Assembly: GCA_029858255.1 (NCBI GenBank) | Contig: JAOUFJ010000008.1 | Coordinates: 1-64,000 of the forward strand | Origin: a candidate division WOR-3 bacterium | GTDB lineage: Bacteria; Hydrothermota; Tepidihabitantia; SM23-42 | Direction: 5' to 3' | DNA length: 64,000 bases | Part shown: positions 1 to 64,000 of the stretch, piece after piece | Layout: every line of letters starts with the position of its first letter | How positions within the stretch are numbered: the first letter of the stretch is position 1 | Translations under genes and position numbers: made by a program | The notes under the pieces: generated by a model | What the model saw: only the letters and a program-made list of their open reading frames with translations | What the model was told of the DNA's origin: nothing | Database searches by the model: none

Positions 1-2
1 TG

Positions 3-1433
3 CTTGTTACCTATGGTGCAGCTCAGGAGGACAGTCTTAATGTATTCGACCGTGCCAACGAGCTTCTGGAGAATCAGAAATACGATGAGGCTTTGAAGGC
101 TTATGAATTCTTCTTGTACGAGAATCCTGACCACCATCTCGTGCCTGCTGCCAAATGGGCGATCGCCAACATATTTTTCACCGTCAAGCAGGACTACCAT
201 AAAGCGGCGATCGCGTATCAGAATATCGTGAGTAAACATCGGGATACGGGTTGGGAGATTTTCTCGTTTGACCGTCTGGGTTTGTGTTATGAGAGACAAG
301 ACAAGTGGGAAGAAGCGGCACGAGTCTACGAATCCGCGCTGGAAAGACTCGCCGAACCGGTTCATTATGAATTGGCTGAGGACTGGAACGATGCATTCAA
401 CTCGAAACTGCTGGCATGCTACCGAAGGCTCGGTAATCAGTCCGGCATGATAACCATCTATGAAAGATCGTTAGAAAAGGATCCTGACGGACCATGGGCA
501 CCACAGTATCAGTTCGAACTCGCCAGTGTTCATCTCGAAATGAATGAAACAAGGGAGGCAGCAAGTCATTATGCGAGGGTTGTGGATCGCTATCCTCTGT
601 CTGGTTATGCCGAAAGGGTTCGGGCTGAACATTTTGATCTCTTGATATCGCAGCTTGGCTATGACTGGATGCCGTTTTCCATCTTCAAGACCAGCGTGGA
701 ATTGAGCCAGTCAGGTCAATTTGATGAGGCATACAAGGGATTTGACCGGGTGATCGAAGAGAAACAGGCGACGGGTATGGATTATGCCGCCAGGTTCCAG
801 CAGGCATTGACTGTTTTTCGCAGAACCGGCGATGCTGTTGCCCTGAGCGATATCGTCAGGACAAAGCGGAATGAATTTCCTTACGGAATCGGTGGTATTA
901 CTGAAGAGCGGTTCATCGGTATTCTGGATGCCATTATTGAGACTGAGAAGGTTACTACTTCGGACCCCGAGAACGCGGAGGCCTACCAGCGCATGGCATC
1001 TGCTTACTACGAAACCCAAGCATATTATCCTGCGATCGAAACATACAAGAGGGCAATAGAACTTCACCCTGAGAATAATGGTCTGTATAACATGCTCGGT
1101 TATTGCTACATTGGTATAGGGGCGTATGATGATGCAATAAATACATTTGGCAAAGTGATAGAAACGTCGCCGGATGACCCAAATTCTTATGACAGTATGG
1201 CAGAAGCCTATTTCAGGAAAGGCGATAGTGAACAGGCGATTCGTTACTACAAGAAAGCTGTGTCGGTGGATGTCAACTTCACGAATCCATACTATATGCT
1301 TGGGGAGATCTATCATGATATGAACAAGGACGATGTAGCCAGAGATTATCTGCAGAGATATCTTGAACTCGACCCTGGTGGCTTCAGAGCGGATGCCGCT
1401 CGCATGATTCTGAGCCAGATACCCGTGCGGTGA
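3..1433 (+). CDS. TPR-repeat protein, probably exported (5' end outside window)
   Basis: The reading frame is open from base 3 of the window, so the start codon and probably a signal peptide lie upstream; the first visible residues run LVTYGAAQEDS, which looks like the end of a signal peptide. A TTG at 93 is unlikely to be the start because helical repeat sequence precedes it (ANELLENQKYDEALKAYEFF). About 476 residues are visible, nearly all tetratricopeptide-type helix pairs. The clearest are near the C-terminus, with the A-x-Y-x(8)-Y-x-x-A-I-x-x-Y-x-x-A-I pattern repeated three times. Such arrays are protein-interaction scaffolds. No catalytic domain is seen. Role unknown; likely periplasmic or outer-membrane associated if the signal peptide is real. 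Confidence 0.8.
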   Translation, partial: LVTYGAAQEDSLNVFDRANELLENQKYDEALKAYEFFLYENPDHHLVPAAKWAIANIFFTVKQDYHKAAIAYQNIVSKHRDTGWEIFSFDRLGLCYERQDKWEEAARVYESALERLAEPVHYELAEDWNDAFNSKLLACYRRLGNQSGMITIYERSLEKDPDGPWAPQYQFELASVHLEMNETREAASHYARVVDRYPLSGYAERVRAEHFDLLISQLGYDWMPFSIFKTSVELSQSGQFDEAYKGFDRVIEEKQATGMDYAARFQQALTVFRRTGDAVALSDIVRTKRNEFPYGIGGITEERFIGILDAIIETEKVTTSDPENAEAYQRMASAYYETQAYYPAIETYKRAIELHPENNGLYNMLGYCYIGIGAYDDAINTFGKVIETSPDDPNSYDSMAEAYFRKGDSEQAIRYYKKAVSVDVNFTNPYYMLGEIYHDMNKDDVARDYLQRYLELDPGGFRADAARMILSQIPVR

Positions 1434-1478
1434 TCATGGTAGGCGGTAGTTAATGGGTTTTTAGAGTCTGGAGGATTG

Positions 1479-1997
1479 ATGTCAAACAAACAAGATAATG
1501 CATTTTCAACCTTCTATGAATCCGTCCGTAACAACAAATTACTCACGCAGGATACTACACTCATGCTTCACCTGGCGGCGGCAATATCTGTTGGATGTGT
1601 GTCTTGAGTGAAAAATTACCTTGGCGTGGCCAGGGAGCAGGGAATCACTGACGACAAAATAGAAGTTGTACGTTCAGTGGTCATGGCAATATCTGCATGC
1701 AGTGTTGCCAATCGGGCAGAAACTAGCAGCGTGCTGCCAGAAAAACAGAAGAAGGCTTTTTCTGATTTCTACGAATCGACACAAAAGAATCAGGTGTTGG
1801 GATTGCGCACCACGCGATTGATCCAGATGGCAGCCGCATTCGTGAATGGCTGTCCGACATGAATAACTCGCTTGCTTGGCGTTGCCAGGCAGGAGAAGAT
1901 AACAGATGATGAGATCGGGGTTGTTCTTGCGATTGCGATGGCGGTATATGCAGGGGGAGTGAGGGGTCGCACAAAGGATGCTTTCAAAGCTAACTGA
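1479..1997 (+). CDS. tandem AhpD-like (CMD family) selenoprotein with two CxxU motifs
   Basis: Read straight through, this frame encodes 172 residues with UGA at codons 43 (1605-1607) and 128 (1860-1862) before a terminal UGA. Residues 4-79 and 89-164 align without gaps and share nearly half their residues (AFSxFYES, then TT, AAA, GC, LGVAR, ITDD, VV). Each half resembles the AhpD/carboxymuconolactone decarboxylase core, where GCxxC carries the redox cysteines. Here the motifs are C40-V-S-U43 and C125-P-T-U128, with UGA exactly at the second cysteine. Each UGA is followed by a matching hairpin (listed separately). A GGAGG lies 4 nt before the ATG, and the next gene starts 6 nt after the stop. 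The family does thiol-dependent peroxide reduction or related redox chemistry; the substrate here is unknown. Standard gene callers would report only the middle piece, 1608-1862. Selenocysteine is inferred; the sel genes are not in the window. Confidence 0.85.
1619..1635 (+). promoter_or_regulatory. predicted bacterial SECIS hairpin for Sec43
   Basis: Directly visible hairpin: stem 1619-1625 (CCUUGGC) pairs with 1629-1635 (GCCAGGG) over 7 bp including one U-G, leaving a GUG loop at 1626-1628. It begins 11 nt after the UGA at 1605-1607. Bacterial SelB-binding elements sit just 3' of the UGA inside the coding sequence and need a guanosine at the start of the apical loop. The 17-nt size and 11-nt spacing match the minimal element known from the E. 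coli formate dehydrogenase message. Confidence 0.75.
1874..1890 (+). promoter_or_regulatory. predicted bacterial SECIS hairpin for Sec128
   Basis: Stem 1874-1880 (GCUUGGC) pairs with 1884-1890 (GCCAGGC) over 7 bp around a GUU loop (1881-1883), again starting exactly 11 nt after the UGA at 1860-1862. Compared with the first hairpin, the basal pair changes from C-G (1619/1635) to G-C (1874/1890), a compensatory change that keeps the stem. The remaining stem sequence is shared, which is partly explained by both encoding LGVAR. Confidence 0.75.
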
Positions 1998-2003
1998 GGT
2001 GTC

Positions 2004-2492
2004 ATGAACATAAGGATCTTTGTTACCGGTGGTACTTTCGATAAGGAGTATAACGAGTTAACCGGGGAGCTTTATTTCAAAGAAACTCATGTTCCCCATA
2101 CCCTTATGCTCGGCAGGTGCCGCGTGGCAGTTGATGTGAGGACGCTGATGATGGTTGACAGCCGGGAGATCAGCGATGAAGACCGAGAGACGATCGCGCG
2201 AAACTGTGCTAAGGCAAAAGAGGAGCGTATTGTTATCACACACGGTACTGACACAATGGTCGATACGGCCCGGGTTATCGCCGAACAGGTCAAGAACAAG
2301 ACGGTTGTGCTAACCGGTGCAATGGTGCCCTATACCTTTGGCAGTTCTGACGGACTGTTCAATTTGGGCAGTGCCCTGGCATTTGTCCAGACCCTGCCGA
2401 ACGGCATATATGTAGTAATGAACGGACGATATTTCCACTGGGATAAAGTGCGCAAGAATACAAAGACGGGTGAATTTGAGGAGATCGAATAG
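2004..2492 (+). CDS. asparaginase-like N-terminal-domain protein
   Basis: A 162-residue protein that matches only the N-terminal domain of bacterial L-asparaginases (full enzymes are about 330 residues). Visible family motifs are TGGTFDKEYN near the start (first catalytic Thr region), HGTDTMVDTA (second catalytic Thr-Asp) and the KTVVLTGAM segment (catalytic Lys region). The C-terminal domain that supplies the remaining active-site acidic residue in tetrameric asparaginases is absent, and the ORF ends cleanly at TAG with no continuing homologous frame. Small stand-alone asparaginase-domain proteins are known but poorly characterised, so hydrolysis of asparagine is not assured. The ATG lies 6 nt after the stop of the AhpD-like selenoprotein gene, suggesting translational coupling. 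Confidence 0.75.
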   Translation: MNIRIFVTGGTFDKEYNELTGELYFKETHVPHTLMLGRCRVAVDVRTLMMVDSREISDEDRETIARNCAKAKEERIVITHGTDTMVDTARVIAEQVKNKTVVLTGAMVPYTFGSSDGLFNLGSALAFVQTLPNGIYVVMNGRYFHWDKVRKNTKTGEFEEIE

Positions 2493-2520
2493 TCCCATTT
2501 AACATGCGGAGGGTAATACT

Positions 2521-4368
2521 ATGCTTCGAAAGTATCTGACTATCTACTTGACCGTTTTGCTGCTTGTTTCGTGTGCGCCCCGGCACGATGATGGCGTCAA
2601 TGTATTGATCCTGGCGCCGCAGAACCTGGGGGCGAATTATTATCTGCTGCGTGATGTCATTGAAGAGTACGGATGGAACGTGACGCATACCGGTGTCCTG
2701 GACAGCATTACACCCTGTCCATGGTTTGCCAATCACGGTCAAATCTATCCACTTATTCCTGATGTGAAAATTGAGGACCTGGAAGACATCGGACATTATG
2801 ACTGTTTGATGATTGCCCCGTCAACCGGCAACGCGGCTCCGGTTGAATACCCGGTTGGTGATATAATTGACAGTCCTGAAGCATTACACCTCATCAGGCG
2901 GGCGGCGTACTACGGACTGGCCGTCTTCGCTACTTGTGTTGGAGTCCGGACACTGGCCGCTGCTGATGTCATAAGAGGACGTTTCATCGTCGGGTCGCCG
3001 AGATTCCGTCAAGAGTACATCGACGCAGGCGCCAATTATATTGGGCGTCCGCAAAATGATAACCCTCCGACAATTGACGGGAACATTATCACCTGTGCGC
3101 GAGGACAATACTACAATTATGCAAATGTGATGGCAATCGCTACCGTTATCGAGAGTAATCAAGGTCGAGGTCATAAAGATGTCTTGAACGCAGAATACAT
3201 CAATGCAAGGGATGTTGATTTTGAGAGGGGTCATGTGGTCTGGGCGAAAAATTACGGCGGCGCCGGTGCCGATGGTGGTCGTGCCTTTTGCATGACGCGG
3301 GATGGAGGTTTTCTTCTCGTTGGTTATACCTTCGCGCCTGGTGCTCCCGATGCGGATATGCTGGTTATTAAGACTGATGCAGATGGCAACATGACCTGGT
3401 CCAAACGCTTCGGCGGCGCAGGAGCGGAATATGGTAACGCATGTACGGAGACCGAGGATGGGTATCTAGTACTTGGTTACACCACTTCATTTGGTGCTGG
3501 GTCCAAGGATGTCTATTTGTTAAAGATTGATGATGAAGGGAATGAGGTCTGGTCAAAGACATTCGGCGGGACGAGTTGGGACGTTGGTACGGCATTATGC
3601 CAGGCTGTAGATAAACAATATTTCATATGCGGTTTCACTCACTCTTTCGGCTACAGCGAAGAAGACATTTATGTTCTCAAAATTGATGCACAGGGTAATA
3701 CTATTTGGTCCAAAACATTCAGCGGGTGGCGCATAGATATGGCTAATTCGGTTCACGCCACGGATGATGGTGGTTGCGTGATTGCAGCGAGTAGCGGCAG
3801 CCACAGTGCGAACACTGATTTCTATTTGGCAAAAATAGACGAAGCTGGTGAAAAAGAGTGGTCACAGTCCTACAATGCACTAGGTGAGCATGGTCATGGA
3901 TTTGATTGGTGTAAGGGTTCTTCACCCGCCGCAGATGGTGGTTGGATATTGACCGGATATTCTGACTGTAATGATATGATGGATGTGGTGGTCGTCAAGA
4001 CCGATTCGCTTGGAAATGAACAATGGCTGACCTCGTTTGGCAACAAACCTTTCTATGAATATGGCAATGCGGTATGTCAGGATGTTGACGGTGGTTACGT
4101 TATCGTTGGCATGACAAAAGCAATGGTTCGGCCGACCGAGTACAACAAAAGAACATATAATAATGATATGTATTTGGCTAAGCTCAATACTGAAGGTGCT
4201 ATTGTCTGGGATAAGGCAATCGGCGGGCATGGCGTGGAATGGGCAAATGCGGTTCGTATGAGTCCCGACGGTGATTTATTAGTGGTTGGACATTCGGATG
4301 GTGGCGCTGCGGGTTCGCTTGATGTTCTATTGGTAAAAATCGAAGGTTCTGCAGTTAGCAGTTTTTGA
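2521..4368 (+). CDS. lipoprotein with DJ-1/PfpI-like domain and beta-propeller repeats
   Basis: The 615-residue product starts with a hydrophobic signal ending LLLVSC, a lipobox that predicts lipid anchoring at Cys18. Residues about 26-215 resemble the DJ-1/PfpI amidotransferase-like fold: NVLILAPQNLG at the first strand, a DCLMIAPSTGN strand, and the elbow FATCVGVRTLAAADVIRGR carrying a candidate nucleophilic Cys. Residues about 240-610 hold about seven repeats of the form GGxxxDxGxAxCxTxDGGFLLVGYT...DxYLxKIDxxGNxxWSK, typical of outer-membrane or surface beta-propellers. Joining a DJ-1-like domain to this propeller in one lipoprotein is unusual. GGAGGGT lies just before the ATG. The function is unknown. 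Confidence 0.75.
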   Translation: MLRKYLTIYLTVLLLVSCAPRHDDGVNVLILAPQNLGANYYLLRDVIEEYGWNVTHTGVLDSITPCPWFANHGQIYPLIPDVKIEDLEDIGHYDCLMIAPSTGNAAPVEYPVGDIIDSPEALHLIRRAAYYGLAVFATCVGVRTLAAADVIRGRFIVGSPRFRQEYIDAGANYIGRPQNDNPPTIDGNIITCARGQYYNYANVMAIATVIESNQGRGHKDVLNAEYINARDVDFERGHVVWAKNYGGAGADGGRAFCMTRDGGFLLVGYTFAPGAPDADMLVIKTDADGNMTWSKRFGGAGAEYGNACTETEDGYLVLGYTTSFGAGSKDVYLLKIDDEGNEVWSKTFGGTSWDVGTALCQAVDKQYFICGFTHSFGYSEEDIYVLKIDAQGNTIWSKTFSGWRIDMANSVHATDDGGCVIAASSGSHSANTDFYLAKIDEAGEKEWSQSYNALGEHGHGFDWCKGSSPAADGGWILTGYSDCNDMMDVVVVKTDSLGNEQWLTSFGNKPFYEYGNAVCQDVDGGYVIVGMTKAMVRPTEYNKRTYNNDMYLAKLNTEGAIVWDKAIGGHGVEWANAVRMSPDGDLLVVGHSDGGAAGSLDVLLVKIEGSAVSSF

Positions 4369-4425
4369 CCGGGAGAAGTTTGAAGAATATGATTCCGTTC
4401 GAGGGAGCGTTTCCACATTGCTCGT

Positions 4426-5367
4426 ATGGATAATATCAACAGATTATTGAGGGGCGACAAGAAGGTCATCGCCAGGACGATCAGCGCTGTGGAGAATAAT
4501 ACGGCCGAGAATCTCCTGGAGAGTATTTTCCCCCATACCGGTCGTGCATACCATGTTGGCATAACCGGCCCACCAGGTGCGGGTAAATCGACGCTGGTCA
4601 GTGCGATCGCAAAGCGGCTGCTTGCCGAGAAAAAGAAGGTTGGTATCATAGCGGTCGATCCTAGTTCACCTTTCTCCGGCGGGGCGCTACTCGGTGACCG
4701 GGTGCGCATGACCGAGCTTGCCTTAAATGAGAATATATTCATCCGGAGCATGGCATCACGCGGCAGTATGGGGGGTCTTGCGCAGGCAACGAAAGACGTT
4801 GCTCTCGTGCTTGATGCTGCGGGTATGGACTATATTCTCATCGAGACGATTGGTGTCGGGCAGGTTGAGTTGGATATTGCACAAGTCTGTGATACGACCG
4901 TCGTTGTATTGGTCCCGGAATCAGGTGATAGCATTCAGGCTATGAAGGCGGGACTCCTGGAGATCGCCGACATTATGGTCGTCAATAAGGGTGACCGTGA
5001 AGGAGCCGAACGTTTCATTACGGAGCTAAAGTTCGCTTTCGAAATGAGAGAACAGCACGCCGGGTGGGATCACCCGATTTTGAAGACAACTGCAACAAAG
5101 GGTGAGGGCGTGGAAGAACTCGTTCTGGCGATGGAATCACACGCCGGTTATTTGACGAAAACAGGGAAATTGGAGCATGAAAGAAAGAGAAAATTGTTGA
5201 TCCGCATGCACGAGCTGATCGAACGGATGATAAGGTCGCATGTGGAGGCGAATGTAATGCCTAAAAATGATATATCCGGATTGCTGGAAAGTATGTACAA
5301 ACGTCAGCTCAATCCCTATCGAGTCGCAAAGAATATCGCTCGAAGGATCATCAGGGGTAGCCGGTAG
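4426..5367 (+). CDS. meaB: methylmalonyl-CoA mutase-associated GTPase MeaB
   Basis: The 313-residue protein is a SIMIBI-class G3E-type GTPase: Walker A GPPGAGKST near residue 48, switch segment VDPSSPFSGGALLGDRVRM, IETIGVGQVE as the G3 region and VVNKGD as the NKxD-like base-recognition motif, then the family's helical C-terminal dimerisation segment ending NPYRVAKNIARRI. MeaB loads adenosylcobalamin into acyl-CoA mutases and protects them from inactivation. It sits 9 nt ahead of the first mutase gene, which fits a chaperone for that enzyme and perhaps for the second mutase at 12329. No strong ribosome binding site precedes the chosen ATG. Confidence 0.93.
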   Translation: MDNINRLLRGDKKVIARTISAVENNTAENLLESIFPHTGRAYHVGITGPPGAGKSTLVSAIAKRLLAEKKKVGIIAVDPSSPFSGGALLGDRVRMTELALNENIFIRSMASRGSMGGLAQATKDVALVLDAAGMDYILIETIGVGQVELDIAQVCDTTVVVLVPESGDSIQAMKAGLLEIADIMVVNKGDREGAERFITELKFAFEMREQHAGWDHPILKTTATKGEGVEELVLAMESHAGYLTKTGKLEHERKRKLLIRMHELIERMIRSHVEANVMPKNDISGLLESMYKRQLNPYRVAKNIARRIIRGSR

Positions 5368-5376
5368 GAGGTTTGT

Positions 5377-7008
5377 ATGAAAAGGCAAGAATGGAATGAG
5401 AAGTTGAAGACGTGCGAGGAGAGGCATGTGGAATTCACGACCGTCTCCGGTGTGCCGGTGAGAGTGCTGTATACGCCGGATGATATCGCCGATATGGAAC
5501 ACAATAGAGATTTGGGGTATCCCGGTGAGTTTCCATACGTGCGAGGTGTCTACACTAATATGTATCGGGGTCGTCTGTGGACGATGAGGCAGTTTTCAGG
5601 TTTCGGGACTGCCAAGGACACCAACCGGCGTTACAAATATCTCCTGAAACACGGCCAGACCGGTTTGTCAGTAGCGTTTGATTTTCCGACGCTTTACGGA
5701 CGTGATTCGGACGATTCCTTTTCCCACGGGGAAGTAGGTAAATGTGGAGTGGCAATAGATAGTCTGCGCGATATGGAAATTCTTTTTGATGGTATCCCTC
5801 TCGACAGGATTTCCACATCTATGACTATCAATCCTCCTGCGGCAATGTTATTGGCTATGTATATTGCAGTAGGAGAAAAACAGAATATTCCTGCGAGAAT
5901 TCTTACCGGCACCATTCAGAATGATATGTTGAAAGAGTACCAGGCCCAGAAGACATGGATCTACCCGCCCGTGCCGTCGATGAGGATTATTTCTGATATT
6001 CTCGAGTATTGCTCCGAACATGTCCCTAAGTGGAACTCGATATCAATTTCCGGATACCATATTCGTGAGGCAGGTTCGACTGCGCTGCAAGAGCTCGCCT
6101 TCACGCTGAAGAATGGTTTCACGTATGTGGAGCAAGGTATCAAGGCAGGTCTGTCCGTGGATAAATTTGCTCCTCGTCTTTCATTTTTCTTCAATGCGCA
6201 TCTTGATTTTTTCGAGGAAATAGCGAAGTATCGCGCGGCGCGAAGGATATGGGCACGTATGATGCGCGAGAAATACAGCGCTGAAGATCCGCGGTCCTAC
6301 TTGATGCGTTTCCATACACAAACTGCAGGATGCACGTTGACCGCGCAGCAGCCTGAGAACAACATAATTCGTACTGCTTACCAGGCGCTTTCTGCTGTCC
6401 TCGGCGGCACTCAGTCCCTCCACACCAATTCAATGGATGAAACCTACGCCCTGCCAACGGAGAAGGCAGCGAAGATTGCCCTGCGTACTCAGCAGCTATT
6501 GGCCTACGAGGCGGGTGTGGCCAATACGATTGATCCGCTGGGTGGCTCATATTATGTGGAATCCCTGACGAATGAACTGGAGAGAGGTGCCTACGAGTAC
6601 TTCGCAAAGATCGACAAGTTAGGTGGTGTGATCCCGGCAATTGAAAAGGGATTTTTTCAGAAGGAAATATCGCGAAGCGCATACTCATACCAGAAAGCAT
6701 TGGAGCGAAAGAATAAATATCATGTTGGTGTGAATATTTTTGAGGAAGAAGACAAAGCAGAGATCGATATATTGAAGATATCACCGCAGGTTGAGAAGGT
6801 TCAAAGAAAAAGGCTCAGAAAACTCAAGAAAGACAGGAACGGCAAGCGTGTAAAAGAGAAATTGCTGATGTTGCGAAAAGCGGCAAGAGATGGTGAAAAC
6901 ATCATGCCGCGGATTCTCGATTGTGTGCGTGAGTACGCGACACTCGGTGAAATGTGTAACACATTGAAGGAAGAATATGGTGTATATCATGAGCCGATCA
7001 TATTCTAG
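5377..7008 (+). CDS. icmA: B12-dependent acyl-CoA mutase large subunit, isobutyryl-CoA mutase type
   Basis: A 543-residue TIM-barrel subunit of the methylmalonyl-CoA mutase family without its own B12 domain, preceded by AGGAGG. Family blocks include [53 protein letters not shown] and [14 protein letters not shown]. The two residues that separate substrate classes read F73 and Q191. In isobutyryl-CoA mutase these positions are Phe80 and Gln198 (both offset by 7), whereas methylmalonyl-CoA mutase has Tyr89 and Arg207. It should therefore interconvert isobutyryl-CoA and n-butyryl-CoA, linking valine breakdown to beta-oxidation. Its neighbours are MeaB and the B12-binding subunit, as expected for a two-subunit mutase. 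A close variant acting on another unbranched or branched acyl-CoA cannot be excluded. Confidence 0.85.
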
Positions 7009-7044
7009 AAATTTCGAAATGCGAAATTGTTTTCGGGAGGTTTT

Positions 7045-7506
7045 ATGAGTGGTAAGATTCGGGTTTTAGTTGGCAAGCCAGGTCTTGATGGACATGATCG
7101 GGGAGCAAAAGTCGTTGCTGCAGCGTTGCGTGATGCGGGGATGGAGGTAATATACACTGGTTTGCATCAGACCTGCGAGAGTATTGTTGAAGCGGCAGTG
7201 CAGGAGGATGTGCAAGTCATCGGTCTTTCGATCCTGTCGGGTGCACACATGACGATTTTCCCCAAAATATTGAAGTTGCTGATGGCCAAAAAAGCTACTG
7301 ACATACTAGTGATAGGCGGTGGTATCATCCCTGTCGACGATATGAAAAAACTTCGGAGAATCGGTGTGCGCATGCTCTTTGGCCCGGGAACGTCGACCTC
7401 TGAGATTGTGTCGTGGATAAAGGACAATACCTGTGAACCTAAGAAAACTGCGGCGCAGAAGAAAAGAACAGTCCGGAAGAAAGTCACCAGAAAGAGAAAG
7501 AAATAG
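7045..7506 (+). CDS. B12-binding small subunit of acyl-CoA mutase
   Basis: The ATG at 7045 follows GGGAGG; a TTG further upstream lacks support. The 153-residue product is a Rossmann-like cobalamin-binding domain with the DxHxxG motif in GLDGHDRG (His17 is the lower axial Co ligand), followed by LSILSGAH and VIGGGIIP, the usual second and third B12 motifs. Beyond about residue 133 the family fold ends and a tail very rich in Lys and Arg follows, which is unusual for this subunit. It is the only B12-binding mutase subunit in the window although two large subunits are present, so it probably serves both. Confidence 0.92.
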
Positions 7507-8421
7507 ATGAAGTTCGGCAAATTTGAATTATTTCCGATATCTGATGGATACTTCTGGCTCGACGGAGGATCGATGTATGGCGTTGTGCCTAAGGTCTTAT
7601 GGGATAAGGTCTCTCCGGCCGATAAACAAAATAGAATTAGACTTGCCATGAATTGCCTTTTGATAAGGACAAACGACAAACACATACTAGTAGATACCGG
7701 GATCGGTGAGAAATTCGGTAGAAAGCTGAAGGAAATATACAGGCTTGATCGTGACGTGAATTTGATTACATCGCTGGCTCGGTACGGAATCAGCCCCGAA
7801 GATATCGATTACGTGATCAATACTCATCTCCATTTTGATCACTGTGGAGGCAATACCTGTAAAAACGTCGGGAAGTATGTTCCCACGTTTCCCAAAGCGA
7901 AATACGTCATACAGCAGCAGGAATGGTTTAGTGCGCAGAATACGGATGAGAAGACAAGATCAAGCTACCGGGTCAGTGATTTCCTGCCGCTGGAAGCGGC
8001 CGGACAGGTTTTGTTTGTCGACGGTGATTTTGACATTATGCACGGCATAAAGGTCTTGCTTACCAACGGTCACACACTCGGTCATCAGTCGGTGTTGATC
8101 GACGGCGGCAATGGCAGTGCACTGTATCTCGGCGACATCATACCCACGGTTTATCATCTAAAGCCTCACTATTTGACTGGTTTTGACCTGTATCCTGTTG
8201 ATCTCATGTTGCGGAAGAAGGATATAATCGAAGCTGCCGTTAAAAACGACTATTTACTGATCTTCGAACACGATCCGAACATCGTTTTTGCACGCTTGAG
8301 GAAAACCGACGGCGTCTTGAAAGTGGCAACGGTCGACGGTGACGGCAATCGAGGTGGTGAACGGAAGGTAAGGAAGGCTGTAAAAACCCGTCGCCGGGGA
8401 AAAAAGCGACCATCAAAGTGA
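7507..8421 (+). CDS. MBL-fold metallo-hydrolase
   Basis: A 304-residue metallo-beta-lactamase-fold protein with the dinuclear metal motif THLHFDHCGG (HxHxDH) near residue 107, a later His in NGHTLGHQS, and DLYPVD/FEHD segments typical of lactonase or glyoxalase-like members. The ATG directly follows the TAG of the B12-subunit gene, so the two are likely co-translated. The last 25 residues are strongly basic (KTRRRGKKRPSK), like the tail of the preceding protein. The substrate cannot be told from sequence; a hydrolase acting on a lactone or thioester in the same pathway is one possibility. Confidence 0.8.
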   Translation: MKFGKFELFPISDGYFWLDGGSMYGVVPKVLWDKVSPADKQNRIRLAMNCLLIRTNDKHILVDTGIGEKFGRKLKEIYRLDRDVNLITSLARYGISPEDIDYVINTHLHFDHCGGNTCKNVGKYVPTFPKAKYVIQQQEWFSAQNTDEKTRSSYRVSDFLPLEAAGQVLFVDGDFDIMHGIKVLLTNGHTLGHQSVLIDGGNGSALYLGDIIPTVYHLKPHYLTGFDLYPVDLMLRKKDIIEAAVKNDYLLIFEHDPNIVFARLRKTDGVLKVATVDGDGNRGGERKVRKAVKTRRRGKKRPSK

Positions 8422-8542
8422 ACTAAGGGATGCATTATCGCCTACGCTGGTTTGTGCAAATTTGCTGGTATGAATTATGTTTGAGTGACTTGATTATCAT
8501 CGATTATGTTTTGCCCGGTGATTTGGTGAAGTGGGAGGATTG

Positions 8543-10090
8543 ATGAAAGGCGACGACAAGATCAAGAGCCTCGAAGAGCTCGAGAAGGAAGCGCTGCTCG
8601 GTGGTGGTGAGGAAAGAATAAAGGCACAGCACGATAAGGGCAAGCTGACCGCACGGGAACGTGTACATCTGTTGCTCGACGAGAATACTTTCAGGGAAAC
8701 TGATAAGTTCGTAACCCATCGGTGTGCTGATTTTGGTCTTGACAAGAACAAGGTGCTCGGTGACGGTGTAGTAACAGGGTACGGCCGAATAAACGGTCGA
8801 GTGGCGTGTGTTTTCGCTGAGGATTTCACAGTATTCGGCGGTTCTCTGTCTCTGGCCTATGCCGGGAAGATAGTGAAATTGCAGGATTTGGCAATGAAAA
8901 TGGGATGTCCTATCATTGGTCTCAAAGATTCAGGTGGGGCACGTATTCAGGAAGGTGTAGACAGTCTTGCGGGTTACACGGATGTTTTTCTCCGGAACGT
9001 ACTCGCTTCTGGTGTTATACCACAGATATCCGCGGTAATGGGTCCCTGTGCTGGAGGTGCGGTATACTCGCCAGCGATGACCGATTTCATAATCATGGTT
9101 GCCGGTTCCTATATGTTTCTGACCGGACCCGATGTCGTTAAAGCCGCGACACATGAAGATGTTACGTATGACGAGCTTGGTGGTGCAATGGTTCATAATG
9201 AGAAATCTGGCGTCGCGCATTTTGCGGTTGATTCGGAATTGGAGTGTATCGAACTCCTGAAGAAACTGTTTTCATTTATGCCTCAGAACAACTTGGAAGA
9301 TCCACCATCTCTTGAACCAACCGATGATCCGAATCGCATGGATAAGAGTCTTGATACGATCATACCGGAGAGCCCTAACAAACCATATGATATGCTTGAG
9401 GTTATTAGAAAGATCGTAGATAACGGAGATTTTCTTGAGGTACACAAACATTATGCACCGAATTTGATCGTTGGGTTTGCTCGTTTCAATGGCAAAGCCG
9501 TCGGGGTTGTGGCTAATCAGCCCGCAGTTCTGGCAGGAGTTTTGGGACGAAACTCAGGCATGAAGGGCGCGCGTTTCGTTCGTTTTTGTGACTGTTTTAA
9601 CATCCCGATCGTTACTTTTGTAGACGTCCCCGGATTCCTTCCCGGCACGGTACAGGAATGGGGCGGTGTGATCAAAAATGGAGCGAAGCTGCTTTACGCT
9701 TTTTGTGAGGCTACGGTTCCGCGAGTGACGGTCATTACCCGCAAGGCATATGGCGGCGCGTATTGCGTTATGAGCTCCAAACACACACGTGCCGATGTGA
9801 ATTTTGCGTGGCCGAGTGCAGAGATTGCGGTCATGGGACCGGATGGTGCAGTGAAGATTCTCTACCGGAAGCAGCTGAAAGAGGCAAAAGATCCGAAGGC
9901 TCTGGAGAAAAAACTCATAGACGAATACACGAAGAAGTTCGCCAACCCATTTGTCACGGCCAGTAAGGGGTATATAGATGCTGTAATACGACCATCGGAA
10001 TCAAGGCCCCGCATCATCGAATCTCTAGAAATGATAGAGAACAAGCGCGATTCAAATCCTCCGAAGAAACACGGGAATATACCACTTTAA
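8543..10090 (+). CDS. pccB: propionyl-CoA carboxylase-type carboxyltransferase (beta) subunit
   Basis: The ATG at 8543 lies 5 nt after GGGAGG; a GTG at 8531 is less likely. The 515-residue protein has both crotonase-like halves of biotin-dependent acyl-CoA carboxyltransferases: [18 protein letters not shown] and [17 protein letters not shown] in the first half, [19 protein letters not shown] and [10 protein letters not shown] in the second. It moves carboxyl from biotin to an acyl-CoA. The closest family type is propionyl/acetyl-CoA carboxylase, and the neighbours (biotin carboxylase, carrier protein, mutases, epimerase) support propionyl-CoA to methylmalonyl-CoA. Confidence 0.9.
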
Positions 10091-10112
10091 TATGCATAAC
10101 ATGCAGGATCGC

Positions 10113-10272
10113 TATACTCGCAGTAAACGCTGTAGCACTACGTTCGCCGTATCATTGCATTCGAAGGAGACGTCAGTGCGAGCATATGCGATGCTGCGAG
10201 GGCGGAGTGCCCGGTACTGCGAAGTTCAACTGGAGTTGAATTGGTTCTGCGAATCCGTTGAGGATGATACTG
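10113..10272 (+). repeat. interspersed repeat, TACTGCGA family, copy 1
   Basis: Non-coding spacer made of short units built on CGCAGTA and TACTGCGA, with a small palindrome TTCAACTGGAGTTGAA between two of them. The same order (CTCGCAGTAAACGC, GTAGCAC, TCGTTC, GTATCATT, TACTGCGAA, palindrome, GATGATACTG) recurs at 25539-25658, and shorter versions occur at 27725-27782 and 28198-28275. It fills the gap between pccB and the biotin carboxylase gene. Confidence 0.7.
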
Positions 10273-10288
10273 CTTTTTTGAGGAGATC

Positions 10289-11788
10289 ATGTTCAATAAG
10301 ATCTTAGTTGCCAACCGAGGTGAAATTGCGGTGCGGGTACTGAGGGCATGTCGTGAAATGGGTATCCAATCCGTAGCCGTGTACTCCGATGCAGATCGTA
10401 ACGCCTTGCATACGCGTTACGCAGATGAGGTGTATCATCTCGGCGCGGCGCCGGCAACCGAAAGCTACCTCAAGATAGATAAGCTTATTCACGTCGCCCG
10501 AGAATCTGGTGCCGAGGCGATCCATCCAGGATATGGGTTCTTGGCTGAGAATACTGGTTTTGCGCGTGCTTGTGAGGAGAGCGGCATCGTATTCATCGGT
10601 CCGAACAGCCGGGCCGTCGAGCTGCTCGGCGACAAGATCGAGTCAAAGCGAACGATGAGCAATGCAAATATCCCTGTTATTCCGGGGAGTGAGGGTCCGG
10701 TCGTAAAAGAGGATGACGCCCGCAGGATCGTTGAGGACATCGGATTTCCGGTGTTGATAAAGGCTGCCGGTGGCGGTGGCGGAAAGGGTATGCGCGTCGT
10801 TCGTGAAGAGCAAGATCTCGGTAGCGCGATGAAACAGGCAGTGGGTGAAGCAAGGTCGGCGTTCGGCAATCCAACGATATTCATTGAGAAATTTTTGGAA
10901 TCTCCACGGCATATTGAGTTTCAGATCCTTGCCGACAATCACGGCAATGTTGTACATTTATTTGAGCGCGAGTGTTCGGTGCAAAGGCGCCATCAGAAAT
11001 TGATTGAAGAATCTCCATCCACCGTAATGACCGCTAAGTTAAGGGCGAGAATGGGTGAAGCAGCAGTGAAAGCGGTGAAGGTATCGGGTTATAACAATGC
11101 AGGCACGGTGGAGTTTATGGTAGATAAGGATAGGAATTTCTATTTTCTTGAGATGAACACACGATTGCAGGTTGAGCATCCCGTCACGGAGTTGATAACA
11201 GGTATTGATATAGTCAAGGAACAGCTCAAAATCGCGGCCGGTGAACGTTTGAATCTGACTCAAGATGATATTCGTATGACAGGTGCTGCGATCGAATGCC
11301 GCATTTCTGCCGAGGATCCTGAAAACGACTTTGCCCCATCCACCGGCAGGATCTTAGAATTGATCGAGCCGGGCGGTATTGGCGTGAGGGTCGACAGTGG
11401 GATCTATGAGGGATTCGAGGTTCCCATTTACTACGACCCCCTGGTCGCGAAATTACTGGTCTGGGCTCCAACAAGACAGGAAGCTATAATGCGCATGAAG
11501 AGAGCATTGAGCGAATACGTGATCAGGGGAATCAAGACTTCGATACCTTTTCATATTCTGGTCATGGGTCATCAAAAATTCATCGAAGGTGACTATGATA
11601 CCACTTTCATTGATAAGGTTGTGAAGAAGATAGAATACAAAAAGCATCACCATGATGTGGCGGCTATTTCGTCGGTGTTGGGCAGGATCTTGAGCGACCA
11701 GCGTGCACGATTGCCGCAGAGTAAGGGAGGCAGGACCGCTAACCCGTGGAAGATGTCGGGGCGTAGAACAATGATGGATCGAGGCTAG
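10289..11788 (+). CDS. biotin carboxylase subunit of acyl-CoA carboxylase (propionyl type)
   Basis: A 499-residue ATP-grasp biotin carboxylase: MFNKILVANRGEIAVRV start block, GYGFLAEN, the glycine-rich lid AAGGGGGKGMR, ECSVQRRHQK, and the catalytic EMNTRLQVEHPVTE. It carboxylates biotin with ATP and bicarbonate. The protein lacks a fused biotinyl domain; that is supplied by the next gene, whose ATG begins 1 nt after this stop. A GAGGAG precedes the ATG. With the upstream carboxyltransferase it forms a three-part carboxylase, most likely acting on propionyl-CoA because the mutase and epimerase genes are nearby. Confidence 0.92.
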   Translation: MFNKILVANRGEIAVRVLRACREMGIQSVAVYSDADRNALHTRYADEVYHLGAAPATESYLKIDKLIHVARESGAEAIHPGYGFLAENTGFARACEESGIVFIGPNSRAVELLGDKIESKRTMSNANIPVIPGSEGPVVKEDDARRIVEDIGFPVLIKAAGGGGGKGMRVVREEQDLGSAMKQAVGEARSAFGNPTIFIEKFLESPRHIEFQILADNHGNVVHLFERECSVQRRHQKLIEESPSTVMTAKLRARMGEAAVKAVKVSGYNNAGTVEFMVDKDRNFYFLEMNTRLQVEHPVTELITGIDIVKEQLKIAAGERLNLTQDDIRMTGAAIECRISAEDPENDFAPSTGRILELIEPGGIGVRVDSGIYEGFEVPIYYDPLVAKLLVWAPTRQEAIMRMKRALSEYVIRGIKTSIPFHILVMGHQKFIEGDYDTTFIDKVVKKIEYKKHHHDVAAISSVLGRILSDQRARLPQSKGGRTANPWKMSGRRTMMDRG

Positions 11789-11789
11789 T

Positions 11790-12281
11790 ATGGCATACAT
11801 GGTTGATGTTGATGGCAGAGAATTCCGTGTGGACGTCAAGAAGGAAGACGGCCGCTTAATCGTGTCTCTTAACGGTGAGGAAGTGGACGTCGAAATCGCC
11901 CATGAACAGGGTTCTCAATTGATGCTCATTGTAGAAGACAGGCCTTTTGCCGTCGTCGTTGAGTCTGATAGCCAGGTGATTGTGAATGGTGAGGCTTATA
12001 CGGTTGATGTCGTCGACGAGCAAATACAGCGTATGATAAAGGCGAGTCCAGAATTAGCACATAAGAAGGAATTGGCTGTTAAGGCGGTTATGCCGGGTCT
12101 GGTAGTAGAAGTCAATGTGCAAGAAGGTGATTTTATTAAGAGCGGCGACGGATTACTCGTTATCGAAGCGATGAAAATGCAGAATGAAATAAAAGCGGCC
12201 CGCGACGGTTTGCTCAAAATGATCAACGTCAAACAGGGACAGACCGTGAATACTGGTGATACATTGCTCGTTATCGAGTGA
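11790..12281 (+). CDS. biotin carboxyl carrier protein
   Basis: The 163-residue protein ends in a biotinyl/lipoyl domain (about residues 93-163) with the biotin attachment motif EAMKMQNE and the preceding AVMPGLVVEV strand. The first 90 residues form a beta-rich N-terminal part like the linking region of propionyl-CoA carboxylase alpha chains, so this gene corresponds to the C-terminal portion of a usual fused alpha chain. It sits 1 nt after the biotin carboxylase stop and would carry carboxybiotin to the pccB product. A second, divergent carrier lies at 27221. Confidence 0.92.
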   Translation: MAYMVDVDGREFRVDVKKEDGRLIVSLNGEEVDVEIAHEQGSQLMLIVEDRPFAVVVESDSQVIVNGEAYTVDVVDEQIQRMIKASPELAHKKELAVKAVMPGLVVEVNVQEGDFIKSGDGLLVIEAMKMQNEIKAARDGLLKMINVKQGQTVNTGDTLLVIE

Positions 12282-12328
12282 GGGCATCATGCACTCGCGC
12301 TGTCTCTGAATACTGTTAATGAGGGATT

Positions 12329-13879
12329 ATGATATTTTCACCTGAGGATTTGAGGGATTTCATACACGAACGGGATTTGGGCAAGCCCGGTGAGTATCCG
12401 TTTACCCGAGGCATCTATCCTTCGATGTACACGGGCAGGCTCTGGACAATGCGCCAGTACGCAGGCTATGGTACTGCCGAAGAGTCAAACAAACGCTACA
12501 AATACTTGCTTGCTCATGGCCAGACCGGACTATCCGTCGCATTCGACTTACCAACTCAGATGGGCTATGATTCGGACAATCCGCTGTCCGAGGGCGAGGT
12601 CGGCAAGACCGGCGTGGCGATCGACAGTCTTGCAGACATGGAGATTCTGTTTGACGGTATACCCCTGGACAAAGTCAGTACGTCGATGACCATCAATGCT
12701 ACTGCTGCGATCATTCTCGCTATGTATATTGTGGTTGCCGAAAAGAAGGGCGTGAGTCCATCTGTGCTGGAAGGAACCGTACAGAATGATATCCTCAAGG
12801 AATATATTGCGCGCGGTACCTATATCTTCCCGCCTCTTCAGTCGATAAACATGACCGTCGATATTATCTCTTATTGCAGCAGAAATCTGCCAAAGTGGAA
12901 TACGATATCGGTGTCTGGTTATCACATAAGAGAAGCCGGTTCGACGGCTGCGCAGGAGGTTGCATTCACCCTTGCGAACGCGATTTCTTACGTGAGGGCA
13001 GTGATCGATAAAGGGGTGCTGGATATTGATGAATTCGCGCCGCGTCTTTCGTTTTTCTTCAACGCCCACGTTGATTTTTTCGAGGAGGTGGCAAAATTCC
13101 GTGCCGCAAGGCGTATATGGGCGAAGGTGATGAAAGAAAGATTCGGAGCAAAGAACCCGAGGTCATGGATGCTGAGATTCCATACTCAGACCGCGGGGTC
13201 TTCGCTCACCGCACAAGAACCGTTGAATAATGCGATCAGGGTAACGCTTCAGGCCCTGGCTGCGGTGCTTGGAGGTACCCAGAGTCTTCATACGAATAGC
13301 TTCGACGAGGCGCTCTCGCTACCGACGGAGGAGGCCGTGCGCCTCGCATTACGTACTCAGCAGGTCATCGCGTATGAGAGTAACGTACCAAAAGTCATTG
13401 ACCCCGTGGGAGGTTCCTACTACATTGAATCTCTGACCAATAGAATGGAGGTCGATGTCAATCGTTATCTTGAGGAAATAGACGGGATGGGGGGGTCAGT
13501 GAATGCCATTGACAACGGCTATTTTCAGAAGGAGATACACAAAAGCGCGTATGAGCATCAGCGGGCGATGGAACGCGGCGAGGTTAATGTCATTGGTGTA
13601 AACAAATTCTCAGATAACAGGTCGGCAAAGAAACACACAACGATGAGAGTATCGCCGGAGTCTGTACGTAAGCAAAAGGCAAGGACAGATGGGATCCGGA
13701 AGAAGAGGAATAAAGCAGAAGTGAAATATGGGCTTGAGATACTGCATCAGAAAGCGATGTCAGGCGAAAATCTTATGAATCAGATCATCGCTTGCGTCAG
13801 GAACTACGCAACTGTTGGTGAAATCTCCGACATCTTACGTGGTGTTTATGGTCAATTCAAGGAAAGACCCATATTTTAG
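12329..13879 (+). CDS. methylmalonyl-CoA mutase-type large subunit
   Basis: A 516-residue mutase barrel subunit closely related to the one at 5377, with [36 protein letters not shown] and [12 protein letters not shown]. Here the substrate-class residues are Y44 and R162, which align with Tyr89 and Arg207 of methylmalonyl-CoA mutase (both offset by 45), so the expected reaction is (R)-methylmalonyl-CoA to succinyl-CoA. An in-frame TGA 9 nt upstream fixes the start, leaving about 29 fewer N-terminal residues than the paralogue. GAGGG precedes the ATG. No B12-binding subunit follows; the one at 7045 would have to be shared. Confidence 0.88.
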
Positions 13880-13914
13880 ATTTACACAGAGCTTAATAGA
13901 AACAAGGAGGATAC

Positions 13915-15003
13915 ATGCAGTTTGGTGTCCCTAAGGAGATACCACCATTCAAGGGAACCGATGAGTATCGCGTTGGTCTTTCGCCAATGGGCGCCCAGGA
14001 ATTGACACTATGCGGCGCCAAGGTTTATGTCGAGAGCAAAGCGGGGGAAGGCGCGGGCTTCTCGGATGGAGATTATGAGAAAGCCGGAGCGACTATAGTA
14101 TATTCGAAAGAAGAAGCCTACCGGCGGGCGGAAATCCTGCTAAAGGTAAGAAGACCCCAACAGGATGAATATGATTTCATCAAAGAGGGTCAGGTGATCA
14201 TGGGTTTCATTCATCTGATAACGGCACGCAAGGAATTTCTGAAAACGATTTCGGACAAGAAGATCACGCTTGTCGGATATGAAATAATGCAGCAACCAGA
14301 TGGTCGTCTTCCAATTGTCATACCATTCAGTGAAATGGCGGGTAAACTCTCGGTGCAAATTGCCGGAAGGCTTCTGGAATCTCCGCATGGGGGGCGGGGT
14401 ATATTACTAGGCGGCATAGCAGGTATCCCGCCTGCCGAGGTCGTCATTTTGGGCGGTGGTACGCTTGGCTGCAATGCGGCAAAGACGTTTGCTGGCACCG
14501 GTGCCAACGTCTACGTGCTTGATGTCGATCGTAATAAGCTGGACCATCTCGCCTGTCATTCGACGAATATGAAAGTCACGACGCTTTTTGCCACGAGACA
14601 CAACATTGAAAAGCTTGTGAAATTTGCCGACGTCGTGATCGGCGCTGTTTTGTTACCTGGTAGGCGGTCGCCGGTTCTTGTTACGGCTGATATGGTCAAG
14701 ACAATGCGTAGAGGTTCGGTGATCATTGATTTCTCGATTGACCAGGGGGGATGTATCGAAACAGCGAAGATATCGCCGAGCGGAAAGTTCATCTACACGG
14801 TCGATGATGTCATTCACTTCTGTATGCCTAATGCGACAACGCTGATCGCTAGGACCGCTACCCACGCACTCACATCGAGTGTTTTTCCTTATCTTAAGAT
14901 GATCACGGAAATAGGCTTTGAAAAAGCAGTACACGAGAATAAAACCCTTGCCAGAGGTCTTTACGCCGAGAAAGGCGAGATAAAGAAGGAGTTCCTGCCA
15001 TGA
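13915..15003 (+). CDS. ald: alanine dehydrogenase family protein
   Basis: The 362-residue protein matches alanine dehydrogenase over its whole length: an N-terminal FGVPKEIPPFKGTDEYRVGLSP with the substrate-binding Arg, LLKVRRP with the Lys, GFIHL with the catalytic His, the Rossmann segment VVILGGGTLGCNAAKTFAGTGA, and DFSIDQGG with the catalytic Asp. It would interconvert L-alanine with pyruvate and ammonia using NAD. AGGAGG lies 5 nt before the ATG. The following CoA-transferase gene overlaps it by 4 nt, so the two are co-expressed. In this operon it may regenerate NAD or handle amino nitrogen during amino acid fermentation; that role is inferred. Confidence 0.85.
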   Translation: MQFGVPKEIPPFKGTDEYRVGLSPMGAQELTLCGAKVYVESKAGEGAGFSDGDYEKAGATIVYSKEEAYRRAEILLKVRRPQQDEYDFIKEGQVIMGFIHLITARKEFLKTISDKKITLVGYEIMQQPDGRLPIVIPFSEMAGKLSVQIAGRLLESPHGGRGILLGGIAGIPPAEVVILGGGTLGCNAAKTFAGTGANVYVLDVDRNKLDHLACHSTNMKVTTLFATRHNIEKLVKFADVVIGAVLLPGRRSPVLVTADMVKTMRRGSVIIDFSIDQGGCIETAKISPSGKFIYTVDDVIHFCMPNATTLIARTATHALTSSVFPYLKMITEIGFEKAVHENKTLARGLYAEKGEIKKEFLP

Positions 15004-16295
15004 GCTGGTTTGACGATTATAAAAAGAAATTGTGTTCCTTCGAAGAAGCCGTATCTGTAGTAAAAAGTAAAGACCGAGTTTATATAAGTGGCAATGCTGC
15101 AACGCCATTCCGATTGACCGAGGCGCTGGCTCAGCGAAAGGATAAACTCAGCAATGTTGAGATCACTCATGTGCTTCTCCTCGGTGATGACCCTCTGTCA
15201 AAACCGGGTATGGAACCACATTTCAGGCATAATTCACTTTTCGTCGGACCGGCCGATCGTGCTGCTGTCAATGACGGCCGCGCTGATTATACACCGGTGT
15301 TCCTATACGAGATACCCACACTATTCTACAGGAATCTGCTGCCTCTCGATGTTGCGTTTCTTCACGTATCGCCACCAGATGAACATGGATTTGTGAGCTT
15401 GGGTGTTGAGTGTCTGGGTTCGAAAGCAGCAGCAGAGACGGCAAAAATAGTTGTTGCCCAGGTGAATGACCGCATGCCAAGGACACTCGGTGATTCATTT
15501 CTTCATGTTTCGAGATTCGCGAAACTTGTTGAAGTTTCGGATGAACTGCCTGAATTGAACATTCCGCCGTTTACCGAAGTAGAAAAGAAGATCGGATACC
15601 ATATTGCCAGCCTGGTGGATGACGGGTGTACGCTCCAATTAGGTATTGGTGGTATTCCCAATGCTGCGTTGAAGGCAATGTTCAGTAAAAGAGACCTGGG
15701 GATTCACACCGAGATGGTCTCTGACGGTATCGTCGAGGCGATAAACGCAGGTGTGGTTACTGGGTCAAAGAAAACGCTGCATCCGGGAAAAGTGATAGCA
15801 ACTTTCTACTTCGGCACAAAGGATCTGTACGATTTTATTGACAACAATCCGATATTCGAAACACATCCTACAAACTACACCAACCATCCGTTCATTGTAG
15901 GTCAGAACGAAAAGATGATCGCAATAAACTCGGCCATTGAGGTGGACCTTACTGGACAGGTGTGCTCAGATTCGATCGGAACGCGTATCTATTCCGGGTT
16001 CGGTGGCCAGGTAGATTTCATCCGTGGTGCTGCTCAGTCTAAGGGTGGTAAACCGATCATCGCGCTTCCTTCCTCAGCAAAGGATGACACCATTTCAAAG
16101 ATCGTGCCTACACTCAAGGTCGGGGCAGGGGTGGTTACAACGCGAGCAGATGTTCACTACGTTGTCACGGAGTACGGCATTGCTTACCTGCACGGAAAAA
16201 ATTTGAAAGAAAGGGCTAAGGCGCTGATCGGGATCGCTCACCCCAATTTCCGTACAGCGCTTGAAGATGATGCCAAGAAGAGAAAGCTCATTTAA
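15000..16295 (+). CDS. acetyl-CoA hydrolase/4-hydroxybutyrate CoA-transferase family protein
   Basis: A 431-residue member of the two-domain family I CoA-transferases: N-terminal VYISGNAATPFRLTEAL, the central QLGIGGIPNAAL and LGIHTEMVSDG (region of the catalytic Glu), and the C-terminal YSGFGGQVDFIRGAA and VTEYGIAYLHGK blocks. Such enzymes transfer CoA between acetate and short acyl groups such as 4-hydroxybutyrate, butyrate, propionate or succinate. The start overlaps the alanine dehydrogenase stop (ATGA). Context suggests it exchanges CoA among acetate, propionate or butyrate end products. Confidence 0.88.
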   Translation: MSWFDDYKKKLCSFEEAVSVVKSKDRVYISGNAATPFRLTEALAQRKDKLSNVEITHVLLLGDDPLSKPGMEPHFRHNSLFVGPADRAAVNDGRADYTPVFLYEIPTLFYRNLLPLDVAFLHVSPPDEHGFVSLGVECLGSKAAAETAKIVVAQVNDRMPRTLGDSFLHVSRFAKLVEVSDELPELNIPPFTEVEKKIGYHIASLVDDGCTLQLGIGGIPNAALKAMFSKRDLGIHTEMVSDGIVEAINAGVVTGSKKTLHPGKVIATFYFGTKDLYDFIDNNPIFETHPTNYTNHPFIVGQNEKMIAINSAIEVDLTGQVCSDSIGTRIYSGFGGQVDFIRGAAQSKGGKPIIALPSSAKDDTISKIVPTLKVGAGVVTTRADVHYVVTEYGIAYLHGKNLKERAKALIGIAHPNFRTALEDDAKKRKLI

Positions 16296-16460
16296 AATCG
16301 GATTGTCGGTTTTGGGTCACGATGCCCGTATCGATTTAAAGGTTTACGTTAATCGTCCATACAAACGTAACCGTAGTCCGCTTGATGGAACGGGTTTCGT
16401 ATCCGACAACCGTCTTACGATCTTTGTTATATTAGCTCATGTCTAAGCTAAAGGATGAAT

Positions 16461-16535
16461 ATGGCAGTAAGTAATTCAGTGATGTGCAGATTCTTCTTAC
16501 TTACTACTTCCTGCTCACTACTTTGTATTATATGA
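16461..16535 (+). CDS. possible 24-codon leader ORF ahead of the epimerase gene
   Basis: An ATG at 16461 preceded by AAAGGA opens a 24-codon frame rich in Cys, Leu and Thr whose TGA overlaps the epimerase ATG as ATGA. The epimerase itself lacks a recognisable ribosome binding site, so coupled re-initiation is plausible. The rest of the spacer (16296-16460) shows no gene; TATATT at about 16429 could be a promoter -10 but a clear -35 is missing. No homology is recognised for the peptide; it may be chance. Confidence 0.25.
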   Translation: MAVSNSVMCRFFLLTTSCSLLCII

Positions 16536-16924
16536 AACTCGAACATATAGGTATTGCTGTTAAGAGTATTGAGAGTCATCTGAAAACCTGGCGTGACACT
16601 TTTGGTTTTCGTTTGAAGATGATCACGGAAGCTCCGGAACAGAAAGTGAAAGTGGCCATGCTTGATGTCGGAGGAGTGACCGTTGAACTCTTAGAACCGA
16701 CAAGCAAAGATAGTACGATTCAGAAGTTCATCGAAAAGAGGGGAGAAGGTCTGCATCATTTGAGTTTTGAGGTCGAGGATATCGAAAAGGCGATCGAAGA
16801 TCTAAGGAGCAAGGGCGCGAGAATGATCGATGCAATTCCCAGGAAAGGCGCACATGCTGCTAAAATTGCATTTATTCATCCTCACTCTACTGGAGGTGTT
16901 TTGATCGAGTTAAGCCAGAAGTAG
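16532..16924 (+). CDS. mce: methylmalonyl-CoA epimerase
   Basis: A 130-residue vicinal-oxygen-chelate protein of the usual epimerase length, beginning MKLEHIGIAVKS (His5 is a metal ligand) and containing LLEPTSKDSTIQKFIEKRGEG, LHHLSFEV (second His) and GGVLIELSQK (terminal Glu ligand). It converts (S)- to (R)-methylmalonyl-CoA between propionyl-CoA carboxylase and the mutase. The longer frame starting at 16484 adds a hydrophobic stretch foreign to the family, so the ATG at 16532 was chosen. No Shine-Dalgarno sequence is visible; see the short ORF overlapping its start. Confidence 0.92.
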   Translation: MKLEHIGIAVKSIESHLKTWRDTFGFRLKMITEAPEQKVKVAMLDVGGVTVELLEPTSKDSTIQKFIEKRGEGLHHLSFEVEDIEKAIEDLRSKGARMIDAIPRKGAHAAKIAFIHPHSTGGVLIELSQK

Positions 16925-16944
16925 AATAGTGATTAGGAGGTGTG

Positions 16945-18111
16945 ATGCATATCGAAACAGATGTTGTGCACGGTGGTCAACATCCGGATAAACATACCGG
17001 AGCCTTGTCACCGCCAATCTATCAAACCTCCACTTTTGTATTTCGTGACGCCGACCACGGCGCCCGATTATTCAAGGGGGAGGAACAAGGTTATATCTAT
17101 ACACGGATCAGTAATCCGACGATTGAGCTTCTTGCGTCGAAGATCGCTTTTCTTGAGTCCGCGCAAGCAGGGTCGGTATTCGCATCGGGCCTCGCTGCAA
17201 TATTCAATGTTGTTGTCTCGGTCGTCAAGTCGGGAGAGAACGTCGTGTCAGACGATACCATTTACGGAGGGACGTATACCCTTTTCAAGAACGTGTTGCC
17301 TAATCTTGGCATCGAGGTTATTTTCGTTGACGCAAGTGATAGCGAGCAGGTCACGGCTTCGATCAATGAACGTACCAAACTCATGTTTGTCGAGACCCCA
17401 GCCAACCCAACATTGAAGATTATTGATATCGCTCAATGTGCAGAAACGGCATGTAGTAGAGGTATACCCCTGTGTGTGGATAATACTTTTGCCACACCTT
17501 ACCTTCAAAAACCGATCGAAATAGGGGCTGATATCGTTGTCCATTCTGCAACGAAATACTTCGGCGGCCACGGCGACATCATAGGTGGTGTTGTTGTGGG
17601 CAAGCAGGATTTCATCAAAGATATGTGGAAGAGCGCAAAGGACATAGGTGCTTGCATATCTCCATTCAATGCCTGGTTGATACTGCGAGGTTTGAAGACA
17701 TTGGCGGTCCGTATGGACAGGCACTGTATGAACGCGCAGAAGGTTGCTGAATTTCTTGCGCAGCACAATAAGGTAGAACATGTTTACTACCCGGGATTGA
17801 AATCCCATCCTGGATATGATGTCGCGTGCCGTCAGATGCGTGGGTTTGGGGGGATGGTTGGTTTTGATGTTAAGGGCGGCAAGGAAGCCGGCAAGGCGAT
17901 CATGAATTCGGTGAAGTTATGTACTCTTGCGGTCAGTTTGGGTGACGTCGATACTCTTATTGAGCATCCCGGATCAATGACTCATTCCGGGTACAGCGAA
18001 AGTGAACTACTGGAAAGCGGGATCAATCCTGGATTTGTTCGTATCTCAATCGGTCTTGAGCACGCTGATGACATCATCGAAGATCTGGACCAGGCTTTGG
18101 AGAGGATATAG
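16945..18111 (+). CDS. trans-sulfuration family PLP enzyme (cystathionine/methionine gamma-lyase type)
   Basis: A 388-residue fold-type I PLP enzyme with SPPIYQTSTFVF, YTRISNPT, the GSVFASGLAA phosphate-binding turn, and the Schiff-base lysine K204 in SATKYFGGHGD. The closing HPGSMTHSGYS and GFVRISIGLEHADDII are typical of gamma-lyases. At the position of the methionine gamma-lyase Cys116 (YGCT) this protein has glycine (Y107-G-G-T), so substrate preference is uncertain. Methionine or homoserine-type cleavage would give 2-oxobutyrate, a source of propionyl-CoA for the neighbouring carboxylase. AGGAGG lies just before; the ATG at 16945 was preferred over the adjacent GTG. Confidence 0.85.
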   Translation: MHIETDVVHGGQHPDKHTGALSPPIYQTSTFVFRDADHGARLFKGEEQGYIYTRISNPTIELLASKIAFLESAQAGSVFASGLAAIFNVVVSVVKSGENVVSDDTIYGGTYTLFKNVLPNLGIEVIFVDASDSEQVTASINERTKLMFVETPANPTLKIIDIAQCAETACSRGIPLCVDNTFATPYLQKPIEIGADIVVHSATKYFGGHGDIIGGVVVGKQDFIKDMWKSAKDIGACISPFNAWLILRGLKTLAVRMDRHCMNAQKVAEFLAQHNKVEHVYYPGLKSHPGYDVACRQMRGFGGMVGFDVKGGKEAGKAIMNSVKLCTLAVSLGDVDTLIEHPGSMTHSGYSESELLESGINPGFVRISIGLEHADDIIEDLDQALERI

Positions 18112-18158
18112 ATAACTTGCGATGATAATGGCAGTTGTTAAGAAATGCGGAGGAAATA

Positions 18159-19553
18159 ATGAATGAGGGCGTACAAAAGTACGTGGACAAGGCGAAGAAG
18201 GCTCTTGCCGAGCATCGTCGATATATTGATGAGGAAGTGAAGAAATGGAAATTCGATACGATTGCGGTGCACGGTGCGTACTCGGTACAGGAGGCGATAG
18301 AGAATAATCAGGGTTCTATCATCGAACCGATATTCATGAGTTCATCTCAGGCCTTCCGCGACAGCGATGAAATGGAAGCAGCATTAGCTTACTTGATACC
18401 GTCGTGGACGTACAGCAGAATTCATAACCCGTCTATTGGTTATCTCGAAGCTACACTGGCGTTGCTTGAGGGATATGGTTTTAGCGGCGAGACAGGATGC
18501 ACTGTTGCGTCGTCAGGCATGGCTGCCATCGCCAGCGCCACTGACCCCTTTTTGGTCAAGAAGACTAAAGTATCCAGCGAGGCGATCAATTTTGTTTCTA
18601 ACGCACAGATATACGGAGGGACTTTCCAACAGTTCAATATCCGCAAGATGCAAGAACGCGGTATCGAGTGCCGCTGGGTCGTAGAGCCTAACAGCATCGA
18701 TGAATGGGCATCGAAGATCGACGGTAACACCCGTTTTCTTTTCGGTGAGCTTCCTTCGAATCCTGGCTTATCGTTCTTCAATCTCAAGAAGGTCATTGAC
18801 CTCGCGCATGAACGCGGAATTCCCGCGATCTTTGATACAACGATAGCAACACCGGCGTTGCTGCGGCCCATTGCTCTGGGCGCTGATATTGTAATACATT
18901 CGGTAACCAAAACGCTCACTGCGAGTGGTTTTGGTATTGCGGGAGCCGTAATTGCACGAAAGCAAATCGTGTCCAATGTCGATAACGATGAGATGAAAGA
19001 AGATTTTGCGACGTATATTAAGCTGCTCCCAAACAGGGATGTTGGGTGGTGTTTGTCTCCAATGCAGGCGATTCTGACACTCAATGACATGCGGACCCTG
19101 CGCTCTAAGATGGATATTCTTAGTCAGAATTCGATGAAAGTCGCCGAATTCCTTGACGGTCATCCGAAGGTATCAGCGGTTAACTATCTGGGTTTGAAAA
19201 ATCACCCCCTTCATGAGGTTGCTGCAAAATTTCTCTGGCTTGTCGACGCGGAATACGATGATCAATACAAAAAGCAGGTTAACAGATATGGCCATTTGAT
19301 GTCATTCCAACTGAAGGGCGGTATTGCGTCGGCGCGCACTTTCTTCGATCATCTGAAGCGTATCTGGCGCGCAACCGATTTGGGACGGATCAAATCGGTG
19401 GCTACGATACCATCGATTTCCACCCATCAGCAAATGGGTGAAGATCTGCGTTCCATGGCCAGCATTCCTGTAGATTTGATAAGATTGTGTATCGGAGCCG
19501 AACATCCGGATGATATGATAGTCGATCTGGAACAAGCGCTCGAAAGCACATAA
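18159..19553 (+). CDS. divergent Cys/Met-metabolism PLP-dependent enzyme
   Basis: The 464-residue protein is a second trans-sulfuration family member, longer than the usual 390-430, with a helical N-terminal extension (KKALAEHRRYIDEEVKKW). Family features include IEPIFMSSSQAF, YSRIHNPSIGYLEA, the GCTVASSGMAAI turn, FDTTIATPALLRP and the Schiff-base Lys in HSVTKTLTASGFG, followed by ISTHQQM and LIRLCIGAEHPDDMI. The ATG at 18159 has GGAGG 6 nt upstream. It follows the first lyase by 47 nt. Divergence suggests a different substrate or cofactor partner, for example O-acetylhomoserine or a sulfur compound; the exact reaction is not predictable. Confidence 0.8.
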   Translation: MNEGVQKYVDKAKKALAEHRRYIDEEVKKWKFDTIAVHGAYSVQEAIENNQGSIIEPIFMSSSQAFRDSDEMEAALAYLIPSWTYSRIHNPSIGYLEATLALLEGYGFSGETGCTVASSGMAAIASATDPFLVKKTKVSSEAINFVSNAQIYGGTFQQFNIRKMQERGIECRWVVEPNSIDEWASKIDGNTRFLFGELPSNPGLSFFNLKKVIDLAHERGIPAIFDTTIATPALLRPIALGADIVIHSVTKTLTASGFGIAGAVIARKQIVSNVDNDEMKEDFATYIKLLPNRDVGWCLSPMQAILTLNDMRTLRSKMDILSQNSMKVAEFLDGHPKVSAVNYLGLKNHPLHEVAAKFLWLVDAEYDDQYKKQVNRYGHLMSFQLKGGIASARTFFDHLKRIWRATDLGRIKSVATIPSISTHQQMGEDLRSMASIPVDLIRLCIGAEHPDDMIVDLEQALEST

Positions 19554-19680
19554 GCACGAAGCACTAAATCCTAAATTCGAAACAATACCGAATGACCAGA
19601 ATACCAAATTCAAAACCGTTTTGAACATTCGTATTTAGGATTTGTTTAGTATTTCGATATTAGTATTTTGGATTCTCCAT
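19554..19680 (+). repeat. AT-rich palindromic intergenic repeat, type C
   Basis: Non-coding spacer of units such as CGAAGCACTAAATCC, TAAATTCGAAAC, GTTTTGAACATTCGTATTTAGGA and TTAGTATTTCGATATTAG. The left half is roughly the reverse complement of the right half, so it can fold into a long imperfect hairpin. A related sequence occupies 24275-24350 (AAATTCGAAAC, GTTTTGGTCATTGTGAATTTGGATTTG, TAATTTCGATATCAGGATTTCG). Confidence 0.6.
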
Positions 19681-19694
19681 TGGAAGGAGGTTTG

Positions 19695-20741
19695 ATGGTT
19701 GGTATTGTTGGATATGGTTCTTATCTACCCAGGTTCAGAATAAAGGTTGATGAGATTGCCAGGCAATGGGGTCGTGATGCAGAGGCCGTACGAAGGGGTC
19801 TCTTGCTGAAGGAAAAAACGGTCCCCGCTCAGGACGAAGACACGATTACGATATCCGTAGAAGCTGCCAGAAATGCCCTCCGCAGGGCAGAGATAGATCC
19901 TGCAGATATTGGTGCTGTCTATATTGGTTCAGAATCTCATCCTTATGCAGTGAAACCATCCGGTACTGTCGTTGCTGAGGCACTTGGTATAGTACCGGAA
20001 GTGCATGTTGCTGACTATGAGTTTGCGTGCAAGGCTGGTACCGAGGCAATGTTTGTAGCCTACAGTCTTGTCAAAGCAGATCAGATGAAGTACGCGTTGG
20101 CGATCGGTGCTGATACATCTCAAGGCGCCCCTGGTGATGCCCTTGAATTCAGCGCATCTGCGGGCGGTTCCGCATTCATATTCGGCAAGGAAAAAATCGT
20201 GGCCGAATTGCATCATACATACTCCTACACGACCGATACGCCTGATTTCTGGCGTCGCGAGGGAGCTTTCTATCCCTTACACGGCGGAAGATTCACCGGG
20301 GAACCTGCATATTTCAAGCATATTTTAGGTGCAGGTCAGGGTATACTGAAGAAGAGCGGTCTTAAGGCTTCGGATTTCAATTATGCGGTTTTTCATATGC
20401 CAAATGGGAAATTCCCGTTGACCGTCGGTAAGAAGCTTGGCTTCAAGAGGGAACAACTCGAACCAGGGTGGATAGTTCCTCTTATGGGTAATACATACTC
20501 AGGCTCATCGCCAACAGGTTTTTCGGCGACGCTAGATGTTGCCAAGAAAGGCGACATGATCCTCCTCGTTTCATTCGGTTCTGGTGCTGGCAGCGATGCA
20601 TTTGTCTTCAAAGTTACCGAGCGAATAGACGAAGTACGGGACAGGGCAGACAAGGTCCGTGATATGCTGGAGACGAATCGTATCTACTTAGACTACGGCC
20701 ACTATGCAAAATTCCGCGGTAAGATAATAATGAACGACTGA
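19695..20741 (+). CDS. hydroxymethylglutaryl-CoA synthase, archaeal type
   Basis: The 348-residue thiolase-fold protein begins [16 protein letters not shown] after GGAGG. It has the nucleophilic C112 in [10 protein letters not shown]80 in GSESHPYAV and H234 in FHMPNGKFP, matching the catalytic Glu/Cys/His of HMG-CoA synthases; the length and the following partner genes are of the archaeal type. It condenses acetyl-CoA with acetoacetyl-CoA. The next genes are a thiolase and a DUF35 protein, the same trio that forms a substrate-channelling complex in archaea. Since ispG of the non-mevalonate route is present at 47101, its use for isoprenoids is doubtful; see findings. Confidence 0.88.
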
Positions 20742-20756
20742 ATAAAGGGGGTACAG

Positions 20757-21905
20757 ATGCGTGAAGTTGTTGTTATTGGTTGTGGCATGACAAAATTCGG
20801 TGAACTTTGGAAACAATCCTTGAGAGATATTTTTGTGGAAGCAGCGTTAAAAGCCATCGATGATGCAGGGGTTGACCATATTGCTTCTATGTATGTAGGT
20901 TCAATGACTCCCGGTCTATTCGTGGGGCAGGAACATGTTGGAGCTTTGATGGCAGATTATCTCGGGACACCACAGATCCCTGCCGTAAGAGTTGAATCAG
21001 CTTGCTGCTCTGGTGGCATGGCATTTCGTCTCGGTTTATTCGAAGTCGCTTCCGGGCATAGTGAGGTCGTTTTGGTCGGAGGCGTTGAAAAGATGACCGA
21101 TGGTGCAGACGTTACCTACGCCCTGGCAACTGCCGCTGATCAGGAATATGAGGTGTACCATGGTGTAACATTCCCGGGTTTGTACGCGATGATCGCGAGA
21201 GCACATATGCACAAATACGGTACAACCCGGCAGCAACTTGCATTGGTTTCGGTCAAGAACCATCATAACGGAGCGCTCAATCCAAATGCGCAGTTCAGAG
21301 GCGAGGTCACGGCAGATCAAGTAATCAAAGCAACTATGGTGGCTGATCCTCTTACAGTGCTCGACAGTTCTCCGGTTTCAGACGGGGCGGCGTGTGTGAT
21401 TCTGGCATCGATGGATATTGCTAAAAAAATGAAAAAGCCGGCCGTGAAAGTGCTCGGTACTGGCGCGGCCACTGACACGCTCGCACTCCACGCGCGTGAG
21501 GACATAACTACGCTCAAAGCAGTCAAGAAGTCGGCTGAAGCAGCTTACAAGATGGCGGGTCTCAAACCTTCAGATATAAACCTTGCCGAAGTTCATGATT
21601 GTTTCTCGATCGCCGAGATATGCATCATCGAAGAACTGGGTTTCGTTGAGAAGGGAAAAGGCGGTTTGTTCACGGAGCAAGGTCATACCGCGTTGACTGG
21701 CAAGATTCCGGTGAATCCTTCGGGCGGGTTGAAATCGAAAGGACATCCGGTCGGTGCCACAGGTGTCGCGCAGGTAGTTGAGGTCGTCGAACAATTACGC
21801 GGCGATGCTGAAAAGCGCCAGGTCAAGAACGCGAAAATCGGTTTGACCCAGAATATGGGTGGTTCAGGTGCGTCATCGGTAGTTCACATCTTCTCAAATG
21901 CCTAG
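20757..21905 (+). CDS. thiolase (acetyl-CoA acetyltransferase, SCP2/archaeal type)
   Basis: A 382-residue thiolase with the acylated C83 in ESACCSGG, the HDCFSIAE block, and the C-terminal [14 protein letters not shown] with the catalytic His. The NMGGSG ending is also typical. It makes or splits acetoacetyl-CoA. The start lies 15 nt after the HMG-CoA synthase stop with AAGGGGG before the ATG, and the DUF35 gene follows. Archaeal homologues hand acetoacetyl-CoA directly to HMG-CoA synthase. A second, longer thiolase is at 33586. Confidence 0.9.
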
Positions 21906-22029
21906 ATGCCAAAAAAACTGAAGACCTAAATGGCCAAGAAGTTAAATAATAAGTATAGCATAAGTGATGAGTTGAAAGAAAGAACATTCTCGGACGGATT
22001 CAGGTATTTACTTTGATTCAGGAGGTATA

Positions 22030-22416
22030 ATGCCATCACCAAGATATCATAGAGAAATGCCTCAGAGATACCGGCTTGAGGCTGCAAAATGCAATGGCTG
22101 TGGGCGAGTCGCTTTTCCCCCACGTTTGGTGTGCAATTGCGGGTCCCGCGAATTCAAGGGAGAAAGGATATCGGATTACGGTAAGATATTGACTTTCACG
22201 ACAATCCGCGTTGCTCCAAAGGATTTTGAGACGGAAGTGCCCTATAGCGTAGCCATTGTAGAATCAGATAATGGCGTGAGGTTCACGACGCAAGTTGTTG
22301 ACTGCCAACCGGAAGAACTGAAGATCGGCAAGAAAGTGAAGTTTGTTTTCCGGAAATTGTACGCAGAAGGACACACCGGTATTATATGCTATGGATATAA
22401 GGCTATACTCGTTTAA
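22030..22416 (+). CDS. DUF35 zinc-ribbon/OB-fold acyl-CoA-associated protein
   Basis: The 128-residue protein has a rubredoxin-like zinc ribbon (C-x-x-C in AAKCNGCGRVAFPP, then C-x-C in LVCNCGSREF) followed by an OB-fold (GKILTFTTIRVAP ... YSVAIVES ... GKKVKFVFRKL). DUF35 proteins act as scaffolds that bridge thiolase and HMG-CoA synthase in archaea and bind CoA at the shared site. AGGAGG precedes the ATG. A 124-nt spacer without a recognisable gene (21906-22029) separates it from the thiolase. Its order after synthase and thiolase supports a three-protein complex. Confidence 0.88.
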   Translation: MPSPRYHREMPQRYRLEAAKCNGCGRVAFPPRLVCNCGSREFKGERISDYGKILTFTTIRVAPKDFETEVPYSVAIVESDNGVRFTTQVVDCQPEELKIGKKVKFVFRKLYAEGHTGIICYGYKAILV

Positions 22417-22549
22417 GACATTGTCATTTGTCGTACGGTTTGGCTGCCAGTATGGTTTTATGTCATTGTTAATGGCCGAAAGACCGTGGACAAATGACCA
22501 AACGGGCTGCGATGACGCATAACAATCAACCTTAGACTTTAGGATTATT

Positions 22550-24157
22550 ATGTACAAAATTGAATCGAAAATAAGCACGAAGAGCGCAGAGTTCAGGGAA
22601 AACAAGACCGTCATGGAGGAGGCCGTACGCACCTTGAAAGAGCATCTGGAAAAGGTCAGAGAGGGTGGCCCCGAGTACATGCACAGGAAACACAAGGAAA
22701 GAGGCAAGTTGTTTGTCCGTGACAGGCTCAAACAGCTGTTCGATCCTGGCACTCCATTTCTCGAACTGAGCAATCTGGCGGCATGGGAGATGTATGATAA
22801 CGAGCATCCTTCAGCCGCGATTATCACCGGTATAGGTGTCGTCCATGACCGTGAAGTGATGGTTGTTGCTCACGATGCCACGGTAAAAGGTGGTACCTAT
22901 ATTCCGGAAACAATTAAGAAGCACATTCGCGCGCAGGAGATAGCGATTGAGAACCGGCTGCCGTGTATTTATCTGGTTGATTCAGGCGGGATATTCCTTC
23001 CACTACAGGTTGGAACTTTCCCGGACAAATATCACTTCGGTAGAATATTCTACAATCAAGCGCGCATGTCCGCGGATAATATACCGCAGATATCAGTAGT
23101 GCTCGGTTTCTGCACCGCCGGGGGTGCCTATCAGCCAGCGATGAGCGATGAGGTGGTGATTGTCAAAGGAGTAGGCACTATATACATCGGAGGACCTCCT
23201 CTGGTAAAGGCGGCAACAGGAGAAGTCGTCAGCGAAGAGGATTTGGGTGGCGCCGATGTTCACTGCCGTATCTCAGGAGTTTCAGATCACTTCGCAGTCA
23301 ATGATGAACATGCTCTGGAGATAACGAGAAATATCATTGAGAACCTTCCGAAAACTGGGAAATACTCTCTCGACCGTGCACAGCCGGTAGAACCTGCGTA
23401 CGATCCTTCGGAACTCTATGGTATTATCCCGAGCGATTTGAGAAAACCCTTTGATGTGCGCGAAGTCATAGCGCGCATTGTGGATGGCAGTGAATTCCAT
23501 GAATTCAAAACCCTTTACGGCACGACACTGGTCTGCGGTTTCGCGAGGATCATGGGATATCCGGTTGGCATCCTTGCGAATAATGGAGTTTTGTTTTCTG
23601 AATCTTCACAGAAGGGAGCGCATTTTGTCTCGATGTGCTCAGTGCGGAAGATACCCATTCTCTTTCTTCAGAATATCACAGGCTTCATTGTCGGCAAACG
23701 CTATGAGCACGGTGGCATTGCCAAGGATGGAGCCAAATTGATCCATGCTGTAGCAAACTCGCAGGTACCCAAGTTTACCATTATCATCGGTAATTCTTAC
23801 GGCGCAGGCAACTACGGAATGTGTGGCCGTGCTTATGATCCACGCCTGCTTTGGATGTGGCCGACGGCAAAGATTTGTGTGATGGGTGGTGAACAGTCCG
23901 CGGGGGTATTGACCGACATCAAGGTCCGGTCTTTGATTAAAGAAGGAAAGAAACCAACCGAAAAGGAGATCGAAGAGATCAGAAAACCGATACTGGCCAA
24001 GTACGAAAATGAGTCAAGCGCTTACTATTCGACGGCACGGCTCTGGGATGATGGTATAATCGATCCCAAGGACACGAGAGTAATATTGGGCCTTGCCATT
24101 TCCGTGTCGCTGAATGCACCGATACAAGACCACAGGTTCGGAGTGTTCAGAATGTAA
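22550..24157 (+). CDS. methylcrotonyl-CoA carboxylase carboxyltransferase (beta) subunit
   Basis: The 535-residue carboxyltransferase differs from the pccB product and carries the hallmark methylcrotonyl-type blocks: [79 protein letters not shown]. It carboxylates 3-methylcrotonyl-CoA to 3-methylglutaconyl-CoA in leucine breakdown. The matching hydratase (24730), biotin carboxylase (25672) and carrier (27221) follow. AGGA lies before the ATG; the 132-nt spacer upstream (22417-22549) shows no gene. Geranyl-CoA carboxylase is the main alternative but context favours the leucine route. Confidence 0.92.
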
Positions 24158-24173
24158 TCTCTAATGAAAATAC

Positions 24174-24255
24174 GAAGCACGAAATCCGATTCCGCAGCTA
24201 CTCAAATCTTAGATCTGATTGTATATGCGAGAATACCCGTAAGGGTGAATTCTAA
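24174..24255 (+). repeat. 82-bp interspersed repeat type B, copy 1 (type C half-copy follows)
   Basis: Begins GAAGCACGAAATCCGATTCC and ends AATACCCGTAAGGGTGAATTCTAA, with an internal CCCGTAAGGG palindrome. A second copy at 33405-33486 is the same length with only five differences. A type C element (compare 19554-19680) follows at 24275-24350. It lies between the methylcrotonyl-CoA carboxylase beta gene and the cupin gene, and no coding sequence is supported here. Confidence 0.8.
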
Positions 24256-24365
24256 ACAATCTCAAATGACAGAAATCATAAATTCGAAACGTTTTGGTCA
24301 TTGTGAATTTGGATTTGTTTCTAATTTCGATATCAGGATTTCGAATTTAATATGAAGGGGGTAGT

Positions 24366-24692
24366 GTGGCGAAGATCAATCTGAAGAAAATTATCAAAGA
24401 GATCAAGGAACCCTGGCAACCCAGGGATATTCTGCACGTCCATGATACCGCACTACGGGTGGCAAAGATCGACGGCGCATATGATTGGCACGTGCATCTT
24501 AAAGAAGATGAATTCTTCTTAGTACTAAAGGGCAAGATATATGTTGATACTGAAAAAGGTTCGACCGAGGTTAAGGAAAATGAAGGGTATCTTGTGAAAA
24601 AAGGTGTAAGACATCGTTCGCGCGCAAAGAAACCAGCCTGGGTATTGCTGATTGAGCCAGTGCTTACTCGAACGAAAGGCGATATTGGTTAG
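24366..24692 (+). CDS. small cupin-domain protein
   Basis: A GTG start after AAGGGGG gives a 108-residue single cupin. The two motifs are visible: DWHVHLKEDEFFLVLKGKIYV (the H-x-H-x(4)-E metal-ligand set, with x(6)-G) and GYLVKKGVRHRSRAKKPAWVLLIEP (second motif with its His). Such small cupins bind a divalent metal; functions range from isomerase to sensor or dioxygenase. It lies inside the methylcrotonyl-CoA carboxylase gene group, but no known step in leucine breakdown needs a cupin, so its role is open. Confidence 0.82.
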   Translation: MAKINLKKIIKEIKEPWQPRDILHVHDTALRVAKIDGAYDWHVHLKEDEFFLVLKGKIYVDTEKGSTEVKENEGYLVKKGVRHRSRAKKPAWVLLIEPVLTRTKGDIG

Positions 24693-24729
24693 TACCTATA
24701 TAACATAACTGTGTTAAGAAGGGCTTACT

Positions 24730-25521
24730 ATGCAAGAAAAAAAGTATGAAACGATACGCTGCGAGGCGAAGAAAAATATTGCGAATGTGGTATTTAATCG
24801 TCCGGATGTGCACAACGCCTTTGATGATGTAATGATCCGCGAGCTGGCCGAGGTGTTCGATCAGCTGGCAATGCGATCAGAGGTAAGGGCGGTCGTTCTG
24901 ACCGGTGAGGGTAAGTCATTCTGCGCGGGTGCCGATTTAAATTGGATGCGCAGGGTCAAGGATTATTCGTATGAGGATAACCTGCGAGAATCACTGGAGT
25001 TATCTGACATGCTCTACAAGATCTATTCTTGCCCAAAACCGACGATTGCGCGAGTTAACGGCGCCGCGATTGGCGGCGGCACAGGTCTTGTTGCTGTATG
25101 CGATATTGCTGTAGCTGCTCGCAGCGCCAAGTTCAGTTTTAGCGAGGTTAAGCTTGGATTGATACCGGCTTGCATATCGCCTTACGTTATTAAGAAATGC
25201 GGTGAGGGTAAGTGCCGCGAATTTTTCCTAACAGGCGAGAGATTGTCTGCAGATAAGGCGTTATCGGCCGGATTGGTGAATGCCGTGGCCGAGCTCGAAG
25301 GGCTTGATGTTGTGATCGATCAATACCTGGCGCAGCTAATCTCCAGTGGACCTGAAGCAATAGCAACGTGCAAGGAACTTCTACGCAAGGTACCGCAGAT
25401 GTCATACGATGATTTGAAGAGGTACACAGCCGAGATTATTGCCCAAATACGCATTTCTGAAGAGGGGCAGGAAGGCATGGCAGCATTTTTAGAGAAGCGC
25501 AAACCTGAATGGACAGAATGA
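24730..25521 (+). CDS. enoyl-CoA hydratase family protein, probable methylglutaconyl-CoA hydratase
   Basis: A 263-residue crotonase. The oxyanion-hole segments are FCAGADLNWMRR and NGAAIGGGTGLVAVCDIAVA; the AGADLNWM wording is characteristic of the methylglutaconyl-CoA hydratases of bacterial leucine (liu) operons. EVKLGLIPACISPYVI carries the usual Glu. It would hydrate 3-methylglutaconyl-CoA to HMG-CoA. It lies between the two halves of the methylcrotonyl-CoA carboxylase set, which fits that step. The Shine-Dalgarno sequence is weak (AAGGGC). Confidence 0.85.
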   Translation: MQEKKYETIRCEAKKNIANVVFNRPDVHNAFDDVMIRELAEVFDQLAMRSEVRAVVLTGEGKSFCAGADLNWMRRVKDYSYEDNLRESLELSDMLYKIYSCPKPTIARVNGAAIGGGTGLVAVCDIAVAARSAKFSFSEVKLGLIPACISPYVIKKCGEGKCREFFLTGERLSADKALSAGLVNAVAELEGLDVVIDQYLAQLISSGPEAIATCKELLRKVPQMSYDDLKRYTAEIIAQIRISEEGQEGMAAFLEKRKPEWTE

Positions 25522-25538
25522 AGCGCTGGATCACGCCG

Positions 25539-25658
25539 CTCGCAGTAAACGCAGTAGCACTTCGTTCACAGTATCATTACATTTGCAGATAGAGGTCCGA
25601 TACTGCGAAATCAACTAAAGTTGAATTGATACTGCGAAGCCATCATGGATGATACTGG
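25539..25658 (+). repeat. interspersed repeat, TACTGCGA family, copy 2
   Basis: Shares its layout with 10113-10272: CTCGCAGTAAACGC, GTAGCACTTCGTTC, GTATCATTACATT, GATACTGCGAA, a small palindrome (TCAACTAAAGTTGA), TACTGCGAA and GATGATACTGG. It fills the spacer between the hydratase and the biotin carboxylase genes, the same kind of place as copy 1, which also precedes a biotin carboxylase gene. Confidence 0.7.
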
Positions 25659-25671
25659 ATTGTGAGGAATT

Positions 25672-27174
25672 ATGTTCAAAAAAATATTGATCGCAAATCG
25701 TGGTGAGATTGCTATAAGGGTAGCCAGGGCATGCAGAGAACTTGGCATTTGCCCGGTCGGAATATTTTCAAGTGCGGACGAGTATTCCAGACATCTGCGG
25801 CACATGGACGAAGCGTATCTCGTGGGTGATCCTCCTCCTCAGGAAAGTTATTTGAATATACAAGCAATCATGGCCGCAGCGGAAGAGGCAGGTGTTGATG
25901 CGATACACCCAGGGTATGGATTCCTTGCTGAGAACCCGAGATTTGCAGAGGCATGTGAGGCGAGTGGCATTGTATTCATAGGTCCTAGTTCGAAGGCGCT
26001 TGCTCTGGTCGGTGACAAAGTTGCGTCGCGGAGCACCGTTAAGAAGGTTGGTGTTCCCATCATACCGGGTATGCAGATTGCCGAAAGGGAGATGACTTCT
26101 TTCAAGAAAATTGCCGAGCAGGTTGGCTATCCGGTGATTGTTAAAGCCTCGATGGGCGGTGGCGGTAAAGGCATGCGTATTGTCCGCACCGAGAAGGAAC
26201 TCGAGGCAAGTATCGAAGCAGGGAAGAGAGAGGCAAAGAGTGCCTTCGGTGACGAAACCGTCTATCTTGAAAAGTACATCGAAAGGCCGCGTCACATTGA
26301 ATTTCAAATACTCAGGGACAAGCATGGAAACACGTTGCATTTGTTCGAGCGGGAATGTTCAATACAGAGGCGCCATCAGAAGATAGTGGAGGAGACTCCG
26401 TCGACTGTCCTCGATGCTGAGCTGCGTCAGCGCATGGGCGAAGCAGCCAAAAAGGTTATCGAGGCTTCAGAATATACCAACGCTGGTACCGTGGAATTTT
26501 TGCTTGATGAGAGCCGCAACTTCTATTTCCTCGAGGTCAATGCCCGAGTCCAGGTTGAACATCCGATTACTGAAATGGTCACGGGAGTTGATCTTGTCCG
26601 TCACCAGATAATGATTGCAGCGGGTTCTAAAATCGATCTTAAACAAAGCTCGGTCGAACAACGCGGTCATGCGATCGAAGCAAGGATCTACGCCGAAGAC
26701 CCTGAGAATAACTTCTTGCCGTGTCCTGGGAAGATTCTTTTTTTGAATGAACCAGATGGACCCGGGGTGCGAGTTGATTCTGGTATATATCAGGGGTGGG
26801 ACGTCCCGCCGTATTACGACCCAATACTGTCGAAGTTGATCGTCTGGGCAGAGAACCGCGACATGGCGATAAAGCGCATGTCCAATGCGCTGAATAATTA
26901 TGTAATTCTGGGTATCAAGACAAATCTTGGTTATTTAAAACGTATCATGGGGACCGCAAAATTCATTGCGGGCGATTATCACACGCATTTCATCGATGAT
27001 AATGCTTCTGAATTGCGCATGGCTGATGATAATATTCAGGCCGCTATTGCCGCAGCTTCACTGATAGCCATGGGCAGGAAAGAGGGAGAAAAAGCCCTTA
27101 TTCAGAGTGGTGACATACGACGATCGACGACACCGTGGCAGGAGATCGGAGATTGGGAAATCTGCAAAAGATAA
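25672..27174 (+). CDS. biotin carboxylase subunit of methylcrotonyl-CoA carboxylase
   Basis: The 500-residue ATP-grasp protein closely parallels the one at 10289: KKILIANRGEIAIRVARAC, GYGFLAENPRFAE, KASMGGGGKGMRIV lid, ERECSIQRRHQKIVEE and EVNARVQVEHPITEMVTG. As in the first set, the biotinyl domain is encoded separately (27221). It sits in the cluster with the methylcrotonyl-type carboxyltransferase and the hydratase, so it most likely charges biotin for that enzyme. TGAGGA precedes the ATG. Confidence 0.9.
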   Translation: MFKKILIANRGEIAIRVARACRELGICPVGIFSSADEYSRHLRHMDEAYLVGDPPPQESYLNIQAIMAAAEEAGVDAIHPGYGFLAENPRFAEACEASGIVFIGPSSKALALVGDKVASRSTVKKVGVPIIPGMQIAEREMTSFKKIAEQVGYPVIVKASMGGGGKGMRIVRTEKELEASIEAGKREAKSAFGDETVYLEKYIERPRHIEFQILRDKHGNTLHLFERECSIQRRHQKIVEETPSTVLDAELRQRMGEAAKKVIEASEYTNAGTVEFLLDESRNFYFLEVNARVQVEHPITEMVTGVDLVRHQIMIAAGSKIDLKQSSVEQRGHAIEARIYAEDPENNFLPCPGKILFLNEPDGPGVRVDSGIYQGWDVPPYYDPILSKLIVWAENRDMAIKRMSNALNNYVILGIKTNLGYLKRIMGTAKFIAGDYHTHFIDDNASELRMADDNIQAAIAAASLIAMGRKEGEKALIQSGDIRRSTTPWQEIGDWEICKR

Positions 27175-27220
27175 AGGACAACATATGATAAGGTATGTTT
27201 CTTTTGGTGAATAGGGTAAT

Positions 27221-27724
27221 ATGAAATATCACTTGCTGTATTTGAAAGAGAAATATGACGTTGATGTCCGCAGCGGGGAAGATGAATTGGTCGTAACAAT
27301 AGGTGACCAAAATTACACGGTTAACGATTTCATCATGCGGGAAAACTCGGCCAGCTTTAGAATGAGAGACAAGACGTATAGAATATTTTTTGCGCGAGAT
27401 AATGCGAAAATATACGTTTCACTCGGTGGTGAATACTTCACTCTGGAGTTAAGCAGCCGGGCAAAGTACGGCTCAGAAGGAGGAGACCAGCAAGGAGGTA
27501 ATGTCATTACTTCTTCGATGCCGGGATTACTTGTCAAATTGCTGGTGAAGGTCGGAGAGAAGGTTAAATCGGGGGACACGCTCGCGATCGTTGAAGCCAT
27601 GAAAATGCAGAGTGAACTCCGTTCACATATTGATGGCGAAGTGAAGAAAATCAACTTCAAAGAAGGCGATCAGGTGGACGCATTCGTACCGATTGTCGAA
27701 ATTGAAAATTCGACAATGACATAA
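27221..27724 (+). CDS. biotin carboxyl carrier protein of methylcrotonyl-CoA carboxylase
   Basis: The 167-residue carrier ends in a biotinyl domain (about residues 100-163) with SMPGLLVKLLVKVGEKV and the attachment motif VEAMKMQSE. The N-terminal 85 residues form a beta-rich segment with little similarity to the first carrier at 11790. AGGG lies before the ATG. It follows its biotin carboxylase after 46 nt, giving a second complete three-part carboxylase with separate carrier. Confidence 0.9.
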   Translation: MKYHLLYLKEKYDVDVRSGEDELVVTIGDQNYTVNDFIMRENSASFRMRDKTYRIFFARDNAKIYVSLGGEYFTLELSSRAKYGSEGGDQQGGNVITSSMPGLLVKLLVKVGEKVKSGDTLAIVEAMKMQSELRSHIDGEVKKINFKEGDQVDAFVPIVEIENSTMT

Positions 27725-27782
27725 TCGCAGTATTGCTTCGCCCGCAGGAGACGCAGTATCGTTACACTCGCAGTAATCGCTT
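27725..27782 (+). repeat. interspersed repeat, TACTGCGA family, short copy 3
   Basis: CGCAGTATTGCTTCGC, GACGCAGTATCGTTACACTCGCAGTAATCGC: units of the same family as 10113 and 25539. It lies directly upstream of the four-helix-bundle gene; another copy lies directly downstream. Confidence 0.55.
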
Positions 27783-27795
27783 GTTTCTTCGAAAC

Positions 27796-28167
27796 ATGAA
27801 GTTCAAATACGAAGAATTGGAGGTCTGGCAGTTAGCCATAGAACTGATAAAAGCTATGTATGTGCTGCTAGAGAAATTCCCGACAGACGAAAAATATGAT
27901 TTAATCTCGCAGGGTAAGAGGGCTGTGGTGTCAATTGCCCTGAATATCGCTGAAGGTAGTGGACGGCACACTGATCGTGACTTCAGCCTCTTCATAAATA
28001 GGGCAACTACATCGTTGCTGGAGGTCGATGCAGTATTGAAGGTTGGAATTGAACTGGGATACATAACACCGCAGGATTATTCTATTATTGATCCGCTGAT
28101 AGAGAACGAGTATTTCAAACTCATTGCCTTTGATAAGTCACTCAGGAAGGGCTCCAGTACAAGATGA
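27796..28167 (+). CDS. four-helix-bundle protein (23S rRNA intervening-sequence type)
   Basis: The ATG at 27796 gives 123 residues with the family signature: MKFKYEELEVWQLAIELIKAMY, then LISQGKRAVVSIALNIAEGSGR and the FINRATTSLLEVDAVL helix. These small helical proteins were first seen in rRNA intervening sequences and are widespread as free genes in candidate-phylum genomes. Their function is unknown. A longer frame from 27733 would run through repeat sequence and is unlikely. The gene interrupts the carboxylase and redox gene series and is bracketed by two copies of the TACTGCGA repeat, so it may have come in as an insertion. Confidence 0.85.
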   Translation: MKFKYEELEVWQLAIELIKAMYVLLEKFPTDEKYDLISQGKRAVVSIALNIAEGSGRHTDRDFSLFINRATTSLLEVDAVLKVGIELGYITPQDYSIIDPLIENEYFKLIAFDKSLRKGSSTR

Positions 28168-28197
28168 AGGTATTCACATTGAATTCTTGTGAGGCAA

Positions 28198-28275
28198 ACA
28201 GGAGCGGTACTGCGAGTCCCGTCTTTTCGGGACGATTTTGCGAATTCGGTTTGGCGAATGATACTGCGAGCAAAG
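28198..28275 (+). repeat. interspersed repeat, TACTGCGA family, copy 4
   Basis: Two TACTGCGA units flank a perfect 6-bp hairpin (GTCCCG, loop TCTTTT, CGGGAC) and a TTTTGCGAATTCGGTTTGGCGAAT stretch. It occupies the spacer between the four-helix-bundle gene and the flavoprotein gene. Confidence 0.6.
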
Positions 28276-28292
28276 TGATTTGGACGTAAGAT

Positions 28293-29114
28293 ATGCATTT
28301 CTTGGCAATAGTTGCCTCTGAAAGGCGTAACGGTAACAGCGATCTGATAGGTCGTCTTTCTGTGAGATACGCATTGAAATCCGGTGTAGATTCCGGTGAG
28401 GTAGCATATCTTAAGAATTTCAGGTTAGAACAGTGCCGCGGTTGCCTGAAGTGTCTTGAAAAGAAACAAAAATGCTGTATTGATGATGACCTTTACAGAT
28501 TGCTCGATATCATCCAGGAGGCGGATAGGCTTCTGGTGATCGCACCGGTATATGTTCTTGGTATTCCGGGCAAGCTGAAGATGCTACTGGATCGATACCT
28601 GGCGATTGCTGGGTACCTGAGCGCGCAAAGTGTGGGGCCCGGAGCAAGCATTGGCGTCGCCGCGCTGCCTGATTGGCATCAATTCCAAATACCCCTCACG
28701 AATCTTGTGCTTCTCGCATTGGGCAGGCGTATCGCAGACAGTATTGTGCTCTACGGGGCAGGACCCGGCGAGGTTTTGCTCAATGGAAGTATCACAGAGC
28801 TTTCTGTGCTGGTTGACAATCTGATAAATTGTCAGAATGGAAAGTACGATTCGACCGTCGCACAGAGATGTCCGGTAGATTATAACTGTCTGTTTGAACG
28901 TATCGAGGGTGATCGATTTCGCTGCCCAGTCTGTCTCACTCCTGCCCGGTTGACTGACAATGGATATTACTTTGATGCCGACGATTTGAATTGTCATCGC
29001 TGGACAGGGCAGAAACTTCAAGAGCATTTTGAGAATTGGGTACTCAAAACAAAGCCCAGATTCAAATCCATGTTAAAGGACATAATAAAAAAGAAGAGAG
29101 AAATGGGGATTTGA
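28293..29114 (+). CDS. NADPH-dependent FMN reductase/iron-sulfur flavoprotein-like protein
   Basis: A 273-residue protein with a flavodoxin-like N-terminus: ASERRNGNSDLI phosphate loop, then CRGCLKCLEKKQKCCIDDDL, a Cys cluster like that of iron-sulfur flavoproteins, and the IAPVYVLGIPGKLKMLLDR block. The C-terminal half contains a CPVCLTP pair and a helical end. It is immediately followed by a ferredoxin-type gene (GTG directly after its TGA), so the two probably form an electron-transfer pair, perhaps taking electrons from acyl-CoA oxidation; that link is inferred. The start has no strong Shine-Dalgarno. Confidence 0.75.
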   Translation: MHFLAIVASERRNGNSDLIGRLSVRYALKSGVDSGEVAYLKNFRLEQCRGCLKCLEKKQKCCIDDDLYRLLDIIQEADRLLVIAPVYVLGIPGKLKMLLDRYLAIAGYLSAQSVGPGASIGVAALPDWHQFQIPLTNLVLLALGRRIADSIVLYGAGPGEVLLNGSITELSVLVDNLINCQNGKYDSTVAQRCPVDYNCLFERIEGDRFRCPVCLTPARLTDNGYYFDADDLNCHRWTGQKLQEHFENWVLKTKPRFKSMLKDIIKKKREMGI

Positions 29115-29696
29115 GTGAGTTCCGAAGGTGAAAACAATATACACTTCGTGTGTACGCGTGACGAAGGTTGGCAGATCGTCGAGAAGAACAAAAGATACTG
29201 GTTATCGAACTGCGGCTGCCGGGAGCAGAGAGGGCGGTGCAAACGGTCCAGGATGGACATCTGCCTTGACTTCCAGGAACGTAATACAGGAGGGGGTTCA
29301 AATCTGCACGAGGTACGTAAGGAAGAGATAGAAAGAGTGTTTGCGGAAGCGAAAGAGAAGCATCTTGTGGTTAGGCCTTTCCGTGATGACCAAGACAGAA
29401 CCCGGGTTGCGGGTATTTGTTTCTGCTGTGACGACTGCTGCGGATATTTCCTGGATCCGAGAGAGAAATGCGATAAGGGAAGATATAGAGAAACTACTGA
29501 TTTAGATAATTGCACTCATTGCAGTGAATGTGTTGAAGTATGCTACTTCGGTGCACGTAGCATGGTTGATGGTAAATTGGTGGTTGCGGCGGACCGATGT
29601 TACGGTTGTGGTCTCTGTACCGACATTTGTCCGACAGGATGCATAGGGATGGTCGTCAGAAGTACGGTCACGAACAAAATAAAAAAGGAGGTTTGA
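29115..29696 (+). CDS. cysteine-rich 2x[4Fe-4S] ferredoxin-like protein
   Basis: The GTG at 29115 follows the previous stop directly and gives 193 residues with 20 cysteines. Two classical 4Fe-4S motifs lie at C133-x2-C136-x2-C139-x3-C143 and C162-x2-C165-x2-C168-x3-C172. A further set occurs upstream: C33-x-C35, C42 and C50 near the N-terminus and C102-x-C104-C105-x2-C108-C109 in the middle, enough for additional clusters or zinc. The enoyl-CoA hydratase start overlaps its stop (TGATG). It probably carries electrons with the flavoprotein encoded just before. The N-terminal Cys-rich part is not a family I can name. Confidence 0.75.
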   Translation: MSSEGENNIHFVCTRDEGWQIVEKNKRYWLSNCGCREQRGRCKRSRMDICLDFQERNTGGGSNLHEVRKEEIERVFAEAKEKHLVVRPFRDDQDRTRVAGICFCCDDCCGYFLDPREKCDKGRYRETTDLDNCTHCSECVEVCYFGARSMVDGKLVVAADRCYGCGLCTDICPTGCIGMVVRSTVTNKIKKEV

Positions 29697-30472
29697 TGCC
29701 GTTCGAATTTATTATTGCTGAGAAGAAGGACAGAATAGGTTTTGTGAAAATAAACCGGCCTGATGTATACAATGCGGTCAACGTCGAAGCGATTGTCGAA
29801 TTAGAGCATGCGGTGCAGACATTCAATTGCGATAAGGATGTTCTGGTTGTTATTATTACAGGAGAGGGCAAGGCCTTTGTTTCGGGATCTGATATTTCCC
29901 GACTTGCTCAGATGGAGTCGATTGAAGCTCGCGAGTACAGCCAGATTGGACAACGTGTGCTTTCTTTTATTGAGAACATGGAAAAACCTGTTATCGCAGC
30001 CGTGAATGGGTTTGCACTTGGTTCGGGGTGCGAACTTGCAATGGCGTGCGACATCAGGATTGCTTCAGAGAAGGCAAAATTCGGTCAACCCGAGGTAAAA
30101 TTAGGATTGATCCCAGGTCATGCCGGCACTCAGCGGCTCGCGAGACTGGTTGGTTCCGCAAAGGCCAAAGAATTGATATTCACCGGAGAGATGATCGATG
30201 CCCAAGAAGCCCTCCGAATAGGTCTCGTGAATAAGGTTGTAGCACCCGAGGCACTGCTCGACGAAGCCACGAATTTGGCAGCAAAAATAATGGAGGTCGG
30301 ACCGACCGCCGTGCGTTTTGCCAAAACGGTCATTAACCGGGGTGTTGATGCAAATTTGACGACAGCGACTTCATACGAGACCGAAGCGTTTAGTATTCTT
30401 TTCTCCACCGAAGAAGCAAAAGAAGGAATGAAAGCATTCCTGGAGAAACGAAAGCCTAATTGGTGTAAATGA
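29696..30472 (+). CDS. enoyl-CoA hydratase (crotonase type)
   Basis: The ATG at 29696 after AGGAGG gives 258 residues. Both catalytic glutamates of classic crotonases are in place (GSGCELAMACDIRIA and FGQPEVKLGLIPGHAGTQRL), and KAFVSGSDISRLAQM supplies the oxyanion hole. It should hydrate crotonyl-CoA or similar short 2-enoyl-CoAs. The 3-hydroxyacyl-CoA dehydrogenase and thiolase downstream complete a butyryl-to-acetyl-CoA sequence, which matches the product of the isobutyryl-CoA mutase. It is distinct from the methylglutaconyl-type paralogue at 24730. Confidence 0.9.
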   Translation: MPFEFIIAEKKDRIGFVKINRPDVYNAVNVEAIVELEHAVQTFNCDKDVLVVIITGEGKAFVSGSDISRLAQMESIEAREYSQIGQRVLSFIENMEKPVIAAVNGFALGSGCELAMACDIRIASEKAKFGQPEVKLGLIPGHAGTQRLARLVGSAKAKELIFTGEMIDAQEALRIGLVNKVVAPEALLDEATNLAAKIMEVGPTAVRFAKTVINRGVDANLTTATSYETEAFSILFSTEEAKEGMKAFLEKRKPNWCK

Positions 30473-30867
30473 TTGCAGTTTTGCTGGAGTCGTGCAACAT
30501 AATGTCGTAGCGCCGCAGATTGCTAGCTATTGACGATAAGCTGAAAAATACTGGCAATGTATAGACGATATGATAAAAGAGCTGAATCGGCTGACCGGTG
30601 GTAAGACAGAATTTTCTTAAGGGGTCGAGATATATATCAACTGTCTGGAAAGAAATTAAGGTACAATATAGTGTTTGTAAGACCTGAGAAAAAATATGGG
30701 CACACGTCATTATTTGAATGGAGTCTAGAAGGAAGATATCTGAAGCAGGTAGATAACATGGCACAAACAGCAATAAAGAATAAATCTGACGACTTCGCCT
30801 GCGCCGCAACCGATAAGCGGACAACGCCCGCCGTTAGACAGAACATCTTAATAGAGGTAAATAACTT
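30473..30867 (+). other. 395-bp gap without a convincing gene
   Basis: No RNA gene or conserved reading frame is recognised. A 66-codon frame (30671-30871) has no family resemblance and no Shine-Dalgarno. The last third holds a GC-rich patch (CGCCTGCGCCGCAACCGATAAGCGGACAACG, quoted here as its first 20 bases CGCCTGCGCCGCAACCGATA and following) ending GCCGTTAGAC, unlike the AT-rich surroundings. GAGG about 10 nt before 30868 serves the next gene. Confidence 0.4.
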
Positions 30868-31968
30868 ATGAATTCTCGGAAAATGCCACTGTTGAAAATA
30901 GGCAATTTTGAGGCCAAGATACCGATTGTTCAGGGCGGAATGAGTGTTGGTATCTCTTTGTCAGGATTAGCTTCGGCTGTGGCGAACGAGGGGGGCATAG
31001 GAGTTATTGGCACTGCTGGAATTGGTATGCTCGAACCTGACTATGCCACAAATTTCAGGGAAGCGAACATAAGAGCTTTGAGAAAAGAAATAAGAAAAGC
31101 AAAGGAAATGACAAGCGGGATTATTGGAGTCAATATAATGGTGGCGCTCTCAGATTTTGATGAACTCTTGCTGGTGGCAGTAGAAGAAGGTGTGGACCTG
31201 GTTTTCGTCGGTGCTGGGCTTTTGCTTAGGAACCCAAAAACATTGCCTCTGGCAAGGTTAAGAGAGGTTGCGACCAAGATTGTTCCTATAGTTTCTTCTG
31301 CAAGAGCTGCAAGAATCACATTTGAAAGCTGGGCGAGAAACTGCGATCATGTCCCCGATGCCGTGGTTGTTGAGGGCCCACTTGCAGGTGGACATCTCGG
31401 TTTCAAGAAAGAACAGATTGACGATTCTGATTATGCGCTGGAGAAGATACTCCCTGATGTTATTTCTGTAATAAAACCCTTTGAGCGGCGGTATAATAAA
31501 GATATCCCCGTAATCGCCGCCGGAGGCATATACACCGGGGCTGATATTTATAGATTTATACAGTTAGGAGCCAGTGGAATTCAAATGGCAACCAGATTTG
31601 TCGCGACTCATGAGTGTGATGCCTTCATAGAGTTCAAAAAGGCATACGTAGTATGCAAAGAGGAGGATATTGTCATAATAGACAGCCCCGTTGGATTACC
31701 GGGAAGAGCGATACGAAACAAATTTATAAATGATATATTCGCAGGTATGAAAAAACCCTTTAAGTGTCCATGGAAGTGTTTGAAAACTTGTGACTTCAAA
31801 AAAGTACCATACTGCATCGCTCACGCACTAACCAATGCCAAGAAAGGAAAACTTAAGAGTGGGTTTGCATTTGCAGGCTCTAATGCATTCAGAGTAGATA
31901 AGATAATTTCTGTCAAAGAATTAATTGCGACCTTGTTGATGGAATATAAAACGGCGGCGTGCATATAA
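30868..31968 (+). CDS. nitronate monooxygenase/FabK-like flavoenzyme
   Basis: The 366-residue TIM-barrel FMN protein has PIVQGGMSVGISLSGLASAVANEGGIGVIGTAGIG, then VVEGPLAGGHLGF with the conserved His, PVIAAGGIYTGADI and GASGIQMATRFVATHEC (FMN phosphate site). The family includes nitronate monooxygenases and enoyl-ACP reductase FabK-like enzymes. The C-terminal part with several Cys (CPWKCLKTCDFKKVPYC) suggests a subgroup of uncertain substrate. Codon use is richer in A/T and AGA than the neighbours and the preceding gap is unusual, hinting at later acquisition. It may reduce or oxidise an acyl-CoA intermediate, but this is speculative. Confidence 0.8.
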   Translation: MNSRKMPLLKIGNFEAKIPIVQGGMSVGISLSGLASAVANEGGIGVIGTAGIGMLEPDYATNFREANIRALRKEIRKAKEMTSGIIGVNIMVALSDFDELLLVAVEEGVDLVFVGAGLLLRNPKTLPLARLREVATKIVPIVSSARAARITFESWARNCDHVPDAVVVEGPLAGGHLGFKKEQIDDSDYALEKILPDVISVIKPFERRYNKDIPVIAAGGIYTGADIYRFIQLGASGIQMATRFVATHECDAFIEFKKAYVVCKEEDIVIIDSPVGLPGRAIRNKFINDIFAGMKKPFKCPWKCLKTCDFKKVPYCIAHALTNAKKGKLKSGFAFAGSNAFRVDKIISVKELIATLLMEYKTAACI

Positions 31969-32055
31969 ACCGCTTCGCTCAAAACCGTCTCTTGGTGTTT
32001 ATTTGAATCTGTTTCAATCCGTTTGAATCAATTTTCCGTAGGAAAAGGAGGTTTG

Positions 32056-33393
32056 ATGAACCTTGATGAGAGACTCCAGAATGTAACAATTATCGGTGCG
32101 GCCGGTAAGATGGGTAGTGGTATTGGTGTGCTTATTGCTCAGGAAATGGCCAGGCTGAAATTAATACCCGAAAACAAAAATAATGTCTACAGACTCAACT
32201 TAGTCGATATGAGTGAGCAGGCGCTTGATGGTCTCAGGGCGTATATGAAGGCCCAACTCGTGAAAGCGGCAGAAAAGTCGACTGTGCTGCTAAGGGATCT
32301 ATATAAAGATAGAAAGGATCTGGTCGAGAACAGCGATATCGTAAATGCCTTTGTTGATGATTCTACAAGTGTCTTAAACTACAGTATCGATCTGGGTATT
32401 GCTGCGAAAAGTCATCTCGTATTCGAAGCGATATTTGAGAATGAAAAAGTGAAGATAAAGATCTACAAAAAGTTGAATAGAATGTGCGGCAAAGATACCC
32501 TCTATCTGACAAATACGTCGAGCATCCCAATCGGTTATCTAGATGAAAATGCGGGTCTTGGCGGCCGGCTCATTGGCTACCATTTCTACAATCCCCCGGT
32601 GGTTCAAAGACTGGTTGAAGTGATTACGGCCAAGGGCACGACTGAGGAGTTGAGAACTGCCGCGGGCGAACTCGGTAAGCGGTTGCGCAAGAAATTAGTG
32701 CCAGCAAATGATATATCAGGGTTTATCGGCAATGGACATTTCATTCGTGATGGTCTGTACGCAATTGATGAGGTCGACAGGCTGCAGGCAAAATTCCGTT
32801 ATGCGGGTGCGATCTACGCCGTTAACAGGATAACACAGGATTTTCTTGTCAGACCAATGGGAATATTCCAGTTGATCGACTACGTTGGCATAGATGTCTT
32901 TCAGTGTATATTAAAGGTTATGCGCACCCACCTTCCTGATGATACATTGAGAAGTAGATTGATCGATAGGATGGTCAAGTATAAGGTTCTCGGTGGTCAG
33001 TATGCAGATGGTTCACAGAAAGATGGATTCCTGAAATACGAGAAGAACCGTCCCGTAGGTATTTATGACGTAAGAAAGAAGGAATATTTCTCTATTTCCG
33101 AAGATTGGAAAAAAAGAATAGAGAAGAAATTGGGGCCGCTGCCGGAGGGCTTTGTTCCATGGCGTGGCCTACTCATGGACAGCAACAAGGACGAGAAACT
33201 GAAGAGGCATTTTGAACAGGTGAAGAAAATGGATACGCCCGGTGGTGAACTTGCGTCTGCTTTTTTGAGAAAAACGAAGGAAATTGCAGAGGGTCTTGTT
33301 AACAGAGGCGTAGCTAATTCGAGCGATGATGTCAATGCTGTCCTCACGAACGGTTTCTTCTGGCTCTACGGACCGATAAATGAATACATTTAG
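32056..33393 (+). CDS. 3-hydroxyacyl-CoA dehydrogenase family protein
   Basis: The ATG at 32056 with GGAGG gives 445 residues, longer than the 280-300 of a simple 3-hydroxybutyryl-CoA dehydrogenase. VTIIGAAGKMGSGIG is the NAD-binding loop (a GxxxxG/A variant of the usual GxGxMG), LVFEAIFENEKVKIKIYKKL, LTNTSSIPIGYL and GYHFYNPPVVQRLVEVI include the catalytic Ser/His region, and NDISGFIGNGHF leads to the C-terminal helical domain. It would oxidise a 3-hydroxyacyl-CoA. It follows the hydratase and flavoenzyme and precedes a thiolase. The short spacer upstream carries TTTGAATC/TTTCAATC repeats. Confidence 0.82.
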   Translation: MNLDERLQNVTIIGAAGKMGSGIGVLIAQEMARLKLIPENKNNVYRLNLVDMSEQALDGLRAYMKAQLVKAAEKSTVLLRDLYKDRKDLVENSDIVNAFVDDSTSVLNYSIDLGIAAKSHLVFEAIFENEKVKIKIYKKLNRMCGKDTLYLTNTSSIPIGYLDENAGLGGRLIGYHFYNPPVVQRLVEVITAKGTTEELRTAAGELGKRLRKKLVPANDISGFIGNGHFIRDGLYAIDEVDRLQAKFRYAGAIYAVNRITQDFLVRPMGIFQLIDYVGIDVFQCILKVMRTHLPDDTLRSRLIDRMVKYKVLGGQYADGSQKDGFLKYEKNRPVGIYDVRKKEYFSISEDWKKRIEKKLGPLPEGFVPWRGLLMDSNKDEKLKRHFEQVKKMDTPGGELASAFLRKTKEIAEGLVNRGVANSSDDVNAVLTNGFFWLYGPINEYI

Positions 33394-33404
33394 ATATGAA
33401 ATCC

Positions 33405-33486
33405 GAAGCACGAAATCCGATTCCGCGGCTACACAAATCTCTGATTTGATTGTATATGCGAGAATACCCGTAAGGGTGAATTCTAA
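33405..33486 (+). repeat. 82-bp interspersed repeat type B, copy 2
   Basis: Same length as 24174-24255 with five substitutions, including the CCCGTAAGGG palindrome. The spacer continues to 33585 with GAATTC-containing sequence and the motif CCCGAGCGGAGCCGAGGGG; no gene is seen in it. Confidence 0.8.
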
Positions 33487-33585
33487 GTCTTCCACGGGGA
33501 ATCTATGATTTGGCCATTGAATTCACTGTCCCGAGCGGAGCCGAGGGGAATTCGACTTTACAATTTAATAGGAAAGGAGTGTTAA

Positions 33586-34833
33586 ATGTCTTTTTTTAGA
33601 AAGAAAGTCTATGCTTGTGCTGGCTTCTATACAGTTTCATTGGGCTCTGGTAGAAAGGAGTTTCACCCCAAGAAGCCACGCCCCGGTATCGAACATTACA
33701 TCAAAGAAGCTGGACTTGGAGTGATAGACCAAATAAAGAACCCCGAACATATTGATGAGGGTGTTATCGGTAACTTCATTGCATCGAGATTCTGTCACCA
33801 GGGCAACCTTGGCGGATTTTTTCCGATGGTGCATCCTACTTTTCAGTACAAACCGTGCATGCGCGTTGAAGGTGCATGCGATTCAGGAGGCTTGGCGCTC
33901 GTTGCCTCGGTAAAGACAGTGCTTGCGGACATTGCCGATGTGGTCATGTGCTTGGGCGTTGAGGTCCAGAACACTGTCAAAGCAGTGTACGGTGCTGATT
34001 ATCTTGCCGCTGCGGGATGGTATTCTGGCGAACGTAAGAATGGGCACGCGTACTTCTTCCCCGACCAGTTTTCTCAGCGAGCCGGTGCGTGTTTTGACAA
34101 GTTCGGATACGATAGAATCCGCCCCGGTATGGCACGGTGGTACGTGAATGCGATCGAGAACGCGCGTAAGAATCCCAAGGCACAGGAATATCACAATGCG
34201 AACAGCGATCTCTACGGGACTGGTATGACATCACCGAGCCCCAAGGCTTTTTGTGAACACATCAATGTTTTTGATTGCTCGAAGGTTTCTGATGGTGCTG
34301 CTGGGCTGATTTTCGCATCCGAACAGGGATTGGAGAAAATCGGCATCAGTAAGAGGAATGTGGTCGAGGTCGTTGGTTACGCACAGGTGCAGGATAATCT
34401 GACCACACCACCAACTGATTTGACAAAATTGGGTACATGCGAGATGGCAGCCAAACGTGCATACGAGAGAGCGGGTATACAACCCAAGGAACTGGGTGTT
34501 TTGGAGGTGCATGATTGCTTCACTGTAGCCGGTCTACTCGCTGTCGAAGCAGCAGGTCTTGCTGGTTATGGTGAAGGCGCGGATTTTGTGAAGGCAGGCA
34601 ATACCAGCCTTAATGGTTTAATCCCTACGAATACTTCTGGCGGGTTAATAGGCTATGGCCACCCGACCGGCGCAACTGGCGTCCGTCAGGCAGTTGATAT
34701 CGTGCATCAACTTTCAGGCAAGGCGGGTGAATATCAGGTGCAGGTAACGTCAGACCGCCCATATGGAATGCTTTCGAGCATGGGTGGGAACGACAAGACC
34801 GTCGTCGCCATGATTTTCAAGAAGACGGATTGA
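33586..34833 (+). CDS. thiolase family protein
   Basis: The 415-residue thiolase has the nucleophile in VEGACDSGGLAL (Cys94 region), the HDCFTVAG block and GGLIGYGHPTGATG with the catalytic His, then SSMGGNDKT. It belongs to the SCP2-like group and is longer than the HMG-CoA-synthase-linked thiolase at 20757, with an insert around residues 150-190. AAAGGAG precedes the ATG. It probably cleaves acetoacetyl-CoA or a longer 3-ketoacyl-CoA at the end of the beta-oxidation-type series. Confidence 0.85.
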   Translation: MSFFRKKVYACAGFYTVSLGSGRKEFHPKKPRPGIEHYIKEAGLGVIDQIKNPEHIDEGVIGNFIASRFCHQGNLGGFFPMVHPTFQYKPCMRVEGACDSGGLALVASVKTVLADIADVVMCLGVEVQNTVKAVYGADYLAAAGWYSGERKNGHAYFFPDQFSQRAGACFDKFGYDRIRPGMARWYVNAIENARKNPKAQEYHNANSDLYGTGMTSPSPKAFCEHINVFDCSKVSDGAAGLIFASEQGLEKIGISKRNVVEVVGYAQVQDNLTTPPTDLTKLGTCEMAAKRAYERAGIQPKELGVLEVHDCFTVAGLLAVEAAGLAGYGEGADFVKAGNTSLNGLIPTNTSGGLIGYGHPTGATGVRQAVDIVHQLSGKAGEYQVQVTSDRPYGMLSSMGGNDKTVVAMIFKKTD

Positions 34834-34849
34834 AGTAGCCGGAGTTTCG

Positions 34850-35554
34850 ATGATCGTTGGGAGCAAATTCTACAGATTGAACGAGATTAATTCTACGAAC
34901 GATTATATAAAGGAGATAATGGAGAATGCTCCTGAAGGTACGGTAGTCATAGCTGATACCCAGAGCTCCGGTAGGGGAAGTAAGGGACGTTCATGGTATT
35001 CACCCGAGGGTGGTTTGTGGATGTCTGTTTTGCTGAAGCATCATCAGAACTGTTTGATTTCCCTCATTGCTGGCGTTGCGATCTGCGAGTCTTTTTCCGC
35101 ATACGGAATCGGAGCCAAAATAAAATGGCCTAACGACGTATTGCTTAACGGCAGAAAGATTGCCGGTATCCTGCCTGAGATCGTTGACGAGAATGTTATT
35201 CTTGGTGTGGGCATCAATCTTAATGTCCGGCAGTTCCCTGACGATCTGCAAGAAAAGGCGAGTTCGATATTCATTGAAACGAAGAAGCATCTTGACCCGC
35301 AGAGTTTCTACCACCGATTGTGCAAGTCTCTCGACGCTTACTACGCTATTCTGAAGAAGGAAGAGGTCGATACGCTGCTATCAAAGTGGCGCGAATATAC
35401 GTTGATGCACGGTCGTGACGTGAGTATTGAACTGCCGGACAGATTGGTTGTTGGCAAAGTCCTGGATATTGATCGGCAGGGCGCATTGATCATAATGCGT
35501 GCCGATTATGGCATCGAACATATCATCGCGGGTGACTGTAGGTTGTTGAATTGA
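34850..35554 (+). CDS. birA: biotin--[acetyl-CoA-carboxylase] ligase
   Basis: A 234-residue ligase with the nucleotide/biotin loop QSSGRGSKGRSWYSPEGGLWMSVLL, KWPNDVLLNGRKIAGIL and ILGVGINLN, then the small C-terminal SH3-like domain. The DNA-binding N-terminal domain of E. coli BirA is absent, so it is a pure ligase. It attaches biotin to carrier proteins and can be expected to modify both carriers in this window (11790 and 27221). It starts 16 nt after the thiolase. Confidence 0.92.
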   Translation: MIVGSKFYRLNEINSTNDYIKEIMENAPEGTVVIADTQSSGRGSKGRSWYSPEGGLWMSVLLKHHQNCLISLIAGVAICESFSAYGIGAKIKWPNDVLLNGRKIAGILPEIVDENVILGVGINLNVRQFPDDLQEKASSIFIETKKHLDPQSFYHRLCKSLDAYYAILKKEEVDTLLSKWREYTLMHGRDVSIELPDRLVVGKVLDIDRQGALIIMRADYGIEHIIAGDCRLLN

Positions 35555-35601
35555 GTGGATTGCATTCTACACTTGGTTTCGATGAGGCTCGAAAATAAAA
35601 T

Positions 35602-36111
35602 ATGATACATATCTATACAGGAAACGGAAAAGGTAAAACGACCGCGGCTTTGGGCCAAGCAATGCGGGCCATTGGCCACGGTCTGAAAGTCCTGATGATT
35701 CAGTTCATGAAGGGTGAGGTCAATTACGGAGAACTTGAAGCAGCAAAACAACTATCTAACTTCACAATCGAACAGTTCGGGCGTCCCGATTTCGTAAATC
35801 CCGAAAATCCAGATGAAACGGATATCCGTCTCGCAAAAGCGGCACTGGCGAGAGCTACTGGCGCCGTGAATGGCCACCAGTATGATATAATAATTCTCGA
35901 TGAGATCAACGTTGCTGTAAATTTTGGATTGATAGAGACCAAAGATGTGATATCACTTTTCAAACAGAAACCGGAAGATGTCGTGCTGATACTGACGGGT
36001 CGCTACATGCCCGAGGAATTTGCACCTTTTGCCGATCTGATTACCGAATGCAGAGAGGTTAAACACTATTTCAACAAAGGCGCAAAGGCGCGCGAAGGTT
36101 TTGAATACTAG
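35602..36111 (+). CDS. cob(I)alamin adenosyltransferase, CobA/BtuR type
   Basis: The 169-residue protein has the modified P-loop YTGNGKGKTTAALG at the N-terminus, KVLMIQFMKG, the IILDEINVAVNFGLI Walker-B-like strand and a LTGRYMPEEF ending typical of CobA/BtuR. It adds the 5'-deoxyadenosyl group to cobalamin, making the cofactor needed by both mutases in this window. Length is slightly under the usual 180-200 because the N-terminal helix is missing. The Shine-Dalgarno is weak. Confidence 0.9.
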   Translation: MIHIYTGNGKGKTTAALGQAMRAIGHGLKVLMIQFMKGEVNYGELEAAKQLSNFTIEQFGRPDFVNPENPDETDIRLAKAALARATGAVNGHQYDIIILDEINVAVNFGLIETKDVISLFKQKPEDVVLILTGRYMPEEFAPFADLITECREVKHYFNKGAKAREGFEY

Positions 36112-36156
36112 GATTGACACAGCGGGTAAATTGCGTAGAATACTGAAGGAGGTTCA

Positions 36157-36342
36157 ATGATAATCCCCGTTGAAGAAATATGGAAGAGATTTCAGAACAA
36201 GTACAAGGCTGTTAATGTTGCAGCGCTCGAAGCGCGGAAGCTGAAGGAAGAACAAGGTAAGGGTCTTGTGGATGAAAAGATGAATCCGATCCTTGAGGCC
36301 CTGCGGCGCCTGCTGAGCGATAAAATTAAATTTAGGGAATGA
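36157..36342 (+). CDS. rpoZ: DNA-directed RNA polymerase omega subunit
   Basis: A 61-residue protein after AAGGAGG. It has the omega pattern: PVEEIWKRFQNKYKAVNVAALEARKL followed by a charged linker and NPILEALRRLL. Omega helps assemble the polymerase core. Its stop overlaps the coaBC ATG by 4 nt; the rpoZ-coaBC pairing is common in bacteria and supports the call despite the small size. Confidence 0.85.
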   Translation: MIIPVEEIWKRFQNKYKAVNVAALEARKLKEEQGKGLVDEKMNPILEALRRLLSDKIKFRE

Positions 36343-37511
36343 GAGTATTGCTTGGCGTGGCCGGTTCAATTGCTGCTTTCAAATCACTTGAACTGGCAAG
36401 ATTGTTGAGAAAACATGGGGCTGAGGTTCGCTTTGTTCTGACAAAATCAGCGCTTGAGTTTATTACCCCGTTGAGCTGTCAAACCCTGTCTGATGAGGAA
36501 GTGTACAGCGACCAGTTCGTGCTGACCACTGGAATCAAGCATCTGAGCCTTTGTGAATGGGCGGATATTTTCGTCATAGCACCGGCAACTGCAAATATCC
36601 TCGGTAAGGCTGCATGCGGTATTGGGGATGATCTACTATCAACCTCATTACTCTCTTGTCAGAAACCTATCCTTTTTGTTCCGGCAATGGATCAGGGCAT
36701 GTGGGATAACCTCATCGTTAAGGAAAATGTTGCTTTCTTGAAGGAACACGGTTTCAGTGTTCTCGAGCCGGGTGTCGGAGCGCTTGCCTCTGGCAAGATT
36801 GGCCGGGGCAGATTTCCATCGGTGAATATTATCTTGAAGAAAATAATGTCCGTAGTTGAAAAAAGGCGGGATCTAGAGGGCAGAAAATTCCTCGTGACCG
36901 GCGGTCGGACTGAAGAAGATATCGACCCGGTGCGGGTTGTGACCAATCGCTCGACCGGTTTGATGGCGGCTGAGTTAATGCAGGCAATATTTTGCCGCGG
37001 AGGTACTGGCAAGGCTATTATCGGCGAAGTGGCTTGCCAATTGCCTGATGGTATGGACATTACCAGGGTGCGGACGTCCGCTGAGATGTTGGATGCATTG
37101 CACGAGCATTTTGCGTGGTGCGATTGTTTGATCATGGCGGCTGCGGTCGGGGACTATAAGCCGCAAGCTCAGAGTAATGTCAAAATCCACGATGAGACAT
37201 ATGATCTGAACCTCAGGAAAAATGTTGATCTACTCAAGGAGATTACTAAGCAGAAAGGAAACCGGACCGTTGTTGGTTTTTCTCTCGAAGAATCGGATCA
37301 ACTCGCTCGAGCGCAGCACAAGATGAATGCAAAGAATATGGATTTAGTCGTTTTCAATTCGCCAGCAGCAATTGGCGCAACACGGGCAGCCATGAGCATG
37401 TTGAGAGCGAATTCTGAAAGAGAAGATATGGGAGAACAGACAAAATGGCAGATCGCGAACCGTATTCTCGATGAATGCATTATGGTTATGGACAGCAAAA
37501 CCGATAGGTAG
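36339..37511 (+). CDS. coaBC: bifunctional phosphopantothenoylcysteine decarboxylase/synthetase
   Basis: The 390-residue protein has an N-terminal flavin decarboxylase domain (LLGVAGSIAAFKSLELARLL; APATANILGKAACGIGDDLL; PAMDQGMWDN) and a C-terminal CTP-dependent synthetase domain (FLVTGGRTEEDIDPVRVVTNRSTG; MAAAVGDYKP). It makes 4'-phosphopantetheine for coenzyme A. The usual PAMNxxMW motif reads PAMDxxMW here; the Asp form is also known in other Gram-negative lineages. The dnaB ATG follows its stop directly. Confidence 0.93.
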   Translation: MRVLLGVAGSIAAFKSLELARLLRKHGAEVRFVLTKSALEFITPLSCQTLSDEEVYSDQFVLTTGIKHLSLCEWADIFVIAPATANILGKAACGIGDDLLSTSLLSCQKPILFVPAMDQGMWDNLIVKENVAFLKEHGFSVLEPGVGALASGKIGRGRFPSVNIILKKIMSVVEKRRDLEGRKFLVTGGRTEEDIDPVRVVTNRSTGLMAAELMQAIFCRGGTGKAIIGEVACQLPDGMDITRVRTSAEMLDALHEHFAWCDCLIMAAAVGDYKPQAQSNVKIHDETYDLNLRKNVDLLKEITKQKGNRTVVGFSLEESDQLARAQHKMNAKNMDLVVFNSPAAIGATRAAMSMLRANSEREDMGEQTKWQIANRILDECIMVMDSKTDR

Positions 37512-38873
37512 ATGGAAGAAAAGAGAGTACCACCTCATTCACTGGAAGCCGAAGAATCGGTATTGGGTGCGATACTGCTGGACCCGAACGCTTTGCCAAA
37601 GGCGATGGAAATTATTAGCGAGGAGCATTTTTACCAGGCGGCAAATCAGAAGGTATTTCGGGCGATCCTGGGTCTGTTCAACCGCAACGTCACTGCGGAT
37701 CTTGTTACGGTTACGGACTGGTTGAAACAAAACAAGATGCTCGATGAAATCGGTGGGCCTGAGTACCTGTCGAATATTGTAGGCAACATCCTTACGACGG
37801 CGAATGTGGAGCATCACGCGCGTGTCGTTTTGGATAAGGCGATCAAGCGAAGCGTCATTCAGGTCGGTATGGAGATGCTGAAGAACAGTTTTGAGGACAA
37901 TCAGACAGCCGCCGAACTTGTTGACTATGCACAGAACAGTGTTTTCCAGATCAAAGAGAAAGGCCTCAGAAAAGAACCGGTCAGTATCAGAGGTTATATC
38001 ACAAAAATAATCGAAACCGCTGAATCGATGCGCGGTGCTCGGATGATTACGGGAGTCGAAACTGGATACTATGAACTCGATGAGATAACATCCGGTTTCC
38101 AGAAAGGTGATTTTATAGTCGTTGCTGGAAGACCTTCAATGGGGAAGACGGCGTTTGTCCTAAACGTCGCTTCTTATGCGGCCATAAAGAATAATGTCCC
38201 GACTGGGATTTTCTCGGTCGAAATGTCCGGGGAAGCTCTGGTACAGCGTTTGCTGTGCAGCGAGGCAAAGGTGAGTCTGAAGAATCTCCGCAGGGGGATG
38301 CTGCGTAACGAGGACTGGGTCAATCTTGCAACTGCCGCTGGCAATCTTGATAAGGCTCCGATATTGATCGATGATTCGGCCCAGATGTCGATATACGAGC
38401 TGAAAGCCAAGGCAAGGCGTTTGAAAGCAGATTATGGCATCGGGATGCTTATCGTTGATTATCTTCAACTCCTGGATGGCCCCAAACTGGCCAGGACTGT
38501 CTCGAGGCAGCAGGAGATTTCAGAAATTTCGAGAGCACTCAAAGCTCTCGCAAAGGAATTAGATTGTCCGATGGTCGTCGTCTCGCAGTTGTCCAGGATG
38601 CCTGAGCACCGTGAACATAAACGGCCAATACTGGCTGATCTCCGCGAAAGCGGTGCGATCGAGCAGGACGCCGATGTTGTTGTGTTCATCTACCGTGATG
38701 AGGTGTATGATCCGCAGACCGAGAAAAAGGGTGTTGCCGAGATCATTGTGGCGAAACAGCGCAACGGTCCAACCGGTATCATCGAGCTGAATTTTTTCAA
38801 TGAATTCACCCAGTTTGCCAATTTTACACTGAGAGAAGAGGAATTGGTTGAGGAAGAACGTGAACCTTTTTAG
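37512..38873 (+). CDS. dnaB: replicative DNA helicase DnaB
   Basis: The 453-residue protein starts PPHSLEAEESVLGAILLDP, the DnaB N-terminal domain, and then has the RecA-like C-terminal motor: GRPSMGKTAFVLN Walker A near residue 215, GIFSVEMSGEALVQRLL, LIVDYLQLL Walker B and VVSQLSRMPEHREHKRPILADLRESGAIEQDADVV. It unwinds the replication fork. No intein is present. It begins immediately after the coaBC stop, and mlaE starts inside its last codons. Confidence 0.95.
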   Translation: MEEKRVPPHSLEAEESVLGAILLDPNALPKAMEIISEEHFYQAANQKVFRAILGLFNRNVTADLVTVTDWLKQNKMLDEIGGPEYLSNIVGNILTTANVEHHARVVLDKAIKRSVIQVGMEMLKNSFEDNQTAAELVDYAQNSVFQIKEKGLRKEPVSIRGYITKIIETAESMRGARMITGVETGYYELDEITSGFQKGDFIVVAGRPSMGKTAFVLNVASYAAIKNNVPTGIFSVEMSGEALVQRLLCSEAKVSLKNLRRGMLRNEDWVNLATAAGNLDKAPILIDDSAQMSIYELKAKARRLKADYGIGMLIVDYLQLLDGPKLARTVSRQQEISEISRALKALAKELDCPMVVVSQLSRMPEHREHKRPILADLRESGAIEQDADVVVFIYRDEVYDPQTEKKGVAEIIVAKQRNGPTGIIELNFFNEFTQFANFTLREEELVEEEREPF

Positions 38874-39597
38874 CGCGATCGGCGATTTTTCGTCTTTTTT
38901 ATTCCGCAGTGTTTTCATACCCTGGCAACTCCAGCATTCTAGATATAGAATTTTGCGTCAGGTTTTCGAAGTGGGGATCGGATCCTTGCCGATTATTCTG
39001 ATAATTGCTGCTTTTGTTGGTTTGGTTTCAATAGTCCAGACTTCGTATCAGGTGGCGGGAACCGTGCCGAGATATATACTCGGCATGACGGTCGGCCGCA
39101 TGGTGATGATCGAGCTGGGACCGATCCTCACCGCCTTGATGGTCAGTGGTCGCTGCGCATCCTCGATGGCTGCCGAGATCGGGACCATGCGTGTGACCGA
39201 GCAGATCGATGCGCTGGAGATCATGGCGATAAACCCGCACAGATTTCTCAGTTTACCGCGGATAATCGGTACTTTCATCGCGTTACCCGTGCTGACAGTT
39301 ATCGCCGAATTTGACGCGCTGTTGGTCAGCGGTGCCTATGCACATTTTTTCCTGGATATACCTTTTGGTGTTTTTAACTACGGCCTGACTCATCTCTTCT
39401 ATGCCAAGGATTTCTTCGGTGGTCTGGTGAAGTCGCTTTTCTTCGCCGTTGTGATAGCGACTGCCGGGTGCTATTTTGGCTTCAACGTCCGGGGTGGTGC
39501 ACGAGAGGTTGGACGGGCAGCAACCTACGCCGTTGTTACTGCTTCGATCCTGATACTCACATTGGATTTTTTGATCGCTTTGGTGATATTCGGATGA
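38860..39597 (+). CDS. mlaE: MlaE-family lipid ABC transporter permease
   Basis: About 245 residues with five to six membrane segments and the MlaE family core: FEVGIGSLPIILIIAAFVGLVSIVQTSYQ, ELGPILTALMVSGRCASSMAAEIGTMRVTEQIDALEIM and PRIIGTFIALPVL. It is the permease of the system that moves phospholipids between inner and outer membranes. The GTG at 38860 has GAGG 6 nt upstream; a TTG at 38848 is an alternative. It overlaps the end of dnaB, and mlaF overlaps its stop as ATGA. Confidence 0.9.
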   Translation: MNLFSAIGDFSSFLFRSVFIPWQLQHSRYRILRQVFEVGIGSLPIILIIAAFVGLVSIVQTSYQVAGTVPRYILGMTVGRMVMIELGPILTALMVSGRCASSMAAEIGTMRVTEQIDALEIMAINPHRFLSLPRIIGTFIALPVLTVIAEFDALLVSGAYAHFFLDIPFGVFNYGLTHLFYAKDFFGGLVKSLFFAVVIATAGCYFGFNVRGGAREVGRAATYAVVTASILILTLDFLIALVIFG

Positions 39598-40280
39598 TCA
39601 GCATAAAGAATCTGTCGAAGGCTTTTAACTCGTTGATCGTACTCAATGATGTAAGTTTCTGCATCGACGATGGCTCTCTGGTTGTGATCCTTGGACCTTC
39701 CGGCACCGGCAAGAGTGTGCTACTGAAATCGATGTTAGGGCTTATGGCGGTCGATAGCGGTGAGGTTCTGTTTGATGGAAAATCAATACAGAATGCTACT
39801 GATAGAGAGATATATGAGATACGGAAACAGGTTGGTTTCGTGTTTCAAGGTACGGCGCTTTTTGATTCCATGAATGTTTCGGAGAATATCGCACTTCCCC
39901 TGCGTGAGCATACTACACTTTCGTCAAAGGCTATTCGGGAACGCGTGTGCGGTCTCCTTGAGGTAGTTGGCATGGAAGGCAAGGCGGGTCTTTATCCACA
40001 ATCACTTTCCGGAGGGATGAAACGACTTGTCGCTATAGCACGCGCACTGGCGCTTGACCCTCGTTATTTGTTCTATGACGAGCCAACAACCGGGCTCGAT
40101 CCAATAATGACGGATAAAGTTGTTGCCCTTGTAAAGAGCTTGAAAAAGAAATACAAGAATAGTGGTATCGTTGTGACACACGACTTGAGCACAGCCAGGG
40201 CGGTGGGTGATCAGATATACATGCTAAAGAAAGGGAAGATAACCAAGTTGACAAAGATTGAAAAGGAATTATATGACTAA
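39594..40280 (+). CDS. mlaF: MlaF-type ABC transporter ATPase
   Basis: A 228-residue ATPase with Walker A GPSGTGKS, Q-loop VFQGTALFDSMNVSENI, signature LSGGMKRLVAIARAL, Walker B LFYDEPTTGLDP and the H-loop VVTHD. The FDSMNVSENIALPL wording is typical of the Mla ATPases. It powers lipid transport through MlaE. The start overlaps the mlaE stop and its own end overlaps mlaD, giving a tightly coupled three-gene unit. Confidence 0.93.
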   Translation: MISIKNLSKAFNSLIVLNDVSFCIDDGSLVVILGPSGTGKSVLLKSMLGLMAVDSGEVLFDGKSIQNATDREIYEIRKQVGFVFQGTALFDSMNVSENIALPLREHTTLSSKAIRERVCGLLEVVGMEGKAGLYPQSLSGGMKRLVAIARALALDPRYLFYDEPTTGLDPIMTDKVVALVKSLKKKYKNSGIVVTHDLSTARAVGDQIYMLKKGKITKLTKIEKELYD

Positions 40281-41001
40281 AGGATTGAGGGAAACTTTCG
40301 TAGGTATTTTTGTCGTTGTTGGCATCATTGTCTTTATTGCCCTTTACACCTGGCTTTCCGGTAAGGTCTTTTTACGCAATACGTATGACGCCAGGGTCTA
40401 TTTTGAGGATGTCGAAGGATTGAGGGTCGGCGATCCGGTCCTTGTTTATGGGATAGAGAAGGGCAAGGTAAAATCAATGCATATCGATAGCAGCCGCGTG
40501 CAGGTGATTTTGGCCGTGGACCGTGACGTGCGCCTTCCTGATGATACAAGGATTTGTATTCGCGCGGTCAGCTATGTTGGCGCGGACAAGTATGTTAAAA
40601 TAACACCCGGAACAAGTGATAAGATCCCCGATGTCTACTATGGCACCGGCGGCTCGCTTGACCTCGAAGCGTTGGGCAGCCAGCTGGATAGTCTGATAAC
40701 GACTTTCGGGAAGATCGAAATACCCGATCTGGATGAAGCGGTGCGGAGATTCTCAGCAGATCTCAGCAAAAGTCTGGGACGGCTTCTGTCGATGTTGGAG
40801 GATCCGGTAGACAAAATTGACATGCTTGCAGTTCGATTGGATTCCCTTACGATTCTTTTCAAAGGAGACGGCACAGTTGGCCGTCTGCTGAAATCCGACG
40901 AGCTCTATGAGGAGTTAAGGGAAACCAATCTTGCTTTGAAAACTCTCATTCAAGATATCAACGAGAATCCGAAGAAATATATAAACGTAAAGGTGTTCTG
41001 A
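40273..41001 (+). CDS. mlaD: MlaD-family (MCE domain) periplasmic lipid-binding protein
   Basis: The ATG at 40273 with AAGGA gives 242 residues: an N-terminal membrane anchor (FVGIFVVVGIIVFIALYTWL), one MCE domain at about residues 36-115 (YDARVYFEDVEGLRVGDPVLVYGIEKGKV ... VSYVGADKYVKITPG) and a helical tail ending DINENPKKYINVKVF. MlaD proteins form hexamers through which phospholipids pass in the periplasm. It overlaps mlaF by 8 nt. Its presence indicates an outer membrane. Confidence 0.9.
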   Translation: MTKGLRETFVGIFVVVGIIVFIALYTWLSGKVFLRNTYDARVYFEDVEGLRVGDPVLVYGIEKGKVKSMHIDSSRVQVILAVDRDVRLPDDTRICIRAVSYVGADKYVKITPGTSDKIPDVYYGTGGSLDLEALGSQLDSLITTFGKIEIPDLDEAVRRFSADLSKSLGRLLSMLEDPVDKIDMLAVRLDSLTILFKGDGTVGRLLKSDELYEELRETNLALKTLIQDINENPKKYINVKVF

Positions 41002-41029
41002 TTTCTCTGTATCTGTCAATTCCCCCCAG

Positions 41030-42364
41030 ATGAAAACACGATTTGTTTGCCAGCATTGTGGCGCTTTTGCACCTAAGTGGTTAGGCAGGTGCCCGGAATG
41101 TGGGTCGTATGCCTCAATGGTTGAGGAAATAATCGAAAAAAGAAAAGTAACGGGAAAGGCAAAAGGCGCAGCACCGGTATCTCTGCGTGATATTCCTTTT
41201 GCAGAGAAGGATCGAAAGAGCATTGGCATCAAAGAGCTGGACAGGGTACTCGGAGGCGGTCTTGTTAAGGGTTCGTTGGTCTTGCTTGGTGGTGATCCTG
41301 GCATCGGGAAATCCACGTTGATGCTTCAAATTTCGTCACTCATAGCGCGGAAAAAGGGCCGTGTCCTGTATGCCAGTGGTGAAGAATCGCCGTACCAGAT
41401 CCGGATGCGGGCCGAGCGGTTAGGAAGTGTTGATGCAGCAATAGATCTGCTCTCGGAGACCGATTTGGATTCCATAATTGAATCTGCGCGCAAATGCGAT
41501 CCAGAACTTCTGGTGATCGATTCAATACAGACTACATACAAGACAGGGCTTGCTTCGGCTCCAGGTTCAGTAGCTCAGGTACGGGAGTGCGGCGGTGATT
41601 TGATGCGGTTTGCCAAGGAGAGAGAAATAACAACAGTTTTGATAGGTCATGTAACAAAATATGGTGTAATTGCCGGTCCCAAGACGCTAGAGCATATTGT
41701 AGATACCGTCCTTTATTTCGAGGGTGATAAAGGCCAGCAATACCGTATCCTGAGGGCAATAAAGAATCGTTTTGGCTCGACAAATGAAATCGGTGTATTC
41801 GAGATGACCGAACAGGGGTTAAACGAAGTGGTTAACCCATCCAGTCTTTTCATATCCGAATCGGTCGCATCGGGTTCTGCAGTAACATCGGTCATGGAAG
41901 GTACGAGGCCTCTGTTGGTCGAAGTGCAAGCACTGACCAGCCCGGCGTCTTTCAACTATCCCCAGCGCGTGGCGACGGGTATTGACTACAAAAGGTTGGC
42001 AATGCTTCTTGCGGTATTGGAGAGACGCGTGGGCATTGGTGTGCACGGTATGGACTGTTTTGTTAACGCTGTTGGCGGCATCAAGATTAACGAACCCGGA
42101 TGCGATCTCGGTCTCATTCTTGCCATTGCTTCTTCGGTGAAAAACAAAGTCATTGAAAAGGGTACTCTGGTAATAGGCGAGGTGGGTCTTGGCGGTGAAG
42201 TGAGAGCGGTCTATGGGGTTGAATCAAGGTTGAAAGAAGCTGAGAAGCTGGGTTTTAAGGTCGGTATCATTCCCGAGAAAAACAAACATGGTTCAGGAAA
42301 CTTCAATATGAAACTTGTGGGTGTTAGTGATGTGAAAGAGGCTGTGAGAATTGCGTTGGTTTGA
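41030..42364 (+). CDS. radA: DNA repair protein RadA
   Basis: The 444-residue protein begins with a four-Cys zinc finger (C7, C10, C21, C24), then a RecA-like core with Walker A GGDPGIGKST at 87-96, the RadA-specific KNRFGSTNEIGVF motif near residue 245, and a Lon-protease-like C-terminal domain (GVHGMDCFVNAVGGIKINEPGCDLGL). It drives branch migration in recombination. The catalytic Lon residues are not needed for this role. It follows mlaD by 28 nt without a strong Shine-Dalgarno. Confidence 0.95.
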   Translation: MKTRFVCQHCGAFAPKWLGRCPECGSYASMVEEIIEKRKVTGKAKGAAPVSLRDIPFAEKDRKSIGIKELDRVLGGGLVKGSLVLLGGDPGIGKSTLMLQISSLIARKKGRVLYASGEESPYQIRMRAERLGSVDAAIDLLSETDLDSIIESARKCDPELLVIDSIQTTYKTGLASAPGSVAQVRECGGDLMRFAKEREITTVLIGHVTKYGVIAGPKTLEHIVDTVLYFEGDKGQQYRILRAIKNRFGSTNEIGVFEMTEQGLNEVVNPSSLFISESVASGSAVTSVMEGTRPLLVEVQALTSPASFNYPQRVATGIDYKRLAMLLAVLERRVGIGVHGMDCFVNAVGGIKINEPGCDLGLILAIASSVKNKVIEKGTLVIGEVGLGGEVRAVYGVESRLKEAEKLGFKVGIIPEKNKHGSGNFNMKLVGVSDVKEAVRIALV

Positions 42365-42389
42365 AGCTTATTATTGAGTAGGAGGAAAA

Positions 42390-43019
42390 ATGCTTTTTTT
42401 TAAGCGCGAGAACAAATATGTCCTGGATTCTTCAAGCATTCTTGATGGCAGGATAGTTCAACTGTTCAGCAAAAGATTCTTTGAGGGTAGAATTATTGTT
42501 CCTCAGCTTGTGCATGATATCGTGCAGAAGGCAAGCGGTCCCAATTTTGAGAAGGTATTCAATTCATTGGCAAGCAACGTGCCCATCGAATATGTATTGG
42601 ATAAAGGTAATGGGTTGATTGAAGAGATTTGCGTTCTTAGCATCGCCAGTAAGAAAAAGGCGAAGGTATTCACAGCATCTGATGAACTCTGCAGGCATGC
42701 AAAATCCTATCCTTTGGTCAGGGTGATCGATATAAGAGATCTTTATCGGACCCTAACCCCCATATTTATTCCCGGTCGTCTGATCGCGGTCAGAGTCCTC
42801 AAAAAAGGTTTGCGAGCCAACGAAGGCGTCGGTTACATAGAAGGAGTTAAGATTGTGGTTGAGAATTCGGCCAAGTATGTGAACCAGGTCGTTAATGCCC
42901 GTGTGCAAACGATGATCACGTCGGACAAAGGTAGTTTGGTTTTTTGCAGCATCGAAGAGGATCCATCAAAAAAGATGGTGCAGGGGCGGGACGACTCTTC
43001 ACTCGGGGGACCTCGGTAA
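42390..43019 (+). CDS. PIN/TRAM-domain protein
   Basis: A 209-residue protein after AGGAGG. Residues about 9-120 form a PIN nuclease fold with acidic residues in YVLDSSSILDGR and FTASDELCRH; residues about 130-190 form a TRAM domain (PGRLIAVRVLKKGLRANEGVGYIEGVKIVVENSA). Relatives such as YacL carry four membrane helices in front; these are missing here, so the protein is probably cytosolic. RNA cleavage is presumed from the fold. It lies between radA and an M42 peptidase gene, whose ATG overlaps its TAA. Confidence 0.85.
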   Translation: MLFFKRENKYVLDSSSILDGRIVQLFSKRFFEGRIIVPQLVHDIVQKASGPNFEKVFNSLASNVPIEYVLDKGNGLIEEICVLSIASKKKAKVFTASDELCRHAKSYPLVRVIDIRDLYRTLTPIFIPGRLIAVRVLKKGLRANEGVGYIEGVKIVVENSAKYVNQVVNARVQTMITSDKGSLVFCSIEEDPSKKMVQGRDDSSLGGPR

Positions 43020-44035
43020 TGGAGTATCTTGACGGGTTGCTCGAGAAGTTGACCCTGGCCATTGGCGTCGGCTATGGGGGAGATATTTCTGATGTGATCC
43101 TTCAGTGCCTCGATGCTGAAAATATCCCCGCGGTACTGGAAAAAGACGGCAGTGTCAGTGCCCACCTGAAAGGTGGAGGAAAACGTGGTGTTATGCTGGC
43201 GTGTCATGCAGATGAGATAGGATATATGGTGTCGAGGATCGATGTGGAAGGGCGTATATTTCTAAGCGAGATAGGAGGTACCGATGCGCGGATCCTTCCG
43301 GGGCAGGAAGTGATAGTCACGGGTAAGAGGAGGCTGAGCGGTTACATTGCCGCAAAACCCCCGCATCTTCTCTCGAAGGAGGACCGTGAGAAAGCCCCTC
43401 GTCTCGAGGATTTATTTGTTGATACTGGACTGGCGCCTTCGGTAGTAAAGACGGATGTTCGAATAGGTGATTATGTTACGTTTGCCGGCCTGTACGGGAA
43501 ATTGCCGGGCGATCTGCGGACGGTAAAAGCGCTGGACAACCGAGCGAGTGTTGCTTGCGGCATTTTGGTACTCAAGGAGTTGGCAAAGAAGAGAAGCGGT
43601 ATCGACGTGTATTTTGTTGCCACCAGCCAGGAAGAATACACGGGGCTGGGAGCGAGGATTCATGCTTACCGCCTGCCGATTGAATACGGTATTGTCGTTG
43701 ATGTCTCTCATGCAGAACATCCAGACCTGAAAGATTATGAATATTTTCCATTGAACAGCGGTCCTACTATACTGCGGGGCGCTACGATACCTGCAGGTCT
43801 CTTCGAGCGGCTTACGAAAACGGCAAATAAATTGAAGATACCATATCAGATAGAGGCAGTACCAAGCGTGACCGGTACTGATGCAGATGATATCGCGTTC
43901 AATCGCGATGGCATACCTACATGCGTTTTGAATATACCATTGCGTTATATGCATACGCCGATTGAAGTAGTATCCTTGAAGGATATTGAACGGACCGCCA
44001 CATTGATTACACAATTCATAAGAGGGTTCAATTAA
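43019..44035 (+). CDS. M42-family aminopeptidase/endoglucanase-like peptidase
   Basis: The 338-residue protein has the M42 dinuclear metal set: ACHADEIGYMV (first His/Asp and DEIG), VKALDNRASVACG (bridging Asp), SQEEYTGLGA (Glu pair), VVDVSHAEHPD (Asp) and RYMHTPIEVV (final His). These are large tetrahedral aminopeptidases that trim peptides in the cytosol. The chosen ATG overlaps the stop of the PIN/TRAM gene (TAATG). A strong terminator follows 38 nt after its stop. Confidence 0.92.
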   Translation: MEYLDGLLEKLTLAIGVGYGGDISDVILQCLDAENIPAVLEKDGSVSAHLKGGGKRGVMLACHADEIGYMVSRIDVEGRIFLSEIGGTDARILPGQEVIVTGKRRLSGYIAAKPPHLLSKEDREKAPRLEDLFVDTGLAPSVVKTDVRIGDYVTFAGLYGKLPGDLRTVKALDNRASVACGILVLKELAKKRSGIDVYFVATSQEEYTGLGARIHAYRLPIEYGIVVDVSHAEHPDLKDYEYFPLNSGPTILRGATIPAGLFERLTKTANKLKIPYQIEAVPSVTGTDADDIAFNRDGIPTCVLNIPLRYMHTPIEVVSLKDIERTATLITQFIRGFN

Positions 44036-44073
44036 TGTACGCTTCGTGATGTGAAATGGTTGTGAAGGAAACG

Positions 44074-44111
44074 GGCTTAGTCCATATCATGCTGGACTAA
44101 GCCTTTTTTTT
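44074..44111 (+). terminator. Rho-independent terminator
   Basis: Perfect 10-bp stem (GGCTTAGTCC at 44074-44083 with GGACTAAGCC at 44094-44103), a 10-nt loop and eight T residues. It closes the long gene series that ends with the M42 peptidase. Confidence 0.95.
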
Positions 44112-44129
44112 GGGTGAGTCGTCCATTTC

Positions 44130-44157
44130 TTGACTTTGTCACTATCTTCTATAGAAT
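44130..44157 (+). promoter_or_regulatory. mutL promoter (predicted leaderless)
   Basis: TTGACT (44130-44135), 16-bp spacer, TAGAAT (44152-44157). The mutL ATG begins at 44163, only 5 nt after the -10 box, so transcription should start at or next to the A of the ATG. There is no Shine-Dalgarno sequence. Confidence 0.7.
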
Positions 44158-44162
44158 AGAAA

Positions 44163-45797
44163 ATGGCCAAGATTAGAATCCTTTCCGCTGATGTACGCGA
44201 TAAGATCGCGGCCGGCGAGGTCATTACGCGGCCAGTTTCAGTGGTGAAAGAATTAGTCGAGAACGCTTTGGATGCCAGTGCCAGGAAAATCGAAATCGAA
44301 ATCAGTGATGGCGGTAAAACAAAATGTCTGGTCAATGATGACGGATCCGGCATGGGCAGAGAGGATGCGCAGCTCGCGCTTGAAAGGTATGCAACAAGCA
44401 AGATTGGATCACTGGATGATATGGAGCGCGTCAGGACATATGGTTTTCGAGGGGAAGCACTCGCAAGTATTGTTCAGGTCTCGAAATTCGAGATAGAAAC
44501 GTCCGATGGTTTGGTGGGAACCAAGATCATTGCCGAAGGGGGGTTGATAAAGCGTATCCTCGATTCAGAAAGGCCCCAGGGAACAAGGATAAAGATTGCC
44601 GACCTCTTTTTCAATTTACCCCCTCGGTTGAAATTCATGAAGTCTGCAACGTGGGAACGGCGTTTGATTGCCGATTTGATAAGTAGCTATGCAGTTATTT
44701 CTCCGGATATATCATTCTATCTTGGGGACGATGGCCGAGCGATACTGAACGTGACCGGAGTAAATTCCACCCTCCAGAGAGTCAAAACCCTATTCCCGAG
44801 AAGAATATCCGATTCCTTGGTTGAAGTTGATTTCCAAATTGGGGCTACACACATTGCCGGTGTAGTATCGCTACCTGGCATGACTGAAAAACATCAGCTT
44901 AAATATATATATGTGAATTCAAGGCCTGTGAAGTATCCTCGCATCTATCGTTCATTGATCGAGTTATACCAGGACCCTCAATATCCGCCTGCTTTCGCGG
45001 TGAACATCATGGTTGACCCCAAGTCTGTTGACGCGAATGTTCATCCAACAAAGAATGAAGTCAAGTTGAGTGACGAACGGTACATAGTGGATCTGCTATG
45101 CCAGGTGGTCAGGCGTGCGATATACAAGAAACCGATGAGCGTGGAGTACGACAGTACTGAGCAGAAAGGTAGCCCTGCATTGGTTACAAAAGGATTTGTT
45201 CAAGATACTATTTTGCCTTATGGCGAAGGACAGAGATTCGAAGCCGGCCGAACGACTGAAGAATTTTGGCAGCTCCACGAGACTTATATACTAGCCCAGA
45301 CCAAATCCGGCATGATCATTGTCGATCAACACGTGGCTCATGAACGTATCATCTATGAGTCCATAATGCGGGGAAAGGTGCAGTCGCAGCGCCTTCTTTT
45401 TCCTATTACGATAGACCTTACTCCAGAAGAGTACAGGATCTATGAAAAGACGAAGCATGCCCTCACCGATATGGGCATTGAATTCAAAGAGTTCTCAAGT
45501 CGCACAATTGTCATCGACAGCCTACCATCAGATGCACACATAAATCGCGAGGAGATCGCGGGTATTTTTGGGGAGCTTAGTTCAATAGGCGACCTGATCA
45601 AAGAAAAGGCGGAAATCGCCCGCGTTGTCGCATGCCGTGGTGCGATCAAAGCAGGGCAGAGACTTTCGTCTGTCGAAATGCAATCATTGATAGATCGGCT
45701 GTTCGCTACGGAGAATCCCTATACATGTCCTCACGGTCGTCCGATCGTATTAAGGTGGACGATAGAAGAACTGGCACACAAGTTTGGACGAGGGTGA
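44163..45797 (+). CDS. mutL: DNA mismatch repair protein MutL
   Basis: A 544-residue GHKL ATPase: IRILSADVRDKIAAGEVI, ENALDA, DDGSGM, YGFRGEALASI, and the second domain with VDPKSVDANVHPTKNEVKL. The C-terminal domain carries DQHVAHERIIYE, which fits the DQHA(x)2E(x)4E endonuclease motif with Val for Ala, plus ACRGAIKAGQ and CPHGRP, the other metal-site motifs. It is therefore probably the nicking type found in bacteria without MutH. It follows a terminator and has its own promoter with almost no leader. Confidence 0.94.
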   Translation: MAKIRILSADVRDKIAAGEVITRPVSVVKELVENALDASARKIEIEISDGGKTKCLVNDDGSGMGREDAQLALERYATSKIGSLDDMERVRTYGFRGEALASIVQVSKFEIETSDGLVGTKIIAEGGLIKRILDSERPQGTRIKIADLFFNLPPRLKFMKSATWERRLIADLISSYAVISPDISFYLGDDGRAILNVTGVNSTLQRVKTLFPRRISDSLVEVDFQIGATHIAGVVSLPGMTEKHQLKYIYVNSRPVKYPRIYRSLIELYQDPQYPPAFAVNIMVDPKSVDANVHPTKNEVKLSDERYIVDLLCQVVRRAIYKKPMSVEYDSTEQKGSPALVTKGFVQDTILPYGEGQRFEAGRTTEEFWQLHETYILAQTKSGMIIVDQHVAHERIIYESIMRGKVQSQRLLFPITIDLTPEEYRIYEKTKHALTDMGIEFKEFSSRTIVIDSLPSDAHINREEIAGIFGELSSIGDLIKEKAEIARVVACRGAIKAGQRLSSVEMQSLIDRLFATENPYTCPHGRPIVLRWTIEELAHKFGRG

Positions 45798-45807
45798 ACG
45801 TTTTACA

Positions 45808-45835
45808 TTGACAGCAGATACAATTTCCGTATAAT
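45808..45835 (+). promoter_or_regulatory. murA promoter (predicted leaderless)
   Basis: Consensus TTGACA (45808-45813), 16-bp spacer and TATAAT (45830-45835). The murA ATG at 45842 is 6 nt beyond the -10 box, where the transcript is expected to begin. No Shine-Dalgarno precedes it. Confidence 0.85.
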
Positions 45836-45841
45836 CATCCG

Positions 45842-47104
45842 ATGGCAAGATTTTTCATCGAGGGAGGTAAACGACTCTCGGGTGAAGTTAACGTATCCGG
45901 TGCCAAGAATTCAGCTTTGCCAATAATCGCGGCTACGCTTCTGACTGACAAAAAAGTAACACTGAAAAATATACCTGATGTCTTTGATGTCCGAACCATG
46001 CTTGAGCTGGTGACTCATCTTGGGGCGCGTGTCGAATTCAGAAGAAACACTCTAGTAATACATACACCGAGGGTAAGGCGGTTGGAGGCGCCGTATGACA
46101 TCGTTACTAGAATGCGCGCATCATACTACGTCCTGGGGGCATTGATTGCGCGCGAGAAGAAAGCCATTGTGGCAATGCCTGGTGGTTGTGCGATAGGCCC
46201 GAGGCCAATTGACCTGCACATCAAAGGTTTCAATACCCTTGGTACGAAGATCGCTATCGCCGATGGATATATCAATGCGGATGCGCGCAACCTTCGCGGG
46301 CAGAACGTAGATCTGCAGGGACCGAAAGGCACTTCAGTTGGTGCTACCATCAATGTTATGCTGGCTGCAAGCGGCGCACGGGGGAAAACAGTCATAAGCC
46401 CGGCTGCGGCCGAACCTGAAGTGATCGACGTTGCGAATTTTCTCAAAACACTGGGTGTTGAGATTGATGGACAGGGGAGTCATGAAATAACGATAAGGGG
46501 CTGTGACTGTTTCAATAGCGGGGTCGAGTACAAGATCATCCCCGACCGTATTGAAGCGGGAACGTTTGCCGTCGCTGCGGCGATAACCCGGAGTAATATA
46601 TTGATAAAACGAGCAGTTCCTGAACATATGACGAGTTTCCTTGAGAAGCTGCGCGAGATTGGCTTAGTTGTGAGAGAAACAGATGATGGCATCGCAATAA
46701 ACGGTGGTGGGCAGAGAAAAGCCACGAATATCTTTGTCGCACCGTACCCCGGGTTTCCAACTGACATGCAGGCACAATTCATGGCTCTGCTGTCGACAGT
46801 TCCTGGTACAAGTACGATCAAGGAATCGATATTCGAGAATCGTTTCATGCAGGCTATCGAGTTGATGCGAATGGGTGCGAATATCACTATTGAGGGTGAC
46901 ACTGCTGTTATCAAAGGAGTAAGAAAGCTTTCTGGTACGCAACTCATGGCATCAGATCTCCGTGCATCCTCGGCACTCGTGTTGGCCGGACTTGCGGCCG
47001 AGGGGACCACCGTGGTTAGACGGATATACCATCTTGATCGCGGCTATGAAAAATTCGAAGTGAAATTGCGCAGACTTGGTGCAAGCATACGTCGTGGAAG
47101 ATGA
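45842..47104 (+). CDS. murA: UDP-N-acetylglucosamine 1-carboxyvinyltransferase
   Basis: The 420-residue protein matches MurA throughout: GEVNVSGAKNSALPIIAATLL with the K22-N23 pair, MPGGCAIGPRPIDLHIKG with the catalytic C116, PEVIDVANFL, PDRIEAGTFAVAAA, YPGFPTDMQAQ and RASSALVLAGLAAEGTT. It performs the first committed step of peptidoglycan synthesis. The Cys, rather than Asp, at the active site is the fosfomycin-sensitive form. ispG overlaps its stop by 4 nt. Confidence 0.96.
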   Translation: MARFFIEGGKRLSGEVNVSGAKNSALPIIAATLLTDKKVTLKNIPDVFDVRTMLELVTHLGARVEFRRNTLVIHTPRVRRLEAPYDIVTRMRASYYVLGALIAREKKAIVAMPGGCAIGPRPIDLHIKGFNTLGTKIAIADGYINADARNLRGQNVDLQGPKGTSVGATINVMLAASGARGKTVISPAAAEPEVIDVANFLKTLGVEIDGQGSHEITIRGCDCFNSGVEYKIIPDRIEAGTFAVAAAITRSNILIKRAVPEHMTSFLEKLREIGLVVRETDDGIAINGGGQRKATNIFVAPYPGFPTDMQAQFMALLSTVPGTSTIKESIFENRFMQAIELMRMGANITIEGDTAVIKGVRKLSGTQLMASDLRASSALVLAGLAAEGTTVVRRIYHLDRGYEKFEVKLRRLGASIRRGR

Positions 47105-48159
47105 AGGAAAAACAGAAGAAAATTGTGCGCATTGGTAGCGTGAAGATCGGAGGTGGATATCCAATTGCGGTACAGTCGATGACCAAGACCAAAACGGCTG
47201 ATATTGCTAAAACCGTTAACCAGATCAGACGGCTGCAGAGGGCTGGTTGTGAGTTGATTCGCTGCGCAGTTGTTAGCCGTGATGATGTCGCGGCACTGAG
47301 ACAGATCAAGAATTCTGTGACTATCCCGGTGATTGCGGATATACATTTCGATTACCGCTTGGCCCTGGGCGCGATCAAAGCCGGGGTCGACAAGATAAGA
47401 ATAAACCCGGGTAACATCGGTGACCGTTGGAAAGTAGACGAGATCATCAGGCACGCTAAGGCGAGTGACATTCCAATCAGAATAGGTGTCAACTCGGGCT
47501 CGCTGCCTAAAGAGATACTGGCGAAGCATCAACATCCGACCGTCGATGCTATCGTCGATTCGGTAAGAGCGGCAACGGGAGTTTTCATAGAGAATGATTT
47601 CACCCAAATTGTTATCTCCGCGAAAGGTGTTGATGTGCGTGAGACGATTGAGGTATATAGAATATTGAACGAGCAGTTTGCTTTTCCACTTCATATAGGC
47701 ATTACGGAAGCCGGATTGCCGTTATGGGGAGCGGTCAAAAGCGCGGTGGGTTTGGGCATTCTTCTCTATCATGGTATCGGTGATACAATAAGGGTGTCTT
47801 TGACTGCCGACCCCGTGCGCGAAGTCGTTGCAGCCTATGTTGTACTTAGCGCGCTGGGAATAAGACATAGAGGTCCGATTCTTGTCAGCTGCCCGATGTG
47901 TGGTCGATGCGAGGTGGACATGGAGCATATTGCCCGTGATGTTGAGAGACGCTTGAAAAAGTACGGTTCTTTTATGAAGGTAGCGGTCATGGGTTGCGTT
48001 GTTAATGGCCCTGGCGAAGCTCGTGAGGCTGATTTCGGCATTGCATGTGGTAAGGGAATCGGTGCCGTTTTTGCGAAGGGGAAGGAGATCCGACGCGTGA
48101 AAGAAAGCAAACTTGTTGAAACACTCTTTGAGGTTATCGATGAGAACATTGATAATTGA
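47101..48159 (+). CDS. ispG: 4-hydroxy-3-methylbut-2-enyl-diphosphate synthase
   Basis: The 352-residue protein has the IspG TIM-barrel start (VRIGSVKIGGGYPIAVQSMTKTKTADIAKT), VIADIHFDYRLAL, DKIRINPGNIG and the C-terminal iron-sulfur domain with SCPMCGRCEVDM and MGCVVNGPGEAREADFGIACGKG. It acts in the non-mevalonate isoprenoid pathway using a 4Fe-4S cluster. Its presence shows that isoprenoids here do not depend on the HMG-CoA synthase at 19695. The ATG overlaps the murA stop. Confidence 0.95.
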   Translation: MKEKQKKIVRIGSVKIGGGYPIAVQSMTKTKTADIAKTVNQIRRLQRAGCELIRCAVVSRDDVAALRQIKNSVTIPVIADIHFDYRLALGAIKAGVDKIRINPGNIGDRWKVDEIIRHAKASDIPIRIGVNSGSLPKEILAKHQHPTVDAIVDSVRAATGVFIENDFTQIVISAKGVDVRETIEVYRILNEQFAFPLHIGITEAGLPLWGAVKSAVGLGILLYHGIGDTIRVSLTADPVREVVAAYVVLSALGIRHRGPILVSCPMCGRCEVDMEHIARDVERRLKKYGSFMKVAVMGCVVNGPGEAREADFGIACGKGIGAVFAKGKEIRRVKESKLVETLFEVIDENIDN

Positions 48160-48745
48160 CAACTATCTTCCGAACTCGCCGCAAGTCGAGAATTTGTATA
48201 ACGTTCTAAAGGATATAACAGTGCATACCGTCGAGATCAAAGATTATTCTGCAATTCCTCCGGGAGAAGAATTCAAACTCTACGATGTGATCGTTCTGTC
48301 GGGTTCGCAGCGTAAGCTTGCCGAGCCTGGTATCATGGATACTTACGCTTACGAAGTAGATTTCATCAGGTCGACTGAAAAACCCATGCTGGGCATATGC
48401 TTTGGTCACCAGCTTCTGTCGATGGCGTTCGGAGCGGAAGTCATTGATATGGGGATGAAGGTAGAGGGTTATTACATGGTGGAACGAACGAGTGACAACG
48501 AAATCTTTGAGGGTCTGCCAACAAAATTTCTCGTGCTTGAATCACACGAGGAAATGGTGGTCGATGTGCCGTTTGACTTTGAACTACTCGCCGGTTCTCC
48601 GAATTGTCCGATCGAAGTGATGAAGAGTGGGAAATCACCGATTTATGGAGTGCAGTTCCACCCGGAAAGATTTGACCAGGAGCACCCGGCGGGTAAGTTG
48701 ATACTAGAGAATTTCTTCAAGTTAGCAAGTTGGTATACCAAGTAA
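48140..48745 (+). CDS. class I glutamine amidotransferase-like protein
   Basis: The ATG at 48140 has GAGG 6 nt upstream and lies inside the end of ispG. The 201-residue protein shows the class I triad: Cys in MLGICFGHQLLSMAFGAEV, and His-Glu in GVQFHPERFDQEHPAG. It resembles the stand-alone GATase domains related to GuaA. No synthetase partner is adjacent, so the acceptor is unknown; gamma-glutamyl hydrolase-like activity is another option. Confidence 0.82.
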   Translation: MRTLIIDNYLPNSPQVENLYNVLKDITVHTVEIKDYSAIPPGEEFKLYDVIVLSGSQRKLAEPGIMDTYAYEVDFIRSTEKPMLGICFGHQLLSMAFGAEVIDMGMKVEGYYMVERTSDNEIFEGLPTKFLVLESHEEMVVDVPFDFELLAGSPNCPIEVMKSGKSPIYGVQFHPERFDQEHPAGKLILENFFKLASWYTK

Positions 48746-48758
48746 AGGGGTTGGGACT

Positions 48759-49979
48759 ATGAAGAGGGACATTGATGCATTGATGAAGAAGATGAATGTT
48801 GATGCGATATATGCAGAGGGACATGCCAGTCGAGATACAAATATGTACTACTTATTGAACGGAGCGAACATATTCGCGCACTATATTAAGAAACGGGGAA
48901 AACCCGCTTACGTCGTTCACGCGCCGATTGAACGAGAAGTTGCGGCAAAATCCGGCCACCGTCTGATCAACATAAACACATATGACCGCCAAAAGTTACT
49001 TGAGAAATACAAAGATTTTCAGAAAGCGAATGCGTACTTCATTGCGAAATTGTTCGATGACTTGAAGGTAAAGGGCAGTGTCATATTCTACGGCAATTTT
49101 CCTCTGGGGGATGGCTACAAGTACATGAAGCACATACTCAGGTTCAACAAGGACGTGAGATTGCATGATGGTGATGAGAGAGGATTGATTACTTGTGCTC
49201 GTTTGACCAAGGGCGAAGAGGAGATTGCACGGATCAGGAGAGTACGCGATGCAGTGATCCGCTCGTTCAATGCAATGTTGGCTACCGCCCGCAAATGCAG
49301 TATAAGAAACGGTTTTCTCATGGCGGAGCGCAGGCGTAAACTCTTAATAGGCGATCTCAGGCGTGTTGTCAGACGCGAATTGTTTGCGCATGGCGTCATC
49401 GATTCTGGTGGTTTGATCATTGCCCAGGGCCGCGATGCAGGTGTTCCTCATAATAGCGGCCGCGACCGTCAACCGGTTAGAGCCGGGGTGCCGATAGTGT
49501 TTGATATTTTCCCGCAGGAGATTGGCGGCGGATATTTCTTTGATTTTACAAGAACCGTATGTTTTGGTTCCGCACCGCAACCTGTGAAAGAGCTTTATAA
49601 GACGGTTTCATGTGCTTATGATTATGCGTGTAGCCTGCTGAAAGTAGGAAGTAAAACACGGGACATTGAGCAGAAGGTTTGCGAATTCTTTGAAAGGAAA
49701 GGGCATAAGACGTTCTTGAGCAATACTAAGACACAGGTTGGCTACTGCCACTCACTCGGTCATGGTTTGGGCTTGAATATCCACGAAAGTCCTTACTTCA
49801 ATGTATTCAAGACGAACAAATATCGCATCGAACCGGGTATGGTATTCACGATTGAACCCGGATTGTACTATCCCGAGAAAGGTTATGGCGTAAGGATCGA
49901 AGATGTCATTCATGTTACGGAGAAAGGTAAGATCGTTAATTTGACAAAATATCCTCGCAGACTCGTTGTGCCGATTTGA
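48759..49979 (+). CDS. M24-family Xaa-Pro peptidase
   Basis: A 406-residue pita-bread-fold metallopeptidase. The N-terminal creatinase-like domain (to about residue 150) precedes the catalytic domain, whose ligands are visible: FDIFPQ and FDFTRTV (two Asp), SLGHGLGLNIHE (His), FTIEPGLYY (Glu) and GVRIEDVIHV (Glu). It probably removes N-terminal residues ahead of proline. The first domain is somewhat short and variable. The next gene starts at the TTG overlapping its TGA. Confidence 0.88.
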   Translation: MKRDIDALMKKMNVDAIYAEGHASRDTNMYYLLNGANIFAHYIKKRGKPAYVVHAPIEREVAAKSGHRLININTYDRQKLLEKYKDFQKANAYFIAKLFDDLKVKGSVIFYGNFPLGDGYKYMKHILRFNKDVRLHDGDERGLITCARLTKGEEEIARIRRVRDAVIRSFNAMLATARKCSIRNGFLMAERRRKLLIGDLRRVVRRELFAHGVIDSGGLIIAQGRDAGVPHNSGRDRQPVRAGVPIVFDIFPQEIGGGYFFDFTRTVCFGSAPQPVKELYKTVSCAYDYACSLLKVGSKTRDIEQKVCEFFERKGHKTFLSNTKTQVGYCHSLGHGLGLNIHESPYFNVFKTNKYRIEPGMVFTIEPGLYYPEKGYGVRIEDVIHVTEKGKIVNLTKYPRRLVVPI

Positions 49980-50866
49980 CCGAATATAATACAATAATAG
50001 CAGATTTCCAGAATCATCTACTCGCGCAGGGTGATGAGTTAGCGACAATGCGTGCGTATCAATACGACCTCAAGCAACTTAATCTTTTCTTGGAACAGGG
50101 CGGTAAGCAATTCTCATCGGCCACGGTCCGAGATCTAAGGGCTTTCGTACACTCGCTCTCGGATATGCATCTCAGCGCGGTTTCGATCAACCGCAAGATA
50201 TCTGCCATCAAAACTTTCTATCGATTCTTGCTGCAGAACAAAACTGTGTGTGAGAATCCTGCGGAGGAACTGGAATTGCTGAAAACAAGGCGCAAACTTC
50301 CGCTTGTCCTTTCGGTGGATGAAGTCAGTGCTATCGTAGAAGCGGCTAGCAAGAAGACTCCGCTCGGGCTGCGAGATCGGGTATGCCTGGAGTTGTTATA
50401 CTCTTCTGGCTTGAGGATTTCCGAATTACTTTCTTTAAAGCTCAGTGATGTGCAATTGAATGAGAGACTACTCAGTGTTATCGGTAAGGGCAACAAGCAG
50501 CGTCTTGTGCCTTTCGGCAACAAGGCCAGGGTGGCGGTCGACGATTATCTCCTTGCTGGCAGGCCTTCCATTCTTAAGAACAAAACATCTTCCGTTTTTA
50601 TCCTCAACGCGCGCGGCAGAAAACTGTCACGCATGGGTTTTCTGAAGATTTTGCGGGGCTATTGGGTCATGTCCGGGGTCAGGAAGAGAGTAACACCCCA
50701 TACGTTTCGCCACTCGTTCGCCACCCACCTCCTGGAAGGAGGCGCCGACCTGCGGGTCGTACAAGAGCTATTGGGTCATGCCGACATCTCGACAACACAG
50801 ATATATACTCATATCGACCGAGAGTACTTAAAAGAAGTACACCGTTTGTATCATCCGCGAGCTTAG
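49976..50866 (+). CDS. tyrosine recombinase XerC/XerD
   Basis: A 296-residue recombinase of typical Xer length, starting at a TTG that overlaps the preceding stop. The N-terminal SAM-like DNA-binding domain includes TMRAYQYDLKQLNLFL and SINRKISAIKTFYRFLL. The catalytic domain has the full set: Arg in SSGLRISELL, Lys in GKGNKQR, HTFRHSFATHLL (HxxR), His in LLGHADISTTQIYTH, and Tyr in the same block. It resolves chromosome dimers at dif. The two tRNA genes just downstream look like chance neighbours rather than an integration target. Confidence 0.92.
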   Translation: MTEYNTIIADFQNHLLAQGDELATMRAYQYDLKQLNLFLEQGGKQFSSATVRDLRAFVHSLSDMHLSAVSINRKISAIKTFYRFLLQNKTVCENPAEELELLKTRRKLPLVLSVDEVSAIVEAASKKTPLGLRDRVCLELLYSSGLRISELLSLKLSDVQLNERLLSVIGKGNKQRLVPFGNKARVAVDDYLLAGRPSILKNKTSSVFILNARGRKLSRMGFLKILRGYWVMSGVRKRVTPHTFRHSFATHLLEGGADLRVVQELLGHADISTTQIYTHIDREYLKEVHRLYHPRA

Positions 50867-50960
50867 CGGCGCACCTCGGTCGAATTATCGGTGATTTTCA
50901 CTTTAGGTGGTAATAATTAGATGTAATTTTGTCTCAAAATCCGTCATTGGACATGCGTTA

Positions 50961-50988
50961 TTGACTTTTCGTGAATAACGAATATACT
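50961..50988 (+). promoter_or_regulatory. promoter of the tRNA pair
   Basis: TTGACT (50961-50966), 16-bp spacer, TATACT (50983-50988). It lies 11 nt upstream of the tRNA-Gly 5' end. The remaining spacer from 50867 shows nothing else. Confidence 0.75.
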
Positions 50989-50999
50989 CTGATTACGAT

Positions 51000-51071
51000 G
51001 CGGGAGTAGCTCAGTGGTGGAGCATCACCTTGCCAAGGTGAGGGTCGCGGGTTCAAATCCCGTCTCCCGCT
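51000..51071 (+). tRNA. tRNA-Gly (GCC)
   Basis: Cloverleaf: acceptor GCGGGAG pairs with CTCCCGC, D arm GCTC...GAGC, anticodon arm TCACC-TTGCCAA-GGTGA with anticodon GCC, T arm CGGGTTCAAATCCCG, discriminator T. CCA is not encoded. Confidence 0.95.
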
Positions 51072-51129
51072 TTTTGAACAAAATCGCGTGCGTTTTCCGT
51101 GTACTCATTTTCCTGGCTGCACAGAGTAA

Positions 51130-51201
51130 GGCGGTATAGCCAAGTAGCAAGGCGGCGGTCTGCAAAACCGCTATTCGCCGGTGCAAATCCGGCTGCCGCC
51201 T
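51130..51201 (+). tRNA. tRNA-Cys (GCA)
   Basis: Acceptor GGCGGTA pairs with TGCCGCC, anticodon arm GCGGT-CTGCAAA-ACCGC with anticodon GCA, T arm CCGGTGCAAATCCGG, discriminator T. CCA is not encoded. A T6 run at 51201-51206 directly after the acceptor stem probably ends transcription. Confidence 0.95.
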
Positions 51202-51255
51202 TTTTTCATTTTGCACATAGCAAATCCTCCCATTAGCAGTTTTCTCTGTTGAATA

Positions 51256-51283
51256 TTGACACCGGATTGTCATCTTGTATAAT
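51256..51283 (+). promoter_or_regulatory. promoter of the secreted-protein gene at 51301
   Basis: TTGACA (51256-51261), 16-bp spacer, TATAAT (51278-51283), followed by AAGGAGG and the ATG at 51301. Confidence 0.85.
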
Positions 51284-51300
51284 TGCGAAAAAGGAGGAGT

Positions 51301-53103
51301 ATGGCACTAGTATTATTGTTTCTTCAAATCACTGGCTCGGGGTTTACCGCAACCAACCCTGCAGTCATCCGCGGCGCCGGCGGTCCGGATGCGTACGGCT
51401 ACCGGTGGATTGATAGTGATACGGTTGCTCCGGGCGCGCCGACTTACAGTTGGATAGATATTTCGACGATCGGCACTCAGGTGGCCGGGCTCGGTGATGA
51501 CAATGTCGTCGGGCCTTTCGACATAGGGTTCGATTTGCCCTACTATTGGTATACGGTGAATTCTTTCTTCGTAGGTTCAAACGGTTATATCGCGTTTGGC
51601 GATAACTTCCTCGAGGCGTCTCCGTTTCCAACAATGCCCAGCACTGCCCGTCCCAATAACGTTCTTGCTCCGTTCATGTCGGATCTCGACTTCAGCGTCG
51701 GCTCACCGGCTTGTTACTACTGGACAAATGTTGCGCAGGACACTTTTATTATCGCGTACCACAATGTTCGTTTCTGGAACAGTCCTACAAGCTTGAACAC
51801 GTTCGAGATCATCCTCTCACGGGCTGATAGCTCGGTTCGCTTTCAGTACGAAACACAGCAAGGCTTGCCGTCGGGTGGCTATGTAGACGGTCTCACTGTC
51901 GGCATAGAGAACATTGCCGGTGATGTTGGTCTCCAGTACAATCATGACCAATTGCCAACTTATAACGCAATTCATAACACTCTGGCGATCCTTTTCTATC
52001 CGCCCGACAGCACATCGTACGAGGTCCATGATATTGGCATCACAAAGATAATGAATGATGTATCCGGCGGGTTTTTCCTCTACAACGGCGATACCGTGGA
52101 ATGCTGGGCATTGGTCAAGAATATGGGTAACCAGACCGAAACCGGGGTCAATGTCTATTGCCAGATACGAAATGCAGCTAATACACTCGTCTTTGCCGAT
52201 ACCATGGCAATATCGTCGATCGATCCTGGCGATACTGATTCGTTGGTTTTCGCACCTGGTTGGTCGACTACAACTGATGGTCTCTACCGGATGAAAATAA
52301 AATCAATGCTCGGTGATATGGTGCCTAATAATGATTCGATCATGCTTGAATTCCGTGTAGTTACCTATCCTGTTGAACTGATGTATGATATCGGTTTCGC
52401 CCACACTGGTTTTGCCTGGAATGGTGTAAATTCCGGCTACGGCATGAGGTTTGTGCCCCCCGTGTATCCGACGAAGATCAACACGGCCAGGTTCAATGTC
52501 AATTCGGTCACCGGTACTCCGATCGTAACCGTTCAGATCCTTGACGATGACGGACCCGGCGGTATTCCAGGTACTGTACTTTATGAAACGGCACAGCCGG
52601 TGGCTGCAGCGCAATGGTATGATATAGATGTATCCGCACAGAATATCGAGATCACAGATGGGGCTTTTTACATTGGATGCATAACAAATACAGCTTCGGC
52701 GCCGTATTTTGGCATGGACACAATGCCGCTATCTGGCCGTCAGACCTGGGAGTACACCGGTGTTTGGGCACCGTATCGGGAGAATGAGACGCACGATGTG
52801 TTGATCCGTGCCATGGTCGGTTTTGGTACGGGAATCGATGAGTACGAGTTGCTGCCTGGTGTTAACGCCACTGAGATCGTCGCGCTGCCTAATCCTTTTG
52901 CCATAAGGACAGCAATAAACGTGCCGCCATTTCATAATAAGGTTGATATTTACGACGCGGCGGGCAGAAGAGTGCGGACGTTGAGCGCTGAGAATGGTAT
53001 TGCTTATTGGCATGGCGACAACGATTCAAAACAGAAACTCAGTCAGGGCATCTATTTCGGCGTTGTCGGTGATAAAATGGTTAAGATAATCTTACTGAAG
53101 TAG
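51301..53103 (+). CDS. secreted protein with C-terminal sorting domain
   Basis: AAGGAGG precedes the ATG at 51301. The 600-residue protein has a short hydrophobic signal (MALVLLFLQITGSGFTA), a beta-rich domain with YYWYTVNSFFVGSNGYIAFG and PFMSDLDF, a CARDB-like segment (YNGDTVECWALVKNMGNQTETGVNVYCQIRN), a C-terminal beta-sandwich and finally VALPNPFAIRTAINV ... VDIYDAAGRRVRTL ... LSQGIYFGVV. That ending is the FlgD-like/type IX-type sorting domain used by several phyla for surface delivery. No enzymatic residues are recognised. It has its own promoter and terminator. Confidence 0.8.
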   Translation: MALVLLFLQITGSGFTATNPAVIRGAGGPDAYGYRWIDSDTVAPGAPTYSWIDISTIGTQVAGLGDDNVVGPFDIGFDLPYYWYTVNSFFVGSNGYIAFGDNFLEASPFPTMPSTARPNNVLAPFMSDLDFSVGSPACYYWTNVAQDTFIIAYHNVRFWNSPTSLNTFEIILSRADSSVRFQYETQQGLPSGGYVDGLTVGIENIAGDVGLQYNHDQLPTYNAIHNTLAILFYPPDSTSYEVHDIGITKIMNDVSGGFFLYNGDTVECWALVKNMGNQTETGVNVYCQIRNAANTLVFADTMAISSIDPGDTDSLVFAPGWSTTTDGLYRMKIKSMLGDMVPNNDSIMLEFRVVTYPVELMYDIGFAHTGFAWNGVNSGYGMRFVPPVYPTKINTARFNVNSVTGTPIVTVQILDDDGPGGIPGTVLYETAQPVAAAQWYDIDVSAQNIEITDGAFYIGCITNTASAPYFGMDTMPLSGRQTWEYTGVWAPYRENETHDVLIRAMVGFGTGIDEYELLPGVNATEIVALPNPFAIRTAINVPPFHNKVDIYDAAGRRVRTLSAENGIAYWHGDNDSKQKLSQGIYFGVVGDKMVKIILLK

Positions 53104-53124
53104 ACGGTATATTTACTGATCATC

Positions 53125-53162
53125 AAGGGGCAAGGCACGCTGAGTGTTTTGCCCCTTTTTTT
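53125..53162 (+). terminator. Rho-independent terminator
   Basis: Nine-bp stem AAGGGGCAA (53125-53133) with TTGCCCCTT (53149-53157), continuing into a T run to 53162. It ends the gene at 51301 and separates it from the convergent minus-strand gene. Confidence 0.88.
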
Positions 53163-53188
53163 GTTGTTGTTGGTTGAGTTTGTTCAGA

Positions 53189-54478
53189 TCAGCGGATTTT
53201 GATGATCTTGACCTTAGTCTGATTTTCGTCGACCACAAAATAAACGCCAGGTGAAACCGGTTCGTGCTGAATCCGTCTGCCGGATATATCATATATGATT
53301 GTATTTCCTTTATTCATGAATTGTTGTAGCGATCCTGCGATAATCGTTGGGCCGGAGTAAATCTTACATGCATGAGGTTCTCGCGATTCGTGAATAAACG
53401 TAGGGGTGTCAAGATTTCCAAAGATATCATAGCTATTGATGTTGTACTGCATCCACACTGCCAGGCAATTTTCGGAGCCGATGGCGATATCCGGGCTCGA
53501 TCGGTCTCCGCTCACGGGGTCGGATATTTTGAAATTCGAACCGAGCAGCTGCCCATCGGTCGAGATCCTTTGCCCGTAGATATCTCCGTTCTGGCTCCAC
53601 ACGGTAAGGAACATATTATCGCCGGTGACTCTCTGCATTGACTGGTAGCCGGGTCCGACTGCGATCGGTATTACATCGTTGATCAATGTCCCGCTGGTGT
53701 CGACTATTTGACCGAACACCTCATCACCGGCATAACTTGTTTGTTCATTCCAAACGATCAGATAACGTCCATCGGCGTACGCAATATCCGGAGTGTAATA
53801 ATGGTTCGTTTGTGATAGTGTTATTTCGAACGCATCACCGATGGGTTGTGCCTGGTCATTCAAAAATCGTCCGAAGACCCCATATGGTTCATCGTACGCA
53901 TACCACACAGCAAGACAATGTCCATCTCCAAAACTGACGCTCGGATGGTATTCCAGATAGGAATCTTTTCCGAAGAGTATACCTGAATCGAGCACGGCTC
54001 CTTGTGTTGTGACTCGTGCGGCCCTGACTTTATGCATTCCGCCGAAATCACCTTCAGACCATACAACAACATAATGTGACCCGTTGAAGACAATGTCAGG
54101 CTCCCTTTCGACCCCTATGTCGTTTTTGATAGGCACCGAACTGATCGTATCGAGGTATGGAGTGACACGCACCCCCATTATGTTCCCGGAACTTCAGCAA
54201 CTGTCACGGAAGACAGCGAGAAAATTCTGTCCATCGAATGATGCTCTGACTCCGTGAGTTGTGACACCGTGGTAAAGAAAACGGCCATCCGTATCAAGCA
54301 CCGTTCCATCTGGGCGCACGCGCGCAGCGAATATCGAACCCCCAAACGTCAAGTCAGACCAGAACGCGTAGTATGTACTCTCCGCAAAGATAACGCTTGG
54401 ATAATACTGAAATTCGGTGTGCTGGCAGATGGGAAAATCGGCTGCCAGAAGGATTGGCAATAGATAGTTGGCGATCAT
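53189..54478 (-). pseudogene. secreted repeat protein interrupted by one in-frame UGA
   Basis: Two same-frame pieces, 54478-54197 and 54193-53189, are split only by a UGA at 54196-54194 (codon 95 of 429). Both sides belong to one repetitive beta protein with units of the form DGxxxLxVWxD...GxIxGxRVTPxGxVLD. The first piece has a signal-like start (MIANYLLPILLAA) and ends FLAVFRDSC; the second continues SSGNIMGVRVTP and ends with a sorting domain (TIIYDISGRRI ... SPGVYFVV). The ATG of the second piece has no Shine-Dalgarno. No SECIS-like hairpin lies 11 nt beyond this UGA, unlike the AhpD-like gene. The likeliest readings are a nonsense mutation, a sequencing error, or read-through. Confidence 0.65.
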
Positions 54479-54497
54479 GCAAAAATGATTCCGGGAA

Positions 54498-54515
54498 GCA
54501 CCATATCGATGGTGC
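54498..54515 (-). terminator. inverted repeat between minus-strand genes, possible terminator
   Basis: Perfect 7-bp stem (GCACCAT/ATGGTGC) with a 4-nt loop. In minus orientation it follows the gene at 54560-56167 and is followed about 10 nt later by ATTTTT. A second weak hairpin lies beside it. The T run is displaced, so termination is only possible. Confidence 0.35.
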
Positions 54516-54559
54516 CACGAACCGTGCTCACGGTGGACTGTTGACCAGAAAAGTGCATA

Positions 54560-56167
54560 TCACTGCACGACCACAACTTTTTGCCGTGCTACCAATTTAT
54601 CCTTTTCATAGATGTTCATGAAGTATACGCCCGGTGTGTTTATGTTCACTCTTTGGTTCCTCTGGTCAACCACCAGTCGGCCCGTGATGTCATAGATCTT
54701 AATACGAATATCGCCGATGTTCAATCTCACTGCGAAGTTACCACGATTAGGATTTGGTAATTTCAGTATGTCATTGAGTTCGGTTTTTACTATCTCTTGA
54801 ATTCCGGTTCCCGATGTGTTGAGGAAAAGAAAGTTCCCGCGGCTGGCATGCCAGTTCGTCACGATCAGATCGAGATCGAGAGAGTAGGTGTAATCGACCC
54901 ACAAGGTCTCGGGTTGTGTAATGATATCGGCAACCGCGATCCATCCGTCCACGTACGAGAAGCAATATTGGTCAAGATCGAGTGGTCCGGTGTTTCTTCT
55001 TACCTGAATGACACTTTTGAGCCATCTGTTCTGCAGATAGAATGTCCTTGAAGTGGCATCAACTACATGTATTTCATCGGTTATTGTTGTGGGTAAGGTG
55101 TTGTCGATATCACCAAAGCTGATGTTCTCGCAGACCAGGTGGTAAATGCTGGTAGGGATCCATTGCCATGAAGGTGTCTGTGGCAGCGAGCCGGAAGTGT
55201 TCTCAAAGACCTTGATCGACTCCCACCATCCTCCTGCGGCCAGGTCCAGATCACCGTCCCGGTCAACATCTCCCAGGGCGACGCATGAATAGTAATTGAG
55301 GTTCTGACTGGTCCATACCGGGAGAGTATCGAGGGTTGTTCCACTATTGAGGTATAGCTCACAATTGCTGGTCCCGCCGGTCTGGGCATTGTTTGCACAC
55401 ACTAAATCGAGATCGCCGTCGTTGTCGATGTCGCCAAAAGCGATCTTCAATGTGCCCAGGCTGTTCGCGGATTGCCAGAAGGGAATGGTATCAAGATTTC
55501 CACCGTTGTTCAGGTATATGAGATTCTTGCGATGGTGCCCGGCAAGAACAAGGTCCAGATCACCATCCATTTCAATGTCGACCCACGCTACGTCGTAAAA
55601 ATAGGACGTTATATTGCTTTCCCAGCACGGTAGTGTATCAATGGTTCCGTTATGGTTCAGATAGACTTTTGCACGTTGGAGGCTATCCGTGTACTCTTCG
55701 CCGCAGGCGACAGCAAGGTCGAGGTCGCCATCACCATCCACGTCACCGAAGGTGCAGGCAAAAGAGTTATCGAGGTCAGATGGCTGCCAGGCTGGTGTCT
55801 GCTGGAAGGTACCCGCTTGGTTGTAATAGATCTTGTCGTATTGTGGCGTAGAAGGATCACCGTAGTTTGCCACTGCAAGATCAGGATACCCGTCATAGTT
55901 TATGTCGCCTATGCTTATGTGTGCGTTGTACCCGATATCTGATGAAATCCACGATGCGATTCTTTCGAGAGTGTCGGTATCGTTGTAATATACGCGATTG
56001 GGATCTTGATCCATATCATTGCCATTACCCGTTATGAAGTCAATGTCTCCGTCTAGATCGATATCGACAAGTGCGCCGCCAGTGGAATAATCATCATCTA
56101 TCGATTCCCAGTCGGGTTGGTCTGGATAGGGAATTATTAGAAACAGACAAAACAGAAGATTGTACAT
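54560..56167 (-). CDS. secreted FG-GAP/VCBS-repeat protein with sorting domain
   Basis: The 535-residue protein has a signal peptide (MYNLLFCLFLII), then about seven repeats with the calcium-binding loop DxDxDGDxDL (for example VDIDLDGDIDF, GDVDGDGDLDLAVA, GDIDNDGDLDLVCA), expected to form a beta-propeller like integrin alpha chains. Between repeats, YYNxxGTxxTxPxWxS is conserved. The C-terminus has LPNPNRGNFAVRL ... IKIYDITGRLV ... TPGVYFMNIY, the sorting domain. AGGAG precedes the ATG. Role probably adhesive or structural at the cell surface. Confidence 0.88.
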   Translation of the reverse strand: MYNLLFCLFLIIPYPDQPDWESIDDDYSTGGALVDIDLDGDIDFITGNGNDMDQDPNRVYYNDTDTLERIASWISSDIGYNAHISIGDINYDGYPDLAVANYGDPSTPQYDKIYYNQAGTFQQTPAWQPSDLDNSFACTFGDVDGDGDLDLAVACGEEYTDSLQRAKVYLNHNGTIDTLPCWESNITSYFYDVAWVDIEMDGDLDLVLAGHHRKNLIYLNNGGNLDTIPFWQSANSLGTLKIAFGDIDNDGDLDLVCANNAQTGGTSNCELYLNSGTTLDTLPVWTSQNLNYYSCVALGDVDRDGDLDLAAGGWWESIKVFENTSGSLPQTPSWQWIPTSIYHLVCENISFGDIDNTLPTTITDEIHVVDATSRTFYLQNRWLKSVIQVRRNTGPLDLDQYCFSYVDGWIAVADIITQPETLWVDYTYSLDLDLIVTNWHASRGNFLFLNTSGTGIQEIVKTELNDILKLPNPNRGNFAVRLNIGDIRIKIYDITGRLVVDQRNQRVNINTPGVYFMNIYEKDKLVARQKVVVVQ

Positions 56168-56194
56168 TGTTCTCCTTTCGCTGATAACCGAAAA

Positions 56195-56222
56195 ATTATA
56201 ACAATATGTTGGAACGTGTCAA
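56195..56222 (-). promoter_or_regulatory. promoter of the FG-GAP protein gene
   Basis: On the minus strand TTGACA (56222-56217), 16-bp spacer, TATAAT (56200-56195), 27 nt before the ATG at 56167. Confidence 0.85.
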
Positions 56223-56243
56223 CATCTGCACCGACATGACTTA

Positions 56244-56271
56244 TTGACTCGGTGTCGACTATCCTTATAAT
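56244..56271 (+). promoter_or_regulatory. promoter of the EamA transporter gene
   Basis: TTGACT (56244-56249), 16-bp spacer, TATAAT (56266-56271), diverging from the minus-strand promoter 21 bp away. Confidence 0.85.
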
Positions 56272-56296
56272 GTGCGAACATCATGGGATTTGAGAT

Positions 56297-57205
56297 ATGC
56301 AACTGAGAAGCAGAGCAATGCCGGCCGAAAACGATAATACGAAAGGACTTCTCTATGCGGTAGGTGGCACACTGCTCGTGTCGACCAACTATATTACGGC
56401 TAAGTATGCTCTAAGAGGTATTAATCCGGAGACGTTCAGCTTTATCTGGACAGTAGCGGCAAGCGTTTATGCCTTTCTCATTATATTACTGACCGGTAAG
56501 CATAGAGAACTACCGATCCCGCGAGGCTCGGTATTGAGCATTGCCATACTCGGTGTGGCTACGGGTACAGGCATGATCCTGGCATGGAGCGGGCTGGCCT
56601 TACTTGATCCCTCATTTGCCTCGTTTCTGTGGAGATTTTCTCCGGTCCTTATTATCATTTTGAGTTTCTTTATTCTGGGCGAAAGACTGCGTCTGATCGA
56701 AGCGGCGCCGATTGCGGCAATGGTATTGGGCGGTGCAGTCACTACTTTAGGCAGGTGGCATATTGTCGGAACGGGTGTCGTACTCACCCTGATGGGGTGC
56801 GTCGCAGTTGCCGTTCAGATGCTGGTCGTGAAAATGAATGTGAACAGAATTCACCCAAACATCATGGTTTTCTTGCGGGTATCCCTCGCTGCTGTGATCA
56901 CTGGTCTCTGGGCCGCTGTCAGCGGGAAGCTGGATCTCCATGTTGGAATTTCCTATATCCTGGTTGCGCTATTAGGTGCTTTTCTTGGTCCGTGTGCGAG
57001 TTTTCTGTTGACTTTTAGGTCTTATCGCTACTGGGATCTATCGCGATCGAGCATCGTTCTGACCGGTCAGCCATTACTTGTCATACCCATGGCTTATATT
57101 GCATTCGGCAAACTCCCTACCGGGTTCGAATTACTGGGTGGACTCATCATTCTTGGCGGTGCTTTCTGGCTTGTTTGGCTTCATCGAGCACGCATCTGGC
57201 AGTAA
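56297..57205 (+). CDS. EamA/DMT-family transporter
   Basis: A 302-residue membrane protein with about ten hydrophobic segments in two repeated halves, as in drug/metabolite transporters. The first half contains GLLYAVGGTLLVSTNYITAKYAL and FLWRFSPVLIIILSFFILGERL, matching the EamA pattern; the second half ends LTGQPLLVIPMAYIAFGKLPTGFELLGGLIILGGAF. The substrate is unknown. ATG 56297 was kept, though 56318 is possible. It has its own divergent promoter. Confidence 0.88.
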   Translation: MQLRSRAMPAENDNTKGLLYAVGGTLLVSTNYITAKYALRGINPETFSFIWTVAASVYAFLIILLTGKHRELPIPRGSVLSIAILGVATGTGMILAWSGLALLDPSFASFLWRFSPVLIIILSFFILGERLRLIEAAPIAAMVLGGAVTTLGRWHIVGTGVVLTLMGCVAVAVQMLVVKMNVNRIHPNIMVFLRVSLAAVITGLWAAVSGKLDLHVGISYILVALLGAFLGPCASFLLTFRSYRYWDLSRSSIVLTGQPLLVIPMAYIAFGKLPTGFELLGGLIILGGAFWLVWLHRARIWQ

Positions 57206-57221
57206 CAAAAAGTCTTTACTA

Positions 57222-57249
57222 TTGACAATTACTACAGTAGGTATATACT
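57222..57249 (+). promoter_or_regulatory. promoter of the small membrane protein gene
   Basis: TTGACA (57222-57227), 16-bp spacer, TATACT (57244-57249), followed by a leader of about 60 nt and AAGGGGGTG ahead of the ATG at 57316. Confidence 0.8.
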
Positions 57250-57315
57250 TGCATTAGTAGAAGATCAACTGTAGCATCACAAATTTCAAAGTGTCTTAGA
57301 AAGGGGGTGAAACTG

Positions 57316-57663
57316 ATGGAGTATGGCGCACAGCAGTCCTATTTCGCTGCCTATTGGATCTGGTGGCTAATATTCTATGTATACATGTCAGTGTGCTTGA
57401 TGATGATTGCCAACAAAACAGGGACCCCAAATTCATGGTTGGCATGGATTCCCATAGCAAACATCTATCTTATGTGCAAGATCGCCGGCAAACCGGGTTG
57501 GTGGCTCATTCTTTTTTTCATTCCGATCGTCAACATAGTCATCGGCATTATCGTTTGGATGAAGATATCTGAGGCGAGAAAGAAACCTGCCTGGCTCGGT
57601 ATTCTGATGATAATACCATTCGTTAATCTCATCATTCCTGGAATTCTGGCTTTCACCGAATAA
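57316..57663 (+). CDS. small multi-pass membrane protein (DUF5684-like)
   Basis: The ATG at 57316 lies 6 nt after AAGGGGGTG. The 115-residue protein has four hydrophobic segments: YWIWWLIFYVYMSVCLMMIA, SWLAWIPIANIYLM, WWLILFFIPIVNIVIGIIVWM and WLGILMIIPFVNLIIPGIL. The repeated W-L-x-x-(I/F)-P-x-x-N pattern is typical of the small DUF5684-type family, sometimes annotated with signal peptidase I. The function is unknown. It has its own promoter and terminator. Confidence 0.8.
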   Translation: MEYGAQQSYFAAYWIWWLIFYVYMSVCLMMIANKTGTPNSWLAWIPIANIYLMCKIAGKPGWWLILFFIPIVNIVIGIIVWMKISEARKKPAWLGILMIIPFVNLIIPGILAFTE

Positions 57664-57682
57664 TACACTGGCGGATGTGATG

Positions 57683-57724
57683 ATAAGGGGTGTCTTCGCC
57701 CTAAGAAGCGCGAACACCCCTTAT
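57683..57724. terminator. hairpin between convergent genes, probably bidirectional
   Basis: Ten-bp perfect stem ATAAGGGGTG with CACCCCTTAT, extended by TTCGC/GCGAA after a 2-nt bulge. It lies between the end of the plus-strand gene at 57663 and the end of the minus-strand gene at 57777. The flanking T runs are short. Confidence 0.75.
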
Positions 57725-57776
57725 TTACTTACGCAACGGGTAACGTCTTCAGAAAATAGCGAGGTGGTTGTATAGC

Positions 57777-58481
57777 CTATGTTTCGGTTTTTGTGACCGA
57801 TTCCATGAATGCTCTGACAGTCTTGAGCAGCGTGTCATATTTTTCTTTGAGATCCAAGTACTTCTTTTTGTAATCTTCTTCAGGTGCACCTGATTCTGGC
57901 AGAGCATGCTCTGCTGCATCTTCGTCAAATAGTGTTTGGATAGACGACACTATGTCATCTGCTGTCTTCTCGCTGCTTTCCGGGTCGTGCGACTTGACCA
58001 CATCCAGGAATCCTTCTTCCTCAAGCCATACTCTTGGATCTATGAAATCGCTGGGGTGCTGGCGCTTATGCCATGCTTCGCGTGCCTTTTCATAATCTAT
58101 TACAAGACCCGGGCATGCTTTTTTAATGACCTCGAGGTAGCGGCTGGGGAAGCCAATGTCATTTTCCGCATACCTTATCAACTTGTATCCTTTGTGTGTT
58201 CGCAGAAAGACATCCCTGGTTTCTTCTTCACTTTTCTTATAGATTGCTATGACTGGCGGTATGCCTATGGAGAGCTTCTCGCACACGCGGTCGATCAGCT
58301 GCTTCGACAGCATTTCAGATAGAAGATTCACGTTGGCGATTATAAGGTCGAGGTCGTTCTTGAACTTCAAGAATAACTGAAGGCATTCCTCGATCGAATC
58401 AACACCGATGATCCTTTCGCGGCTGATAAGGTCAGCCAGGTTTTTCCTTACGTCTTTGTCCGGTTCAACGAGTATTATCAT
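57777..58481 (-). CDS. pseudo-receiver-domain protein with coiled-coil tail
   Basis: The ATG at 58481 gives 234 residues; a TTG at 58493 lies inside the promoter. Residues 1-115 resemble a CheY-like receiver: IILVEPDKDVRKNLADLI at the first strand, LIIANVNLLSEM at the third strand, where the phospho-accepting Asp is replaced by Asn, and PPVIAIYKKSEEE with the usual Lys. A linker with an acidic stretch follows and then a coiled coil (YKKKYLDLKEKYDTLLKTVRAFMESV). Loss of the phosphorylation site suggests a phosphorylation-independent partner domain. Confidence 0.7.
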   Translation of the reverse strand: MIILVEPDKDVRKNLADLISRERIIGVDSIEECLQLFLKFKNDLDLIIANVNLLSEMLSKQLIDRVCEKLSIGIPPVIAIYKKSEEETRDVFLRTHKGYKLIRYAENDIGFPSRYLEVIKKACPGLVIDYEKAREAWHKRQHPSDFIDPRVWLEEEGFLDVVKSHDPESSEKTADDIVSSIQTLFDEDAAEHALPESGAPEEDYKKKYLDLKEKYDTLLKTVRAFMESVTKTET

Positions 58482-58492
58482 GATTCTATGCA

Positions 58493-58520
58493 ATTATAGA
58501 GTATTATAAGCATTTGTCAA
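58493..58520 (-). promoter_or_regulatory. promoter of the pseudo-receiver gene (nearly leaderless)
   Basis: Minus strand TTGACA (58520-58515), 16-bp spacer, TATAAT (58498-58493). The ATG at 58481 is 11 nt beyond the -10 box, so the leader would be only about 5 nt. Confidence 0.8.
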
Positions 58521-58622
58521 GAATGCAGTGAATTTGCAGGTAATAGTCTCAGGATTGCCGCGGAACAGACAATTTAGTGGATCGAATTTTTACCTCTCGG
58601 CGAAATCTCAGCCGGATAAGAC

Positions 58623-58651
58623 TTGACATCGAAGTCATTAGTCCATATAAT
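58623..58651 (+). promoter_or_regulatory. promoter of the PAS-protein gene
   Basis: TTGACA (58623-58628), 17-bp spacer, TATAAT (58646-58651), 18 nt before the ATG at 58670. Confidence 0.8.
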
Positions 58652-58669
58652 TGATGAACGGATGAGTCT

Positions 58670-60310
58670 ATGAGAGCGAAAAAAGTGTCCAAGAAAAAGA
58701 TGAAAAAGAGAAAGGCTCGGCCTAAATCTCCTGCCCGTAAGGCAGGAAGCCGGGTTCAAAAGGCAGTGAGATCGGCCCGAAAACGCTTGAATACTGCCAA
58801 GAAAGTCAGTACTCTGCCAGTATGTGAAAGACTGACGTATTTACTGACGAGGACTTCGATAGTCATCTATGCATCAAAAACCGGTGACGATTATGGCGCG
58901 ACCTTTGTGAGTGATAATGTTCAGAGGGTGACGGGCTATAGCTACAGGTCGTTTGTCAACCGCCCGAATTTCTGGTTTGATCATATACATCCGGATGATC
59001 AGGAAAGGGTGCACCGTGAAGTAGAACGGGTCTTTGAAGATGATTATCATGAGTATGAATACCGGTTCAAGCACAAGGACGGTCATTATATATGGGTACA
59101 TGATGAGATGAGGTTGATACGAGATTCCAAGGGTAACCCGGTGGAAATAGTCGGATACTGGACAGACATTACCAGGCGCAAAGAGCTGGAAATGGAGGCA
59201 GAAAAGCGTGCCAATCTGGTCAGTGGATTTATGGAATCGGCAAGTGAGGGTTTTGCACTATTGGATTCCAAATTCAACGTCATTGCTGTCAATCGGTTCT
59301 TGCTGGATAAGTTCGGTGTCAAGAAAGAAGATGCTCTCAGGATGAATTATTTCGATATATCAGGCGTGGCTTATGAGTCCGGGAGATATGAGGAATACGT
59401 TGAGATACTCGAGACTGGAAGACCCCGCTTTTATGGTGATTTGGTTTTGCCGCCTGAGTATGACAACAGACATGTTTCCGCGCAAGTGTTCAAGGTTGGT
59501 GATTGTTTGGGACTCATTATCAGGGAAGTGACCGACGAGGTCAAGCGCCAAAAGGAATTGAAAGAGAGTGAAGAGCATTTTCGTACCCTGCTCGAGGCAT
59601 CGAATGCCGGTATCATCTTTCAGGATGTGGATGGTATTGTCATACGTGCGAACAGCCAGGCTTGTGAGATGCTCGAAATGAGTGAATCTGAATTGTGTGG
59701 TGCTAAACTCACCGACATATGCAGTCACGTGATTGATGAATATGGCAAGGAGTTGGGAATTGATGATTACCCGGTGACAAAAACACTGCGGACCGGAAAG
59801 CCGGTTCAAAACGTAATGGTCGGTATACCGGTTGATGAGCCCGGTGAGACAAGGTGGTTCCTTGTGAATTCAGATCCTGTTGTGGACCCTGAAACAGGCA
59901 GGTTAGATGAGGTTCTATGCTATTTCGTGGACATCACGGGGCAAAAGTACATGGAAGATCAACTTGTAGAGAGTGAAGAGCGATACCGTCAGATATTCGA
60001 GAATTGCCCGGTCGGCATCGGGATTGCAGATTCTGAAGGCAAGGTAGTTACGGCAAATAATGCCATGCAGCGCATCACCGGATACAGTCTTGATGAATTC
60101 AAGAAGGTCAACCTTGCCGACACGTTCGAGAATTCTGAGGATCGCGACATGATGATCAAGATACTCAATGAGAAAGGGCAGGTTTCAGATTATCGTGTCC
60201 GGCTTCTGCGGAAGGATGGCACACCATATGATGCGGTCCTCAATATATCCCGTATAGAAATAGGGGGCAGAGTTTACAACCACACTATGTGTCATGTTGT
60301 TACGCCTTAA
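58670..60310 (+). CDS. multi-PAS-domain sensor protein without output domain
   Basis: The 546-residue protein starts with about 45 residues rich in Lys and Arg, then carries four PAS/PAC units: about 60-170 (FVSDNVQRVTGYSYRSF ... GNPVEIVGYWTDITRRKELE), 180-290 (ALLDSKFNVIAVNRF), 305-425 (IIFQDVDGIVIRANSQACEML ... CYFVDITGQK) and 435-545 (GIGIADSEGKVVTANNAMQRITGYS). No histidine kinase, GGDEF or HTH domain follows; the frame ends at the end of the last PAC. No membrane segment is seen. It may work by binding a partner. A basic N-terminus suggests nucleic acid or membrane contact. Confidence 0.85.
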   Translation: MRAKKVSKKKMKKRKARPKSPARKAGSRVQKAVRSARKRLNTAKKVSTLPVCERLTYLLTRTSIVIYASKTGDDYGATFVSDNVQRVTGYSYRSFVNRPNFWFDHIHPDDQERVHREVERVFEDDYHEYEYRFKHKDGHYIWVHDEMRLIRDSKGNPVEIVGYWTDITRRKELEMEAEKRANLVSGFMESASEGFALLDSKFNVIAVNRFLLDKFGVKKEDALRMNYFDISGVAYESGRYEEYVEILETGRPRFYGDLVLPPEYDNRHVSAQVFKVGDCLGLIIREVTDEVKRQKELKESEEHFRTLLEASNAGIIFQDVDGIVIRANSQACEMLEMSESELCGAKLTDICSHVIDEYGKELGIDDYPVTKTLRTGKPVQNVMVGIPVDEPGETRWFLVNSDPVVDPETGRLDEVLCYFVDITGQKYMEDQLVESEERYRQIFENCPVGIGIADSEGKVVTANNAMQRITGYSLDEFKKVNLADTFENSEDRDMMIKILNEKGQVSDYRVRLLRKDGTPYDAVLNISRIEIGGRVYNHTMCHVVTP

Positions 60311-60355
60311 AATCATTGCCCCTGTAAAGTATCTGGCTGAAAGAAGAACGATCGA

Positions 60356-62185
60356 TTAGCTGCCGTAGGATTTTATATACTCTTCTACAAGACTGTCAAG
60401 CACGGCGAGGGGAACTGATCCATGTCTCAGGACGACATCATGGAATTTCCTGATGTCAAATTCATCGCCGAGTCTGCTCTTCGCCCTTGCTCTTAGCTCC
60501 AGTAATTTGAGTTCTCCGATCTTGTACGCGCATGCTTGCCCCGGCCAGACAATGTAGCGGTCGATTTCTGAATATGAACCCCACCCCAGGTTAGATAGAA
60601 GATACTCATATGCCCTTTCCCGTGTCCACTTCTTGTAGTGAATTCCTGTGTCGATGACAAGACGTAAGGCTCGAAACAGTTCGGAGCGCAAGTAGCCGAT
60701 CAGGCTTTCGGTGTCGCCGTAGAAGCCATATTCGCCTGCCAGTTTCTCCGCGTACAGTGCCCATCCTTCGACGTATCCAGTGAAGAAGAATAGTGTCTTG
60801 AAAACTCGTGCTTCTGAGTGCTCTTGTTCGAGAGCGATCTGCAGATGGTGCCCGGGTATTGCTTCGTGATATGTAAGAGCTTTCATACCTGACTTCTGAT
60901 GCTGGTAGGAGAGGTTCGCGTAGAATATGCCGCCTTCTGAACCATCTAGTTTCGGCTGCTGGTAATAGGTGCCTATCACCTGCACCTTGTATTCCGGCAC
61001 ACGGGCGACGTTTACCGTCGTTCGAGGGATTACCGAAAACATCAGTGGCAGTTTGTTCTTGATGCTATCGATTATCGCCTGGTATGAAAGGATCGTTTGT
61101 ATTTTGCCTTCTTCGGTTGACGGGAAGAAATACTTCTCGTCCGCCGTGTTTCCTGAGATCTGCATGTACTGGCCTAACAGGTCGGAAAATTCGCCGTTGC
61201 CCGTGATCCCCAGTTTCCTGAACTGGCGTTTGAGTTCCTTCTGTATACGTTCAACTTCCTCAAGACCAAGGTTGTGTACCTGCTCAGGGGTCATGTTGGT
61301 GGTCGTGTGATTGCGTAGACAGTATCTGTAGTATTCATCGCCGTCAGGTAGTTTCCAGACACCCGCATTTTGGTCTGCTTTTTGCAGCAAGATTTCCACC
61401 TGTTCGATCATTCTTTTGTATGCCGGGTAGACATTGTCCTCCAGGGCGTTTGCAGCTTGCATGCAAAGATTTCTCTTGGTACCGTTAGTGATGCCTTCAA
61501 TTCCGACGATGCGTGAGTAGAATGATGTGTAGAGCAGGTTCTGCTCGCAGGATACAGAAATGAATTCATTGAGTAGCTGAAGATAATTTCCCACAATATA
61601 GGAGGGTGGTATGATACGTTTTTCTTCCTGTATTTTCATGCGTTCGAGCAGTTGTCCCACCTTCATCTCGATTTTTCTTAGTCTCTGTATATAGTCCTGC
61701 GCATCGGCAACACTTGAGATTCTATGGTGCTCGGTCATCATGGTCACGAAAGTGCCGTGAAGTCCGAACAATGGGTTTATGGTGTATGTGTGGTTGGAAA
61801 ATCTCTCACCTTCGAGTTCATTTTCCAGAAACCATTTAAGGACCGAAGCCGCAATACGTTGAGAAGAAGAAAGCCTTTCCTGATCATACTCCGAGACCCA
61901 GCTGTGGTATTTCCTGTACAGATCATAGATCTTCTGTATTCCGTATTCTGACTCGTCATCGAGTGCATCGTTCCTTACCACGATGTCCCATTCGGGCGGT
62001 ATCCCGATCGAAGTTCCTGTTTCTGGTCTCAGTTGAACATATTCATTGAAGAAATTTCTGAACAGTTCTTCGATGTTTTGGGGCCGCTGCTGAGCTTGTG
62101 TGCAGACTGCGAAATTTATGGTTGTGATCAGGAGCGCAAATCTTACCTTGGTACTCATCATCAATTTAATGATAGGGTACTTCAT
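60356..62185 (-). CDS. DUF885-family secreted metallopeptidase-like protein
   Basis: The 609-residue protein has a signal-like N-terminus (VRFALLITTINFAVCTQAQ) and the DUF885 layout, a mostly helical fold with the metal motif TYHEAIPGHHLQ (HExxxGH) near residue 443 and the following EGWALYAEKL block with its Glu. The C-terminal region contains the QACAYKIGELKLLELR block of the family. Such proteins are probable carboxypeptidase-like enzymes, although few have been tested. GGAGGG lies 5 nt before the ATG. The upstream spacer (62186-62306) shows no gene. Confidence 0.88.
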   Translation of the reverse strand: MKYPIIKLMMSTKVRFALLITTINFAVCTQAQQRPQNIEELFRNFFNEYVQLRPETGTSIGIPPEWDIVVRNDALDDESEYGIQKIYDLYRKYHSWVSEYDQERLSSSQRIAASVLKWFLENELEGERFSNHTYTINPLFGLHGTFVTMMTEHHRISSVADAQDYIQRLRKIEMKVGQLLERMKIQEEKRIIPPSYIVGNYLQLLNEFISVSCEQNLLYTSFYSRIVGIEGITNGTKRNLCMQAANALEDNVYPAYKRMIEQVEILLQKADQNAGVWKLPDGDEYYRYCLRNHTTTNMTPEQVHNLGLEEVERIQKELKRQFRKLGITGNGEFSDLLGQYMQISGNTADEKYFFPSTEEGKIQTILSYQAIIDSIKNKLPLMFSVIPRTTVNVARVPEYKVQVIGTYYQQPKLDGSEGGIFYANLSYQHQKSGMKALTYHEAIPGHHLQIALEQEHSEARVFKTLFFFTGYVEGWALYAEKLAGEYGFYGDTESLIGYLRSELFRALRLVIDTGIHYKKWTRERAYEYLLSNLGWGSYSEIDRYIVWPGQACAYKIGELKLLELRARAKSRLGDEFDIRKFHDVVLRHGSVPLAVLDSLVEEYIKSYGS

Positions 62186-62306
62186 GAAAGCCCTCCACCG
62201 TTTAATTCATTGTGCATGGTACAGTGTAATCGAAAGGCTTACATTCGGCTCACAAATAGGCTCAGACCGGAGGGTTCTTTGCGTTCGACTCGATCCTATG
62301 GATGCT

Positions 62307-63779
62307 TCAGTTTTCTCCCAGATTGACTACCTTGAATACGGTCTTGGTATCATTACCTGATACCTGCACGAAGATAATACCTTTAGGAAAATCGGCGCTT
62401 CGAAGCCTCAGACTGGTTGCGCCTTCGATGTCATGTCCGCGTATCCTTCTAACTATCCTGCCCGTAATATCGTAGACATTGATGCTAATCAAATGGCTGG
62501 TTTTTGGAATGTTTATGTCTATGGTTCCCCGCCAGATTGTGGGCATTTGAAGTATGCCGTTCTCAGGGGAGAGTACGATAGAGCCTTCACTAATACTCAG
62601 TTCTGACAGCATTGCCTTACTGAAGTATAGATCATTATCATCTCCGTTGCGGCCATCGGTCCATATCGCATATAGATATTGACTGTCACTGAGACAGATA
62701 TGATACTCGCCCATGAAATCGGCAAGACTGGTAAATGACGTGTCTGATACCCTGATACTCGGGCCGAACGTGGCGCCGCTATCTGAGGAATACTGATAAC
62801 GGACCTCGAAGACGCTCGAGAAATTGGTTGGCCAATCTGGAGTATGGTAGTAGATGACGTGTAAACCACCATACGCGTCAAAATGTACCCATCCCTTGCA
62901 CTGTCCACCTGCCGTCACGTCATTCACAACGAGGGGAGTACTCCATGTGGTACCACCATCAGTTGACCGCACTCCTAGGATGTCCCAGCCGCCGTAGTCG
63001 TCGTTGACCCATGTGCCAAAAACGACATCACCACGTGCAGTTATCGAGTTTATCGGCGCGCGATCGCCGTAGCTGGGTGTGTACGACCAGTTGGCCAGAT
63101 ATACCTCTGGAAGCCAGTTATCACCGTGGTCGGTCGATTTGCGGTAATAAACACCGCCCGTCCCTGCTACTAGCAGCAGATGGAGATTCTCATTCTCATC
63201 CATACCAAGGGCGTTTATGTACCGTCTGTTCCATATAAGGTTTGCAGTGAAGCTCTGTCCATAATCGGTTGATCTGGCAAACCAAAGACCTAGTTGTCCT
63301 GCGGTCTGCTGCCATGCAATATAGATCTCATTGTCGTTTACCACCATCCATGGTTTGTCGACTCCATTATATGGGTTGACCTGGGTTGTATCTGCCCAGG
63401 TCTGTCCGCCATCTCTCGACAGATAATGTTTCATGAGTGTTGCCGAATATTGGATGAGCATATGCACGTGGCCCGAGTCATCCACGCCTATTACCGGGTC
63501 GGTATGCCAGATGATACCGGATGCCATGTCAGTGAAAGGGATTTGTGTGAATGTTTGACCAGAGTTTAACGAATAGGAATAAGGAGCAATGGGTACAGTA
63601 GCCCGTTCTGCGGTGTTGCAGATGGAAAAGACCGAATCTCCCCATACGGCAAAGCACGATTCCCCCTGGTTGAGCGTATCCCATGGTTCATCCGTACTCA
63701 CTCTGATATTAGTAGACCACGGCGGGTCAGCCCAGAGGGATACAACCAATGCCAGCAGCACGATAGTGGAATACCTCAT
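62307..63779 (-). CDS. secreted BNR/Asp-box repeat protein with sorting domain
   Basis: The 490-residue protein has a signal peptide (MRYSTIVLLALVVSLWA) and several sialidase-type Asp boxes of the form SxDxGxTW (YLSRDGGQTWAD, STDHGDNWLP, STDGGTTWST, SSDSGATFGP), indicating a six-bladed propeller. The catalytic Arg triad of true sialidases is not evident. The C-terminus is a sorting domain (INVYDITGRIVRRI ... FPKGIIFVQV). Its ATG overlaps the stop of the partial gene upstream (ATGA), so the two are co-expressed. Confidence 0.82.
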   Translation of the reverse strand: MRYSTIVLLALVVSLWADPPWSTNIRVSTDEPWDTLNQGESCFAVWGDSVFSICNTAERATVPIAPYSYSLNSGQTFTQIPFTDMASGIIWHTDPVIGVDDSGHVHMLIQYSATLMKHYLSRDGGQTWADTTQVNPYNGVDKPWMVVNDNEIYIAWQQTAGQLGLWFARSTDYGQSFTANLIWNRRYINALGMDENENLHLLLVAGTGGVYYRKSTDHGDNWLPEVYLANWSYTPSYGDRAPINSITARGDVVFGTWVNDDYGGWDILGVRSTDGGTTWSTPLVVNDVTAGGQCKGWVHFDAYGGLHVIYYHTPDWPTNFSSVFEVRYQYSSDSGATFGPSIRVSDTSFTSLADFMGEYHICLSDSQYLYAIWTDGRNGDDNDLYFSKAMLSELSISEGSIVLSPENGILQMPTIWRGTIDINIPKTSHLISINVYDITGRIVRRIRGHDIEGATSLRLRSADFPKGIIFVQVSGNDTKTVFKVVNLGEN

Positions 63780-64000
63780 CGCTCCTCCGTTTTGATAGGA
63801 TGGCGGACTATTGATATCCGGTCGATTTCTATTTCAAAAATCCCGGGTGCTGCATTCTCGATGAAAACGTAGAGAGCTGGGTTTATACCGGGGGTCAATG
63901 CTGCCGGGAATTCAGTGCCGGAGAACATTGCGGCGTGCTTTAGCATGATCGTCACATCCCGCCATTCTTCGTCGGCTGCGATGATGCTCTCGCCAGCATA
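63776..64000 (-). CDS. C-terminal fragment of a beta-rich protein (continues past window)
   Basis: An open minus-strand frame runs from the window edge to a TGA at 63778-63776, encoding 74 visible residues. The pattern (EEWRDVTIMLKH ... NPALYVFIENAAPGIFEIEIDRISIVR) looks like the last strands of a jelly-roll, carbohydrate-binding-type module, where a ligand face is often formed by such strands. The rest of the protein is outside the window, so the full function cannot be given. The stop overlaps the ATG of the BNR-repeat gene. Confidence 0.65.
   Translation of the reverse strand, partial: YAGESIIAADEEWRDVTIMLKHAAMFSGTEFPAALTPGINPALYVFIENAAPGIFEIEIDRISIVRHPIKTEER

Follow-up and report, generated by a model that had tools for sequence, protein, structure and literature searches.

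The question raised by this locus is whether a short frame interrupted twice by TGA is a broken gene or a single coding sequence in which both codons are read as selenocysteine (Sec). It lies in a 64,000-nt stretch of DNA (here, the window) from a bacterium of candidate division WOR-3, a lineage with the related records CP070802, CP070686, and CP070795. When TGA is read as a residue, positions 1479 to 1994 translate into one chain of 172 residues that begins MSNKQDNAF, runs through GCVSU and then NGCPTU, and ends FKAN, with U43 (CVSU) and U128 (CPTU) each standing as the second residue of a CxxU pair (Table 1). The two halves align without a gap, 34 of 75 residues being identical (45%), and each by itself passes the threshold of the Pfam CMD model (cut-off, 23 bits). 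A sequence-only reading of this DNA had proposed just this arrangement, i.e., one frame with UGA at residues 43 and 128 in two gap-free repeats that share nearly half of their residues, each an AhpD/CMD-type domain, and had expected ordinary annotation to fragment the gene; translation, alignment, and profile matches bear this out, and the longest open reading frame under translation table 11 in the frame of the gene is only 84 amino acids (aa). Considered together, the results make a genuine selenoprotein, built from duplicated and fused CxxU CMD/AhpD-like domains, the best explanation of the locus and one that we regard as highly probable. The TGA that ends the frame is a real stop because the ortholog in one congener (G007) has TAA there and no hairpin of the kind described below follows it; on the same two grounds, we ruled out a third Sec or a fusion to the asparaginase-like gene that starts, in the same frame, just downstream.

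Table 1. Positions of the features of the double-selenoprotein locus in the window (the last row refers to contig C2 of the source genome, G000)
Feature	Position	Strand	Evidence or remark
Tandem CMD/AhpD-like double-selenoprotein gene, 172 aa	1479..1997	+	Terminal TGA stop; frame and homologs
Shine-Dalgarno sequence GGAGG, 4 nt 5' of the ATG	1470..1474	+	Sequence; GGAGG or similar at the equal position in homologs
First CMD domain, residues 1-84, motif G-C40-V-S-U43	1479..1730	+	PF02627, 35.1 bits
Second CMD domain, residues 85-172, motif N-G-C125-P-T-U128	1731..1994	+	PF02627, 40.6 bits
UGA codon, predicted Sec43	1605..1607	+	TGA also in G002, G003, and G007
UGA codon, predicted Sec128	1860..1862	+	TGA also in G002, G003, and G007
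Terminal UGA, true stop	1995..1997	+	TAA in G007; SECIS-like hairpin absent
SECIS-like hairpin 1, CCUUGGC-GUG-GCCAGGG	1619..1635	+	Loop begins 18 nt after UGA
SECIS-like hairpin 2, CUUGCUUGGC-GUU-GCCAGGCAGG	1871..1893	+	Loop begins 18 nt after UGA
Asparaginase N-terminal-domain protein, 162 aa	2004..2492	+	PF00710; follows the fused gene in G000, G003, and G007
Lipoprotein with DJ-1/PfpI and beta-propeller regions	2521..4368	+	Synteny
UGA-containing selD (L039; related genomes, L032-L038)	G000 C2:184234-185139		Motif KCAGU

The sequence-only reading had named the Sec-decoding genes and the homologs as the places where it could be checked, and both came out in its favor. The source genome (2.72 Mb in 82 contigs, 96.6% complete) contains a tRNA-Sec (75 bits), selB (351 bits), selA (545 bits), and selD (310 bits), all within ~16 kb of a single contig. 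Sec decoding is independently supported because selD itself has a single TGA within its frame, at the motif KCAGU, a feature shared by seven of eight related genomes that were searched; the selD UGA is followed by a hairpin (CUGCGC-AGUUG-GCGCAG) whose loop is related to those of the CMD-gene hairpins. The same tandem protein was recovered from three congeners (G002, G003, and G007) at 59 to 61% identity, with UGA at exactly both positions, no other internal stop, and no decay. Comparisons between congeners by the Nei-Gojobori method gave dS values from 0.9 to saturation in both halves and dN/dS ratios of 0.18 to 0.26 for the first half, taken where dS was unsaturated, and 0.11 to 0.21 for the second. 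Both halves are thus under purifying selection, and, because dN/dS is low where dS is high or saturated, the segment after each TGA is translated and selected. Three further genomes of the genus (G004, G005, and G006) have the Sec machinery and no match to the tandem protein, and so the double-CMD protein seems to be dispensable.

These observations dispose of two readings that involve no Sec. That the locus is a pseudogene, in which two nonsense mutations have hit a tandem CMD gene, is what the two internal stops and the short table 11 frame suggest to standard annotation, but it is refuted by the same two TGAs persisting as the only internal stops in four genomes at near-saturated synonymous divergence, by dN/dS of ~0.2 in both halves, and by the position of each TGA at that of a catalytic Cys with a hairpin after it, and we give it practically no credence. 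The chance that UGA has been reassigned (e.g., to Trp) or is generally read through in this lineage is just as negligible: several gene families of the source genome do contain in-frame UGAs, but UGA also terminates genes, the fused gene itself among them in three genomes (G007 using TAA), the full Sec machinery is present, and UGA occupies the Cys position of CxxC, as judged from a Photobacterium homolog with Cys there, with hairpins specifically after it.

The hairpins themselves were analyzed across homologs. Just downstream of each UGA of the gene lies a predicted hairpin with G and U in its apical loop, as is expected of a bacterial SECIS element. It is found at an identical distance after 11 of 11 homologous UGAs (four first halves, four second halves, and three single domains), with the core UUGG[C]-GUN-[G]CCA and an apical GU. 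Numbered from the U of UGA, this loop GU falls at nucleotides 22 and 23; in the SECIS of Escherichia coli fdhF, the key G and U are at 23 and 24. Standard pairs fill 94.8% of 77 pair cells, and two positions change on both sides in a compensatory manner (CG/UA and CG/GC); in a control in which the partners were slid by 1 to 3 columns, pairing dropped to 15 to 56%. The codons that form the stem are frozen, with CTT encoding 9 of 9 Leu, GGC 10 of 11 Gly, and GCC 11 of 11 Ala residues, against a usage of 0.17, 0.26, and 0.22, respectively, in nine window genes; the usage-based P values (~1e-7, ~1e-5, and ~5e-8) treat the sequences as independent, although related genes are not. The third base of the loop Val codon (GTN) varies freely. 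Since the stem codons are frozen even though synonymous sites have reached or nearly reached saturation in both halves, the pattern in these nonindependent sequences points to selection at the RNA level. Chance can be set aside: both UGAs of the gene are conserved in the three congeners, and of the 2,658 TGA triplets that the two strands of the window contain, only 16, these two included, precede a comparable GU-loop hairpin. Judging from the machinery and the hairpins, both UGAs of one mRNA would be decoded by SelB with Sec-tRNA.

The genus and family also hold the intermediates from which such a gene could have been assembled. One congener (G001) has a single-domain gene with the motif CGAU, and a genome from another genus of the same family (G010) has two separate, adjacent single-domain genes with CTSU and CSSU. 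In a domain tree built on a MAFFT alignment, the four first halves group together, as do the four second halves, and the G010 pair appears as a separate, younger duplication (moderate support, with no fork starred); in the accompanying identity matrix, the row of the first half from G000 (G000_d1) is out of register and was set aside. These sequences are explained most simply by a single duplication and fusion that took place before the four fused genes diverged. Because a single-domain form exists in a congener and separate tandem genes exist in another genus, the fused form appears to be a product of local duplication and fusion: a small CxxU CMD/AhpD-like domain would have been duplicated and joined to its copy, each copy keeping its own UGA (Sec) and SECIS-like hairpin. 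This agrees with the duplicated form with one CxxU center in each half that had been proposed from the DNA of the window, which the homologs with the same two UGAs support. With these intermediates at hand, a route from a single to a double selenoprotein becomes visible, in which the SECIS element is duplicated along with the domain. Any of these CMD genes occurs in only 6 of the 147 genomes of the phylum. The two G010 genes (L013 and L015; C1:1059979-1060651) are ~89% identical; a TAG interrupts the frame of the first close to its start, and this gene may be decaying.

Selenoproteins with CxxU in an AhpD-like or CMD domain have been on record since 2005 (PMC1088965, PMC2398784), and we compared the fused protein with these and other relatives. 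The AhpD-like and CMD selenoproteins from the Sargasso Sea and GOS data share with it CxxU and a predicted SECIS hairpin, but the 2026 inventory of 119 selenoprotein families (PMC13188914) gives them one Sec. In that inventory, AhpD/CMD forms have one Sec, MduS has two, and ArsM-AhpD has three, the latter two with an added methyltransferase, and a tandem CMD protein with Sec in both halves is absent from it. The model of the GSU3128-family (seleno)proteins, distant AhpD homologs (NF041047), describes a small CMD domain with CxxU and matches both halves; its proteins have one domain and one Sec (PMC13188914), whereas the window protein has two of each, and its equivalog cut-off of 110 bits is reached neither by the fused protein (58.2 bits) nor by the two single-domain relatives scanned (39 to 43 bits). 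MduS (NF045649) and ArsM-AhpD (NF041537) have a related CxxU CMD domain and more than one Sec per chain, but there its partner in the fusion is a methyltransferase and here it is a second copy of the CMD domain; with the MduS model (methyltransferase plus CMD; cut-off, 380 bits), the CMD part alone matches. By profile score, then, the nearest relatives are small CxxU CMD domains of the GSU3128 type and the AhpD-like domain of the MduS and ArsM-AhpD selenoproteins. The best NCBIfam scores being those of MduS (79.3 bits) and ArsM-AhpD (67.0 bits), one might see in the protein not a redox relay but an accessory that binds metal or selenium or is related to arsenic, much as the CMD domains joined to arsenite methyltransferases are. 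We consider this improbable, as the scores are far under the cut-offs (380 and 510 bits), the protein has no fused methyltransferase domain, and no ars genes were recognized among the neighbors examined.

Searches outside the lineage recovered few further relatives. Among genome contigs, a scan with the single protein as the query gave no match, and one with the alignment as the query recovered the three WOR-3 congeners only; viral contigs and phages gave no match. The plasmid scan recovered only the Photobacterium homolog, which has a single domain with CxxC at the place equivalent to that of the UGA, and tandem CxxC proteins of Staphylococcus. These scans weakly suggest that the double-Sec form is absent outside WOR-3. 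The Staphylococcus plasmid protein (WP_202809411.1, L055; NZ_CP068578.1) likewise consists of two CMD repeats but is cysteine only, with CxxC in each repeat, has 219 aa, and is ~22% identical to the window protein. Its gene adjoins trxB, and by analogy, this hints that the function of the window protein may be linked to thioredoxin reductase. CxxU AhpD/CMD domains, multi-Sec proteins, and tandem CMD proteins with two CxxC motifs are thus already known; what is new is that self-fusion, Sec and a SECIS-like element in both halves, and sister genomes with intermediate states occur together.

The AlphaFold model of the chain (pLDDT, 78; pTM, 0.79) is all helical, with two four-helix repeats, and its best matches in the Protein Data Bank are chains of Mycobacterium tuberculosis AhpD (1KNC and 1GU9; TM scores of 0.68 to 0.75 for the top five). 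As modeled, it would share with this protein the two-repeat all-helical fold over the whole chain and a CxxC/U motif at the same helix start. AhpD of M. tuberculosis has its catalytic residues Glu118, Cys130, His132, Cys133, and His137 at the C-terminal end (PMC3141380), where they fall in helices H8 and H9; its CxxC is thus confined to the C-terminal part, and catalysis involves Glu118, His132, and His137, whereas the window protein has CxxU in both halves. It falls far below the cut-off of the AhpD family model TIGR00777 (15.2 against 191.95 bits). Read by alignment to solved CMD relatives rather than to the M. tuberculosis sequence itself, position -12 is Leu28 or Arg113, with no Glu in either half, and at position +4 Tyr47 and Leu132 replace His. 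The earlier designation of the protein as AhpD-like therefore holds for its CMD domains and CxxU motifs but not in the sense of a canonical AhpD, as Glu(-12) and His(+4) are replaced. Because these are the proton-relay Glu and the second His, it is doubtful that the protein acts as a peroxidase in the manner of AhpD, and the sequence suggests that this proton relay is probably not used.

We predict that the protein is most likely a selenol-thiol redox relay on an AhpD scaffold with two active centers. The chain most likely folds as an AhpD-type two-repeat unit, and it probably assembles as AhpD/CMD proteins do, with two active centers per chain against one in AhpD. Each CxxU would most likely cycle between the selenol/thiol and selenenylsulfide states, and the protein would then reduce disulfides or peroxides or serve as an AhpD-like electron-relay adaptor. 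The second motif, NGCPTU, is invariant in the four genomes with the fused gene, and the first varies as GC[VG][SN]U, which hints that the two centers may have unequal roles. These roles might have diverged such that the varied first center takes electrons and passes them within the chain to the invariant NGCPTU; an AhpD scaffold would then carry a self-contained two-selenol relay, decoded from a single mRNA with two SECIS elements that act independently. We offer this only tentatively. The same invariance, together with the slightly lower dN/dS of the second half and the C-terminal location of the catalytic residues in helices H8 and H9 of M. tuberculosis AhpD, could instead mean that there is one catalytic center only, the second half performing the chemistry and the first being structural or auxiliary, as in that protein. 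This, too, is a possible but rather doubtful reading, for the first half retains its Cys, Sec, and SECIS-like hairpin in four of four genomes, which would be costly if unused.

The gene neighborhood is conserved in part. In six of six genomes, the CMD gene, whether fused or single, precedes the gene of the DJ-1/PfpI-propeller lipoprotein, and the 162-aa asparaginase-like protein, in which only the N-terminal asparaginase domain was matched, is encoded between the two in G000, G003, and G007, where it is strongly conserved. No reductase, peroxiredoxin, or partner enzyme was recognized beside the fused gene, and the genes further downstream are those of what we take to be methylmalonyl-CoA mutase.

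The hairpin scan of the window flagged a second UGA, at 54196, on the minus strand, whose readthrough joins a secreted-looking, propeller-like protein of 435 aa (53189 to 54496) with a C-U motif (FRDSCUSSGNIMGVRV). This protein has no match among the Pfam and NCBIfam models and is absent from the 2026 inventory. Among the matches listed in a phylum-wide search (E values down to ~4.5e-24), >85 loci in 32 WOR-3 genomes encode homologs, each with exactly one TGA, and a conserved SECIS-like hairpin, GGAGUG-CGxGU-CACUCC, lies at a fixed place after the UGA. Nine close sequences alone showed no compensatory change in it; in the wider set, more distant members have the compensatory variants GGGGUG/CACCCC and GGGGUC/GACCCC. 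These propeller-like "CU" proteins are a strong candidate for a new, apparently undescribed selenoprotein family that is abundant in the phylum, and they may be a larger discovery than the double-CMD protein. The double-CMD gene indicates that WOR-3 uses Sec beyond a basic set, in genes that normal annotation splits; the earlier remark that selenoproteins are little described in this lineage fits the literature searched, in which we found no text pairing WOR-3 with selenoproteins. Among the matches listed, and with the genomes being related to one another, selA exceeds its cut-off in 27 of the 32 genomes with propeller-like genes and in 32 of the 115 others (Fisher P = 1.3e-8).
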